A program made the translations under genes and the position numbers. This document shows, one piece after another, positions 1-64,000 of a DNA stretch of 64,000 nucleotides (the first letter of the stretch is position 1; every line of letters begins with the position of its first letter). Source of the stretch: Tomocerus qinae. Its lineage: Eukaryota > Arthropoda > Collembola > Entomobryomorpha > Tomoceridae. Below the pieces are notes generated by a model that saw nothing but the letters and a program-made list of their open reading frames with translations, did not search any database and was not told the origin of the DNA. The stretch is taken from NCBI GenBank assembly GCA_020055645.1, contig CM034547.1, positions 1,054,001-1,118,000 on the forward strand, in the 5' to 3' direction.

Positions 1-3000
1 ATGTGGGTATGGAAGTGAGTGCATCCTCGGCTATGGTGACATTGGACTCATTGTCACTGTCGGAGTCAGGAGTAGGTATGGTGTGGACGGTGGGCAACAC
101 GACGACATCAGTGAGAGTTCCCGCTTGCTCTCCCGAAGTGATTTTGGCTTTGATCTTGAGACTCCTCATCGTTCCCTGCAGATCCCTATTTCCAGAATTG
201 TTGACACTTTTGATTGAGTATGAATGTCCGCCCTCTTTCCTCCGCAAAGTCACTTTAATCGATTTGGCCTCTTGATTGGGAACTCCTCCTTCATTTCGTC
301 GGACAGCCACAGTTCTCTGATGAGCAGCTCGTCGGAAGGCCGTCGTCTGCGATGGTGACGGTGCTGTGACGTTTACTGAAGTAGCTGAATAACTATGTGA
401 AACGTCTGTAGGGGATGGCAAGGTATGTATTGGAGCAGAAGGGGTGCCAGGATTAATATTCGTACTCACCCCTGTTCCCCCGCCAGAGGAGGAAGAACCA
501 GAATTAAAAGATGACTCCATTTGAGAAACTTGATCCGATAATTTTTGGAGAGGATGCTCCATCGGTCGAACAACCGCTACATTTGGACTGGACACTGGCA
601 TTTTGCCTAAAGCGTGGCATAAAATGGAGTCAGAAGGTGGGGAGGATGAGGAAATGACGGATGAGGAAGAAGTTGTAACGGAAGTAGCCGGAAGAAGTTT
701 CGGGAAAGTTCCCGGCCTTTTCTTGTCCATCAAAATATTCCCAGATTTTGGAGTTCTGCTTCCACCCCCACGTTTGGCGGGACAAGTCCATGGCTTATGG
801 CCGAATTTTGGCTTTTCATTGGTAAGAAGGCCGTACACTCTTGTTTGGCATCTGGAACAGGGGCATGGATGTGCCGTGGCTGATGTCGAAGTGCTTGGGG
901 AAGGAGAAACCGACTGCGAAATATAATGCCGATGCCCGCTGTTTTCAGATTGTGATGCTGTACACTGTAAAATATCCTGATTACTTGGAGTAAATCCAGA
1001 AAATGGCTGTTGACTCGATGCGACCATTGTAATAATTTCTTGTTGTTGGATTTGTGAAGATTGGTTCCCTTGATGAACGATGTAGTAGTTTGTTCCATCC
1101 ATGACTGTGTGCTGTTGAGGAACTGGCGGTGGAAAATTATTACTCACCTGGACAGGAGACTGAAAATTGCTGTTTAACTGTGGAGGGAGAGGATGGTTTT
1201 GCGACATATGCAATTGATTGGGAATCAAATTAGAGCTCAACTGCGGAAGAACCGTGTCTGATTGATGAAAGTGACTTGCCACACTTCTAAAGGGTTGATG
1301 AATAGACTGTGGGTGGGGGTGGGTGAGTGCCGCGGGGGTTTGAGTTTGGTGTGTTGTCGATGCATGATGCATCCTCAGTTGGGACTGATTCAATTGATGC
1401 TGTAGAGACTGATGAACTGTCAGCTGTTGATTTTGATGCTGCAAGGTCATCTGATGTGGCTGCAAGGCCAACTGTTGTTGCTGCTGCAAGTTCATTTGTT
1501 GTGGCTGCATTGATAGTTGATGTTGTAGTTGATTCATGGTCATATGATGGGGCTGCAAGGTCATATGTTGGGGCTGCGATGTTATTTGTTGTTGGGCCGA
1601 GGTCATCTGTTGAGACTGCGATGCTATCTGTTGTTGCGCCAAGGTTATCTGTTGGGACTGCGATGCAATCTGTTGCTGTGCTAATGTCATCTGCTGGGAC
1701 TGCGATGATATCTGTTGTTGCGCCAAGAGCATTTGTTGAGGCTGCGACTGCGATGTAAGCTGATTTTGTTGTGATAAGGTCATATGTTGTGGGTGCAACG
1801 TCAATTGTTGAGGGTGCGATGACAGCTGGTGTTGCGACAAGGTTACTTGCTGAGGCTGCGATGTTAGCTGATTTTGTTCCGATAAGGTCAATTGTTGGGG
1901 CTGCGATGTTAGCTGGGGTTGTTGAGTCATTGTCATTGGTTGGGGCTGCGATGTCAGCTGGTGATGTTGGTCATGCAAGGTCATCTGTTGTTGCTGTTGC
2001 AAAGTCAGCTGTTGTTGAAAGGACATTTGTGGGGGTTGAAAATTCAAATTGGGATATTGCTGTTGTAATTGTTGGAACTGTTGACCATTTGGTTGATGCG
2101 GTTGAGCAGTAATAGGGAGCTGGACGTTGATCATTTGTCCATTGGTGTCTTGAATTGTGAAGGTGTGAAATTGATGAGGTGGTACTGTCTGTTGTTGCAT
2201 TGGAGTGAGTGAAACTTCTCGGGTGTGCATCCCTCCAACATTTGGGTTGGAGTGTGAATTATGAATTGATTGTTGGATTTGGTTGAAATCTCTCAGAAAC
2301 TGCTGGGACTCGAGCTGAGACTGTGACAATGGAAACTGGTGAATCTCAGGTGGAGTTTTATTATCCTGGGTCATTTCTTGTTTCAAAGCCATTTGAGTCA
2401 CCTCTGTTGGAAACGTCGTTATTTCTTGTTGATGTAGGAAGGGAGGCATAGCATTAACAGTCGACGTTTCCGCAAACGGTAAAACGTACTCTCTCATTCC
2501 CATCCCGTCCACCGCTTTGTGGTTGTAAATTGACGGTGGCTGTATCTCTGGGCTGATGTGATTACTAGAATTTTCCATGGGTGGTAATTCACTTGTCACT
2601 GAAAGTTCGTTCAGAAATTCTATATGAGACGAGGTGGGACACTTCACTTTTATAGGAATCATTGCTGTAGAATCATCCAGAGGTGTCTCAAGAGTCTTTG
2701 GAGTTGGATTCGATTCACAATTATGGACTACTTGTGGTGATTTCGGTTGCAAAGTTGTTTCGTCGTCTGAAATTGTGAATGGAATTATTTCCGTTGACAA
2801 AGGCATTGATTCTTCTCCAGTTGGATACGTAAATTCTCCAGCAAATTCTTCTGGATCTTTGTCTAATGATGTATCACTCGCAACCTCTTCTTCTTCATGT
2901 ATATTACAAGAGGGACCTTCCGACATCCTACCTTCATCCCCCTCCGTGGTCTCCTCAAGATCTTCAACATCTGGTATATCAGCTTCAGCTGATTGAAATG

Positions 3001-4573
3001 TAACAGAAGATTGTTCTGGATTGTTTTCAGTTTCATCTTCCGTTGTGCTGCTGTACGTTACGCAGGAAATCAAATGCTTTTCGTAGCTTAGAGCAGTTCT
3101 GTACGTCATTTGACAATTGGTGCATCGGACAGGTTCTTCCTCTGCCCTCTCAATGTCTTCAACTTTTTCTGTCCCTTCTTGATCATTTCCATTTTCTGGA
3201 GACGAGGGTTCACCTTCATTTGTCCGTGAAGATGATTCCCTTGACTTGCTACGACTCCTCTTAGCTTTCTTCGGCAACAATTTTTTGTCCCTTTTCCCTG
3301 GAGATTTGAGTTCTTGCTTACTTTTCCCTTTCGTACTTTTTTCAAATTTTTTCGTTAACTTTTTCGAATTACTTTTCGTAGCTTTGCAAAATCTTATGTG
3401 CCTATTTACAGATGACTTGGATTGAAAAGGCTTTTTGCAGCCCGGACATTTGTGGATTTCCTTCTTCAGCGGTAGCTTCGGTTGTTTCACACGACTTCTC
3501 AGAGTTCTCTCTGTCAAAGCTTTACTGTTTGACACTGTTTGGCGAGTCGTTCTTGTAGTTAGACTTTTTCCGGCTCCTTCCTCATCCATTGAACTCGATT
3601 CATCTTCCGAATCCGATGTACTTTCATCGTCGTAAGCACCGTCAAGTTGTGGAATCTGAAAACCACAATTCCTTCTACTTCTACTTCTGGTTACTCGAGC
3701 GCTTCCTGGTTTGTTTGGTTTAAATTTCCTTACTTTAGTTGACAATCGCTGATCTTCGGAATCAAACGTTTTAACATTTTCGACAGGACTTATTTCAGAT
3801 TTTCCAACTACAGATACTATATTTTGAGCGTTAGATGCAAGTGCAGTAGTAAGAGAATGATTTTTGACAGACGTTGGTTTTGACTTTCTCCCTATAGGTG
3901 AAACTGGTTTACTTTTAGATCCAATACTTTCGGGATTTTTGGCGGGATATGATTTTGAACGGGGTCGGTACTGTCCAATAAAGCAACAATCGTCCAGGGA
4001 ATTGCTGTCACTGAGTGTGGTGTCGCTTCCGTTGCAGAAACTCAAAGGGGATGAGACGGGAGAGTCTAAGTTCAACATATGAACGTATAGATCATCCAGA
4101 CTGAAATCCTCCGTTTTGTTACTAAAATCCAACGGGCACGGGGGGATCCACTCCACATTGTACTCGTCATAATATCTGGGAACGGAGTCAACCCACTTGT
4201 GAAACTCCTTCACTTGGTTAAACTGCAGTTCACGCATCTCGGGGCACCAAGAGTGGTTGACAGTGATGTGGAGCCCTTCGTCACCAGCCGTTGTCTCACG
4301 CACCCACTTCTCTTCCTCCAACCCACTTTCGAACGAGTAAAGTACTTTCTGGAGTGGATTGACTAATGACCAAAACAGTCGACTGCTTCTAAACTCTAGA
4401 GGAACAAGAATACTCTCCACCCCAGGCTTCTCCTCCCTTGTCACTGAAATTGGCACAATGTACCCCAGACTATCGATTCTTAGTGACCCGATCACCACTT
4501 TTACTTCTGACGAACAAGAGTCTACGCCCTTTTTACGCAGCAAGTCCAAGTCCACGAACACTTTTCTCATTAC
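1..4573 (-). CDS. trx: trx exon 15 (partial): FYRN, two C2HC fingers, Gln-rich region
   Basis: Acceptor ATTCCAG, then VMRKVFVDLDLLRKKG and the FYRN domain with IGSLRIDSLGYIVP and SSRLFWSLVNPLQ (about 4,300-4,560). Two fingers of identical spacing C-x2-C-x12-H-x3-C follow: CPGCKKPFQSKS... (about 3,391-3,456) and CTNCQMTYRTAL... (about 3,060-3,130). From about 2,300 down to 1,300 the protein is a glutamine-rich repeat built on xLTSQxQQxTLxQQ. Basic and Ser/Thr-rich linker follows to base 1, where the frame is still open. The FYRC and SET domains must lie further left. Codon register was checked at 4573, 2662 and 1798 and is constant. Confidence 0.95.
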
Positions 4574-7500
4574 CTGGAATTTGAACACATTTATATTATT
4601 TAGAAAGACAAAAATAATTGAAACGAGAGCGAGTTTCAACTTTCGGCATGTATTTTAATAAATGGGTTCAACTCCACAATTCTTATTGCAAATAATAATA
4701 GTGTGTAACTACCTGCATCTCCTCCTGAACATCGCCTTTTCCACTGGAGATATGAATGGGGCAAAACAGGGTTTTGTCTTCTAGGAGGGAACAACCAGCT
4801 TGGATTGAGCAAAGGAAGTGATAGGAATCGTGACAGGCAGAATGACAGCAGGAGACACTCGCTCCTTTCTTCCCACACAAAATACATTTCAAATTTTTAC
4901 TCCGCAGCAAAGCAGATCCGACCTATCCAAATAACATTAATTTGTATAACAATAAAATTAGTATCTAACTACTGCAAATCATTTAAATGACATGACGGCC
5001 AAGAGATTTCGCCAATAAAAAAATTCGCTGACACTAATTCGAGAACAAAGGTAAAATTAGACTTATACTTGAAGGCAGAGATCGGCACCGGTCGGCCAGT
5101 AATTGTGGCCGGGCCGCGTAGGCCACTGTTAGTTTTGGCTAGTGGCCGGCCGACCGACGAAGACTACTATTTTTATATTTCATATTACAAAATTTTAATC
5201 ATTTTCATTGATGGCCGGCCGGCGGTTCCTATGTGCCATACTGGCCGGCCGGAAAACCCACATGTACTTTACTCAGTGTTGTGCAATTGTTAAAACCACT
5301 AGTGGTTATAATGGTCATAATGGTTCGGTCAAAATACACTCAAAAGGCGGTCAAAATGGTCAAAATGGAGAAAATGCCTTTTTGGGGTTCATTGAAACCC
5401 CAAGGTAGCTTTTACTGCAACATAAAAAATGAATAATATAGCTTTCTAAAGATTGCAGTTAAAAATGATTTGAGAGTGTCATTTTGTAGTCTGATGTTAG
5501 TAGAATAGTGTTTTATTGGTTTTAGGCCATATTTCATTGTCTAAATTTTTTAAATTTTTACCAGTGGCCAGATCAAAATGCAAAAAAGGAGCAACTGTAC
5601 AACACTGACTTTACTGGCCAGCCGCAGGCCGATCGACGAAGGTATGATATAATTACTGGCCGTCGCAGGCCGGCCGAGAAAACTGTGATTTTAATTTTGA
5701 CGCACAAATTCATCTAGCCTATTGCATTTTGTGTTATATATTATCAATTTTAGGAATTGTTTTTGGATTGGAATAACTCCAGTGAAAATAGAATTTCAAT
5801 AAGTAGATTATAACAATTAGTAGAACTTGTGCTTATTCCATTATTATTTTTTGAACTTTTTTAGAGTATTAGGCCACCAGCACTGTCATTGAGTTATTTT
5901 TATTTCTTACCGAATTAAAGCTAAATAAAATTGTACGATTAAAGACCCTACGTGAAGTTCGATCGTAATTTTATTAAGCAGTGCTTCCCGAAGGCATCAC
6001 GTTGATAAATTATTGTAGTAGCTTCTGTCAGAGGCCGCCTTATCCACTTATGTTTAAAGATCTATAAAGAAAAGAAGCAACACTATCCCACGCGCGCCAT
6101 GATCACGTCATTGTTTTTAAAGCGTTTTTTGTCCAGTATTTGGGTAGGGTGGGTGTGATGCCTTCGGGAAGCACTGTTTAATAAAATTACGATCGAACTT
6201 CACGTAAGTTCGCTTATTCGTACAATTTTATGGCAGCAGTGCTTCCCTCTGCATCACGTTGATAAATAATTGTAGATGTTTAAAGAATATGCCAAGACAA
6301 AAAACTGAGCTGCGATAAAATTGAAAATTTAATTAGCATTCCAAGTTCAGGTTGACAATTAATTAGCGTAGCACAAAGTGTTAGTGATTATAACCCAAAA
6401 ACTGATCTAGTAAACTCATTATTTTTAATAACAGGTCGATTATAAAACTTTGTGAATACGGATGAAGAATTAGACCATCCCGCTGTCTTTCTAATTTGAT
6501 CTAAACTGATTCCATTTTTGAATGCCGCCGAAGTAGCGGCATGCCTACAACTATGAGACGAAAACATTTTTGTGTCAATTCCACTGTTATTTAATACATC
6601 TTTAACCCATTGACTTAAAGTTTGATTTCCTACTGGTTTATATGGCTTTACCAGACCAATAAACAGACTTTGACAATCATTCTTTCTCAAAGATTTAGTT
6701 CTACCTATATAGGCTATAAGACACATATACAAACAACATTCATGCTTTTCAGTCAATTTTGGAATGAATAACCGAGGTTGAACTCTACCAGGAGCCCTGG
6801 ATTTTATAAGATCCTTTATAAAAATTTCTATACAACTATCTTGGATGTGGATGTCATCCAATTTTATTTTAGAGAATGTCTGCATTCGATGTGCTGTTGC
6901 TAAGGCCATTAATGTAACACATTTAAATGACAAATCTTTAAATGACAATTGTTCATTTGGCAGCAGAGTACATATATAGTTTAGCACTACAGCAGGATCC
7001 CATGTACGGTCATATTTAGGAGTAGGAGGTCTCATTCTCGCTACTCCTTTTAATATTCTAGTTATAATTGGATGTAATCCTACTAAGTAACCATCGATAG
7101 GAAGTAAGATTAAAGAAAGTGCTGAACGTGCCGTATTCAAACTGCTGTAGCCAATCCCAGTTGAATATAAATAAGTGAAATAAGTAGAAAGTTGGGCCAA
7201 AGACGAAATAAATGGAGATTGCTTTTCATTGTTACAAAATTCTATCCATGATTTGTATGTTCCGTTGTACTGTGCCCATGTGGACACTGCTAAAGAGTTG
7301 GGTAGCATTTCGATTGAATTTTGGTCTAGTCCTCTGCGGACGTATCCTTTCCGGACAAAACTCAGGCCATCAGAGAAAGAGTATTGGACATGGGATGATT
7401 CCTGTTTAAATAAAACAGCAAATTAGGTTGAGGTGATATATAAGGCAATGTCCAACAGTCATTGACTTAAAAACTGGGTACCATGGTTGACATTTCCAGT

Positions 7501-10500
7501 TTGGCACAACCACAATACCACGGGCCTTATCAACTCTAATTTTTTGAAGAACTCTTGATATTAAAGTAAATGGAGGGAAAGCATAAAAGTGTAACCTAGT
7601 CCAACTAATAGTAAATGCATCTACTTTATAAGACTCTGATTCAGGGAACCATGATACGAATAATGAACATTTCGCATTTTGGGCAGTTGCAAACAAATCA
7701 ATTTTAGGGGTACCTAAATTGCTTGTTATGTACTTATATACATCCCAATTTAATTCCCATTCCGTTTCCATATGTACAGAGCGTGATTCTGCATCAGCTA
7801 TAAGATTATCTTTAGTATTAATATAAGTAGCAAAATTAAATATTTGCCTTTCTTTACAAAACGACCAAATGTCTTTGGTGACCGAATGTAAATGACTGTA
7901 TTTTACACTACCCATTCTGTTAATACAACTTATTACAGTTGTATTATCTATGTGCATTAAAAGTTTTACATCTCTCAATTTATATGCATACTTATACAGA
8001 GCATTATATGCAGCCCGAAGCGAAGCTCTAAATAATTTATATGCTTTTTGCTTTCTTCACTATTCCACTTTCCACCCGAGGAATTCATTTCAAAGGATGC
8101 TCCCCATCCAGTATTTGAAGCGTCAGAATATATTTCAAAATCATAAATATAATTTCGTATTTTCATTTTAGCCAATGGTAATGTCTTCATCAACCTTTTA
8201 AACTTGTCTTTTTATCGACATCATTCTTTTCGTCAGGAAGGTCAGTCATCAGATTACCTAATAAGGTTCCTGTAACTGCAATATGATTTTGCATTCGCAG
8301 TAAGCTTCCATCTTGATCCTTGGTGTAACAAGGAATTACTTTTCTCAATTCTGGGTTAATGATTGGACCTGAAATAACACAGTTACCTGGCGTTGGATTG
8401 GCTTTCAAAATAGAATCTCGTTCGTCTTTCTCCAATCCTTTTTGTGCGATTGCATACCATCTTTGAGCTATTGCGGAGTGAAAATCTGGACCTGTAGGGT
8501 CTTTTAAGGAATTTCTCCTAATATAGACTGTGTCTCTGCATCCAGAACGTCGATTTCTAAAATGTCGGCATCTTTCTGAATATTTGCATCGGATCGCACC
8601 GAGCTAATATTATCTCTTGTTTGAGAACAAGGAGAATCTCTACTATGAGATAACGGTGAGCGAGATCTGCTCCGAGATTTATCATCAGTTTCCGATGAAC
8701 TGGAAGTTGACCGGTATTTTTCTTTTCTCTTCCTTAATTGCTTAGTTAGCTGTTGAACAGATTTCTCCAATTTATCGAGACGTTTCGAACGTCTTTTATT
8801 TTTCTTCGTTTTACGGCAACGACTCCTTTGGCTAGAATTGGGTTCTGAGCCACTGGTCATTTTCAAGCAAACCCTAATACAATATTTTGAATATTAATGA
8901 AATTCGATTAAATTTAAATAACGGATAACTTGCAAATCCAATGGGTATTATTGCGTACGTCATTTGTTAATGGTTATACACATTTGCTTACCCAAGTATT
9001 TGACACTAGTAAATGTCATAAAGTTAATACTTTTATCGGAAAACCAACAGGTTTCTGGACTTACCAATACCAGTTTTACAAAACGAAAAAACCAAACTTT
9101 CAAAATTTTACCCTTTATGCGCAAAAAAATCGCAGCGAAAAAAGTTGCTGTTGACAGACGGCCACTTAAAGAAGCAATGACGTGATCATGGCGCGAGTGG
9201 CATAGTGTTGCTTCTTTTCTTTATAGATCTTTAAACATAAGTGGACAAGGCGGCCTCTGACAGAAGCTACTACAATTATTTATTTATCAACGTGATGCAG
9301 AGGGAAGCACTGCTGCCATAAAATTACCTTTATGTACATAGGTAAATATTCCGATGAAAGTGCCATGTAAAATTACTCAACAAAACGTTAATGTATTGAT
9401 TAACTGATTAGTCTGGCAAGTCAAGTCTGTCAGTCGGCCTCTTATATAACTTCAATGGCCGGCTACCGGCCGGTTAAAATTTTATCAAAATAATTCCTTC
9501 AAAAGGCCGAGCCGGAAATATCGATGCCGATCTCTGCTGAAGAATACAGCATTAGACTCCGTCTAGAATTATTTACCTGTTGCAGAGCCCCAGTCTCTTC
9601 TTCCCAGACTTCAGAAGACCAGACGGCGCAATTGATGTGTACCCAATCATTCATTCCCGCCCACAAAAGACGACCAGAGCTATTCGGAGGGAAATCCCCT
9701 TGTTCCCCACAGAAGCTGCATTGCCTCTTATCTGTGCTTTCATTTTTATCCCAATAAGTGTCCTGGAACGGGTTTGAATAGTCAAGTATTTTGGAGTCAC
9801 AGTTCTTAGCAGATAACTGTTGAGGTTTATCAGGATCAAAATAATACTCAGTTGACCCATCAACAGATATGTCCTTACATTCCAGCCAAGGAAAAACTTG
9901 CTTGACAGCTGACTCAAACACTCCCACCAAATACAAAACTTTTGCATTGTCCATAGTGTCCAAACTCTCCTTAAAGGTATCAGTAAGAAGACTCAATGCA
10001 TTCGCCCTAAAATCGGCGATCGACTTAAACGCAGGCGCTCTCATCAAACTTTTAGTTCTCTCTACAAAATTAGTCACCGGCTTTGACGGAGTGAAGGTTT
10101 TCATAGGCGTTCTCATCGGCGACTTTGGCAAATTTCCTATTTTCTGAGGTTTTTCGACTTCGAAGGCGGTAACTAAAATTATGTCGGTGTCATCGTCTAC
10201 TTCTTTATATGGTGATTCGGATGAATTATTTTTTACCACAGTCTTTTGAACTGACTCTACTAAAATTATATCCTGAACGACTTTTCCAGATGATGACTTG
10301 GATGATGTTTCTATTTTCGGAGTTTTTTCAGCTTTATCTGCAAAAATTAGGTCGTCAACGACTTTTTTCTTGATTAAATCCTTATTTTTCGGTGTTTTTT
10401 CGACTGTGTCCACAAAAATCATTTCGCCAACAACTTTATCCTTACCCCTGCATAATATATCTTCAAGTACAACTGAACAGGGTTTCACTTTGAAAGTGTC

Positions 10501-13500
10501 TTCGAGCACAACTGAACACGGCTTCAAATTATATTTATGATTTAAGTTTTCTGTTGCTAAAATTGTAACGACTTCTTCACATTGTTCTATCGGTTTCTCT
10601 ATTTCAACCTTAGTGTGACTTTCCTGGAGTTTTTCCTTCTCCAGACTACAATCCAACTCCACCTCTTGACTGCATTCCAATTCCATAGGAACTTCAATTT
10701 CTTTTAAATCAAATGTTAATGACTTGCGCTTTCTGGAAGACGTTATGGCATTTTTTTGGAAGATCCTAACGATTCGATCACACCCATTTATCATGTCTAT
10801 CCATATGGCACGCCTCCATGCAGAGTTTTCTTTGTCACACACTCTTTGGGAATAAACAATAATAAGTTACACGAAAAACGAATAATATTATGTTAAAAAA
10901 GGACAATTAATAATTTAAAATATAAGCCTTACTTGCAAATATATTCAATAGATTCAGGCAAAGTTCCCAGAATGTGGTACTGTTCATCGGATATCGATTC
11001 GCATTTGGCATGAATCCATCTTTCACATTGACCACATTCCATCATCTGAAATAAATTACAAATAACACATCTTTACTTTAACAATGTTGATGTTGATAGT
11101 ATGAAAAGGCTTATTTTCAGAATATAACCATATATCTCCCTTTTTGTATGGGTATGCTCTTTCTCTTTTTTGTATAGAAAAATGGTTCCTAATCCTAACG
11201 TACAGACCTCGCTAGTAAAACCAAACTTTTAAGACAAAAGCCCAAGTCTCTTTATATGAAAACCTACAATCAACATGTTTTGAGTGTCATATTAGAAAAG
11301 GCTTGGGGAAATTTTCAAGAAATAAGTGTACTGTGTGAAAACATTTTCAAAAAATACTAACTTGGAAAATTATTCTTGACTCTTTGAGATTACTCAGTTT
11401 ACATATAATCAGTATCAGTATTATCTTTAAATCGCGTTAAAAGAAACGAGCAATTTTATTAGGACAATATTTTATAACTTCCCAACACCTAAGACGACCC
11501 AGACCTCAAAAAATATGGAAAATTGTAACCTTAGTCTCATAGTCGTTTTCATCGTAGCAGACCTGACACACGGGACAAAACGAGCCCTTTTGCCTTTTCT
11601 TGAAGCATTCTAGACAGAGAAGGAGATTGTTTGTCCTGGCGCCCCAAGTCTCATCACGACCGTCTTCCACAGACACATTGACATTATGAATTTGCTTTTG
11701 TCCCTCTAGACTCTTCCCACAACTGCGACACTTGCAACAACTGACGCAACTCCAACTCTCTTTTTTCGGATGTTTTTTGTGTACACAAGTCACATGGTAT
11801 GGATCACGACACTGGGAACATTTGACAAAGTCGTCGTCTCTACTTTTTCTATTCAAACCACAACTTTTACAGACAATACATTTTCGACACGTCCATGCCA
11901 TCACGTGCTCTCTCAGCTCTTCGTTCACACCATCCTCAGGGGAATCTTCGTCCTTCGTCGTCTGGAGAAAATGTAATGGAGTCAATGGCGGGGACAACAA
12001 AGACAATGTCGGGTCATCGTTTCCAAATTTATCATCCCCTCTATAAACATCTTGGTCAAATTCACCCCGTCTTGGGATCGTATCTATCACGTACGACATC
12101 AACGTATCGTCTCCCGCACAGAATGGGTGGTAGGGTTCGCAGCAAACCGTACAGAAAATCAGCTGAAATTGTCAATGTGTATATTAAAACTTCGTTCCTT
12201 TCGAATTGTTGGCGCGAAATGCTAGGAAAAGAGTAGGGAACGGAAGGTTTCGGCTCAGTCTTACTTTTCCTACGTCCGATTAAAGTTTTGAGTCTCAAAA
12301 TTGCAGTTCTATTGTTCTAATTCGGCCACGGGATTGGTTAAAATTTTTAAAAATTCGACATTTTATTGGTTATTTCCATGGCGAGAATTCTGTCGGTGAC
12401 AACTATTTCTTGGAAAGGGATGCATTTCATAATTTATTGTTCCATTGGGCAGACCCTTCCAATTTACGGTGAATCCAGTGAAGTAATACTCCACACATGA
12501 ACAAGGCCACTGTAATTACCAAACAAATTGAAATTGGATTTACTACCACTACAAAATATTTAAAATTGCTTTACCTATCTATTACTAATCTAATACTAAT
12601 AATGTAAAACTAACAACTAAAGCTATCTCAATTATGAGGAGGGGGTAACTACCTGGGAATACATAGTGCTCATATATTGGGAAGACGACACGAAGTTGAG
12701 AAACCACGAATCCTCGAATTTGATGGGTCCGTCGGTTATTACAAAATAGCATCCCCCGAGAAAATTTTTTCGAGAAACAATTTTCGAATGGTTTCGAATA
12801 TTTTGGAATTCGAATATTCGAAACGGTAATGAGCACTATGTATTCCTAGGTAAGTTACCTCCTCCTCATAATTGAGACAGCTTTTGATGTTAGTTTTACA
12901 TTATTAGCATTAGATTAGTAGTAGATAGGTAAAGCAATTTTAAATATTTTTGTAGTGGTAGTAAATCTAATTTCAATTTGTGTGGTAATTACAGTTGGTC
13001 TTGTTCATGTTTGGAGTATTACTTCACTGGATTGGCCGTAAATTGAAAGGGTCTCAAAAATTTTTCATACTTAAAATGCTTAGCCCTGAAAGTCCAAAGG
13101 GATACAAGCCACTTGAAGATCCTACAGCAGCATCAGTGAAAAAGACACTTCTGAAGTAAACATCCAATTAGTAGCAAATAAGATATAGAATCATAGAAAT
13201 AACTCATAGAATACTCAGTTGTAAATTTTTGTAATCACCTGTTAAATGAACTGTGATTACAATATAATAAAAAGCAAAGTATGATTTAGTTTGCAAAATA
13301 CTTCATTGTCTGCTCAATGCAACAATAAATTATGAAATGCACCCCTTTGCAAAAAATAGTTGTCACCTACAGAATTCTCGCCATGGAAATAACCAATAAA
13401 ATGTCGAATTTTGAAAAATTTTAACCAATCCCGTGGCCGAAATAGAACAATAGAACTGCAATTTTGCGACTCAAAACTTTAATCGGACTTGCCAATTACT

Positions 13501-16500
13501 CAAAATGTGTATTGTGTGCAAAGCCTCTGCCTTCTGCTTCTGGCCTTGTCCAACATACAATACAAGCAAAACAAGCGACTGTAGCGCCACAGACCAGAAT
13601 GTGACCGTTCTATGCGCCAGGAAATATAAACACACCAATCAAGATGATAAGTGGAGTGCAAGTTATAGGGTTCTACTGTATGATTTGTTTCATTATTATG
13701 TCCCCCACTTCCCACTTTCTGGTCTGTGTCTCTGATCCGCAATTATCCAACTAACGGGCTCGTTTACCGTTAGGCGGATCAGAGACACAGACCAGAAGTG
13801 GGAAGTGGGGGACATAACAAATCATACAGTAGAACACTATAACTTACACTCCTCTTATCATCTTGATTGGTGTGTTTATATTTCCTGGCGCATAGAACGG
13901 TCACATTCTGGTTTGTGGCGCTACAGTCACTTGTTTTGCTTGTATTGTATGTTGGACAAGGCCAGAAGCAGAAGGCAGCATAGAGATATAACATAGGTAG
14001 GTATTTATCAGGTGGCCCGATTGGTATCACGCCTGCGCCAGCTGGCCGTACATACCATCGGGAAGCAGTCCATAAGAAAAGAAGCCTCTTACTTATCCCC
14101 ATGTATTTTGTCCTAACTACAGAAATCAAGATTTAGGAGGGATTCCGCACCAAATCGCATTGACAAAATTTTTGTCGTTGGATGTGGAATGGCTTTGCTT
14201 TTTAGCTCGCCTGAGGAAGCGAGCTTATAGAACCGCACAGTCTGTCCGTCCGTCCCCACGACAACTTTCGAAAGCAAAGAATGATATTGACCAAACTTGG
14301 CAAAAACAATGCCTATGGTCCACTGACGATCCCTATTGAATTTGGGGTAAATCGGTGACCCATTGGTTGCTGAGAAACCGCGCGCTCACTTTGTCTTTAT
14401 TTTGATAGTCCAAGTGAAAATTTAGCATTAAGGTTTTACTTCAAACCTGCATAGCAACCACAGGGGACTATCAAAATGCATGTTAAAAAATCTTTTACAT
14501 CGACTACTATAACTTCCGGAGGATCAGTCTGATTTTTATGGGACCTACATTTTTGGAACCGTGGACTATCAAGGAACAAAAGTTGGCATTCGGAACTTTG
14601 ATATAGTTGCTTTAAATGGACCAAAAACCTCAACGTTTTATAAAAAACTAAAAAATGACACATATTTTTGGGAATTTGATATTTTTAAATGCATTTAAAA
14701 CAACTATATCAAAATTCCGAATGCCAACTTTTGTTCCTTGATAGTCCACGGTTCCAAAAATGTAGGTCCCATAAAAATCAGACTGATCCTCCGGAAGTTA
14801 TAGTAGTCGATGTAAAGATGTTACGATGAATTTTAAATGCATGGAGGTTGACCCGAATTGCTGTTGATGGAATACCGAGGGCATAAGTCAATGCAATTCC
14901 AAAAAATTAGTTTCTAGGAAACGGGGAAGTGTATTATATTATAAAGATTTCTATACTGACTTGTAGTAGCATTTCCACCTGTCGTCATTGGCAATGTTAT
15001 TACTTTAGTACAAAATATTTTTTGTTTGCATTTTTCTCCGATGCATTCATACTTGTATAAGTTTAAGTTATAACCATGGTTGTTGTTGTTATAACTACTA
15101 TCAAGGATGTCTATTGTCCATGTGACATAAACGGCCGTCAAGTACAAGCATTGACGCCGTAGTCATAGTGATATAGTACTAACCAAAGTACTAACCAATA
15201 GATTTACAAATACTGACGGCCGTTTATGTCGCATGGAATTCATTTTGTTATTGACTTGATAGCATCTTGTTTATCAATATTGAACTGCCAAAACTTTTCC
15301 TTGAGGTAGTGGAATAGCCGGGTAGGTTAACTATGGGGTTTCGGATGTGACAATTGACGGGATAAATTTTGGAAATTATATTTATTTCGTTAGCAACCAA
15401 CGTAAACTGTGTCCTTAAATGGACATTAAAAAGTTCAATGGCGTTTCCTATAAATTGTTGGCGAGATAGTATAAAATATTTCAATCTGCTTCTACCAAAT
15501 TTGAGATTTTATAATAAAGCAAATAAAACCAAAAAATCACTATTAGAAAACGGAAATAAATCTATTTTGGATTTATATTCAATTTTATAGTCAAACTTGC
15601 AATTTTCCAATTTCTATTGATAATTAATATTTACCGATAATTTCTCCATAGATTTTCATTGTCAACATTAATCAATTTTGATTTTCTTTCGACTTTTATA
15701 CTCAATATTAATCAATTTTTATTTTCTGTTGATTTTAATAGTCAACATTAATCAATTTTGATTTTGACTTGATTTTATACTTACCATTAATCAATTTTGA
15801 TTTTGACTTGATTTTATACTTAACATTAATCAATTTTGATTTTGACTTGATTTTATACTTAACATTAATCAATTTTGATTTTGACTTGATTTTATACTTA
15901 ACATTAATCAATTTTAGCTCGCCTGAATAGGCAGCTTATAGAATCGCACAGTCCGTCCGTCCGTCCGTCCGTCCGTGCGTCCGTCCGTGCGTCCGTTTAC
16001 ACGATAACTTTTGAAGACATTGATGGATTTCAACTAAACTTGGCAAAAACATTGCCTATGGACCTGTGACAAAGCCTATTGAAAATGGGCCACATTGGTC
16101 AATAGTTTGCTGAGATGCCGCGTGCTCACTTTGTCTTCATTTTAATAGTCAAAATGAAAATGTGACATTAAATGGACATTAAAAGTTCAAATGTGCTTCC
16201 TATGGATTGTTAGCGGGATAGTACAAAATATTAAATGCCGCTTCGACAAAATTTAAGATTTTATAATAAATTCAATAAAACTGGAAAATACCTATTATAG
16301 GACGAAAATAAATCTATTTCGCATTTATAAGCAAATAGATAGTTAAATTTATATTTTTCGAATTGCTTTCCATTATGATAGCCAACATTAATCAATTTTG
16401 ATTTTCTGTTGATTTTCATACTCAACATTAATAAATTTTGATTTTATGTTGCTTTTCATAGTCAACATGATTAAATTTTGATTTTGTTGCCTTTCATAGT

Positions 16501-19500
16501 CAACATTAATAAATTTTGATTTTCTGTTGCTTTTCATAGTCAACATTAATCAATTTTGATTTTCTGTTGATTTCCATATTCAACATTAATAAATTTTGAT
16601 TTTCTATAGATTTTCATAGTCAACAATTATCTATTTTGATCTTCTGTTGATTTTCATTGTCAGGATTAATCTATTTTGAGTTTCTGTTGATTTTTATAGT
16701 CAACGTTAATCTGCTTTGATTTTCTATTGACTTTGATGGTCAACATTCATACATTTTGACTTTGATACTCAATATTATCCAATAAATATGAAAATACACC
16801 TGTTTCTATTATTCTATTAAAACTGTGTACACGGTCCCCTTCACTCAGGCGAGCTTCTGTTACGGCTTGCCGTAGGTTTTTATTTATGTTAATTTGCATA
16901 GTCAAAATTAATCAATTTTGATTTTATATTGATTTTCATAGCCAAAATTAATTAAATTTGATTTTATGTTGATTTCCATAGTTAAAATTAATAAATTTTG
17001 AATTTCTGTTAATTTTCATAGTCAAAATTAATAAATTTTGATTTTCTGTTGATTTTCAGTGTCAACAATAATCAATTTTGATTTTCTGTTAATTATCATA
17101 GTCAACATCAATTTTGATTTCGGTTGATTTTCATAGTCAACATTCATCAATGTTGCTTTTCGGTTGATTTTTATATTCAACATTAATCAATGTTGCTTTT
17201 CGGTTGATTTTGATATTCAACATTAATCAATTTTGATTTTCTGTTGATTTGAATAAATGATTTGATAGCTAGAAGATAGAAGATTTGAATAGCTCCTACC
17301 ATTCAAAAGTTATCGTGCATGCGGATAACCACACAGACAGACATACAGACAGAAAGTGTATTCCTATACAAAGGAGATGAAATTCTCTGAATAACGCAAT
17401 GTAGTTGTTTTATTGTCTACAATTACCATTAATTAACTATGTCTATTCCGACAAGAAAGTCTGTCGTGTGCCGTGTGTCGCCGCCTAAGAAATACATTTG
17501 GTGTGTTGTGTTAGTTATTGGCTTTCGATGACATTGCTGAGACAAAGCAAAATACTCGGGTACGAAAAAGCTGAGGCTATAAGCTGTCTGTTGGAGGCGG
17601 GGACTGTAAAACTAATTCAAGTGCCTTCGAATAAATTCGAGTGCCTTCGAATAAATTCGAGTGCCTTCGAATAAATTCGAGTGCCTTCGAATAAATTCGA
17701 GTGCCTTCGAATAAATTCGATTGCCTTTGAATAAATTCGAGTGCCTTCGAATAAATTCGAGTGCCTTCGAATAAAATCGAGTACCTCCGAAGAAATTCGA
17801 GTACCTCCGAAGAAATTCGAGTACCTCCGAATAATTCGAGAAATTTACACATTTAACCAAACAGCGAAATTAAATGTTTGAAGTCCTTTCATTAGCGCCT
17901 GATTTTCATTATATCATTACACACCATCATTGTAAATAGACGTAATTTTATATAATCACGTCGTTTTAAATCCCACCGTCCTTTTAAATAACCCCGTCAT
18001 TTTCAATAACCCCGTCATTTTAAATAACCCCATCGTTTTCAATAATCCCGTCCTTTTAAATAACCCCAAGCTTTTAAATAACCCCGTCATTTTAAATAAC
18101 CCCGTCATTTTAAATAACCCCAAGCTTTTAAATAACCCCGTCATTTTAAATAACCCCGTCATTTTAAATAATCCCGTCATTTTAAATAACCCCGTCATTT
18201 TCAATAACCCTGTCATTTTCAATAACGCTGTCATTTTCAATAATCTCGTCATTTTCAATAACCCGGTCGTTTTAAATCCCACCGTTTTTGAATAACCCAG
18301 TGATTTTAAATAACCCGGTCGTTTCCAATAACCCCGTCCTTTTAAATAACCCCGTCATTTTCAATAATCTCGTCATTTTCAATAATCCCGTCCTTTTAAA
18401 TAACCACTTTAAATAACCCCGTCATTTTTAATAACCCAGTTATTTTCAATAATCTCGTCATATCAATAATCTCGTCATATCAATAATCTCGTCATATCAA
18501 TAATCTCGTCATATCAATAATCTCGTCATATCAATAATCTCGTCATATCAATAATCTCGTCATATCAATAATCTCGTCATTTTCAATAATCTCGTCATTT
18601 TCAATAATCTCGTCATTTTCAATAATCTCGTCATTTTCAATAATCTCGTCATTTTCAATAACCCTGTCATTTTCAATAACCCTGTCATTTTCAATAACCC
18701 TGTCATTTTCAATAAACCTGTCATTTTCAATAACCCTGTCATTGTCAATAACCCTGTCATTTTCAATAACCCTGTCATTTTACAATAACCCTGTCATTTT
18801 CAATAACCCTGTCATTATCAATAACCCTGTCATTTTCAATAACCCTGTCATTTTCAATAACCCTGTCATTTTCAATAACCCTGTCATTTTCAATAACCCT
18901 GTCATTTTCAATAATCCCGTCATTTTAAACAGCCCCGTCATTTTAATCAACCTCTTTATTTTAAACGTGTCCGTTATTTTAATTAACCCATTTTAATCTT
19001 CCTCGTTATTTAGTTTTAATCTATCTCGTCATTTTAATTAAACGTGTTATTTTAATCTTCCTCGTTATTTGACTTTAATCTATCCCGTCACTTTAATTAA
19101 ACAGGTTATTTTAATTACCCCTTTTATGTTAATTGTTTCAATTAGTTTATTTTAAATCATGAATGATTCGACAGATATTCAAAGATGAAAACAGAAGAAC
19201 CAAAAAATCTATTGTTTCACCTCATGTTTATTGAAACTAAACTGTTCGTTTTCGCAGCCCCAACAACGGAGCAGGTGTAGGTGTAGCTAAAGCTGAAGGG
19301 AAAGAGAACATGCGCCACCTATATCAGCCATGGTCGCACTTACAGTGCGTAGTCACTGTAGCCCCTTAAACACGGAGAAGCACGAATGGATAATTGGATT
19401 TTCAAAATTCAATTTAAAATCGTAGAATCAAAATAACAAAAATCCGCTACTTGAGGACCACAGTATTGGTCCTTAGAAGCGTCAAAAAAAATTTGATTGT

Positions 19501-22500
19501 GATTGGTTGAAAACTGTAGGAGGAGATAGGTTTTGGAGTTTGAGTTTTTTCCTATCCCTCCCATGTTAAAATTTGAATTTCAAAAAATCATAAAACGATT
19601 TCTATGAAACCGATCGTTATGAAAATGATCATTTGAAGTTCTGACTATGAGATGAACATCCAGTAAAAATTTGAAGCTCGTAGCTTGATGCTAAAGGGTA
19701 AATGAATTGCTATTATTATAAAGATAATATATAGAAATTCACATATTATTAATTAAAGAATTTTTTAAAATAAATAAAAGTGTTTAGGTAGACTTTAAAT
19801 ATAACCAGTGTTTCTGAAAAGAAATCACTATATATCAGATGTTATTTTAACTTTCCTGACGAGCTTATAGAATCGCTCACTCTGTCCGTACCCACGATAA
19901 TTTTCAAATGAAATGACAGATATTGACCAAACTTGGCAAAAACAATGCCTATGGTTATTTATATTGATTATTATTTGAACATTTCTATTTATCCTGGAAT
20001 ACATCAGTCCATTTCATTGGTATTGAGATACCGCTCCCTCACTTTGACTTGATTTTAATTGCCCAATTAGAAAATAGGCATTAAAAATTTAAATTGTTGC
20101 CAGATATATAGGATTAAATATGTCACATTGGTTCTAACAAACTTAATATTTTATGACTAAATGACTAATGTACGGTTATGCCGAAGTTATTGAAGCCTAA
20201 ACCTAAAACTTCATGGTCAAAATAGACATGAGACTGGTATTATTAACAAAAAATATCCTTTTTGAATTATCTAATTATCATCGAATCGCCATTCAAAATA
20301 AGCTAGATTCCTTTGTGTGAATTTATTCACATTGTTGTTACCGCCAGGGTTTATTGACGGGCTCGTAATATATTATTATCATTAGGGGTGAGAATTATGT
20401 AAACATTGTAGATCCCTCCATCCGGGCACCGCAAAAACACAAAATTGAATGAAAGCCTTCCCTTTGCGTCTTGCGTATCATCCCTATACACTATCAGTTG
20501 CGAAGCAACGACACGTGATAAGGATCATCCCATTATCTAGGTAGGTATTGTACAAATCTAGAGAGAACATTTGAAAAGGATGCGGAAAAGCACATGACTT
20601 GATGAGGGGATCTGCGCGAAAGCTATTCTCATGTGTTTTCGTACAAAATGAATTTGAATTGCCTCCGACTTCATCCCTCATAGCCAATCAAAATTAAGTA
20701 TTACACGTCACTATTATTCAATTTATAACATTGAGGGAATACGATAGGAATATGATTTGGGTGTCTCCCACTTATGCTACACCATTAGTGAATTTTAGTT
20801 GCAAGAGTCAAGCCGAGAATATAATATTATTTATTTTCGATTGTGTGTTGAGAGCCTGGATTTATTTGTAACATTTCAACACCACTAAGCCAAATTCAGG
20901 CTTTGAAATGATAACGGAAACACACACACACTTTACATTAATCTTATTGATAGGATAAATCGGCTTTTAGTAACTACAGTAAGTTACACGGAAAAGTAAA
21001 TACAAAATTTGCGCGAAAATCATATCGATTGCCAGACCTTTCTAGCCACACTGTACAGATTTTCTAAGCTTTTTGTAGATGTTAGGTATAATAATCAAAA
21101 ATTAAATTGATTTTAGGCGATTTGGTTAAAAGACGATTAAAAATGTTAAAACTCATCATATCATATGAAAATAATTTATTAATCACAAAACGGATTTTAG
21201 GTTAACTATATACTGTTGAGTTTTTTTAAATGATAATAATGACCTCTGATAACCCCAAGTTGCTCCGCCCACAGCAAATATCTTTTCATGAGTATGTAAA
21301 CATAAACAATGATTTAAATTTAGCTTCCATGGTTTTCATGTAAAAAATACAATAGTATACGATAATATTGTTGTTATCCGAACCCGATGTAAATCTAAAA
21401 TATGCGATGTTACATGTAATTTGCTGTGAATATCTGAAATATAGTACTCGAGAAAGTATCCGTGGCAAAAAGGATATCAGAGGTCATCGTTATCATTTAA
21501 AAAAACTCGACAGTACATTTTACGGTTTCCAGCAATGGGAAAAAATTCTAGGGATTGAAAATAATTTTAGAAATAGGGAAATATCCCAGTGATAGAAAAT
21601 TAAAAAGTAAAAACTTAAAAAATCTCATATGGATACGCGAGGAAAACCAGAAAATGGAAGGCAGAGGCTTTGCTTCCTGCTGACTGTATTCAATTAATTA
21701 AAAATCCCTCCCCTTCTCCTTAGAATATATCGGCACAAAACTGTATACCCTAAAGTGGTTCATAGTGATAATCTATATAAAAGAATACTTTAGTTGGCCA
21801 ATTTATTCTGAAAACAATGGGAGGGGAAAATGAGGGAAAAGATCCCAGACTATAATATTGTGTGTAGTATCCTGTTACTTTTCATTCAGGACAGGACATT
21901 TCGGTATGTCTACATCAAGAGGTTGTAATTGGAGAGGGCTAATAAGGCTGTGCTATGAGTCATTTTTGATTTCCTTACTTTTCCATGTCCTAGGAATGAT
22001 GTGATCAACGTGCAAGCCGCAACTTGGTGTGTAAAGCACTTTTTATTTATGTACAAATAAATATATTCACTTACACGCACATATTCTAGGTAACTAACTA
22101 ACTACAGCTAAAGATAAGTTAATTAGGGATCAAGGTGAGTACACAGGTAATTTAATTAGGGCACTAATTAAGTCTGGAGAGCAGCACCGAAAATTGCGTG
22201 TGTCTCCATCAGGATTCGGAAGTGTACTACTTGCTAGCATTCAAGGCAAATAGACTGATTCCCGCCCCCTCCTCCTCCCCCTCCCTGGCATCAGGTGGGT
22301 TCAGTAGAGGGAGGTCCCATAAGAGAGTTTGAACTTTTATATGGGACTTGCAATTTACTCCTGAAGGGTGGGTATCCATGACTACCAGCATCTTGGTCTG
22401 GGACCGGAATGGGACTAATTTCAAAAGAAAGTCCCATATAAAAGTTCAAACTTTCTTATGGGACTTTCTCTACTGAACCCACCTGATGCCAGGGGGGAAA

Positions 22501-22893
22501 ACGGGAGGCAAGGAAACAGTTTATTTGCCTTGCTAGCATTTAAGTTTGGGTGCTAGGCAAGTACAGTTGTGTCACATGACACATGCATATATACATAGGT
22601 AGGTATGGGCAATACAACTACATGCTATGCTATCACTAAAAATACAAGTAGGTAGGTAGGTTTAGACTACACACTATTGTACATACACATTACATTTCAT
22701 ATTATTACATTGCATATTTATCTTATACTAGGAAAGCCCGCACTAAAAGGAGTTTACACACTTAGCCTAGTACATCCATGCTACTACTATAGCATAAGGT
22801 CTACGCTCAAGAGGAGATTTTGAGCTAACGCCAAGCGACCGTCCGTTCCGTTGCTTCCATGGGGCTCATGAAAGGAGGTAGCAGGATGCCTTT

Positions 22894-22976
<83 letters not shown>

Positions 22977-25900
22977 ACAGTCCCTCTCTAGTCCTTATAC
23001 TAGAGGAGAGTCTATAGAGGCGTCTCCAGTAATAATAACAGGGAATAGAGCGAAAGTGGAGAATATTTACTTTATAACATTGACGAATAGCTACCCCGTG
23101 AAAACAAAATTTTTACGATACCTACTAATGCGTAATCGAAGACAATAGGGATTGATTTTTGAGGCATTACGGTTTTGGCTCTACATTATTACAACCTCTT
23201 TGGTCTAAATAGATGTAGAAAGATATTCTTGATAAGCTACTAGATTTGTAGTTAAAATATTTATACTCATTCGAACTTTGCGCTTTACGTTGTAAATCAG
23301 TTGAATGAGTTAAAAGACTGTGGCCGAAAATTTTGGCTCCGGGAGACAAAATCTGCTCCAACTTGTTCTCGACTTTCCTGTTATAGTGGCGCTGAGACGA
23401 AAATAAGTAAAGGGAACCCCCTTATCACTAACTAGATCTAGCGTTGTCAGCTTGTTTAGCGGGATTTTAAAAATCACTAGGTCAGTCTCCTAACTACTAG
23501 ATTTGATGCATGACGCAAGGAAAAAGTAACAGGATAGCGCCCAACAACATAGCAAAGGATTGTCTGGAATAGGAATCTGAGACTGAACAAAAGCTTCCCT
23601 TCCCTACACACACGTTTCGCGGGGTTTGTCTTTAAAAAGCAAACCCCGCGGAAAAAATGTATTGGTTGAAGTATGGCAGTGTTTCACATTGGTATGACAA
23701 GCATTAAAAAAGTCAATGGCTTTATTTTGTTCAATTTGATTGTAAAACGGCTTGTTGAAGTCTAAAAGGACATTATAAAACGTTTTTATTTATTGGTTAT
23801 TCCTTAAAACCCGAATTCGGGTATTAAAATTGAAAGGTGAATAACTTGGTCAAAGGTCAACGTAGGGCGCTGAAATTTGCACAGCTGATAGACATTGTTA
23901 AGACCTTTTGATTGATATATATATTGCCTGGGTTTATTGCAGATTGCTCTGAGAGATAATTAAAAATTGAAAAATATTTTCAAAATTTGACCTTCAATAT
24001 CTCCGAAGGTCGCAAAAAGTCGCAAGAGTTATTTGGCCCAAAATTACTTCAAATGTATGCCTACACGTCCCCACTAACAGCTAAGCTCAGCACTGAACAG
24101 CACGGGAGAAATCAATGTTTAAAAATTTGTAGAAAAACGAACATTTCCTTGCCAGTAGTAAGCAGAGACGTAACTCAAGCCCATCACTTCTACTTTAACT
24201 GTACCACTACCAATGCAATACTTAAATTATTATTGTAGGTAACTGTTTTACTGGTAAAAAGGTCTAGAAAAACATATATTTTAGAAAAGCCCTAATGCCT
24301 CGTAGATTCATTTACAGCTCCGGGAAGCTAAAATACCATTAGGGCTTTTCTAAAATATATGTTTTTCTAGACCTTTTTACCAGTAAAACTACTGAGAGGT
24401 ACGGTAATATCGAGGATATCTTTCCACTAATGTCTACTCCATAGAAATAGAAATCCTTGATAGATTCTGATTTTTAAAATCCCGCAAAACAAGGTAAAAC
24501 CAAGGTGTATTGAATGGTATACTTCGGCCTACACCCTGCTCATATTCTGCCTATAATTTGATGATCATGCCCTGTTAGGTAGAAGAACTCGTGGACAAAC
24601 CTGATATAAAAGAGAATTTTTTTGGACAATTAATGTTTTCGATAATGTACCCCAACGCATACTTCTATATACTAAATTTAGCACATGAAGGTATGCGGTG
24701 GGGTACATTATCGAAAACATTAATTCAATTTGTGTTTCAACTCAACCAACTGTCATAAATGACATGGCGTAAACTTCGAATGAGTTAAATATGCATATGG
24801 TTATGGTGTATTACATGAATGAGAACAATTGATTTGGCGAATTCTTGATTTGGCGGTGTTTAAAAACACTATGTTTCCCATTAGCCATCCATTTCCAACA
24901 TAATTTTTACCCGATGAAACACATAATAGGCAGTTAGTTTTATTCCTTAGTGTAACTTTGAGCTTTGCGTAGTGTAAGTCTTTGCGCGGCTTCCTTTTCG
25001 AAGCTTACTTACACTACGGCTACGTAGAATAGTTAGTGATTTTCCGTAAGTATTTGGTTGTTAGGTGCCACAACTTCCAAAATTAACTTTGTAGAATAAA
25101 CAAGAATAATAGGCAGTTAGTTTTATACCTTAGTGTAACTCTGAGCTTCGGGTAGCGTAAGTCTTTACGCGGTTTACTTTGCGAAGCTAACTTACACTGC
25201 GGTTACGTAGAATAGTTAGTGATTTTCCGTAAGTAATTGGTTGCTAGGTGCCGCAATTCCAAAATTAACTTTGTGGAATAAACATGAATCACACCAGTCG
25301 CCTGGGTAACTACACCCTGTAGGGCACTACGTATTCCCGTAAGTCTGAAACGTAATGTAGTCATTTTTACGTTTGGTAACTCAGTTTTTTTGGCGTTGAG
25401 TAGGATTCTCTCGAAAAGGGGAGGAGTTTGACGTAATACTTACACTACGGGAGGCTCATTCTTACACTACGGGAAAAAACTAACTGCCTAATGCCAGTTG
25501 CCTGGGTAACTACATCCTGAGAGGGCACTAGGGCACTTACGTATGCCCGTAAGTCTGAAACGTAGTGTAGTCATTTTTACGTTTCGCAACTCAATTTTTC
25601 TGGCTTAGTCTAGGATTCTTACGGAAAGGGGAGGAGTTTGACGTAAGAGTTACACTACGGGCGGCTCATTCTTACACTACGAGAAAAAACTAACTGCCTA
25701 ATAATATATGTCTGGCTAGTAGAGTCAGTTAAAGGTCTCTATCTATCTCTAACGTCTTTTGTCTGGCTGTGGTGCTAACCTGGTGATCACGATTTCCTCC
25801 GCAAAAGTTTTTCATACTAATGCATAGCATACTATATCATCCCAACCGGCGGCAGATCCCCATAGTAAAAGTCAAAAAATTAAAAAATATAATTGTGACG

Positions 25901-28900
25901 TCATCTGCAGTACTTTTCAAATTCAGCACAGACAGGCAGACATAGGAAAACCTAAATTTTCCTAAAAAAGAAAATTGTAATATTTTCCAAAGTCAAGAGC
26001 AAAATGCCAACTGTCTGTGCAGTTTATGACTGCAAAGCTAATAAAAAGAAAAATCCAGAACTAATATTTCATAGATTTCCGTCTAAACCAGCCCTTGTGC
26101 AGGTTTGGAGAACAAAATGTCGGCGGCTAGAGAGATCTTTTATAGCAAAAATGCGTATGTCTGCTCCACACATTTTCAACTGGCGGATTACGCAAGAGAT
26201 TTGAAAAGGGAGTTGTTGGGACTTCCTCAACAGAAAAAATTGCTACCCGATGCAGTTCCTAATGTTTTTATGGATCGGAATGCTTTGATGGTACACTCTA
26301 CAGAAGAACCACCGACGCAGACTACCAAGGATGCTGCTGTTAGTGCAAGAAAGGAACGTATTAGCATTAGAAATCGAAAGCGTCTAGTCGAGGACTTACT
26401 AATGGAAGCCCTACCCGAACACGAATGTTAGTTAGCAGTTGTAGCATAACAATAATAATAAAAATTTACGTTTTCTCATTTTAAAAATATGATGTTATCA
26501 ACAGTGGACGAGGACCAACTTAATAAACCTACGGAAGAAGACTTGAATCGAAAATTGGAGGAATTGCAATTGCAAATCACTATGCAAAAGGGGAAGTTAT
26601 GCAAGCAGTCTAAGATTATAATTTATTTGAGGAAAAAAATTGCAAATATCAAAAAATCCACAAAAGTCCATTGCCGTCATTCCACTAAGAGTATTTTCAG
26701 CAAGGCACAAAAGAAAGTCATTCAGGGACAGAAAAGAGTAAACTGGAGTAACAAAGATATAATAAAGGCACTATCTGTTAGAAGCATTTCACTTAAAGCT
26801 TACGAAACTATACGTGAAAAGTGGCAAATACCGCTGCCTTGTCCTCGTACTCTAAGACTATGGATTCATCGTTTTGAATGTGCTCCAGGAATCCAATATG
26901 ATATACTAAATATCAAGGCAGAACTCGGATCGGAATTAGAAGTCGTGAAAAAACTATGTGTTTTATCTTTTGACGAAATTAGCATTAATTCAAATTACGT
27001 GCAGGACAAAACGTTTGACTGCATAATATCTCATTCTAAGGCACAAGTTGTAATGATTCGGGGACTGTATGATCCATGGAAGCAACCAATATACTTCAAG
27101 TTTGACACGCCTATGACAAAACCTGAACTACTGGATGTAATCAAGGAAGTATCAGATGCCAATTATCAAGTAGTTTCAATTGTCTGTGATTTAGGTGGAG
27201 AAAACAGGGCGTTGAGAAAAGATTTTGGAATATCTGGAGAAAATGTCAGTTTCCCTCATCCAACTGATGATACACAGGAAATTTTTGTGTTTGCTTGTAC
27301 TCCCCATCTCATAAAATTGCTGAGAAACCATCTCGTTGATGATGGAGTACAATTGGCAGACGGGACAATAATTAACCGTAAAACATTGGAGGGAAAGAAT
27401 TTGTTAAACTACGTCTTAAAGTACGAGTCAAGCGTTTAAACCTTAAGAAGCCACGTTTTGCAAACATAAATTTTAAAAAGAAAAAGCAGTTTGCTCAAAG
27501 TTCGGTATAAAGTTGTGAATTTTGTGAAGTAGCAGGTTATAAATATGTATGATGATTTGATGATGTTGTTTTATTAAGAATATTCGGTATATTAAATTAA
27601 ACTTTTTATGTGTGAATATGAATGCAGATGTGTGATTCCATTTCCGTACTTAGCAGACCTCCAAGTGTACAAAAGTTTTAAGTGCAGGAATACACATACC
27701 TAACTAGTTTAAGCTTTTATTAGAAATGTATAATAGTAATCTTAATGTAACAAGCTAACAGTTACAGCATTATATCGACATATTTACGATAAGAAGGGGC
27801 ATAAGCAAAGACACGTTACGAAACGAAAATCATTTTAACAGATACTTTGCTAAAGTAGGTATAGAAGGAGATAATGTTATTGCAATGCAGGATGCTTAAT
27901 AATGTGTGTGAGCTACCAGAACAAATACTTTATGGCGATACTCTGAAATAGATTCCATTATTTCGTATAAAAAAAGTCGTATGTGCAGAAAATCACTATT
28001 CACTTTCATTTAAATCTTTCCCTCCTTTCCCGAAAAGTACTGCAGATGACGTCACTTTCCCAATAGCAACAAAATATGATTATTTACCTTTCCTTCTGTA
28101 TTCTAGGTTCTTTGATATCATCCTATACATTTTATATACTACATGAAACGTGAAAATAAAAAATCGTATAGTTGTATTGTATCTGCACTCTATAAAAACC
28201 CTTACAAACAAATCTTTGATCTTTGACCCCTGTTAATAAGTGATGCAATTTTCCGCTGAACTATTCAATAATATACGAAAGAAGGTGACGACGACATTAA
28301 AATATGAAGTAGTATTGCTAGTGTTTTATTATATTATTGTTATTTGTATTTGTCCTACTTATGTTTAATGCAATAAAAATACAATTTATTAATATTTTTT
28401 ACAAAGCCTCCATTTTATGCATATTACTTACGAATGTATATTGCTAATATATATTGTTTTACAAAATTAGCACATCCAGTTGTGCCAGTGCAATGAGTGC
28501 AAGTCCTTTTATGAACACAGACCGGAAAAGTAGCCGGAAACAATCAAAACGTTTGATAAAACCAAACCGAAGTATTCAAAACTTACTAATTTTAAAAGTA
28601 ATACCCTTTCCGGTCTCTGACATAGTAGTCATTTCATTAATAAAGTTAGTTAAATATAATACTTCGTGCGTGATAAGGTAAGACGCCACAGCTATAAAAT
28701 AATTCAACCGATCGGCTCTGTGCACAGAGCCGATCGGTTGAATTATTTTATAGTTGCGTGCTGCTGCGTGCATGTAACGAACGCGTTCTAAGTGCTAAAT
28801 TGGTACAGGCATGTAAAAGTAATATATCTTTTGACGGTCAAATATATCTTTTGTAGTCTACTTGCCAATATACCGAACCAGAAAATCTCTAGATTTGTAA

Positions 28901-31900
28901 AATTAAACCCATAACAGGTTCTTCAAAAAATATTTATCGAGACTGAAGGCGATTTTGTGGAATTTCTAATACGATAAATACGTAAAGTTACCACATACAT
29001 GAAACCAAGATTGGCTGTAGTCATAGTGATTGCGGATTAGGCTGGCTCACTTGGGTGTTTGGGAAAATGAAAATTCAGTTTTTTCATTTGTGGATCCAAA
29101 TTGGACAATTTGGATCCACAGCCAAATCTGTCTTTCAATGACCAAGGGTGGTTGCCATTGGGTACGTATGTCTTGGTGGGTCATAGCATTGAGTATAGAC
29201 AAAAAATTGAATTTTCATTTTCCCAAACACCCAAGTGAGCCAACCTTACTACACACACACTGTCTTAACCCTTTAGCCTGGCTCGGGTACTTTAGTTCCC
29301 AGCAAAATTGATTGCTATAAAACGGACTGGGCAGTATAGTTCCCAGGAAAGGTCATGTCGTTATGACGGCCTGGGAACTATACTTCCCAGAATAGTATTT
29401 TCGTTACTATGGGTTGGGTACTTTAATTCCCATCACGGGCTTCATCCTTACTACGGACTGGGAACTATAGTTCCCAGTCAAAGATAAAATTAGAATTTGG
29501 TGGTAAAAAATCATAATCTGTCCAATTAACTTTTAATTATCACCAAATAAATTTTAAAAATGTCCCAGCAAAGACAGAAAACGTCGTGACGGATTGGGTT
29601 TGTTAGATGACTCAGTCAGAAAGGTCAAGCTCAAAATAAATCAGTGGTCAATCTACAAAGAATTTAAAGATGCAGAATCTATTAGATAAGTGCATGGATG
29701 TGCTTATTGAATTTATACTAGCTTGTAAAATATACGAAGGCGAGGAATTATTAAAGAGCTTGTCCCTAAAGTTTCGGATACGGTGGTGCCATTGTGATAG
29801 TATTAACTGAAAAATATTTTATGAATAATCATACGGTTAACACTGAAAATTTTTTCAATCCCCTAAACCTTGAAATGGCTAGCAGCAAAACGGAACTTTA
29901 AAATCGAATAGGAAAAATCCCCCTACGAAACTCATTGAAGAAAAATTACAATGTGGAGATGTCCTTTTACCTTTTACGAGCCATAAGAGCAACGGAGTAG
30001 TCATTGATGGAAAGATAAAAAGGTCGTGACAATCTCTACTAGGAAAGAGCACGCTCGGAAAGACCGAAAGCTTTACCTTATTCAAGAACAAAGCAATATA
30101 AATAAAACCTGGACTAGAATACAACGATAAAGATCGAGAAATTGATTTAGCTGACATGCAAATGCATAATAATTATTATGAAATCATTCGAAAGACAAAG
30201 TTTGGTTTTGAGTGTATTCAATTCTTTTGTAATTGTCATTCCTCGGTCAATTCGCGGAAAGATTGATCTCCTCTCTCAATTTTCTGTTATAATATCTTAA
30301 GCTAAATGTGAATTGCATTAATATACTGTATTAATATAATATTGTTCATGATCAATAGAATTTCAAATGTTACAATTCACTAAAATATTTAATTTTGATT
30401 GAGAGCTGACATTTTGACAACCAAGATTAGATTATAATATCCAGGAAAAACCGCCCGCTTTGGGAAACCTAACATTTAAATATGTCATACGGTTTGGGTA
30501 GAGATCGTTTGTATTAGTTGCCCATTATAAGTTCAAATAATTTATTAAAGATACCCATAGTAACGTTAAAAAAATTAAATCCCCTGCCCAGCTGAAAGGG
30601 TTAATAATACTACATGAATTTTGACATGAAACTAATATTGCTAGTGTTGCTTATATATGTTGTGTTGAAATTCAAATCTTCGGAACAAATTTAAAGGGAC
30701 AGTCTTTATAAATTCGAATCTTTTGAATTTTGAGCAACCAATCTTTACTCTACATAAAGATAAAGTGGGGCATGCGCATGGGATTCTTTCACTATTCTTG
30801 AATAAATGTTTGTATCTATGTCCGTAATATTTTGTAATTAATGAGTAAGGGTAATATTTTGTAATTAATGAGCAAGGACTAGGCTATCAGTACTGAGTCC
30901 AATAACGGTCTATGAAATTCGGGCCAATGCGCAGTCGCTAGAAATTTACTGATTTCAACATTTTCTAGCACACTTTATGTGTGCTAGGATTCAACTAGTA
31001 ACAAAAAAAACTAAATATCTCAGAAAGGGACAGAAAGTTGAAAGAGGAGAAGTGAGCAATTAGTCTATCTCAGGGTTTGCTAAGACTAGTATTCGTTACA
31101 TCACAAAATAAGTGTGCTTTTTGTTAGTGTTATAGTTGACATTTACGAAATGAAGGAGCTATTTTCGTTTGTTTGTTTTTTTATTCCTTAGGGAATTTAA
31201 TATCCAATAAAATAATAAGATAAATATGAGTATATTGATATCACATAATATTCAGTGAGGTACACGAATTACACGATGATAAATAGTGTAATTCATGAGT
31301 TGGATATGAATTAAAAAATGATAATTTATTTTTAAAAAGATGCAAAATTTGTGGGTCTATGTACGATTAAAGTTATTTCTGTGATTAATTTGGGTTAATG
31401 ATTTTGTGGCTGTAAAAGAAGTAACTTTGGCAGTAGAATAAAGTCTTTTGGGCAAGGGTACTATAGGCAGTACGTCTAATTTTTCAGGGCTGTAAAATGA
31501 AGTACAAAAGGCAGTAATACGAGTAATAGTGGCTGTAACAAAAATGATTTTTATTTAGTCAAAATTAAATCACAATTAGTTTAAAATTAAGTCAGCGGGC
31601 AAATCAGTGTCGTTTTTCAAAATTTAATGAATCAGAATTCATGGTTTTGCTAGGGCTTTAGCTACACCTCGAGGTCTTCCTGCTTTGCGTTTTATAGCGA
31701 TTGGTATCTAATTAGCACTGGGGGGAATGAAGTAGTAGTATTAAATAGTAGTAATATTAAATTTTAAAAGTTTCGAGTTGATTTTAGTATTTTTCGTGGT
31801 ATTATTGGTACTATTTTCAATTTCTGAATCTGTGTCAGAATTGGAATAATAAGCAAGTTGGGAAGCCATTTTCTACTAAAACTCAGTCTACTAAGTAAAC

Positions 31901-34900
31901 TCAGTAACGTATACGAATCTAGTCTACGTCTAAGTCTAGTCTGATCTTAGAATTAATGGACATTTTATTACTAACCACCAATAACTCCAACGAAATAATG
32001 AATTACCTTATTCTTATCTGATGTAAAGTATATAGCAAGCTATCACTGCATACCACAACGTCAAGTTGAATTGCATTCACTTGTATGCTCAAGGAGTATT
32101 CAAAGCCTTAATTCTTCTAATTAATGCTAATTTTTGTGCTACAGCCACTACTACCTGTACTACTGCCTTTCGTACTTTATATTACTGCTGTCAATACTCA
32201 CTTTTAATGCCTATTGTACCCTTGCCCAAAAAACTTTATTTTACTGCCAAAGTTACTTCTTTTACAGCCCCGTAAATCCCTAACCGATTAATTTCATCAT
32301 TGAGACAATTTTAACGGTTAATATTGATTAAATCAATATTTAGTTAAACCGCAAATCATACAAATAAAAAACTCTTGTCAATTAAAATATAACCCACACA
32401 CGTTTTTCACGCATTATTGGTTAAAATTAAAACCATTGAAATCCAATGTCATGAATTAGACTATTAGCATTTGCCTCGTCTTTCCTCCCTCACTGAAAAT
32501 CTAATTTTAGATTTTTTAGATCTAGTTTTAACTATTACAATATGCACGAGAGAGGCTTTAATGCATGTTTTTGAGTACACGTTCCTAATATTATTATCAT
32601 AGCATTTCTACTAATCGTCATCGTCGTTAGATTATCGTTATGATATATATATAAATAAATGTGAAAGTGTGTTTTTCTCCGTATATAAAATAATGTGAGT
32701 AGTAAATGAAAAAATAATACTTGTTGTATTCCAGCGGAGCCGCAAAGGAAGCAGAGGGGCTTTGGAGGGAAGGAGTGAGTGATAACGACGGGAAATCCCT
32801 CCTCCTCGATGCTCTCCATTCCCAAGGGACCAACGAGGCTCTTAATCCTCCCCTTCACTCTGCCTTTCTGCCTGCCGAATAATATCTGTTAGTTCCAATC
32901 ATTCAATTGTCAACTATCTCATCATCCCATTCTAATTTATTTACATTTGAACATTGAATGATTTATACTCACTTCCTCATCAGCTCCCGCCAAATGCTCC
33001 CCTTCCGTGGCAAAACTGAATTTTCCTGATCTCAGAAATCCTGCTGATGCTGCAATATTATTAAATATTATAACTAAATATTCAAGAAAAATATATAGTA
33101 CATATAGAGTTAGCTATTTACTTGATGGCAGGGTACTCAGATCTTTGAAGGTGGCTACAGGAAGTTGAGGAACAATGCCACTATAGCGAGATACTTGTTT
33201 CACCCTAACGCCCTTTACTCTTTTGAAGTTCAAATTATCATTAGGCAGCAGTCGCTTCACTAATATACCAATCAATTAAATAAAATGACACTTAGTTAGA
33301 ATGGAAATCATTAAAAATTTCAACAGAACAAATGAGAACAACAGAATGTTCGTGGTCTACACCTTGTCGGTCTTGAGCGGGAATGTCAATTTCCATGTCC
33401 CTAGCTGGTGTATTTGTTACGTCACAACTCGATAATAATGGATTTGAACTTGAACTGCCAATTTTACGGACTCCCTTGAGCCTTAATGAACTGGTGGAGG
33501 AGATGTTTCCAGATTTATCTATATATACTAATTTCCCTCGATTCGGGTAGTCTTTGAAAATGTAGTTTGGAGTCGGGGACAGGGACTGTTTAGCCAAATC
33601 CGGGATTAGTCGCCAAATCTTGAAATAAATGTCATCCGTAATCTCCATGGTCAACAAACAGGATTTAGAAAAGCAGGCGTCACAGCAACTCCCTTCTGGA
33701 ATCATTTCGGGGCGGGAAAGACAGAGACCTGGGTAGATTCCCAACAAATCACATAATCTGTAATATATTATTGACCTTTCCGCCGATTTTTTGGATGTAT
33801 AGTGAGTAGAATGGCATACCCTTATCATTTATACATGAATACGGTTTGGATGTATTTATTTTCTTTATGGTCCTCGTCGACTGCTCATAACAACGATCAC
33901 AGAGAAAAATCCCCAATTTGTAATTCTACAGTAACATAAGATTTCATTCATCATTTAGTTTTTAAATGGTCCAAAGTTTAATGAGTACGAATTCAATTAA
34001 GAAAAGTAAACTTACATTTGTCACTGTCTTAAACTGTCGAACCTTTTGACAAATTCCACAGACAATGATACCCTCACGTTTTTTGACAGATCCGTTTGTG
34101 GTGGACATTGATTTATCGTCACAAGAAATTACGCATGCACCCACTGCCAAAAAAGTATAAAAACAATTAAATTTAGGAATAGTTTAATATTGAACATTTG
34201 AAAACACCACATCTCTTAAAAACAAACTATTTTACCAAATTCATCCCTATTTGCGTAGAGATTTTCTTGGTCTTTGTCAATCTTCTTTTCCTTTACGATT
34301 TCTCTCTCAGTTTTGCCCTTTGCTTGGGTTTCGGATTGTTGACACTCTGTCATTCCAAGCTTTTGGTCTTCCTAATTATTTATATAATTTAATAACAAAT
34401 GAATTAGCTGAACCAATCCCAGATACAGTGATAAAATTACAAGTCATCGCAGTTAATAACGATATTAATTATTAATTAGCCGAACCTTCTTATGACTCTC
34501 ATTACTTTCCTCAACAACTGAAGAGTCGCTGAAAAATATAAAAATCGATCTAGTTAAACCTTCAGCTTATTTCAAATGAATTTACAAAATTCGTGACGTT
34601 ATGGGCAAAATTAGTTTTTCTACCTAAAGGTTGTTTTCTCGTTAGGAACTTGACCGTTTTTTGGGCTACTCCGTTTTGTATGGCTCGTCGCACTTTTATT
34701 TACATCAGTCCGGAGTCTCTTGCTAGAACTATATTCGTTCGCTTCGTCGTATTTTTTGTTGGGAGTTATAATTCGACAAGAGCGAGATGAATGGTCGGGG
34801 AGAAATTTTAACTTCTTCGAAGCGTGTCTGTTGGGAGATGAAATAATCACTGTCCTCTTGTCATCGGCAACTCCCCCATTGACTTCATGTTTACGCACTG

Positions 34901-35517
34901 AAGTACTGCCATTGATTTCGTGGTTACCAGACGAGATGTGGAAAGTTTTTGATTTGCGCTGATTGGCGATCTTCTGATTTGTGTTCTCGTCTTCCCCTCC
35001 CAACAGACTTTTCTCGGACTCCAGTAAAATAGACTTTGCTTTCATTTTGCATTCGATTTTTAAGGGATCATTAACATCAAATCCTATAAAGCCATCATCG
35101 TCTTTCTGCAACAAAAACGGCATAAGTTCAGATGAGACGGTAAAAAAGAGTCCAATGACAAAAACACAACACATATTGACCAATATTAAAAACTATACAA
35201 AATAAAAGACATTTTCATTGAACACAATCTAATTAATAGCTAATAACATCAATCAGCACAACAATAGAATATTATTATTGGGGACTAAAAAACAAATCCA
35301 CATATTGCTAAATAAATATTAATAAATTATTCATATTACACAAAACGCTTACGTCATCATCAGCTGGAAAAAAATTACGGACTGCTCTTAAATTTGTTGC
35401 TGCCGCGATAACTAATTTATTACAGCCATTACTGGTCCCTCCAGTTTGTTTGTACGACAAACGAACTTTATTTTGAAGTTTATTTTGAGATTTCCCAGGA
35501 AAGCGTGCCTTAGACAT
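1..35517 (-). CDS. trx: trithorax (MLL1/2-class histone H3K4 methyltransferase), 15 exons, C-terminus outside window
   Basis: A nuclear COMPASS-like scaffold and, through its SET domain (not in this window), an H3 lysine-4 methyltransferase that maintains active Hox genes. Coding joins, 5' to 3' on minus: 35517-35353, 35105-34624, 34528-34486, 34371-34236, 34143-34016, 33925-33843, 33757-33363, 33259-33122, 33049-32973, 32867-32721, 12162-11530, 11045-10933, 10843-9577, 4922-4713, 4573-1. These give about 2,863 codons with no stop noticed; every junction is GT/AG with compatible phase. Domain order: MSKARFPGKS N-terminus, C4 zinc finger (about 304-395), PHD1 (588-695), PHD2, PHD3 (to about 850), degenerate bromodomain-like stretch, extended PHD (about 1222-1335), FYRN (about 1340-1420), two C2HC fingers, Gln-rich region. 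No CXXC finger was seen, as in Drosophila Trx. The identification rests on the whole domain order; exon ends are hand-read. Confidence 0.95.
4574..4712 (-). other. trx intron 14 (139 bp)
   Basis: Short GT-AG intron inside the extended PHD/FYRN junction; nothing else seen in it. Confidence 0.85.
4713..4922 (-). CDS. trx: trx exon 14, second half of extended PHD
   Basis: Acceptor TTGGATAG, donor ATGCAG|GTAGTT, phase 0 both sides, 70 residues. Contains KCILCGKKGASVSCC, YHFLC and DKTLFCPIH, the HC4 part of the extended PHD. Motif order matches MLL/Trx exactly. Confidence 0.95.
5948..6212. repeat. Hairpin-forming DIRS-derived repeat
   Basis: Inverted arms at 5,950-6,008 and 6,155-6,212 share ACGTGAAGTTCGATCGTAAT and CTTCCCGAAGGCATCAC. 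The loop carries the DIRS leader in opposite orientation to the main copy. It abuts the left terminal repeat of the DIRS copy and may be the displaced internal complementary region or a separate deletion derivative. Confidence 0.6.
6388..7308 (-). CDS. DIRS tyrosine recombinase
   Basis: 306-residue open frame that looks intact. The recombinase would integrate the circular DNA intermediate of a DIRS element. Catalytic landmarks are visible: Arg in TAHRMQTFSKI, HxxR in HSCRHAATSAAF, Trp in AGWSNSS, and the nucleophilic Tyr in FTKFYNRPV. The SAM-like N-terminal part begins STWAQYNGTYKSWIEFC. It lies downstream of the RNase H fragment with a 97-bp gap, and in opposite orientation to nothing else in the intron. 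The element has no RT, so it could move only with help from another copy. Confidence 0.85.
   Translation of the reverse strand: MLPNSLAVSTWAQYNGTYKSWIEFCNNEKQSPFISSLAQLSTYFTYLYSTGIGYSSLNTARSALSLILLPIDGYLVGLHPIITRILKGVARMRPPTPKYDRTWDPAVVLNYICTLLPNEQLSFKDLSFKCVTLMALATAHRMQTFSKIKLDDIHIQDSCIEIFIKDLIKSRAPGRVQPRLFIPKLTEKHECCLYMCLIAYIGRTKSLRKNDCQSLFIGLVKPYKPVGNQTLSQWVKDVLNNSGIDTKMFSSHSCRHAATSAAFKNGISLDQIRKTAGWSNSSSVFTKFYNRPVIKNNEFTRSVFGL
7406..8193 (-). pseudogene. DIRS RNase H and Pol C-terminal region, frameshifted
   Basis: Two overlapping frames. The first carries the start of RNase H (IYSDASNTGWGASF, GGKWN, INYLELRF). The second continues with MHIDNTTVISCINRMGS, then the DIRS-specific tail (IDLFATAQNAKCSLFVSW, DAFTISWTRLHFYAFPPF, QPWYPVF). 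The change of frame near 7,975 breaks the protein. No RT motifs precede RNase H: the frame starts directly at the gag end, which marks an internal deletion. Confidence 0.82.
8190..8866 (-). pseudogene. DIRS gag-like ORF remnant
   Basis: Two frames. The N-terminal one (8,866-8,504) is basic, has a KLEKSVQQLTKQLRKRKEK coiled segment and an RS-rich stretch (SRSRSRSPLSHSRDS). The C-terminal one (8,435-8,190) contains NPELRKVIPCYTKDQDG. It is called gag by its position at the 5' end of the element and by its composition; there is no catalytic motif. Confidence 0.6.
9577..10843 (-). CDS. trx: trx exon 13, bromodomain-like stretch and first half of extended PHD
   Basis: Acceptor TTCCCAAAG, then VCDKENSAWRRAIWIDM (end of PHD3), donor CAACAG|GTAAAT in phase 0. 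The middle is Lys/Ser/Val-rich with repeated KPCSVVLED and VxDxIxVxxxxKT segments. DFRANALSLLTDTF to VFPWLECKD is a shortened bromodomain-like segment. CSFCGEQGDFPPNSSGRLLW to HINCAVWSSEVWEEE is the C4 half of the extended PHD, as in Trx/MLL. Confidence 0.94.
10933..11045 (-). CDS. trx: trx exon 12, PHD3 core
   Basis: Acceptor ATTTCAG, then MMECGQCERWIHAKC and LPESIEYICK, donor GCAA|GTAAGG in phase 2. Matches the MMxCGxCxxWVHxKC and LPESxxYxC signatures of MLL/Trx PHD3. The Trp that forms part of the methyl-lysine pocket is present (ERWIH). Confidence 0.95.
11046..11529 (-). other. trx intron 11 (484 bp)
   Basis: AT-rich intron between PHD3 halves; no repeat or coding signal recognised. Confidence 0.7.
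11530..12162 (-). CDS. trx: trx exon 11, rest of PHD1, PHD2, start of PHD3
   Basis: Acceptor CAATTTCAG, then LIFCTVCCEPYHPFC, completing PHD1 of exon 10. About 74 residues of acidic insert follow before WTCRKCIVCKSCG. PHD2 then runs through CSQCRDPYHVTC and SCCKCRSCG, and PHD3 begins FCPVCQVCYDENDYETK. The donor is AAG|GTTACA in phase 0. Human MLL1 has only about 15 residues at the insert position; Drosophila Trx also has an enlarged loop there (from memory). PHD3 of this family reads H3K4me3. Confidence 0.95.
12274..13488. mobile_element. 1.2 kb long-inverted-repeat element
   Basis: Terminal TCCGATTAAAGTTTT pairs with AAAACTTTAATCGGA. Outer arms are 12,274-12,445 and about 13,320-13,488. 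Inner arms are about 12,447-12,680 and 12,826-13,062, around a core at 12,680-12,826. About 260 bp at 13,063-13,320 has no partner. No transposase ORF. It lies about 110 bp upstream of the trx exon 11 acceptor. Confidence 0.8.
13528..13977. mobile_element. 450-bp palindromic MITE
   Basis: Arms of about 205-210 bp (13,528-13,741 and 13,773-13,977) share the stretches CTTCTGCTTCTGGCCTTGTC and CAGAGACACAGACCAGAA and are separated by about 30 bp. The short ORFs on both strands here mirror each other and are not genes. Confidence 0.8.
14199..14415 (+). mobile_element. HINE-like element, 5' fragment
   Basis: Starts TTTTAGCTCGCCTGAGG, followed by GCACAGTCTGTCCGTCCGTC and the conserved block to TTTGTCTTTATTTTGATAGTC. 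The minisatellite and 3' end are missing. Confidence 0.75.
14472..14846. repeat. Inverted-repeat element (arms about 145 bp)
   Basis: Arms 14,472-14,618 and about 14,690-14,846 share GGACTATCAAGGAACAAAAG and GGAGGATCAGTCTGATTTTT. A diverged relative is at 38,118-38,400. Confidence 0.7.
15110..15242. repeat. Short inverted-repeat element
   Basis: CCATGTGACATAAACGGCCG (about 15,118-15,137) and its near inverse (about 15,218-15,238) flank about 80 bp. Confidence 0.55.
15357..17245 (+). mobile_element. HINE-like copy interrupted by a second copy of itself
   Basis: The outer copy has the family's internal block (GGACATTAAAAAGTTCAATG at about 15,420) and 40-bp minisatellite units to 15,911. It resumes with the same units at 16,883-17,245. 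Its 5' end is missing. The inner copy occupies 15,912-16,882. Confidence 0.75.
15912..16882 (+). mobile_element. HINE-like element, complete copy
   Basis: Begins TTTTAGCTCGCCTGAATAGG, continues with a TCCG run, a unique block and about ten 40-bp minisatellite units. It ends TCAGGCGAGCT, then the hairpin TTACGGCTTGCCGTAGG and TTTTTA. The subterminal 11-mer AGCTCGCCTGA is inverted near the 3' end. No ORF. Confidence 0.8.
17246..17605. other. Unannotated spacer in intron 10
   Basis: Short ACAGACAGACATACAGACAG microsatellite at about 17,333; otherwise nothing recognised. Confidence 0.5.
17615..17842. repeat. 20-bp tandem repeat, about 11 units
   Basis: Unit GAGTGCCTTCGAATAAATTC, with the right-hand units diverging to GAGTACCTCCGAAGAAATTC. 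The open frames across it on minus are a by-product of the repeat. A diverged single unit appears at about 42,118. Confidence 0.9.
17963..18995. repeat. 18-bp tandem satellite, about 55 units
   Basis: Unit approximately TTTTCAATAACCCTGTCA with blocks of sub-variants: AACCCCGTCATTTTAAAT on the left, a shortened CGTCATATCAATAATCT block at about 18,455-18,570, and CCCTGTCATTTTCAATAA on the right. The unit length is a multiple of three, which keeps several frames open; these are not proteins. Confidence 0.92.
18996..19854. other. Decayed edge of satellite and unannotated intron sequence
   Basis: 18,996-19,140 holds degenerate versions of the 18-bp unit with CTCGTTATTT. The rest shows no recognisable feature. 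Confidence 0.5.
19855..20080 (+). mobile_element. HINE-like element, diverged 5' fragment
   Basis: Matches the conserved block: CGAGCTTATAGAATCGCTCA, TCTGTCCGTACCCACGATAA, GACCAAACTTGGCAAAAACA. Both ends are missing. Confidence 0.65.
20081..21205. other. Unannotated intron sequence
   Basis: No gene, RNA or clear repeat structure seen in this stretch. Confidence 0.4.
21208..21517. mobile_element. 310-bp MITE with about 43-bp inverted repeats
   Basis: Arms 21,208-21,250 and 21,473-21,517 share GAGTTTTTTTAAATGATAA (inverted in the right arm) and CAGAGGTCAT. Confidence 0.65.
21700..21856 (-). mobile_element. MITE, one of two copies
   Basis: The inverted equivalent lies at about 45,795-45,965. 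Shared stretches: AAAGAATACTTTAGTTGGCC at 21,779 (inverse at about 45,873) and AAATCCCTCCCCTT. Confidence 0.65.
22245..22535. mobile_element. 290-bp palindromic MITE
   Basis: Arms of about 100 bp (22,245-22,350 and 22,428-22,535) share CATCAGGTGGGTTCAGTAGA (inverted in the right arm) and CATATAAAAGTTCAAACT. Confidence 0.7.
22894..22993 (+). pseudogene. 28S rRNA fragment (R2/R1 target zone)
   Basis: The block from GGGAGTAACTATGACTCTCT through TAAGGTAGCCAAATGCCTCG and CGCATGAATGGATTAACGAG to TTCCCACAGTCCCT is the universally conserved 28S core around the R2 retrotransposon site. Identity is near complete for about 95 bp and fades just after the R1 target sequence. The flanks are not rDNA, so this is a dispersed fragment and not an rRNA gene. 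Confidence 0.93.
22994..23986. other. Unannotated intron sequence with one small hairpin
   Basis: A hairpin at about 23,605-23,655 uses CGCGGGGTTTG and its inverse CAAACCCCGCG around about 15 bp. Nothing else recognised. Confidence 0.45.
24244..24389. mobile_element. 146-bp hairpin MITE
   Basis: Nearly perfect 54-bp arms (24,244-24,297 and 24,336-24,389) sharing GTCTAGAAAAACATATATTT, with a 38-bp loop. Confidence 0.75.
24629..24724. mobile_element. MITE family with TTAATGTTTTC ends, copy 1
   Basis: Arms TTAATGTTTTCGATAATGTA... and ...TACATTATCGAAAACATTAA, about 37 bp each. Relatives are at 41,894 and 48,889. Confidence 0.75.
24926..25703. mobile_element. Inverted-repeat element with duplicated ends
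   Basis: Ends AGGCAGTTAGTTTTAT and AAAACTAACTGCCT. The left end module (about 180 bp) is present twice in direct order (24,926 and 25,108) and the right end module (about 205 bp) twice (about 25,285 and 25,495). The repeated core TTACACTACGG occurs on both strands. No ORF. Confidence 0.7.
25896..28054 (+). mobile_element. P-element-like (THAP) DNA transposon remnant
   Basis: Perfect 23-bp inverted repeats (25,896-25,918 and 28,032-28,054; core GACGTCATCTGCAGTACTTT) bracket a broken P-type transposase. An 8-bp target duplication was not found next to them, so they may be subterminal. The element is inserted in trx intron 10 in the opposite orientation. Confidence 0.75.
26004..27439 (+). pseudogene. 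P-element/THAP9-like transposase, frameshifted and truncated
   Basis: N-terminal THAP zinc finger: MPTVCAVYDCKANKKK, FHRFPSK, VWRTKC. A frame change at about 26,120 follows, then FYSKNAYVCSTHFQ and the LLPDAVP end motif. A stop or intron region lies at 26,431-26,488, followed by a leucine-rich coiled segment. The catalytic region has LSFDEISI and DLGGENRALRKDFGI, plus IFVFACTPHLIKLLRNHL. The frame ends soon after at 27,439, so the C-terminal half with the last acidic residue is missing (P transposase is about 750 residues). Not functional as it stands. Confidence 0.85.
28055..28686. other. Unannotated intron sequence
   Basis: AT-rich; no gene or repeat structure recognised. Confidence 0.45.
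28692..28753. repeat. Perfect 62-bp palindrome without spacer
   Basis: I paired all 31 positions by hand: the arms are exact inverses around CTGTGCACAG, and pairing continues imperfectly to 28,687-28,758. Confidence 0.9.
29038..29256. mobile_element. 220-bp MITE with inverted repeats
   Basis: GGCTCACTTGGGTGTTTGGG at the left pairs with CCCAAACACCCAAGTGAGCC at the right, arms of about 45 bp. The loop has a second palindrome around TGGATCCAAATTGGACAATT. Confidence 0.75.
29265..30604 (+). mobile_element. piggyBac-like element with TTAA target duplications
   Basis: TTAA|CCCTTTAGCCTGG at the left and CCAGCTGAAAGGG|TTAA at the right: the CCCTTT terminus and TTAA duplication of piggyBac. Internal sequence encodes a transposase fossil. 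It sits 9 bp to the right of the preceding MITE. Confidence 0.82.
29935..30260 (+). pseudogene. piggyBac transposase fossil (C-terminal part)
   Basis: Across shifting frames one can read EKLQCGDVLLPF, KDKKVVTISTRKEH, then YNDKDREIDLADMQMHNNYY followed by EIIRKT. These correspond to the piggyBac blocks W-x-DKR-x-V-x-x-(L/I)-(S/T)-T and Y-N-x-x-M-x-G-V-D-x-x-D-Q-x-x-x-Y-Y-x-x-x-R-K-(S/T). There are multiple stops and frameshifts. The minus-strand ORF over the same bases is a shadow. Confidence 0.75.
30605..31400. other. Unannotated intron sequence
   Basis: A short direct repeat of GGGTAATATTTTGTAATTAA-like sequence lies at about 30,825-30,870. Otherwise nothing recognised. Confidence 0.45.
31407..32270. 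mobile_element. 0.86 kb inverted-repeat element
   Basis: Arms of about 135 bp (31,407-31,540 and 32,135-32,270) share GGCTGTAAAAGAAGTAACTT and TTTTGGGCAAGGGTAC. The core has no convincing ORF. Confidence 0.68.
32721..32867 (-). CDS. trx: trx exon 10, start of PHD finger 1
   Basis: Acceptor CGGCAGGCAG, donor CAACAA|GTATTA in phase 0. Ends PKPLCFLCGSAGIQQ, the first zinc-binding cysteine pair (C588 and C591) of PHD1. The remainder of the finger lies 20.6 kb downstream in exon 11. Confidence 0.93.
32973..33049 (-). CDS. trx: trx exon 9
   Basis: Acceptor AATATTGCAG, donor GAGGAA|GTGAGT in phase 0. Encodes SAGFLRSGKFSFATEGEHLA. A 77-nt linker exon supported by phase agreement on both sides. Confidence 0.82.
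33122..33259 (-). CDS. trx: trx exon 8
   Basis: Acceptor TATATTAG, donor CATCAA|GTAAAT in phase 1. Encodes KRLLPNDNLNFKRVKGVRVK and a hydrophobic tail ending LPVATFKDLSTLPS. Basic linker between the C4 module and PHD1; no named domain. Confidence 0.85.
33363..33757 (-). CDS. trx: trx exon 7, second Cys-rich module
   Basis: Acceptor ATATTACAG, donor CAAG|GTGTAG in phase 1. Begins LCDLLGIYPGLCLSRPEM and continues GSCCDACFSKSC, the second cysteine cluster of the nuclear-receptor-like finger region. It then moves to a Ser-rich linker containing IYFKIWRLIPDL. The open frame upstream of 33757 reads into intron and is not used, because exon 6 supplies two bases of the first codon. Confidence 0.88.
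33843..33925 (-). CDS. trx: trx exon 6, second half of C4 zinc finger
   Basis: Acceptor ACTGTAG, donor AACC|GTATTC in phase 2. Encodes NYKLGIFLCDRCYEQST, giving the pattern C-x2-C-x19-C-x2-C across exons 5 and 6, followed by a basic stretch (RTIKKI). Confidence 0.9.
34016..34143 (-). CDS. trx: trx exon 5, first half of C4 zinc finger
   Basis: Acceptor TTTTTTGGCAG, donor AAT|GTAAGT. Contains CGICQKVRQFKTVTN, the first cysteine pair (about C304 and C307) of the nuclear-receptor-like C4 finger characteristic of arthropod Trx. The second pair is in the next exon. Confidence 0.9.
34236..34371 (-). CDS. trx: trx exon 4
   Basis: Acceptor AATTAG, then EDQKLGMTECQQSETQ, ending in a lysine/glutamate-rich segment; donor TTTG|GTAAAA in phase 1. 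No domain; predicted charged linker just before the C4 zinc finger. Supported by phase continuity on both sides. Confidence 0.8.
34486..34528 (-). CDS. trx: trx exon 3 (43-nt micro-exon)
   Basis: Acceptor TTTTTCAG, then DSSVVEESNESHKK, with donor AAG|GTTCGG. The donor is a weak match beyond GT. The exon is supported because it takes phase 2 from exon 2 and passes phase 0 to exon 4. Acidic, low-complexity linker. Confidence 0.75.
34624..35105 (-). CDS. trx: trx exon 2
   Basis: Starts after TTGCAG with KDDDGFIGFDVNDPLKIE and ends AG|GTAGAA in phase 2, about 161 residues. The product is polar and low in complexity, rich in Lys/Ser/Asn, with basic patches (KRLR, KKLK) that may act as nuclear localisation signals. 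No domain is seen. It is fast-evolving linker typical of the Trx N-terminal third. Confidence 0.88.
35353..35517 (-). CDS. trx: trx exon 1 (start codon)
   Basis: Encodes 55 residues beginning MSKARFPGKSQNKLQNK. Insect Trx proteins begin MGRSKFPG, so this start is homologous and not arbitrary. The exon ends GAC|GTAAGC in phase 0. The 5' UTR lies upstream of 35517; its extent cannot be read. Confidence 0.92.
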
Positions 35518-37338
35518 TTCAAAAAATTATTTCATTCGAGACAAACGTTTATTAGTTCTTATCTTCTATAAACGCATCACAGAATTTTGGATGTAGTCAG
35601 CCGTTTAAGTCTAAAGTTTAAACTAAACTAATCATCACGATGGGATTGACGGCAATTCGTTGGAATAATTGAAAACCTCTTGATAATCGCAACACAACTT
35701 GGGAAGTACAATTGTCCAAAATTCGCTTGTCTAAAAAAGGAAAAAAGTCAAATGAATTCATTTAATTTAGAACCAGATAATTAGTCTGTCATCTATTGTC
35801 TATCATCTATTACTTAACTAACTTAACTAGCATTTAAGTTTACAAATAACTTGTGTCATGCCGTCATGCAGCCTTCGATAACTTGGGAAAGTTGGCTGGT
35901 TGTAGTTGTTTAAACAAATGTTTAGACTTATTAAGACTACTACAATATGAAATTATCATACCCTGGCCTAGGTTGCGTTTGACATAATTAGTTATTATAA
36001 ATGGAAAATGTATACGATAAATTGTGTACATCGGTTTAATCAAGCAAATTAAAAATAATTAACGGCTGGTGGAATACCAGTCAACACGAGACAAGTGAAA
36101 AATTATTTGGACTCCTATATATAGTATAAAATATATATACAAATATACGATCCGTGCATTCCTTATTTAAAATCCAAATATAACCTCAACGATATTGAAA
36201 CCATTGGATTGATTATAGGAGCAAGGGGTACTATCACGAAATTCTTTGAAAATTTCATAAAAAGATTTGGCTTTCCAAAGGACCTTGTAAAATCTATTGT
36301 CATTTCTGTTCTAAAAGGATCATGCAAGATTTTACATAATTGATATAATCATCTTTATCTTTACAACAATCCATAATTTTATACTGATACTCTTATTATG
36401 CTAATTGTTAATCTTTTGTTTTCGTTATTTTTGTTAAATATTTTTAATAGAGGTTTCCCACAATTGGTGACCGGTCACTAAATTAACATGAATAGGTATT
36501 GAAATGACTACAGTACCTGCCTGTGTTATCCTGGAATTGTGGGAAACGTCTATTACTAGTACTGTGTCTAATAGGCAATTATCAATTCAATATCATTTAT
36601 AACAGTAATAAAATCTATCTAAAATATGACGAACTGTCAACTGTAAGCTTGAAGAGTTAGTCAGAAGAGAGTTATATAGATTTACAATCATATACATCAA
36701 TACATATGACATATACCAAAAATACGTTCAATGTTGTATTAGCGAATCGATGATAGACTTCTAAAATGTCGAAAAAGGTTTTGAAATGGTGACTGACTCG
36801 TACACTCAAAATTGAGAAAATAATTTTATTGATTATTAAAATAATTACTAAAATGCAAAAGTAATTAATTATTGGTTCTACTACCTTTCAATTTATATTT
36901 TCAGCCGCCATCCTTTCGAACAGACTTATTTGTTTACTTTTAACATTCAACATCAACGTTGTTGTGTGTTGAGGAAGTGGGCTCGAAAATGGTTCAAATC
37001 AAAAGTGTGGCTATCATAAAAAAGATGCTGAAATATGAAAATAGAATAGTTGTGAAAATCGAAGGGCCTATAACCAATATGTGTGACAACAAATTACCAT
37101 TTAATAATGTTATTGTCAAAAGATGACCAATGTACTATATAATATGACCTCGACTGTTGGTCGGAGAAACTCTCTTGTTGTCTTTCTCTTATTATTTGCG
37201 AGAGCGGGATGTGAGTGAATCAGTGAATGAATCGGCAGACCTATTGCAGACCTACTATGTTTTTTGAGGGGTGAGTTGAACTCCAACGCGGCGATTAGGA
37301 TTTCTAATCAGCCGCATCGCAGCCTACAGACAGGCATT
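35518..37338. other. 5' flank of trx, presumed promoter side
   Basis: No ORF of note and no host gene. A small MITE of about 110 bp lies at 36,447-36,555 (TAATAGAGGTTTCCCACAAT and its near inverse). An AT-rich TATATAGTATAAAATATATA run is at about 36,116. A transcription start cannot be placed. Confidence 0.5.
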
Positions 37339-38117
37339 GTCAAAACCAGATCACTTCTTCTGTACAGATAGGTATGGTTGCTATCCTTTATGTACTAAAT
37401 TAGTTTCCATAGGGTTAGATTTGTCGCCCGTCCGGTGTGTGTTAAAATTGGTTTTAACCTGTGAAAGCTATGTCACGCCTTTCTGCCCAGCACTAAAGTC
37501 ATTTTGGATATCATCGCTAGGCTGTTTCCAGTTTCGGGGCAGGAATAAGAAAAACATTTAAAATTGGGTAATGGTTATTTTCAGTCTGCACTCTGTACAT
37601 GTTCAAAAAAATTGCTTTTTTATTAACCTTAATTGTAATTATCAATTATTGAAACGTAACTCCTTACAAATTAATGATAAAAACATGAAACTATGGATGA
37701 TGGATAATTGTTGTTAGAAGAAATCAATGAAACATTTACATTTTACGTATTTAAATGAGAATACAGAATATAGCACTGCACTTTGAAATAACTGTGGAGG
37801 TCATTGTTGCGTCTCATTGGATGTTGTTGCCAGTAAGTCCAGGAAATAAATACCAAAGACAGGGAACGAAAGCGGTGAGAAGGCCGAGTTAAATCGCAAT
37901 AAGATACCACATATTTAGGGTTGATCCACATATTACGTAATCAAAAAATTTAGCGGTTTTTAGAACCATCTTTTCCTCTGTCATCAACTGTCAACATTTG
38001 CCGGACTCCCCTATGATAAGTCATCATAATAAGTTCGAATCAAAAATTCAATTCGAATGCCTAAAATTTTATTCATTAAGGAGGCTCACCACGGAAGCCT
38101 TCATAGCAACCGGGCCT

Positions 38118-38400
38118 ATCTAAATGCATGTTAAAAAATGTTTTACTTCTGGCTTAATTACTCCCGAAGGATAAGACCGATTTTTTTGGGACTTACATTT
38201 TTGGAATCCTGGACTATCGAGGAATGGATCAGGGCGGATGGATTTTTGATAACGTTGCTTTAAATGCTTTAAAAAAATCAAATTCCAAAAAAAGTGAATA
38301 AGTTTCAGTTTTTATACAATGCTGATTTTTTTTGCACCTCAACGATATCAAAAATCTATCCGCCCTCGCGTGTTTCTCGATAGTCCAGGATTCCAAAAAG
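38118..38400. repeat. Inverted-repeat element, relative of 14,472-14,846
   Basis: GGAATCCTGGACTATCGAGG near 38,205 and its inverse near 38,370 flank a variable core. It shares AAATGCATGTTAAAAAAT and the GACTATC motif with the copy in intron 10. Confidence 0.65.
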
Positions 38401-38550
38401 GGGTAGGCACCAGTCTTATGGAGTTCAGGGACCGACAGATCTGAATAGGATTAAAATATGTTGTAGCCCTATTTTTTCTGAGCAAAAGTCATTATTGTCG
38501 AAATTCAATATGGGCTACCGTTTTCGAGATATCTGTGGTCAAAAACTGCC

Positions 38551-39426
38551 TTTTAGCTCGCCTGAATAAGGCAGCTTATAGAACCGCACAGTCTGTCCGT
38601 ACGTCCGTACGTCCGTCCGTACGTCCGTCCGTCCCCACGATAACTTTCGAAAGCAATGACGGATATTGACCAAACTTGGCAAAAACAATGCCTATGGACC
38701 ACTGACGATCCCTATTGAATTGGGGGTAAATCGGTCCATTGGTTCTTGAGATACCGCGCGCTCACTTTGTCTTCATTTTGATAGTCAAAATGAAAATTTG
38801 GGATTAAATGGACATTAAAAAGTTGAATGGCGTTTCCTATAAATTGTTAGCGAGATAGTATAATATATTTCAATCCGCTTCTACCAAATTTAAGATTTTA
38901 TAATAAAACAAATTAAACCGGAAAATAACTATTAGACGATGGAAAAAAAATTCCTTTAAATTTTGATAATCATTATTAACCGATTTTAATTTTTTGTAGA
39001 TTTTAATACTCATAACCAATCAAGATTGAATATCTGTTGATTTTCATAATCAACATTAATCAATTTCGATTTTCTGTCGATTTTCATAATCAACATTAAT
39101 CAATTTCGATTTTCTGTTGATTTTCATAATCAACATTAATCCATTTTAATATTCTGTTGATTTTCATAGTCAACATTTATCTATTTTGATTTTCTGTTGA
39201 TTATGATAATCGATATCAATCAATTTTGATTATGTGTTGTTTTTAATACTCAATATTAATCAATTTTGATTTGCTATTGATTTTGATAATCAACATCAAT
39301 CTATTTTGATTTGATATATTTTGATCAAAATAAATTTATTTCTGTTATTGTTAGATTACAACCAAAATGTGCACACGGTCCCCTTTACTCAGGCGAGCTT
39401 CTGTTACGGCTTGCTGTAGGTTTTTA
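38551..39426 (+). mobile_element. HINE-like element, complete copy with identifiable empty site
   Basis: AGCTCGCCTGAATAAGG to TTACGGCTTGCTGTAGG with eight or so 40-bp units. Left flank CTGCCTTTT, right flank TTTTTAACGTTAGG. The opposite palindrome arm at 39,527-39,550 reads CCTAACGTTAAAAAGGCAG, the uninterrupted site. Confidence 0.88.
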
Positions 39427-40408
39427 ACGTTAGGGGAGCAATCCGGCAGCCGAAACCCGCAGATTATTGTAATAATAACTATGGTTGGCAGGTAATAAAT
39501 CTGCGGGTTTAGGCTCCAGGATTGCTCCCCTAACGTTAAAAAGGCAGTTTTTGACCACAGATATCTCGAAAACGGTAGCCCATATTGAATTTCGACAATA
39601 ATGACTTTTGCTCAGAAAAAATAGGGCTACAACATATTTTAATCCTATTCAGATCTGTCGGTGCCTGAACTCCATAAGACTGGTGCCTACCCTTTTAAGT
39701 CCCATAAAAATCGGTCTTTGGTATTTATTTCCTGGACTTACTGGCAACAACATCCAATGAGACGCAACAATGACCTCCACAATTATTTCAAAGTGCAGTG
39801 CTATATTCTGTATTCTCATTTAAATACGTAAAATGTAAATGTTTCATTGATTTCTTCTAACAACAATTATCCATCATCTATAGCTTCATGTTTTTATCAT
39901 TAATTTGTAAGGAGTTACGTTTCAATAATTGATAATTACAATTAAGGTTAATAAAAAAGCAATTTTTTTGAACATGTACAGAGTGCAGACTGAAAATAAC
40001 CATTACCCAATTTTAAATGTTTTTCACATTCCTGTCCCGAAACTGGAAACAGCCTAGCGATCATATCCAAGATGACTTTAGTACAGGGCAGTAAGGCGTG
40101 ACATAGCTTTCACAGGTTAAAACCAATTTTAACACACACCGGGCGGGCGACAAATCTAACCCTATGGAAACTAATTTAGTACATAAAGGATAGCAACCCT
40201 ACCTATCTGTACAGAAGAAGTGATCTGGTTTTGACAATACTATCCCTAACACGATAAGAAGGTGTGTCGTGTGGGTGTGCTGTATGTCACCGCCTAAGAA
40301 ATTCGTTTGCACACTGTGCAGGGCTAGTAGGGACGGGCGGTCAGTTATATCACAGCTGAGTGAGCTGAGCATAGTACTTTTCTATTGGTTCAACCTGGAG
40401 CTATGATA

Positions 40409-41544
40409 TATATGTTAGCGGCAATAAGTGAATTCAGGCATTAGGCCTAATGCCTAGGCATTAAGCTTAATGCCTAAAAATGCCCGGCATTAGGCCTAAA
40501 GACTAGTCTTTAAGCTTAAAGCCTAGGCATTAAGACTAATGCTTGAATTTTGCTCGGCATTAGGCTTAATTCCTGGTCTTATTGCCTGATTTGGGTGGAA
40601 ATGACAGTAAACAACAAAAACTCAAGTCTAATACACACTTTCGCTGTGTATTCATGTAAAATATAAATGTATAATATGTGCATCTTGTTAGGTAATACTA
40701 ATATGGACATGTAGAACATGAAAATGATTGTAAAAAATAGAAAGTGTAACATGCGAAAATCCAAATCTTTTAGTTAGACGAATATGGACGAAATTAAATA
40801 GTGAGACCGGTTACATGCAGAAACGAAAGATTCAACTTATTTCAATGTCAAGTTGTTGAATTCCAAGATCTTGTTACTGGTGAAGTGACTACTTTGTTAT
40901 ATAGCATGGACAATACAGATATTTCTGCTACGGAAGATTTATGACATTAGTCGTTAGCGGTCAAGGTGGAAGGAATGTATTAAGAAAAAATAGCATTTTT
41001 TTTAAATTGCGACCAGGCAATGCATAAAACATTTATACATTTGGTTTTACCACAATTGATTTGGAAACTCTTGTTCTCTTTAGTTGACATTGTTCACACT
41101 TTATACCCGATCTCATTAAGAACTTTTTTTTCCTCATTCTTCTTCTGTCAAGATTTTATAATTGAATTTTCAAAAATAAAAATAAGTGAGTTCTATTTCT
41201 TTGGTGATGATTTTTTTCAATCATTTTCATGTTCTACATGTACATATTAGTATTACCTACCAAGATGCACATATTTTATTATACATTTATATTTTACATG
41301 AATACACAGCGAAAGTGTGTATTAGACTTAAGTTTTCGTTGTTTACTGTCATTTCCACCCAAATCAGGCAATAAGACCAGGAATTAAGCCTAATGCCGAG
41401 CAAAATTCAGGCATTAGTCTTAATGCCTAGGCTTTAAGCTTAAAGACTAGTCTTTAGGCCTAATGCCGGGCATTTTTAAGCATTAAGCTTAATGCCTAGG
41501 CATTAGGCCTAATGCCTGAATTCACTTATTACCGCTAACATATA
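40409..41544. mobile_element. 1.1 kb palindromic element with clustered small palindromes
   Basis: Arms 40,409-40,735 and about 41,215-41,544. The first 150 bp of each arm contains perfect palindromes GGCATTAGGCCTAATGCC, GGCATTAAGCTTAATGCC and AAAGACTAGTCTTT. The core, about 470 bp, has no convincing gene. Confidence 0.85.
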
Positions 41545-41893
41545 CATCAATAGAATTGTCTTGTTTTAATTAACAATATGTGAGTTACAAGTTGCGACTA
41601 CCAGAGATGCTCCCGTTATAGCAATTTAAAAATTGGCATATTTAACATAAGTAGGTTAGGTACTTTAAAAGTTAAGATCCACCCCCCCCCTCTTTCTACT
41701 GCGACCAAAACGTTACATGGCTCTGCAGAGTGTGGTTAAACTTAAAATCCGACATACTATTATTGCACTACCGAAGACTAACCTTATTTACTTGGAAGTG
41801 GATACACTATACAAATTGTTTTTATTTGCCTTAAAATACATAGCAATACGAAAATTTCTTTATCATTTGATTAAGTTATCAGAATATCTAATA

Positions 41894-42042
41894 ATGTTTT
41901 CAATAATGTACCCAAAGCAGTTTACCCGAAGTCCACTATTAGCAAAGTGCCTGTGTCGGGTAACTTCAAAAGGCACCCGACAAAGGCGCTTTGCAAACAG
42001 TGGATTTCGGGTAAACTGCTTTGAGTGCATTATTGAAAACAT
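41894..42042. mobile_element. MITE family with TTAATGTTTTC ends, copy 2
   Basis: AATGTTTTCAATAATGTACC at the left pairs with the inverse at the right. Inner arms share GCAGTTTACCCGAAGTCCAC-like sequence (imperfect). Confidence 0.7.
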
Positions 42043-42316
42043 TAATTAATTATTTTCAATGTACTAAGCTTTAATGTTAAATTTGTTCTCATAATATGAA
42101 TGAAATGAAAGTCTGACTTCGAATAAATTCGAGCACCTTCGATAAATTCTTCAAAATAGGCAGGGTACTGCTATATTAGCAAAAAGTTATCTGTCTCTTC
42201 GCATTTACATTCGAAATAAGCTAGATTCCTTTCAGATAAATTGTTGTTACATTTTAGGGTTTAATGATGGACTTGTACTGCTTATATGTGCTAGCATAAA
42301 ATAATTAGACAAAAAT

Positions 42317-44968
42317 GTGGGAGTGCAGAGAAGGATGAGTCTCTCGTTAGTCGTAGCCTCTCAGTATTATAAAAGGCCAAAGGCAGTGCACACTACCCGA
42401 ATTTCCATTGTAATTACACCCTACAACCCACATAAATTCGATGAATCATTTTGGAAAAAATCATTATGTATGTAAATTAGCCTACAGATTTCAAAATCGA
42501 ACACTATGCTTGTGCCCCTACAACCGCTATAGCGGAATGGGGTCATCCACTATATCGGTAACTTTTAACTTTGTAATTAAATTCTATAAAAGCGGATTCA
42601 GATTTTATTGAGTATACTGATTCCAAAATTGGACACCAATTTCATATCCCATCAACCGCTATAACGGAATGGGGTCATCCACTATATCGGAAACATTTAA
42701 CTTTTGTAATTAAATTCTATAAAAGCGGATTTAGATGTAATTGAGTATGCTGATTTCAAAATTGGACACCAATTTTATATCCCATCAACCGCTATAGCGG
42801 AATGGGGTCATCCACTATATCGTAAACTTTAAACTTTGTAATTAAATTCTATAAAAGCGGATTTAAATGTAATTGAGAATGCTGATTTCAAAATTGGACA
42901 CCAATTTTATATCCCATCAACCGCTATAGCGGAATGGGGTCATCCACTATATCGGAAACATTTAACTTTTGTAATTAAATTCTATAAAAGCGGATTTAGA
43001 TGTAATTGAGTATGCTGATTTCAAAATTGGACACCAATTTTATATCACATCAACCGCTATAGCGGAATGGGGTCATCCACTATATCGGAAACTTTAAACT
43101 TTGTAATTAAATTCTATAAAAGCGGATTTAGATGTAATTGAGAATGCTGATTTCAAAATTGGACACCAATTATATATCCCATCAACCGCTATAGCGGAAT
43201 GGGGTCATCCACTATATCGGAAACTTTAAACTTTGTAATTAAATTCTATAAAAGCGGATTTAGATGTTATTGAGTATGCTGATTTCAAAATTGGACACCA
43301 ATTTTATATCCCATCAACCGCTATAGCGGAATGGGGTCATCCACTATATCGGAAACATTTAACTTTTGTAATTAAATTCTATAAAAGCGGATTTAGATGT
43401 AATTGAGTATGCTGATTTCAAAATTGGACACCAACTTCATATCCCATCAACCGCTATAGCGGAATGGGGTCATCCACTATATCGGAAACATTTAACTTTT
43501 GTAATTAAATTCTATAAAAGCGGATTTAGATGTAATTGAGTATGCTGATTTCAAAATTGGACACCAATTTTATATCCCATCAACTGCTATAGCGGAATGG
43601 GGTCATCCACTATATCGGAAACATTTAACTTTTGTAATTAAATTCTATAAAAGCGGATTTAGATGTAATTGAGTATGCTGATTTCAAAATTGGACACCAA
43701 CTTCATATCCCATCAACCGCTATAGCGGAATGGGGTCATCCACTATATCGGAAACATTTAACTTTTGTAATTAAATTCTATAAAAGCGGATTTAGATGTA
43801 ATTGAGTATGCTGATTTCAAAATTGGACACCAACTTCATATCCCATCAACCGCTATAGCGGAATGGGGTCATCCACTATATCGGAAACATTTAACTTTTG
43901 TAATTAAATTCTATAAAAGCGGATTTAGATGTAATTGAGTATGCTGATTTCAAAATTGGACACCAATTTTGTATCCCATCAACTGCTATAGCGGAATGGG
44001 GTCATTCACTATATCGGAAACTTTAAACTTTGTAATTAAATTCTATAAAAGCGGATTTAGATGTAATTAAGTATGCTGATTTCAAAATAGCGGTTGATGG
44101 GATATGAAATTGGTGTCCAAATTTGAAATCATCATACTCAATAACATCTAAATCCGCTTTTATAGAATTTAATTACAAAGTTTAAAGTTTCCGATATAGT
44201 GGATGACCCCATTCCGCTATAGCGGTTGATGGGATATAAAATTGGTGTCCAATTTTGAAATCAGCATACTCAATTACATCTAAATCCGCTTTTATAGAAT
44301 TTAATTACAAAAGTTAAATGTTTCCGATATAGTGGATGACCCCATTCCGCTATAGCGGTTGATGGGATATAAAATTGGTGTCCAATTTTGAAATCAGCAT
44401 ACTCAATTACATCTAAATCCGCTTTTATAGAATTTAATTACAAAAGTTAAATGTTTCCGATATAGTGGATGACCCCATTCCGCTATAGCAGTTGATGGGA
44501 TATAAAATTGGTGTCCAATTTTGAAATCAGCATACTCAATTACATCTAAATCCGCTTTTATAGAATTTAATTACAAAAGTTAAATGTTTCCGATATAGTG
44601 GATGACCCCATTCCGTTATAGCGGTTGATGGGATATGAAATTGGTGTCCAATTTTGGAATCAGTATACTCAATAACATCTGAATCCGCTTTTATAGAATT
44701 TAATTACAAAGTTTAAAGTTTCCGATATAGTGGATGACCCCATTCCGCTATAGCGGTTGTAGGGGCACAAGCATAGTGTTCGATTTTGAAATCTGTAGGC
44801 TAATTTACATACATAATGATTTTTTCCAAAATGATTCATCGAATTTATGTGGGTTGTAGGGTGTAATTACAATGGAAATTCGGGTAGTGTGCACTGCCTT
44901 TGGCCTTTTATAATACTGAGAGGCTACGACTAACGAGAGACTCATCCTTCTCTGCACTCCCACAAATG
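42317..44968. repeat. Head-to-head arrays of a 132-bp repeat inside an inverted-repeat element
   Basis: Unique terminal arms of about 200 bp (42,317-42,523 and 44,761-44,968) are near-perfect inverses. Between them lie about 12 direct units of 132-133 bp (starts at 42,524, 42,656, 42,789, 42,921, 43,054 and onward). At about 44,090 the orientation flips, leaving about 5 inverted units to 44,760. Each unit holds the 12-bp palindrome CCGCTATAGCGG and CCACTATATCGG. Units are almost identical. Confidence 0.92.
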
Positions 44969-44989
44969 ACCTTTATCACGTAGCTAACG

Positions 44990-46074
44990 TAATCAAGATT
45001 TCCTGTATTCTATTCTTAGTACTTCGTAATAAGAGAATCAAGAGTCGGAGTCAAATTTTTTGAAAATCACCTTAGCAACTAACTAATACTAGGTATTTTG
45101 TTTAAAATTCTACCTCTTCTTAATGGTCCCCGGACTGTCCCAGCTCAGTTCGGTTGCTATAGGTAACAAGCTACAACTAAGCTGGGACAGGCCGGGACCA
45201 AATGGTCCCGCAGATTATTCCTAAAATAAAGGCTTGATTCGTCACCTTTGTTTACATGCACCTTGTAGTACATGGTAATGATGCTTCAGTGTACCGACTT
45301 GTGCTAAATAGGAATTGAGGGGAAAAGAGAGCACGGTGGAGCAAAAAGTACTCAAGCTCATACTCTGAACAACTCTGACTTGAGACCACTCCAAAACTTA
45401 TTATGAGTGACTTAAGACCACCTTTCCTCAAAATCGGTACCACGATAACCTCATCTCAATAAGACAATCTTATAGTAATATCTTTTGTCCATCTTATCAG
45501 CACTATGATCATCATTTTATGACTTAAGATCGTCAAATAACAATCTTAAGTCCGTCTTTACCAAGACCCCGATTTTGTCGTCTTGAGAGACGATCTTTCG
45601 TCCTTTTTGGTAGGCATTTTCCTCGTGTCCCTTATGTTAGCTTTATCTTACATCAACAATTTACAATAATTGCAAGAACTGTTGCCTTGGTTTTCCAAAT
45701 GGGAATGCGGCAGGAGGGAGTGTCAATAAGAGGGTAAATTAGATTTTTGATGCAAATAATTCAAGTATCCGTAGTAAGACCCTATTTAAAGTTAGTCTGG
45801 GGTCTTTTCCCTCATTTTTCATTTTTCCCTCATTTTCCCCTCGCCTTTATTTCAGAATAAATTGGCCAACTAAAGTATTCTTCTATAGTGATTATCACTA
45901 TGTATCACTGTAAGGTATACAGTTTTATGTCAATTTATTCTAAGTAAAAGGGGAGGGATTTGGAATAAAAATACCTGGTATCCAAAGTGATTTTCAAAAA
46001 AATTTACTCAGACTCTTGATTCTCTTATTATGAAATAATAAGAATAGAATACAGGAAGTCTTGATTAATTTAAA
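44990..46074. mobile_element. 1.1 kb inverted-repeat element with nested MITEs
   Basis: Arms of about 85 bp (44,990-45,085 and 45,980-46,074) share AATAAGAGAATCAAGAGT and TTCCTGTATTCTATTCTTA. Inside are a hairpin at 45,124-45,206 (GGACTGTCCCAGCT / AGCTGGGACAGGCC) and a MITE at about 45,795-45,965 that is also present at 21,700-21,856. Confidence 0.65.
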
Positions 46075-46077
46075 GTG

Positions 46078-46226
46078 TCACTTCCTTTTCACTTCCTCCT
46101 GAAAAGAGGACTATTCAGTTACTAATTTTGCATAAAATTCAAAATCTCCTCACCTGGGGCAACGCATTTGTTTTATTTATGTATGATCCTTTGCGGAGGA
46201 AGTGAAAAGGAAGTGACACTTTATCT
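46078..46226. mobile_element. 150-bp hairpin MITE
   Basis: AAAGTGTCACTTCCTTTTCA at about 46,080 pairs with TGAAAAGGAAGTGACACTTT at about 46,204, arms of about 30 bp. Confidence 0.75.
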
Positions 46227-47570
46227 GGGGTTTAACCCCGCCGATTTTCTCTAAAATTTTGCACTGACGAGATCGTAAGATGGACTTCAGATGATTTCTT
46301 GATTCCTTGATTTTATGAAAGACGGGACTCAAGACGACGTTGTAAGACGATGTTGTCACAATGGTCGTGGTACCGATTTTCAATAAGATCGTATATTCCC
46401 CGAGTTTGCACCCAGGTCGAATTCTACTTATACTGCCACAAAAATTAGCTCCCAAGCCGAAAGTAACCATGGTTATTTGGTTTGGGTGCCTACCTCATTC
46501 AATAACATCCGTACGGTTCACAAGTGACAAATCGTTCAAAAAATATCCACTAATCAGAAGAGACTTAAGATTCCCGGTTACCAAGTCACGTGACTTGAAC
46601 TCGACCATCAAAATAGCTCTAAACTTTTTTTTGGAAACTGTAAGAAGAAGGGGTGCTAGTCTACTCTTCTTCTGTTTGCTGGGTTCTACTCCTTTTCTTC
46701 AACTTGGCCCGTGTGTATGCGTAATAGAAACTTGTATGCACAAATAAAAAAATGTGGGTGATTGTGAGATTGATTAGAGAGAGAGAATTCAATACTATTT
46801 ATTTGATACTTTAACTTATATTGTAATGATTTGTCTGTCCTTTGTCTCTTCATTTTACCACTTATGCCACACAACTCAAGTTCCCAAGGTGTTGTCCCTT
46901 TCCTAGGTGATTACAGAATGTCAAATAGAGTAACGAAACAGATAGTTCACCCATCGTTCTGTTCCCTGATTTGCATATCGCCTCTGGCTCTCTTCTATCT
47001 CCTTACAAAACTTGTAACTCCTCCAAGAATACTGCTCGTAGAAAGACAAGTTTGGACTCTAAAATTCCAGAAAAGGTTGTGTTAACCAAGTACGTTACGG
47101 TTACAAAATTAGCTGCAGCCCCAGCTTCCTGCTAAAAAGAATTGAATTTCCTAAACCAAAATAATAACTGTGCATCGTAGCATCGAATACAGGGAACAAT
47201 GAAAGACTCCATTTTTGAAAAAAAGCCCACAAAGTCACCAAAAATCTCCCTTTTTAAATCAGAAAAATAAGATTCCCCCTGGGATTTTGGAAAAACCTAC
47301 AAATTCCATGAATACAACTTACGAATAAATATTTTTAAAGAATAAATGGTGTAATAAATCCCAGTACTGTTATTTAATTCTACAAAAAACTGCCAAAGGA
47401 ATCAAGAGGTTAGCAACTTTACGATCATTACGAAATGTTCCCTTTCGCTAATCATTTCACTTCAATCACGACTCACCACCATTCAACCTTCTTATGTAAA
47501 TTTCTATTATTTTTTTGATGTTACAATAATATGAAACGACTCATTTCGGTTGTTTAGAGGAATAAACGTT
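46227..47570. other. Unannotated region
   Basis: Several short ORFs on both strands (for example 46,361-46,747 plus) overlap each other, have no recognisable domain and show no codon or splice support. No host gene is claimed. Confidence 0.4.
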
Positions 47571-48888
47571 TTTTAGCTCGCCTGAATAAGGCAGCTTATA
47601 GAACCGCACAGTCTGTCCGTACGTCCGTCCGTACCCACGATAACTTTCGAAAGCAATGACGGATATAGACCAAACTTGGCAAAAACAATGCCTATGGACC
47701 ACTGACGATCCCTTTTGATTTTGGGGTAAATCGGTCCATAGGTTGCTGAGATACCGCGCGCTCACTTTGTCTTCATTTTGATAGTTAAAGTGAAAAATGG
47801 GCATTGAAAGTTGTAATACCGTTTCCTATAGATTGTTAGCGGGATAGTATAAACTATATCATGCCGCTTCTACTAAAACTGAAATTATATAGTAAAATAA
47901 CTAAAACGGAAAACTACCTTTAAAAGTAAAATAACGAATCTGTTTCAAGTTTGTCTTGATTTTAACAGTCAATATTAATATTTTCATTATGTATTGACTT
48001 TGATAGTCAATATTAATAAATTTTCATTATGTATTGACTTTGATAGTCAATATTAATATATTTTCATTACGATTGACTTTGATAGTCAATATTAATATAT
48101 TTTCATTATTTATTGACTTTGATAGTGACTATTAAAATATTTTCATTATGTATTGACTTTGATAGTCAATATTAATATATTTTCATTATGTATTGACTTT
48201 TATAGTCAATATTAGTATATTTTCATTATGTATTGACTTTGATAGTCAATATTAATATATTTTCTGATGCATTGATCTTGATAGTCGATATTAATATATT
48301 TTGATTTTGTTTTGATTTTGATAGTCAATATTAATCAATTTTGATTTTCTGTTGATTTTCATAGTCGATATTAATATATTTTGATTTTGTTTTGATTTTG
48401 ATAGTCAATATTAATCAATTATTGTTTTTCTGTTGATTTTCATAGTCAACATTTATCAATTTTGATTTTCTATTGATTTTCATTGTCAACATTAATCAAT
48501 TTTGATTTTCTTTTAATTTTCATATTCAAAATTAATCAATTTTGATTTTCTGTTGATTTTCATAGTCAACATTAATCAATTTTGATTTTCTGTTAATTTT
48601 CATAGTCAACATTAATCAATTTTGATTTTCTGTTGATTTTCATAGTCAACGTTAATCAACTTTGATTTTTTGTTGATTTTTCAAATAACACAGCTTCGTT
48701 TCCCTATAATATCAATGTCTGAATTTTTAATATGTCATAGCTACATATATAAAGACCAAATTCTGAAAGTTTAATCAAAATCCGTACGCTCGGTTTTGTG
48801 CTGTGTGCGAGTACTTTTTGTCTACCAAAATGTGTACATGTTAACCTTTAATCAGGCGAGCTTCTGTTACGGCTTGCTGTAGGTTTTT
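47571..48888 (+). mobile_element. HINE-like element, longest copy
   Basis: Starts TTTTAGCTCGCCTGAATAAG and ends CAGGCGAGCTTCTGTTACGG, then CTTGCTGTAGG. About 17 minisatellite units of 40 bp fall in two sub-families: ATTGACTTTGATAGTCAAT (48,000-48,300) and GTTGATTTTCATAGTCAAC (48,330-48,680). Confidence 0.85.
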
Positions 48889-48987
48889 AATAATGTACCC
48901 CAAAGCATACCTTGCTGCGTTATTGCTAAGCTATTAACTCTTGCCATGAAGGTATGCTTTGGGGTACATGAGTGAAAACGTTAATTG
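48889..48987. mobile_element. MITE family with TTAATGTTTTC ends, copy 3
   Basis: AATAATGTACCCCAAAGCAT at the left and ATGCTTTGGGGTACAT at the right. It lies directly against the 3' end of the HINE-like copy. Confidence 0.7.
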
Positions 48988-49199
48988 GGCTTGCGAATTT
49001 TGCTTTTAAGGAACATGCATATATTGCGTGTGCAGTGGATGAAAGGAGGAGGAGGAGGTGTACTCAAAAGTGTTGCAGTCGACACTTGCGTTACACATGA
49101 GGGAGTGGGTTTTGCGTTACGTAATATATGCAGGTTTCCTAAGCTCTCATACCAGACAAATATAGATAGATTCGTAATTTTTTCCAAGTGTGGGATTAT

Positions 49200-51040
49200 A
49201 TGATAGAATTATTATGAATCATTTTCTCACTCTAGTAAGTAAACATTCGTGCGCAAGAATAATTACAATATTTCGAGTCCGTTGGACGGGCTTATTTCTA
49301 GTATGTACATAATAATTTAAAACTATGAGATGGAAATTATTAAATGAAATATTTGCAAATATTCTAACTGTCTATGATTCACAAATGACCCAAAATGTAC
49401 ACATAATTACGGTAGTACTGTTCTACATTTATTATAGCAGATAACTAGATCAATTACACTGAAATGAAGACAATATTTATAAAGAATTAACAGACTTACT
49501 TTAACCATGACGGATGCCACTTGCCATTAATGACACAACATTACACAAATATTGAGACCTAAAATTGTACCATTGTGTAATTAATGCAAGTTAATTACTG
49601 ATAGAGCCAACGAACGACAGAGATTTTTCAATATAAATTAACTACGAATAAACGATATTTAAATACTCTCAGTATGTTCTGGTATTTTCTATTTTTTCTA
49701 AAATATTATATTAAAAGTATCGATATTCTAGCCGGTAAGAATGATACTTAAATACTAATCTGCTTCGCCTACTTTTATATTATATTTATTTCAAGTTTCT
49801 TGTGTTGCTTAGTTGGTTAATGATTCATGATAATAATGATAATATGACTCGGTAGGTACTCCATTGTAGCTCGCAAAGTAAAAGAATACCGAATGTATGC
49901 ACTCGTTGTTTAAAGTCGTATTGAAAAACGAATGTTTACTTACTAGTGTGAGAAAATTATTCATAATAATTAATAATATGACTCGGTAAGGTACTCCGTT
50001 GTAGCTCGGAAAGTAAAAGAATACCGAATGGGCACTCAATTTAATTAATTTAATTTAATGTGCTCAATTCATAATAATATGATTCTATTGTAATTTCCAC
50101 CTTGAAGAGCCTTTGGGTGCATTCTGTGTAGGGTATGTCATGAGTTGTATCGTATTTTGTAATAATTGCAAAATTTTACTAAGATGTCCCCATTTGGGGA
50201 ATCTATAAAATATTCGTTATAGCAATAGCCAATCAGAAGGCTGGATTTCAAAAAAATTCAGCCAATCAGAGAGCGTTTCGAGGTGCAACTCCGGCATGGC
50301 GGTACTCCGATTTGATAATACAGTTCATGGTTAAAATCAGAAACGTATTCCCTAATAAATAATAATAAATATTATTCTATTCCATTTTAACCTATTCCGA
50401 ATAAAAAAAAGAAATGAATATTTTTACCCTAATATCCGTTAAAAATGGTTGAACTTTTTTGTCGAATTTTGCCATGATTTCACAACTTAAAATTAACAAA
50501 ATACATAAATAGCTCGTATAATGCAATTTTTTAAAATTTAACTTGAAGGGAATACGTTTCTGATTTCAACCGTGTACCGCATTGTAAAATAGGAGTAGAA
50601 CTTTGGTAGATATTGATCGAAATGCAAAGCATGTTTACGCAAAAATGCAAAGTTGAAAATGACACGTAACTGACCGGATGCGAGATCATAGAACACCCGA
50701 CAGATTGAAGTGATAAGATCAATAGAAACAAGAATTTTTAATGGGCGTGGTATCCCTTGGTTTCTTTTCTGCTTTATCAGGAGAGTTCCTCTATAGACAC
50801 TTGAGTGAATATCTATAGGGGACGTTTTATGCCCATTAAGGTGGGGGTATTCCTAGTTACAGCTAGTTACACTGACTATCAAATTGGCCCTTAACTTTTT
50901 TTTAGCAAAGTCCCTAAGGATCTGAGACGACTGGTCATACACACATATAGTAAATTTGAAAAAGATACATCGAAACTTTCTTCGTCGTTTCCTTATTGAA
51001 AATTTGACAGTTTCGACTTCTTTTTTTAAGATACTGCAGT
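49200..51040. repeat. AT-rich region with a 50-bp direct repeat and a hairpin
   Basis: GACTCGGTAGGTACTCCATT... at 49,846 recurs at 49,980, each followed by AAAGAATACCGAATG. An inverted pair GTTAAAATCAGAAACGTATT / AATACGTTTCTGATTTCAAC lies at about 50,332 and 50,553. No gene recognised. Confidence 0.55.
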
Positions 51041-51044
51041 CTGT

Positions 51045-51800
51045 CTGTCTGTGTACCCACCTCTCCATGCATAAGCTGTATGGTCAATAACTTTTGACAG
51101 AAGTAAAATTTTTACATTCGGTCTTCGGATCCTGAAACAAGATGTATGACTTAAGATCGAGTTCGTTAATGGGCCACATCGGTCACACCCACAGGTCATG
51201 GGGAGTGGCCTAATTTCGATGACCGTTATATTCCATTCCATTCCATTCAATATGATGCAATATTATGCGACATTCCAGTTTCCCGCAGACCCGCCACATG
51301 TTTTACTTGTCCCTCCCATACCACGCTGACTTTAATTTTCGTATATCCACTTCGTATTCTGCTTTAGGTCCCTATCAAGTGTCGCTTTACAATTTGTACT
51401 TTTATTTTCGCGTATTGTACTTTTCGTTATGTTTTACATATTGTTCCACCTATTTAACGTTGGTTTTATCATTACACGTACAATAAGAGGTTCGCTCTTA
51501 TTATTGCAAGTAGTTTGTGTTTCTGTCTGTCTGTCCGTCTGTCTGTGTACCCACCTCTCCATGCATAAGCTGTATGGTCAATAACTTTTGACAGAAGTAA
51601 AATTTTTAAATTCTGTCTTCGGATACTGAATCAAGACGTATGACTTAAGATCGAGTTCGTTAATGGGCCACATCGGTCACACCCACAGGTCATGGGGAGG
51701 GACTGAATTTCGATGACCGTTACATTCCATTCCAGTTTCTATATGATGCAATATGATGCGACATTCCAGTTTCCCGCATACCCGCCACATGTTTTACTTG
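51045..51800. repeat. Direct duplication of about 255 bp
   Basis: Copies at about 51,047-51,303 and 51,540-51,793 share CATGCATAAGCTGTATGGTC, CATCGGTCACACCCACAGGT and CCGCCACATGTTTTACTTG, offset about 490 bp. They lie at the left margin of the Helitron-like region. Confidence 0.75.
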
Positions 51801-52214
51801 TTCCTTTCATTCCACTGTGACTTTTCTTTTGCGATTTTTACATTACATTTCCTTCACACGTCCCTGTCAAGCGTCACTTTACAATTCATACTTCAATTTT
51901 TGCGTATTTTACATTTCGTTCCACCTATTTAACGTTGATGTCGTCATTACATTTACCTTCACAATTCAACAGTTATCTCAGTCATCGGGAAATTATTTGT
52001 TCTATTTTGTTTGTTACACGTATTACACGTCAAAGGTATTTTTCTTTTGCAATTTTTACATTACATTTCCTTCACACATATTCTACATCGATTTCATCAT
52101 TACAATTTACTTCCACATTTCAACAGTTCTCTCCGCCCCATTATGTTGGTTATTTCACCACTCATCGAAGGTACATCTCTTTGGGTACTTCATTTTGACT
52201 CAACTAAACCGTTG

Positions 52215-52541
52215 AAGTAATCACGAGCTATAGCTAGCTACCATTTATGACGAATTCGTTTTAAACGTAAGTAATACCCCTTATTTTATTTTACTTTTCA
52301 CATATTTTACATTTCAGTCCTCCCATTGACGTTAACAGTTTTACTCAACGGTAAAATTCCTCAATTATTTTACCTCAGTTGTTATTCCATCACTCATCAT
52401 CATACTCTACTTTGACTCACTGACAATAATTACCAAAATAATTTTTCCTTTTGAATGCAGATCATGCCCAAATTAAAAAAGAAGAGTGTACAACAAAACC
52501 TGCAAGAAGACCTAGAGAGAAAGAAACATGCGAAAACAGAA
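52215..52541 (+). mobile_element. Helitron-like element fragment, copy A, interrupted
   Basis: Direct counterpart of 61,492-61,796. A leader about 250 bp long is followed by an ATG at 52,464 and MPKLKKKSVQQNLQEDLERK. The reading frame is cut by the HINE-like 3' end at about 52,541. Confidence 0.6.
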
Positions 52542-52947
52542 AACGTACGGCAAGCCGTAACAGAAGCTCGCCTGAGTAAAGGGGACCGTGTACACAGTTT
52601 TAGTAAAATAATAGAAATAGGTTTATTTTCATATTTATTGGTTAATATTGAGTATCAAAATCAAAATGTATGAATGTTGACCATCAAAGTCAATAGAAAA
52701 TCAAAATAGGTTAATGTTGACTATGAAAATCAACAGAAAATCAAAATAGATTAAGATTGATGTTGAAAATCAACAGAAACTCAAAATAGATAATTGTTGA
52801 CTATGAAAATCAACAGAAAATCAAAGTAGATAATTGTTGAGTATGAAAATCAGCAGAAAATCAAAATAGGTAGTTGCTGACTATGAAAATCTACAGAAAA
52901 TCAAAATATATAATTGAATACTTGATTTCTAAAAGTACTTATTTCAA

Positions 52948-53316
52948 AAACCTACAGCAAGCCGTAACAGAAGCTCGCCTGAGAAAAGGGGACCGTGAAT
53001 AATAGAAATTGGTTCATTTTGATATTTATTGATAACATTGAGTATCAAAATAGATGAATGTTGACCATCCAAAAAAATGGTAAATCAAAGTAGATAAACG
53101 TTGATTATGAAAATCGACAGAAAATAAAAATGTTGACACACAAATCAAAATTGAATAATGTTGATTATCAAAATCAACAGAAAATCAAAATTGATTAATG
53201 TTGATTATCAAAATCAACAGCAAATCAAAATCGATTAATGTTGATTATCAAAATCAACAGAAAATCAAAATCGATTAATGTTGTATATCAAAATTCCTTA
53301 TTGAGGTGAGCTAAAA
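52948..53316 (-). mobile_element. HINE-like short copy inside the transposon
   Basis: Begins AACCTACAGCAAGCCGTAAC, then GAAGCTCGCCTGAGAAAAGG, followed by about five minisatellite units, and ends GGTGAGCTAAAA. The conserved block is deleted. Confidence 0.7.
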
Positions 53317-53821
53317 CGCCTGTGTACTGTGTACAATAATGGATTAATATTGTCTACCAAATGAAATCGTCATTCTTTGTTAAACAAAAGCACATCTAAA
53401 TTTTCAATTTAATCTTTCGTACCCTCATTTTTCGACAGCTGGAACTGGAAGCAGTTTTAACAAACAAAAAATTGCATTATTGTTCTTACTATTGCAAAAA
53501 GTCTAATTTAGAAACACTCAAATGTTTTTATTACCATTTTTAATGTCCACTAACAGGATCAGTTTTAAGTAGAAACGTTTATTGCGACTGTAAAATTACC
53601 TATTAAAGTAGGTTGGTTGAATATGTTAACCAATAATTTGACAATTAATACTACATTAATCCAAGTTATATAAGAGCAAAAATTCATGTTTGACAAGCAT
53701 ACAGATTTATTTTGGTCTGTGTTTTATAACCATTACAAATATTTCAACAAGTTTTCAATAAAAGGGGCATTATGGCAATCAACAGTAACACCGAAGATTA
53801 AATAACATGAGAGTGCGATTC

Positions 53822-54128
53822 TATATAGCTCGTCAGGCGAGCTAAAACCTACAGGACAAGTTTTCAATAAAAGCGGCATTATTTATGGCAATCAACAGTA
53901 ATACCGAAGATTAAATAACATATTTTTTCGGTTGTTATTTGCGAACCGTTGGACATATTTTGTCAACAATCAATAGGGATCGTCACAAGCCCATAGACAA
54001 CGTTTTTGCCAAGTTTGGTTAAATTCCGTCAATTCCTTCGGGAGTTATCGTGGGGACAAACTTGGTGTAGTTTCATCGCGCGGACGGACAGACTGTGCGA
54101 TTCTATATAGCTCGTCAGGCGAGCTAAA
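53822..54128 (-). mobile_element. HINE-like 5' fragment inside the transposon
   Basis: Ends CGGACGGACAGACTGTGCGA, then TCAGGCGAGCTAAAAA. It carries a diverged conserved block (TTGCCAAGTTTGGT). A partial duplicate of its terminus (TCGTCAGGCGAGCTAAAA) stands at 53,829-53,850. Confidence 0.65.
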
Positions 54129-54367
54129 AATCCTCTGTCTCCGGGGAGACAGTTAAAATGACAATATTGTCATGTGACGACAAATGCCGACAGTCATCCC
54201 AAGTTGACCCGCGTGAAAACCATAAAATGCTACTGCTTCAAATTTTTAAAATATCTTCATCTTCATTGTCATTGAAATTATACTGCTATATCAATATCAT
54301 TGTCATCATCTGCCATTCTGCTTCATTCTTGTGTATAAAACCGAAGGAACAAATAAAAAGGTTCAAA

Positions 54368-56417
54368 ATGGCAGAAAGAGATTTCCGCCCAAAGAAAATA
54401 GTAAGAAATGAAGCCAACTGGAGAAAATATGTCACCAAACGACTCAAAGCAGAAGGTATTAGCCATAATAGTCTAGTTCTACCTTCTACCTAACCTAAGT
54501 AATGGCATTAGATTTTGTATTAAAAAATCATTGATATTATGCCATATTTAAATTTGACTTCAGGAGTTCGACATTTACGCTATGATGGAGTGACTATCAA
54601 ACCAGAGCGAGCATTAAATGATGATGACTGTCGACACCACTGTCGAAACGAAATTACTTATGAGGAGAAAAACTGGGTATTCCAAAAGTTCAATAGATTG
54701 GCAAATCATGAACTTCAGAACACTTCAGAACACTTTCTTGGCATTCACGGTATAAAAATAACTCGGTTGCGACGCAAGGTACTTTCTAAAAAAATTCAAC
54801 TATATAAAGTACTAAAAATTAGAATTTCTCATTTTCGCTAATTAAATGCTGTTTGTTTTAAATTATCAATCCTAAGGTTTTAAGACCAGACCTAATGATC
54901 ACAGATGGTAGAGGAAAACATGGACACCATAAAACTACCGAAGAGAATATACTTAACCAAGTAAGAAATTTCCTGAAAGAGTTACCTTCAAGAGAAAGTC
55001 ACTATTCAAGAGAAAGAAATCCTAATAAAAGGTATTTGGAATCCAACGAAACTATCAAATCTCTCTACAATAACTTTGTAGCAAGAAATCCAAACGCTAG
55101 AAATAACCAACCACTAATTCAGTATTGGCAATTCAGAAACATTTTCAACCATGAGTTTAATATCAGTTTTGGATTTCCCCGTTCTGATGTATGCGAAGTT
55201 TGCGATCTGTTTCATGCCAAAATTACCGAAATTGGGGTGAATGGAAATGATAATGAGGAATTTGAAGTGCGCTTAGCACAACAGTTTCATTGGTCGGAAG
55301 CGGAAGCTTTTATTTCAAGAATGAACAAGAATATCCTAGATGAATACGATGCATCTCATGCATTTATCTGCTTCGACTACGAGAAAAATTAAGCCTTCCC
55401 AATAACAAATATAGGAAAAGAATTTTTCTTGCGACAGATGTGGTTATTCATATATGTTTGTGTATCCTGAAAACTTTGCGAAGAAATCGTCGAATGAAAC
55501 AGTTTCCTTCATAAAATATTATGTAGAAAATTTCGTACCTGCCGAAGTGAGAAGCATTCACTTGTTTGCTGACAACAACTTTGGTCAAAATAAAAATCGC
55601 TATTTGATGACATACCTCATTAGTTTGGTACCTGAAAAGTTCGATAACATATATTTCCACTTTCCACTACCTGGACATTCGCGCATGCAATGTGATGCCG
55701 ACTTTGCCATTATTGAAAAGAAAAAGCGAAAGGTAGACCGAATACACTTTCCAATACAATGGGTAAACGTGATAAAGCAAGCTAGACCGGCAAACCCATT
55801 TAGTGTATTTTACGTAGAATATTCACCAACAAATGGATTGACACCTGATTGTCCAATTTATTGACACCTGAATTGACACCTGATTGGGACCAATTGTCCC
55901 AGTATACAACTTTAAATCAGCCCTTGATGATATCCTACGTCCTCCACAACATATAAATGATATTAGAAGTCTGCATATCGACTTGACAAATAGAGGAATC
56001 AGAGTGAGAGTTAATCATGAAGTTGAGTACGGTACATGGCACCATTTTAATTTTCTAAAACGTGGCATTGATTACGGAATTTTGAAAACTAAAATCCAAA
56101 CTGTGCAAAGAGCTTACAATGGTTATTTACCTATTTCGGCTGCTAAGTACGAAAATGTGCAGTATCTCTTAAGTACCTTTTACAGAGAACCGGAGGATAT
56201 ATTCTACGAGTCACTAGATTTTGACGCAGACGATGTCCCTGAAGAAGTTTTGAACATCATTGAAGAATTACCTCCAGACCCTACCTTCAACTTCGATTTT
56301 CTGGATTTAGAACTTCAAATTCAGAACGCTGCTCATGTGGAAAATCCCCCGCCGTACCTAATAAATATAATTGAGGAATTCTCAGACCCTAATTTCGACA
56401 TCTCATTCCTTAATTAG
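54368..56417 (+). pseudogene. DUF7869-like putative DDE transposase, three broken points
   Basis: Exon 1 54,368-54,455 (MAERDFRPKKI), exon 2 54,564-54,778 (DDDCRHHCRNEITYEEKNW), exon 3 from 54,877; both introns are GT-AG with agreeing phase. The body shows DGRGKHGHH, ESHYSRERN, FGFPRSDVCEVCD, FICFDYEKN, FADNNFGQNKNRYL and PLPGHSRMQCDADFAIIEKK. The C-terminal YNGYLPISAAKYENVQYL follows. These match, from memory, a family common in arthropod genomes (often labelled DUF7869), with a plausible DDE set (FD, AD, IE). Damage: an in-frame TAA at 55,390, a frameshift before 55,454, and a short TTGACACCTGATTG duplication at about 55,850 that shifts frame again. Confidence 0.7.
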
Positions 56418-56479
56418 TCACAAAATTCTGTGAATTGTAATTTATACAGAGTTGAGAACATCCAATTCTATGAGTTTTA

Positions 56480-59400
56480 ATTTTTAAATACTTTGTACTA
56501 CATATTGTACAATCACCTCAATCATTGTATTGAGAGAGTTGATATGGCGAGTGGTGTGTGCGTGCTTTTTTGGTGCTCTCTGTTTTCTGGTTTTGGCGTG
56601 ACTAAATCTGTGACCTTAGAGTCAAGATTACATCTAAAATGTGAGTTTTTTGACAGTGTTTTTTGTAGTGCAGATTGCAATTGGTGTCGTTTCCCTACAA
56701 TTGGAAATTTTTCGTTTTTCGTTTTTGGAAATACGGTGCTGTCGAACATTTTAGAAAGTCAGGTCTTCAAGCAAACCAATTCCGTCATTTACTTATCACA
56801 TTATGCAGATAGTAATATACATGGACACTTTGAGCCAATACCAAATAAGTACACAACAACATTGTGTGATAGTACACTTACATTTGTTTATATCTGCTTA
56901 ATAATCAAGCCTGCATTATCTCGCATTATCTCCATACCTTGTCCTTCCTTATTTTGGGTTCACTTCAAACGTCTAAACTACTATAAAAAAGTGCTGCTAT
57001 GTTTATGTACTTACGTATACCTAATCACTAACAACTCACCGAGGCCTAAAAGTTTAATACTCCTATACATACTTATGAGTGGAGTGAATTCATTGAACCC
57101 AGGACCTATTTGTACTTTGTGTCCAACCGGAAATAACAAAATTAGAAAAAATCAACTAAGTATAAGTTGTGTCCAATGCACAAAACTGTATCATAAAACG
57201 TGTCTCAAAATATCCTCATAATATGGTGAATTTAATGCACTATGCTTATCTAAAACCTGGAAATGTGAAACCTGTGTTAATGATGTTTTATGCACTATAT
57301 GCAACACTCAAAAGAAGAAGTGGATAATACTAAGATGTATGAAATGTAACCTATATTCACACAGAGCTTGCCTATCAAATACCGGGCTTCTCAATGCAAA
57401 ATTAGAGAAAGATTGGATATGCTCTGATTGTAAGGATATAACAAATAATTCTGTGACATCGGTCCACTCCTGTTCATCACCTCAAATAGTACCAAACTTA
57501 TCACGAAAATTATCCAAAGGTATTCGAATAGCTCATGTGAATGTTAGGGACATTAATTCTAAAAGCAAAAAAGACGATATCAAAATGCTGTTAGATGATT
57601 ATAGCTTTGATATATTAGCAATAACCGAAACATGGCTAAATTCAACCCATACGGACAACGAATATTTCGTACCAGGTTACCAACTAGTAAGGAAAGATCG
57701 TCCAACACACGCTGGGGGAATTCTTGTCTACATCAAAGATACATACGAAGTCGATATTTGTGATACGGATATTAAACACCCAACGGAGACTCTAAAAATG
57801 AAAGTGAGACAAAAGTTCCTTAAACCTATAAATATTATTGTTATATATCGCCCTGAAAACCCTCCATCGTCCTTTTTGAATCAACTTGAAAATGAGCTAT
57901 ATAAAAGCAAAGATGAGCTATATATAATAGGAGACATAAATATTGACATGCTTAAAATTTTCAACCCCACTACCCGTAAGCTAAACACTGTGTTAGCACA
58001 TAATAATTTCTCTCAGTTGATAAAGAAGCCAACTCGACGTACACATAACTCAGAATCTTTAATTGATCTGGTCATATGCAATAAAACTGAATTAGTAAGT
58101 GAGTGTGGTAATATTGTTACTGGAATTGCTGATCATGACATTATTTATGTGATTCGAAAAAAGCAGAGAAATCGACACGTAGTTCAAACGAAAGCTATTC
58201 GTTCTTATAAAAATGTTAACATTGACGACCTTAAAAAATCAATTCGTGAATGCCCGTGGTGGTCTCTAGAATACTGTGTGAACATTGATTGTGCTTTCTA
58301 CCTATTTAACTATTTTCTAACATTTGTTTTTCAAAATTTGGTCCCTGAAAAACTGATCCGAATAAAAATTAACAAACCAATTTGGATGAACAACGAATAC
58401 AAAAGTATTTGTAGACAACGAGATAAGATGAAGAAAATAGCTAACAAATCTAAAGAACTAAAAGTGGGGAAAGAGTACCGTAAAATACGCAATCAGGCGA
58501 ATAGAAAAAAAGACCAACTTAAAAGTAAGCTCATTTTGGATGAAATAAATAACAGTGATAGTAAATCTAAAAAGTCATGGGCCCTTTTGAATAGTGAAAG
58601 TGGACGTAAAATTACTAATACCAATACAATACCATCTTTAAAATGTGGCGAGGAAATAATACATGATGAGAGAAAAGTTGCTAATATCTTTTCCAAAGTT
58701 TTTGTGTTACCTGAAGTGACTACAGCATCAACACCTGCGAACGATGATGATTTTCTTGCAACTGTACCTGAGAGCTGCATCTCAACTGTAACGTTTTCCA
58801 ATGAAGAAGTAAAAAGAGCAATACTTTCCAACGCTATCAACAAACCTCCAGGGATTGACGGATTACCAGCTAAATTTTTGAATATGATTTCGGAAGAAAT
58901 AACCCCAGTACTTACTCAACTTTTAAATGTTTCTGTGATCTGCGGTACATTTCCTAAATTATATAAGGAAGCGATCGTGGTGCCGCTATATAAAGGAAAA
59001 GGTGCAAAAACTGATGCTGGTAACTACCGACCAATTTCCATTTTATGTGCCACATCGAAAATAATAGAAAACTTAGTATATCAGAAAATAAAGACAAGTG
59101 TGATTTTTGCAAATACGCTCTCTCCGTACCAACACGGATTTAGAAAAGGCTATTCGACACTCACGGCTATTGCTCGGCTAACCAACGACATTTTTAAAGC
59201 TGGAGACGATAGAAAGTACACTGTGGCAGTTTTTTGTGACTACCGTAAGGCCTTCGATTCCCCATTGATTCAAAACTTTTATTCAAAACTATTGAATGTG
59301 GGAATAACAGGAAATGTGAATAGATGGCTCATGTCCTATTTAAGTGACCGAAAAATAAGGGTTAAGGTAGGAAATACACTTTCTGATGATTTTTTATTAA

Positions 59401-60550
59401 AACGTGGGACGCCACAGGGAAGCTGCCTATCAGGACTTCTCTTCAGTATTTACATAAATGAGATCCCCAACCTATTTATTTTTTGTCGAAGTGTTCTCTA
59501 TTGTGACGACTTGGTGTTATACTTCTCATCGAAAACACTATCAGAGGCAGCAGTTTTCACTCAAATGGATCTCAACGCGCTAATTGTTTGGGGAAATGAA
59601 AACGGTTTAGAGCTTAATCCAGATAAAACTAAAGTAATGGTATTTTCTCCGAGTAACATGAAAAAACCCGAGAAAGTGAACATTACAGTTGGAATGTACT
59701 TAATTGAACAAGTTAATACATTTAAGTACCTAGGTGTACACTTAGAAGAGCATTTACTATGGAACACGCATGCTGACTTTGTGTACTCTAACATGAATGC
59801 TAGACTTAAGCTTATCTGTAGATGTAAACGGTTTTATACTAAAAAACAAGTCATTATGTTCATTGATTCTTTAATGTTATCAATAATGGACTACTGCCTT
59901 CCAATATGGGGTAACGTCTGCATTTCTAAAGTTGATAAAATTAACAATCTTGTATTTAAATCAGTGAAAATGTTATCTAACTATAAAACTAGAAATACTA
60001 ATTCTAAATTATTTAGCTTACTAGAAGAAGCAAATATGATGACTATGAATGAAAGATATGAACTTTACTGCCTAAAGTTTATATATAAATATGTTGTTTG
60101 CGGAAAACTTTACCTTGCTGTGGACATTAAAATGGACTACCAAAAAATCCAAAGTAAACGTGAATTGAGAAGCAAAAAGAATTTAGAAACTCCATTGCTA
60201 AAAGGTTTTGGTAGAAATGCTTTTTGTTATCGAAGTACTCAATTTTGGAACAATTTACCTTTAAACATTCAAAGCTGTGAATCGTATGAAGTATTTGAGA
60301 AACTAGTTAGGGAAAAAATCATAAGTAGAAGAAACACTTAATCTCTGACATGGTGTAAACGATGATATAACCGATGTTAATCTTAGAAAATGAAATGCTG
60401 TTTTCTGATGATACTTACAATATTACGTAATAATCACTACTATATTACTTCTTTTCCGTTTTAACTTTACTAGATGTAGAATGACCATGACTGGAAGATA
60501 ACTTGTTGTAAAACTGTTATTCGTTTGTCAATAAATCAAATCAAAATCAC
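56480..60550 (+). mobile_element. CR1-like non-LTR retrotransposon (LINE), near full length
   Basis: Single large reading frame followed by a 200-bp 3' region ending in the simple repeat AATAAATCAAATCAAAATCA. It lies just downstream of the transposase-like pseudogene in the same orientation and within the 7.8 kb transposon. The 5' border is not defined. Confidence 0.8.
56493..60341 (+). pseudogene. LINE ORF2: NPGP motif, PHD fingers, AP endonuclease, reverse transcriptase; one in-frame stop
   Basis: Both open segments share one frame and are separated only by TAA at 57,219-57,221, which falls inside the Cys-rich region. Order: hydrophobic lead ending MSGVNSLNPGP (2A-like), PHD-type Cys/His pattern (CTLC, CVQC, H-x2-C, CETC, CTIC, CMKC). 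The endonuclease has HVNVRDI, ITETWL, GDINIDML and ADHDI. The RT has FCDYRKAFDS (motif A), RGTPQGSCLSGLLFSIYIN (motif B) and LYCDDLVLYF (motif C). A thumb and a C-terminal Cys-poor tail end RSTQFWNNLP. This architecture is that of CR1/L2-group LINEs. Motif C is YCDD where YADD is usual. Confidence 0.88.
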
Positions 60551-61491
60551 CATATTAGCAACGAAATTGTTTAAAAATTTTAATAGTATACGGTATATTG
60601 CAATTGGGATTCGGGTGTTTACTGATGAATGTTATGCTGAGTTACTGTTCAATAAAAAAACTATTTTGTTTGTTGTTGAAATAAGTACTTTTAGAACTCA
60701 AGCATTCAATTGTTGAATATGAAAATCAACAGAAAGTCAAAATTGATTAATGTTGACTATGAAAATCAACAGAAAATCAAAATTGATTAATGTTGACTAT
60801 GAAAAGCAACAGAAAATCAAAATTTATTAATGTTGACTATGAAAATCAACAGAAAATCAAAATTGATTAATGTTGGCTATCATAATGAAAAGCAATTCGA
60901 AAAATATAAATTTAACCATCTGTTTGCATATAAATGCGGAATAGATTTATTTCCGTCCTATAATAGGTATTTCCCGGTTTTATTTACTTTATTATAAAAT
61001 CTTAAATTTGGTCGAAGCGGCATTTAATACTTTGTACTATCCCGCTAACAATCCATAGGAAGCACATTTGAACTTTTAATGTCCATTTAATGCCACATTT
61101 TCATTTTGACTATCAAAATGAAGACAAAGTGAGCGCCCGTCATCTCAGCAACCTATGGACCAATGTGGCCCATTTTCAATAGGCTTTGTCCTATGGTCAT
61201 AGGAAATGTTTTTGACAAGTTTGATCAAAATCGGTCAATGCGTTCGAAAGTTATCGTGGTAACATACGAACGGACGGACGGACGGACGGACTGTGCGATT
61301 CTATAAGCTGCCTTATCAGGCGAGCTAAAAAAGATAGTGATTGTTTAAAGTTTCAATTACTGGAAGAAGATGCATCAAACGAAAAGCCTATAGATTGGCG
61401 TGATTAGTCATCCACATTTCAACAGGTCTCTACTCCCCATGATCTCTACTTCACTTTGGGTACTTTACTTCGACTAAACTATCTCGTTGAA

Positions 61492-62090
61492 GCAATCACG
61501 AGCTACCATTTATGACGAATTCGTTTTACACGTAATATTCCTTATTTTATTTTACTTTTCGCTTATTTTACAATTCAGTCCACCCATTTACGTTGACTGT
61601 TTTACTTAGCGGTAAAATTTCTCAATTATTTTACTTCAGTTGTTATTCCATTACTCATCGTCATACTCTACCTTGACTAACTGACAATAATTACCAAAAT
61701 AAATTTTTATTATGAATTCAGATCATGTCTAAATTAAAAAAGAAGAGTGTACAACAAAACCTGCAAGAAGACAGAGAGAGAAAGAAACATGCGAAAATTA
61801 TCACCGAAAAAATAATGCTGATTTATGAGGAAATGTAGAGATAATCCTGTAATGCGTACATCAAAAAGCAGAGGGATGCAATAGCTCATTAAAAAGCAAA
61901 ACAGAATCCAGTAATACGTACACCAGAAAAGCAGAGGGATTCAATAGCTCATAAAATAGCAAGACTGGATCCCACAGTGCGTACACCGGAGAAGCAAAAA
62001 GGATGCCGTTGCTAAATGTTTTCAAAAAACAATGCAGCACCTGCCAAAACACAATAAATCGAAAACGTGTGAAGGTTGACAATACGGAAC
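61492..62090 (+). pseudogene. Helitron-like ORF fragment, copy B
   Basis: The leader 61,492-61,724 duplicates 52,215-52,463. An ATG at 61,725 gives MSKLKKKSVQQNLQEDRERK and hits a stop at about 61,838. In another frame three tandem repeats of about 22 residues follow: NPVIRTPEKQRDSIAHK and LDPTVRTPEKQK. Tandem (A/R)xxNPxVRxxExxR repeats are a common lead-in of arthropod Helitron-type proteins (inference). No helicase or Rep motif remains. Confidence 0.5.
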
Positions 62091-62302
62091 TTTGATTATG
62101 GATATTTTGAGCTAGCTTGCATCATCACATTGACATTCAAATTCGGTAGTCATCGAAAAATTATTTCGTATTTATATTTCAAATATTATCAACTGTACAA
62201 TTTAACGGTCATCAAAAAATTATTTTCGTGAATAGTGTGAAAACCAGCTGCCCACTCATTTTACCTACTTTTACCATAAGAAAGTCACCAAACTCAAATT
62301 TA

Positions 62303-62402
62303 AGGCGGGAGTGACTATGACTTTTTTATGGGTCCCATTGTCCCTGTCTACTATCTACCGAAACCACAATCAAAGGGATTAATGTGGGCGGTGGGGAAAC
62401 TA
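62303..62402 (+). pseudogene. 28S rRNA fragment, second copy, internally deleted
   Basis: GGCGGGAGTGACTATGACTT, then a deletion of about 55 bp relative to 28S, then TCCCATTGTCCCTGTCTACT, ATCTACCGAAACCACAATCA and a diverged GGGCGGTGGGGAAA. It covers the same core as the copy at 22,894 but is more diverged. Confidence 0.85.
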
Positions 62403-62970
62403 ATGAACTCAAATCTAGTTCTGCATTATGGGGAAGCACGAGAGGTATAGAAAAGTGGAACATCTAGGTCAACTTTGAAATATTACTACTACACTGCCGT
62501 CGTTTTCGTCACTCACTCAGTGAGGTGGAATGCTGCTAGATTTCCTTAAGGTCTTTTAGTTCAACAGTGTCTGTTTTCAAAATTCAATTGGTTTTTCCAT
62601 CATATATAGTCGTGTAATAGTTCTCCCGAAAAAAGCTCCTTAAAATTTTTAAATACTATATAACAAATACCTTAAACCCCCTGTCTGGGGAAGTGGGTAA
62701 CTTTCATTCTGTTCATTCTAACCACTTCTTTTGACTCCTATACACTTTTCATGTTACCGAATGCATTCAAAATACATTTCAGGGCCGGTTTGTCTGGGGG
62801 CTAAATGAAGGCCGCCTAAGGCCCCACGATGTTTAATACAAAATTTTACCGTTTTTTTTAACCTTTCACCTTTTTTGGACCTCTTATTGCCTACACCTGT
62901 GTGTAACACATTTTATTAAATGGTATATTCCTTTCTTTCCAGCTTTACTTTATCGTGAAATCTACAAAAT
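62403..62970. other. Unannotated region
   Basis: No gene or repeat recognised. Confidence 0.4.
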
Positions 62971-62971
62971 C

Positions 62972-63165
62972 GAGTTCTGCATATTGACACTCACATGGTG
63001 AAGAATAGACGTTCATTATAGTCACCTGGTGCGGAATTGATTGAGTTCTGCTTGTTGAAACTCACATGGTGAAGAATAGACTTTCGTTATAGTCACCTGG
63101 TGCGGAATTGATTGAGTTCTGCATGTTGACACTCACATGGTGAATAATAGACGTTCATTAATTGG
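62972..63165. repeat. 71-bp tandem repeat, 2.7 units
   Basis: Units start at 62,972, 63,043 and 63,114 (GAGTTCTGCATATTGACACT...GGTGCGGAATTGATT). Confidence 0.9.
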
Positions 63166-63377
63166 AATAAACATTTTACCGTGGAATCTACAGTGGAATC
63201 AAGGAAAATAGATATAATAGGTTAACCTGGAAGAATAATAGTGTGGATGGGACGAGAACAGTAGCGTAGCGGAGCTGCAACACCGACATTTCCAAATATA
63301 ATTAAAAACTTGGCAGTTGACAGGAGAATTAATTGGCGCCTCCTACTATATAATATCTATCTCATTGACTCACATTG

Positions 63378-63593
63378 TTAGAGTATTCATATAAGTTTGA
63401 ACAATAAGATTGAAGAACAATAAAACCGATAAGAAAATATAATAGACGAGTTCGCGTTTCAGTGAGCACGAACAATAGGCGAGTCGCGCATCAATTGTTC
63501 GTGCTCACTGAAACGCGAACTTGTCTATCATATTTTCTTATCGGTTATATTGTTCTTCAAACTTATTGTCCAAACTTATATGAATACTCTAAT
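63378..63593. mobile_element. 215-bp hairpin MITE
   Basis: Arms of about 95 bp (63,378-63,475 and 63,500-63,593) share GTTCGCGTTTCAGTGAGCAC (inverted in the right arm) and ACCGATAAGAAAATAT, with a loop of about 25 bp. Confidence 0.82.
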
Positions 63594-63719
63594 ACCAATA
63601 CCATTAACTCCCGCCCACACTGTTGGACCAAAGACTCTCCTACTATAACCCTAGATTTTAGATGGCGTAGTGAGTGGAATCTACAAAATCAACAAGATAC
63701 TACTATTTAGATATTGTTT

Positions 63720-64000
63720 AAGGAGGCCGTCTTTACAGACTTGCCGCATTATTTTCCAGGTGTCGTATTGTAGATTGTAGTGCAGAGCTCAGAGATTGAA
63801 CTTCTTCAAGAAGTTCGGAAATCTCTCGAAATGGCGCATGGGGTCAATGAGTTTGGAGTACGGGAGGATCGTAAAATTATAGCTCCTGCCCCGGAGGAAA
63901 GTGTGGACTGTTGTGGCCTCGCTCTGGTCCTCCACCACACCACTCCTCCGTACGATATCGCGATATGAATACAACAACACAATCTAGCCACATTTGATTT
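63720..64000. other. GC-richer terminal segment, possible exon
   Basis: Base composition rises above the surrounding sequence and frames stay open on both strands (plus: ...LLQEVRKSLEMAHGVNEFGV; minus: VHTFLRGRSYNFTILPYSKL). I recognise neither protein and cannot choose a strand. It may be the edge of a neighbouring gene or another repeat. Confidence 0.25.

Follow-up and report, generated by a model that had tools for sequence, protein, structure and literature searches.

Does a gene whose product carries a protein domain of unknown function, and which lies between two inverted repeats in the collembolan Tomocerus qinae, encode the transposase of the element that these repeats delimit, and to which group of transposons would such an element belong? 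The question arises from a preliminary description of a 64,000-bp stretch of genomic DNA (GC content 0.355, with introns and a retrotransposon that mark it as eukaryotic; hereafter referred to as the window), in which a DNA transposon with definable ends was delineated at positions 52916-60707 and linked to the Pfam domain DUF7869 (PF25273).

The ends of this element proved to be as described. The two 32-bp terminal inverted repeats (TIRs) agree at 30 of 32 positions (34 of 36 when the adjoining AATT is included) and enclose, together with all inserted DNA, 7792 bp (Table 1). With up to three mismatches allowed, the 21-nt core of the TIR was found exactly twice in the 64 kb, while 0.02 occurrences were expected from 100 shuffles. 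AATT is palindromic, so that the ends and the duplication could be confused with each other. The 4-bp AATT duplication is nevertheless well supported, because removal of the element and of one AATT joins the flanks into one 40-bp minisatellite unit whose phase is exactly restored, and which matches two upstream units (52790 and 52830) that read ATAATTGTTG at equal phase. Members of the same 40-bp minisatellite family are present outside both ends of the transposon, inside it, and elsewhere in the window, and one might therefore suppose that the inverted ends and the AATT sequences arose by chance or through recombination within the surrounding minisatellite. We find this hardly credible in view of the rarity of the TIR core, and because the inner minisatellite array is part of a separate element with a start and an end of its own.

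This separate element (copy B) and the one that served as the target of the transposon (copy A) belong to a dispersed, minisatellite-bearing family in which both the start (AAAACCTAC..GCTCGCCTGA) and the end (TCAGGCGAGCTAAAA) are constant, and further copies of which are located in the window at positions 14204-17252, 38555-39425, and 47575-48898. By its layout, the family can be likened to the Helitron2 group as portrayed in the accessible text of PMC3627910; both possess an asymmetric, short inverted repeat close to the start and at the end. Copy A is split at 52916-60711 by the transposon and its duplications. Copy B begins where the left TIR ends on its inner side, its start overlapping the last base of this repeat, and contains its own 40-bp minisatellite (53142-53294); it has two successive 3' ends (at about 53847 and 54129), as if two units had been joined. 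Further downstream, a non-LTR retrotransposon is bordered by AATCACC repeats (56511-56517 and 60545-60551), a candidate 7-bp duplication. Its 1000-amino-acid open frame (57339-60341) is intact, a TAA codon is found ahead of it at 57219, and its matches to an endonuclease domain and, in the N-terminal part, to a PHD domain remained below the curated Pfam cut-offs. What had been taken for a self-contained 7.8-kb element hence holds two nested insertions of about 1.18 kb (copy B) and 4.03 kb (retrotransposon), which leave about 2576 bp (2.58 kb) of its own sequence. Apart from these elements, the window contains an open frame (26489-27439) with P-element-type transposase domains (TNP-like RNase H N-terminal, E=6.1e-13; Tnp_P_element, 5.1e-5) and, on the minus strand, a tyrosine recombinase open frame (6388-7308; Phage_integrase, E=3.3e-13) that we take to be possibly part of a DIRS/Ngaro-type element.

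Table 1. Coordinates of the transposon, its gene, its target, and the elements nested within it.
Feature	Position in the window	Strand	Basis or remark
Copy A, Helitron2-like element, target of the transposon	52540..61330	+	Start and end motifs common to other copies in the window
Left target-site duplication (AATT)	52912..52915	.	Minisatellite phase restored
Left TIR	52916..52947	+	30/32 matches with right TIR
Copy B, Helitron2-like element nested in the transposon	about 52948..54129	+	Shared start and end motifs
Exon 1, DUF7869 transposase gene	54368..54455	+	Reading frame, GT donor
Exon 2, DUF7869 transposase gene	54564..54778	+	AG/GT borders; aligned to bacterial proteins, alone E=0.25
Exon 3, DUF7869 transposase gene, with DUF7869 domain	54877..56417	+	Matches to Pfam PF25273 and bacterial profile
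Presumed catalytic D1 codon (FDYEKN)	55375..55377	+	Alignment with bacterial HYSWDFAQQ
Presumed catalytic D2 codon (ADNNFGQNKN)	55571..55573	+	Alignment
Presumed catalytic D3 codon (GHSRMQCD)	55694..55696	+	Alignment with bacterial GHTKFSPD
Nested non-LTR retrotransposon	56518..60544	+	RVT_1, E=1.2e-33; in the 3' untranslated part
Right TIR	60676..60707	-	Pairs with left TIR
Right target-site duplication (AATT)	60708..60711	.	

The gene between the TIRs comprises, as previously proposed, three exons separated by introns with GT..AG borders, and it is broken three times, each time in exon 3: by a TAA codon at 55390, by a change of frame near 55441, and by a frame-breaking short repeat at 55836-55886. 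A piece of exon 3 (55415-55861) matches DUF7869 with an E-value of 5.8e-9 and a score of 36.2 bits, the curated Pfam cut-off being 26 bits. A profile built from eight bacterial proteins recognized pieces of the gene with E-values of 2.9e-15 and 1.3e-8 (search space set to 1000); exon 2 by itself did not reach significance with this profile, and the last piece of the gene was unmatched. The gene has no further significant relative among 1056 stop-to-stop frames of the window (next best E=0.9). In the window, the link between gene and ends has a single copy as its basis. This copy is dead, since it has suffered two nested insertions and three breaks in its reading frame. The suggestion that it is young finds no support, as two mismatches between the TIRs do not provide a date.

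A broader basis for the protein was found in bacteria. We scanned a prokaryotic genome collection for DNA coding for DNxxGQNKN and obtained 106 loci, ten of which gave tblastn matches at E<=1e-5 and an eleventh (L012) at 0.001; the remaining 95 were taken for chance matches to the pattern and dropped. Stop-to-stop frames of 635-668 codons are present at seven bacterial loci. One intact DUF7869 frame (L032) resides in Desulfocicer vacuolatum DSM 3385, a genome that is not labeled as a metagenome bin in its record; the other bacterial relatives include bins, and contamination is possible there. Both bacterial proteins that we ran against Pfam exceed the curated cut-off for DUF7869 as the exon-3 piece does (E=2.8e-18 and 5.4e-23; 66.6 and 82 bits), while NCBIfam holds no model for these two. 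For the alignment (A2), eight of the 11 relatives were used; L012, L051, and L083 were left out as partial, and L102 is open at the start of its contig. Searches arranged by order, class, and phylum recovered relatives in 12 of 389, 1 of 369, and 1 of 295 genomes, respectively, counts that include the genomes of the seeds themselves (five of the 12 at the level of the order, and both single ones at the levels of class and phylum), and several of the others are short fragments. In a phylogenetic tree, the window row sits on a very long branch (10), which is uninformative on the direction of transfer.

No relative was detected in viral contigs with two pieces of the window protein, a motif, the TIR, or the bacterial alignment as queries; two exact matches to the TIR core in such contigs lie in one shared, unrelated context and were discarded. 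Likewise, tblastn revealed no relative in phages (window piece and L032 as queries) or in plasmids (L032 as query), and searches by sequence of the PDB, PHROGs, and NCBIfam returned nothing useful. Of five frames in the neighborhood of L032 that were run on Pfam, two encode integrase-core domains and one is weakly AraC-like. At L032 (4065-4595), the Desulfocicer element starts at the end of one such integrase-core (rve) frame and possibly interrupts an older insertion sequence; the rest of the rve frame was not recognized downstream of the element.

From the motif FADNNFGQNKN and an IEK motif, the gene product had been described as compatible with a DDE nuclease. The alignment with the bacterial proteins agrees with a DDE/D-type transposase, but not with a catalytic role of the IEK glutamate, at whose position seven of the eight bacterial rows have a K and one has an R. 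Three aspartates (D366, D445, and D487), on the other hand, are invariant in all eight bacterial rows, and an aspartate is present at each of the aligned positions of the window protein (Table 1). As judged from this alignment, the catalytic acids would accordingly form a D-D-D triad.

The model of the whole L032 protein is of moderate quality (pLDDT 67.9). A model of its core (233 residues; pLDDT 82, pTM 0.83), for which an 11-row alignment including one window row was supplied, has a predicted succession of three strands, helix, strand, helix, strand, and helix, which is the order of the RNase H fold. D1 (residue 11) is placed within predicted strand 1 (5-19) and D2 (residue 90) directly behind strand 4 (84-89). 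D3 (residue 132) follows strand 5 in a loop modeled with low confidence (block mean 56); in the whole-protein model, this residue (D487) falls into a helix (486-496) within a stretch under pLDDT 50. The proposed comparison with RNase H-like transposases therefore held for the order of the fold and for the placement of D1 and D2, but Foldseek returned no match at E<=0.001 with either model. The best E-values were 1.6e-3 for the core (an Argonaute) and 2.5e-3 for the whole protein (TnsB of a V-K CAST), and TM-scores over the query reached at most 0.38 for the core among the matches listed. These comprise Argonaute/PIWI proteins, Mos1, UvrC, and NurA, all of which we take to be RNase H-like proteins, and a few others; with the whole-protein model, the matches also include TnsB, Mos1, Hermes, and a few unrelated chains. 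The weak matches to the mariner transposase Mos1 (5hoo, 4u7b, 3hos; E=7.0e-3 and 1.1e-2) point to a likeness in the RNase H-like catalytic core, with 10-13% sequence identity in the fold alignment. Mariner elements duplicate TA according to the accessible text of PMC10741241, whereas the window element duplicates AATT.

The bacterial genes, too, are bordered by inverted repeats. Such repeats, 30-61 bp in length, were found on either side of the gene at six of the seven loci with a whole gene, and they were not found around the gene at the seventh (L022) or around those of two distant relatives with long frames (L121 and L122). When the end of the element is placed at GGGG or GGCG, the left and right flanks read AAAT/AAAT (L010), AAAT/ATTT (L032), ATAT/ATGT (L066), AATT/AATT (L076), ATAT/ATTT (L092), and ATAT/ATTT (L108). 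Eleven of the 12 flanks of these six complete elements conform to AWWT, compared with 3.5-5.6% expected from composition. An exact 4-bp duplication is seen in two of the six, which is about the expectation for two random AWWT flanks; a duplication is consequently supported in the window only. A search of 11 genomes with the end pattern yielded 12 matches, against two for a reversed control; flanks were read for 11 of these 12, L137 being left out. In two genomes (G046 and G080), eight more ends were matched, and five of their seven flanks (ATAT, ATAT, ATAT, AATT, ATTT, AGTT, and ACTT) are of the AWWT type, AGTT and ACTT being the exceptions. One and the same right end is found in G046 in three contexts (flanks ATAT, ATAT, and AATT). 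Two of these three copies (L140 and L141) have an identical internal deletion but different flanks, which suggests a mobilized and apparently non-autonomous deletion derivative of a DUF7869 element.

The bacterial elements share with the window element the homologous protein, inverted ends beside the gene, and AWWT flanks, but they are intronless, and their GGGG or GGCG ends are unlike the window TIR save for AAAA at position 16. An equal distance of 15 nt from the end to this AAAA run had raised the idea that the ends are homologous; this idea was dropped when a matrix of 13 bacterial ends (22 columns) ranked the left and right window ends only 8825th and 9957th among 127958 positions, and lower still with 26 or 32 columns. 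This dissimilarity, and the fact that two other elements have settled within 52916-60707, would fit a scenario in which the TIRs stem from another transposon, the DUF7869 gene having been carried along as a passenger or inserted separately, like the retrotransposon and the Helitron2-like element. We regard such a scenario as very improbable: the gene (54368-56417) fills most of the sequence that is left without the nested elements, and at the six bacterial loci a homologous gene fills most of the space between inverted repeats, again with AWWT flanks. The proposed tie between the DUF7869 transposase, the TIRs, and a 4-bp duplication is supported, and it is strengthened by the bacterial inverted repeats and by the RNase H-like predicted core.

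Collectively, these data suggest that DUF7869 is a DDD transposase with bacterial relatives, and that the window element is probably a decayed, cut-and-paste jumping gene of an ordinary kind. The Sola superfamily, reportedly founded by Bao et al. in 2009, offers the closest description. In the accessible texts, Sola elements are characterized by a DDD transposase, a 4-bp target-site duplication, an occurrence in bacteria and metazoans, TIRs of 11-1124 bp, and a size of mostly 2-9 kb (PMC10741241), and Sola2-type elements of two slime molds by AT-rich AWWT duplications (PMC3627910). The window element corresponds to this in its predicted catalytic DDD residues, its AATT duplication at an AWWT target, its 32-bp TIR, and its size with or without the inserts, and DUF7869 elements have in common with Sola, as compared by description, a host range of bacteria and eukaryotes. 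We therefore assign the element, with a probability of roughly 0.75, to the Sola superfamily, most likely as a Sola2-type transposon; the label rests on described features, since no Sola reference sequence was compared. Counted in its favor were the TIRs with AATT and the restored minisatellite, the DUF7869 match, the intact bacterial proteins, the bacterial inverted ends with AWWT flanks, the right end that recurs in G046, the invariant aspartates, the core model, and the PDB matches. Counted against it were the missing likeness between the TIR and the bacterial ends, the exact duplications in only two of six elements, the AGTT and ACTT flanks, the loci without inverted repeats (L022, L121, and L122), the Foldseek scores, the low-confidence stretch around D3, and the single copy in the window.

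DUF7869 elements might instead constitute a DDD superfamily in its own right, present in bacteria and eukaryotes and similar to Sola in triad and target without belonging to it. The comparison with Sola by description rather than by sequence leaves room for this, and neither DUF7869 nor PF25273 was mentioned in the literature searched, a body of text that lay outside Repbase and most subscription papers; the absence of an NCBIfam model for the two bacterial proteins points in the same direction. Such a separate standing appears unlikely to us, given that the window element exhibits the Sola features in triad, target, TIR, size, and host range, and that a superfamily whose subgroups Sola1, Sola2, and Sola3 are distinct from each other in Repbase (accessible text of PMC4455052) could well include a divergent member. 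An extended version, in which a separate AWWT-targeting DDD superfamily spans several bacterial phyla and eukaryotes and includes a bacterial insertion-sequence family that still moves and mobilizes deletion derivatives, we hold to be doubtful. Under the Sola assignment, the window element probably adds to an already known group, whereas the definition of a new one had been anticipated, and the useful result is the assignment of DUF7869 as a transposase.

In the sequence of events that we envisage, the single gene would give rise to a transposase whose catalytic domain (DUF7869) is RNase H-like and carries a D-D-D triad. Binding of this enzyme to the two 32-bp ends would be followed by excision of the element and its joining to an AWWT site through 4-bp staggered cuts, which would generate the AATT duplication. 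The transposon inserted into copy A, an older Helitron2-like element, within its minisatellite. Later, a second Helitron2-like element and the retrotransposon inserted into the transposon, and its reading frame was broken three times.

Pfam lists PF25273 simply as a domain of unknown function, and it is linked here, in a eukaryote and in bacteria, to a transposase-like triad, exact transposon ends, and a target site. Annotators could hence class DUF7869 genes as belonging to transposons and not to their hosts, and the compact, intron-free bacterial versions are on offer for biochemistry. If DUF7869 elements are Sola transposons, this superfamily would gain a link to Pfam as well as bacterial copies whose ends are defined; otherwise, they would represent a new superfamily.
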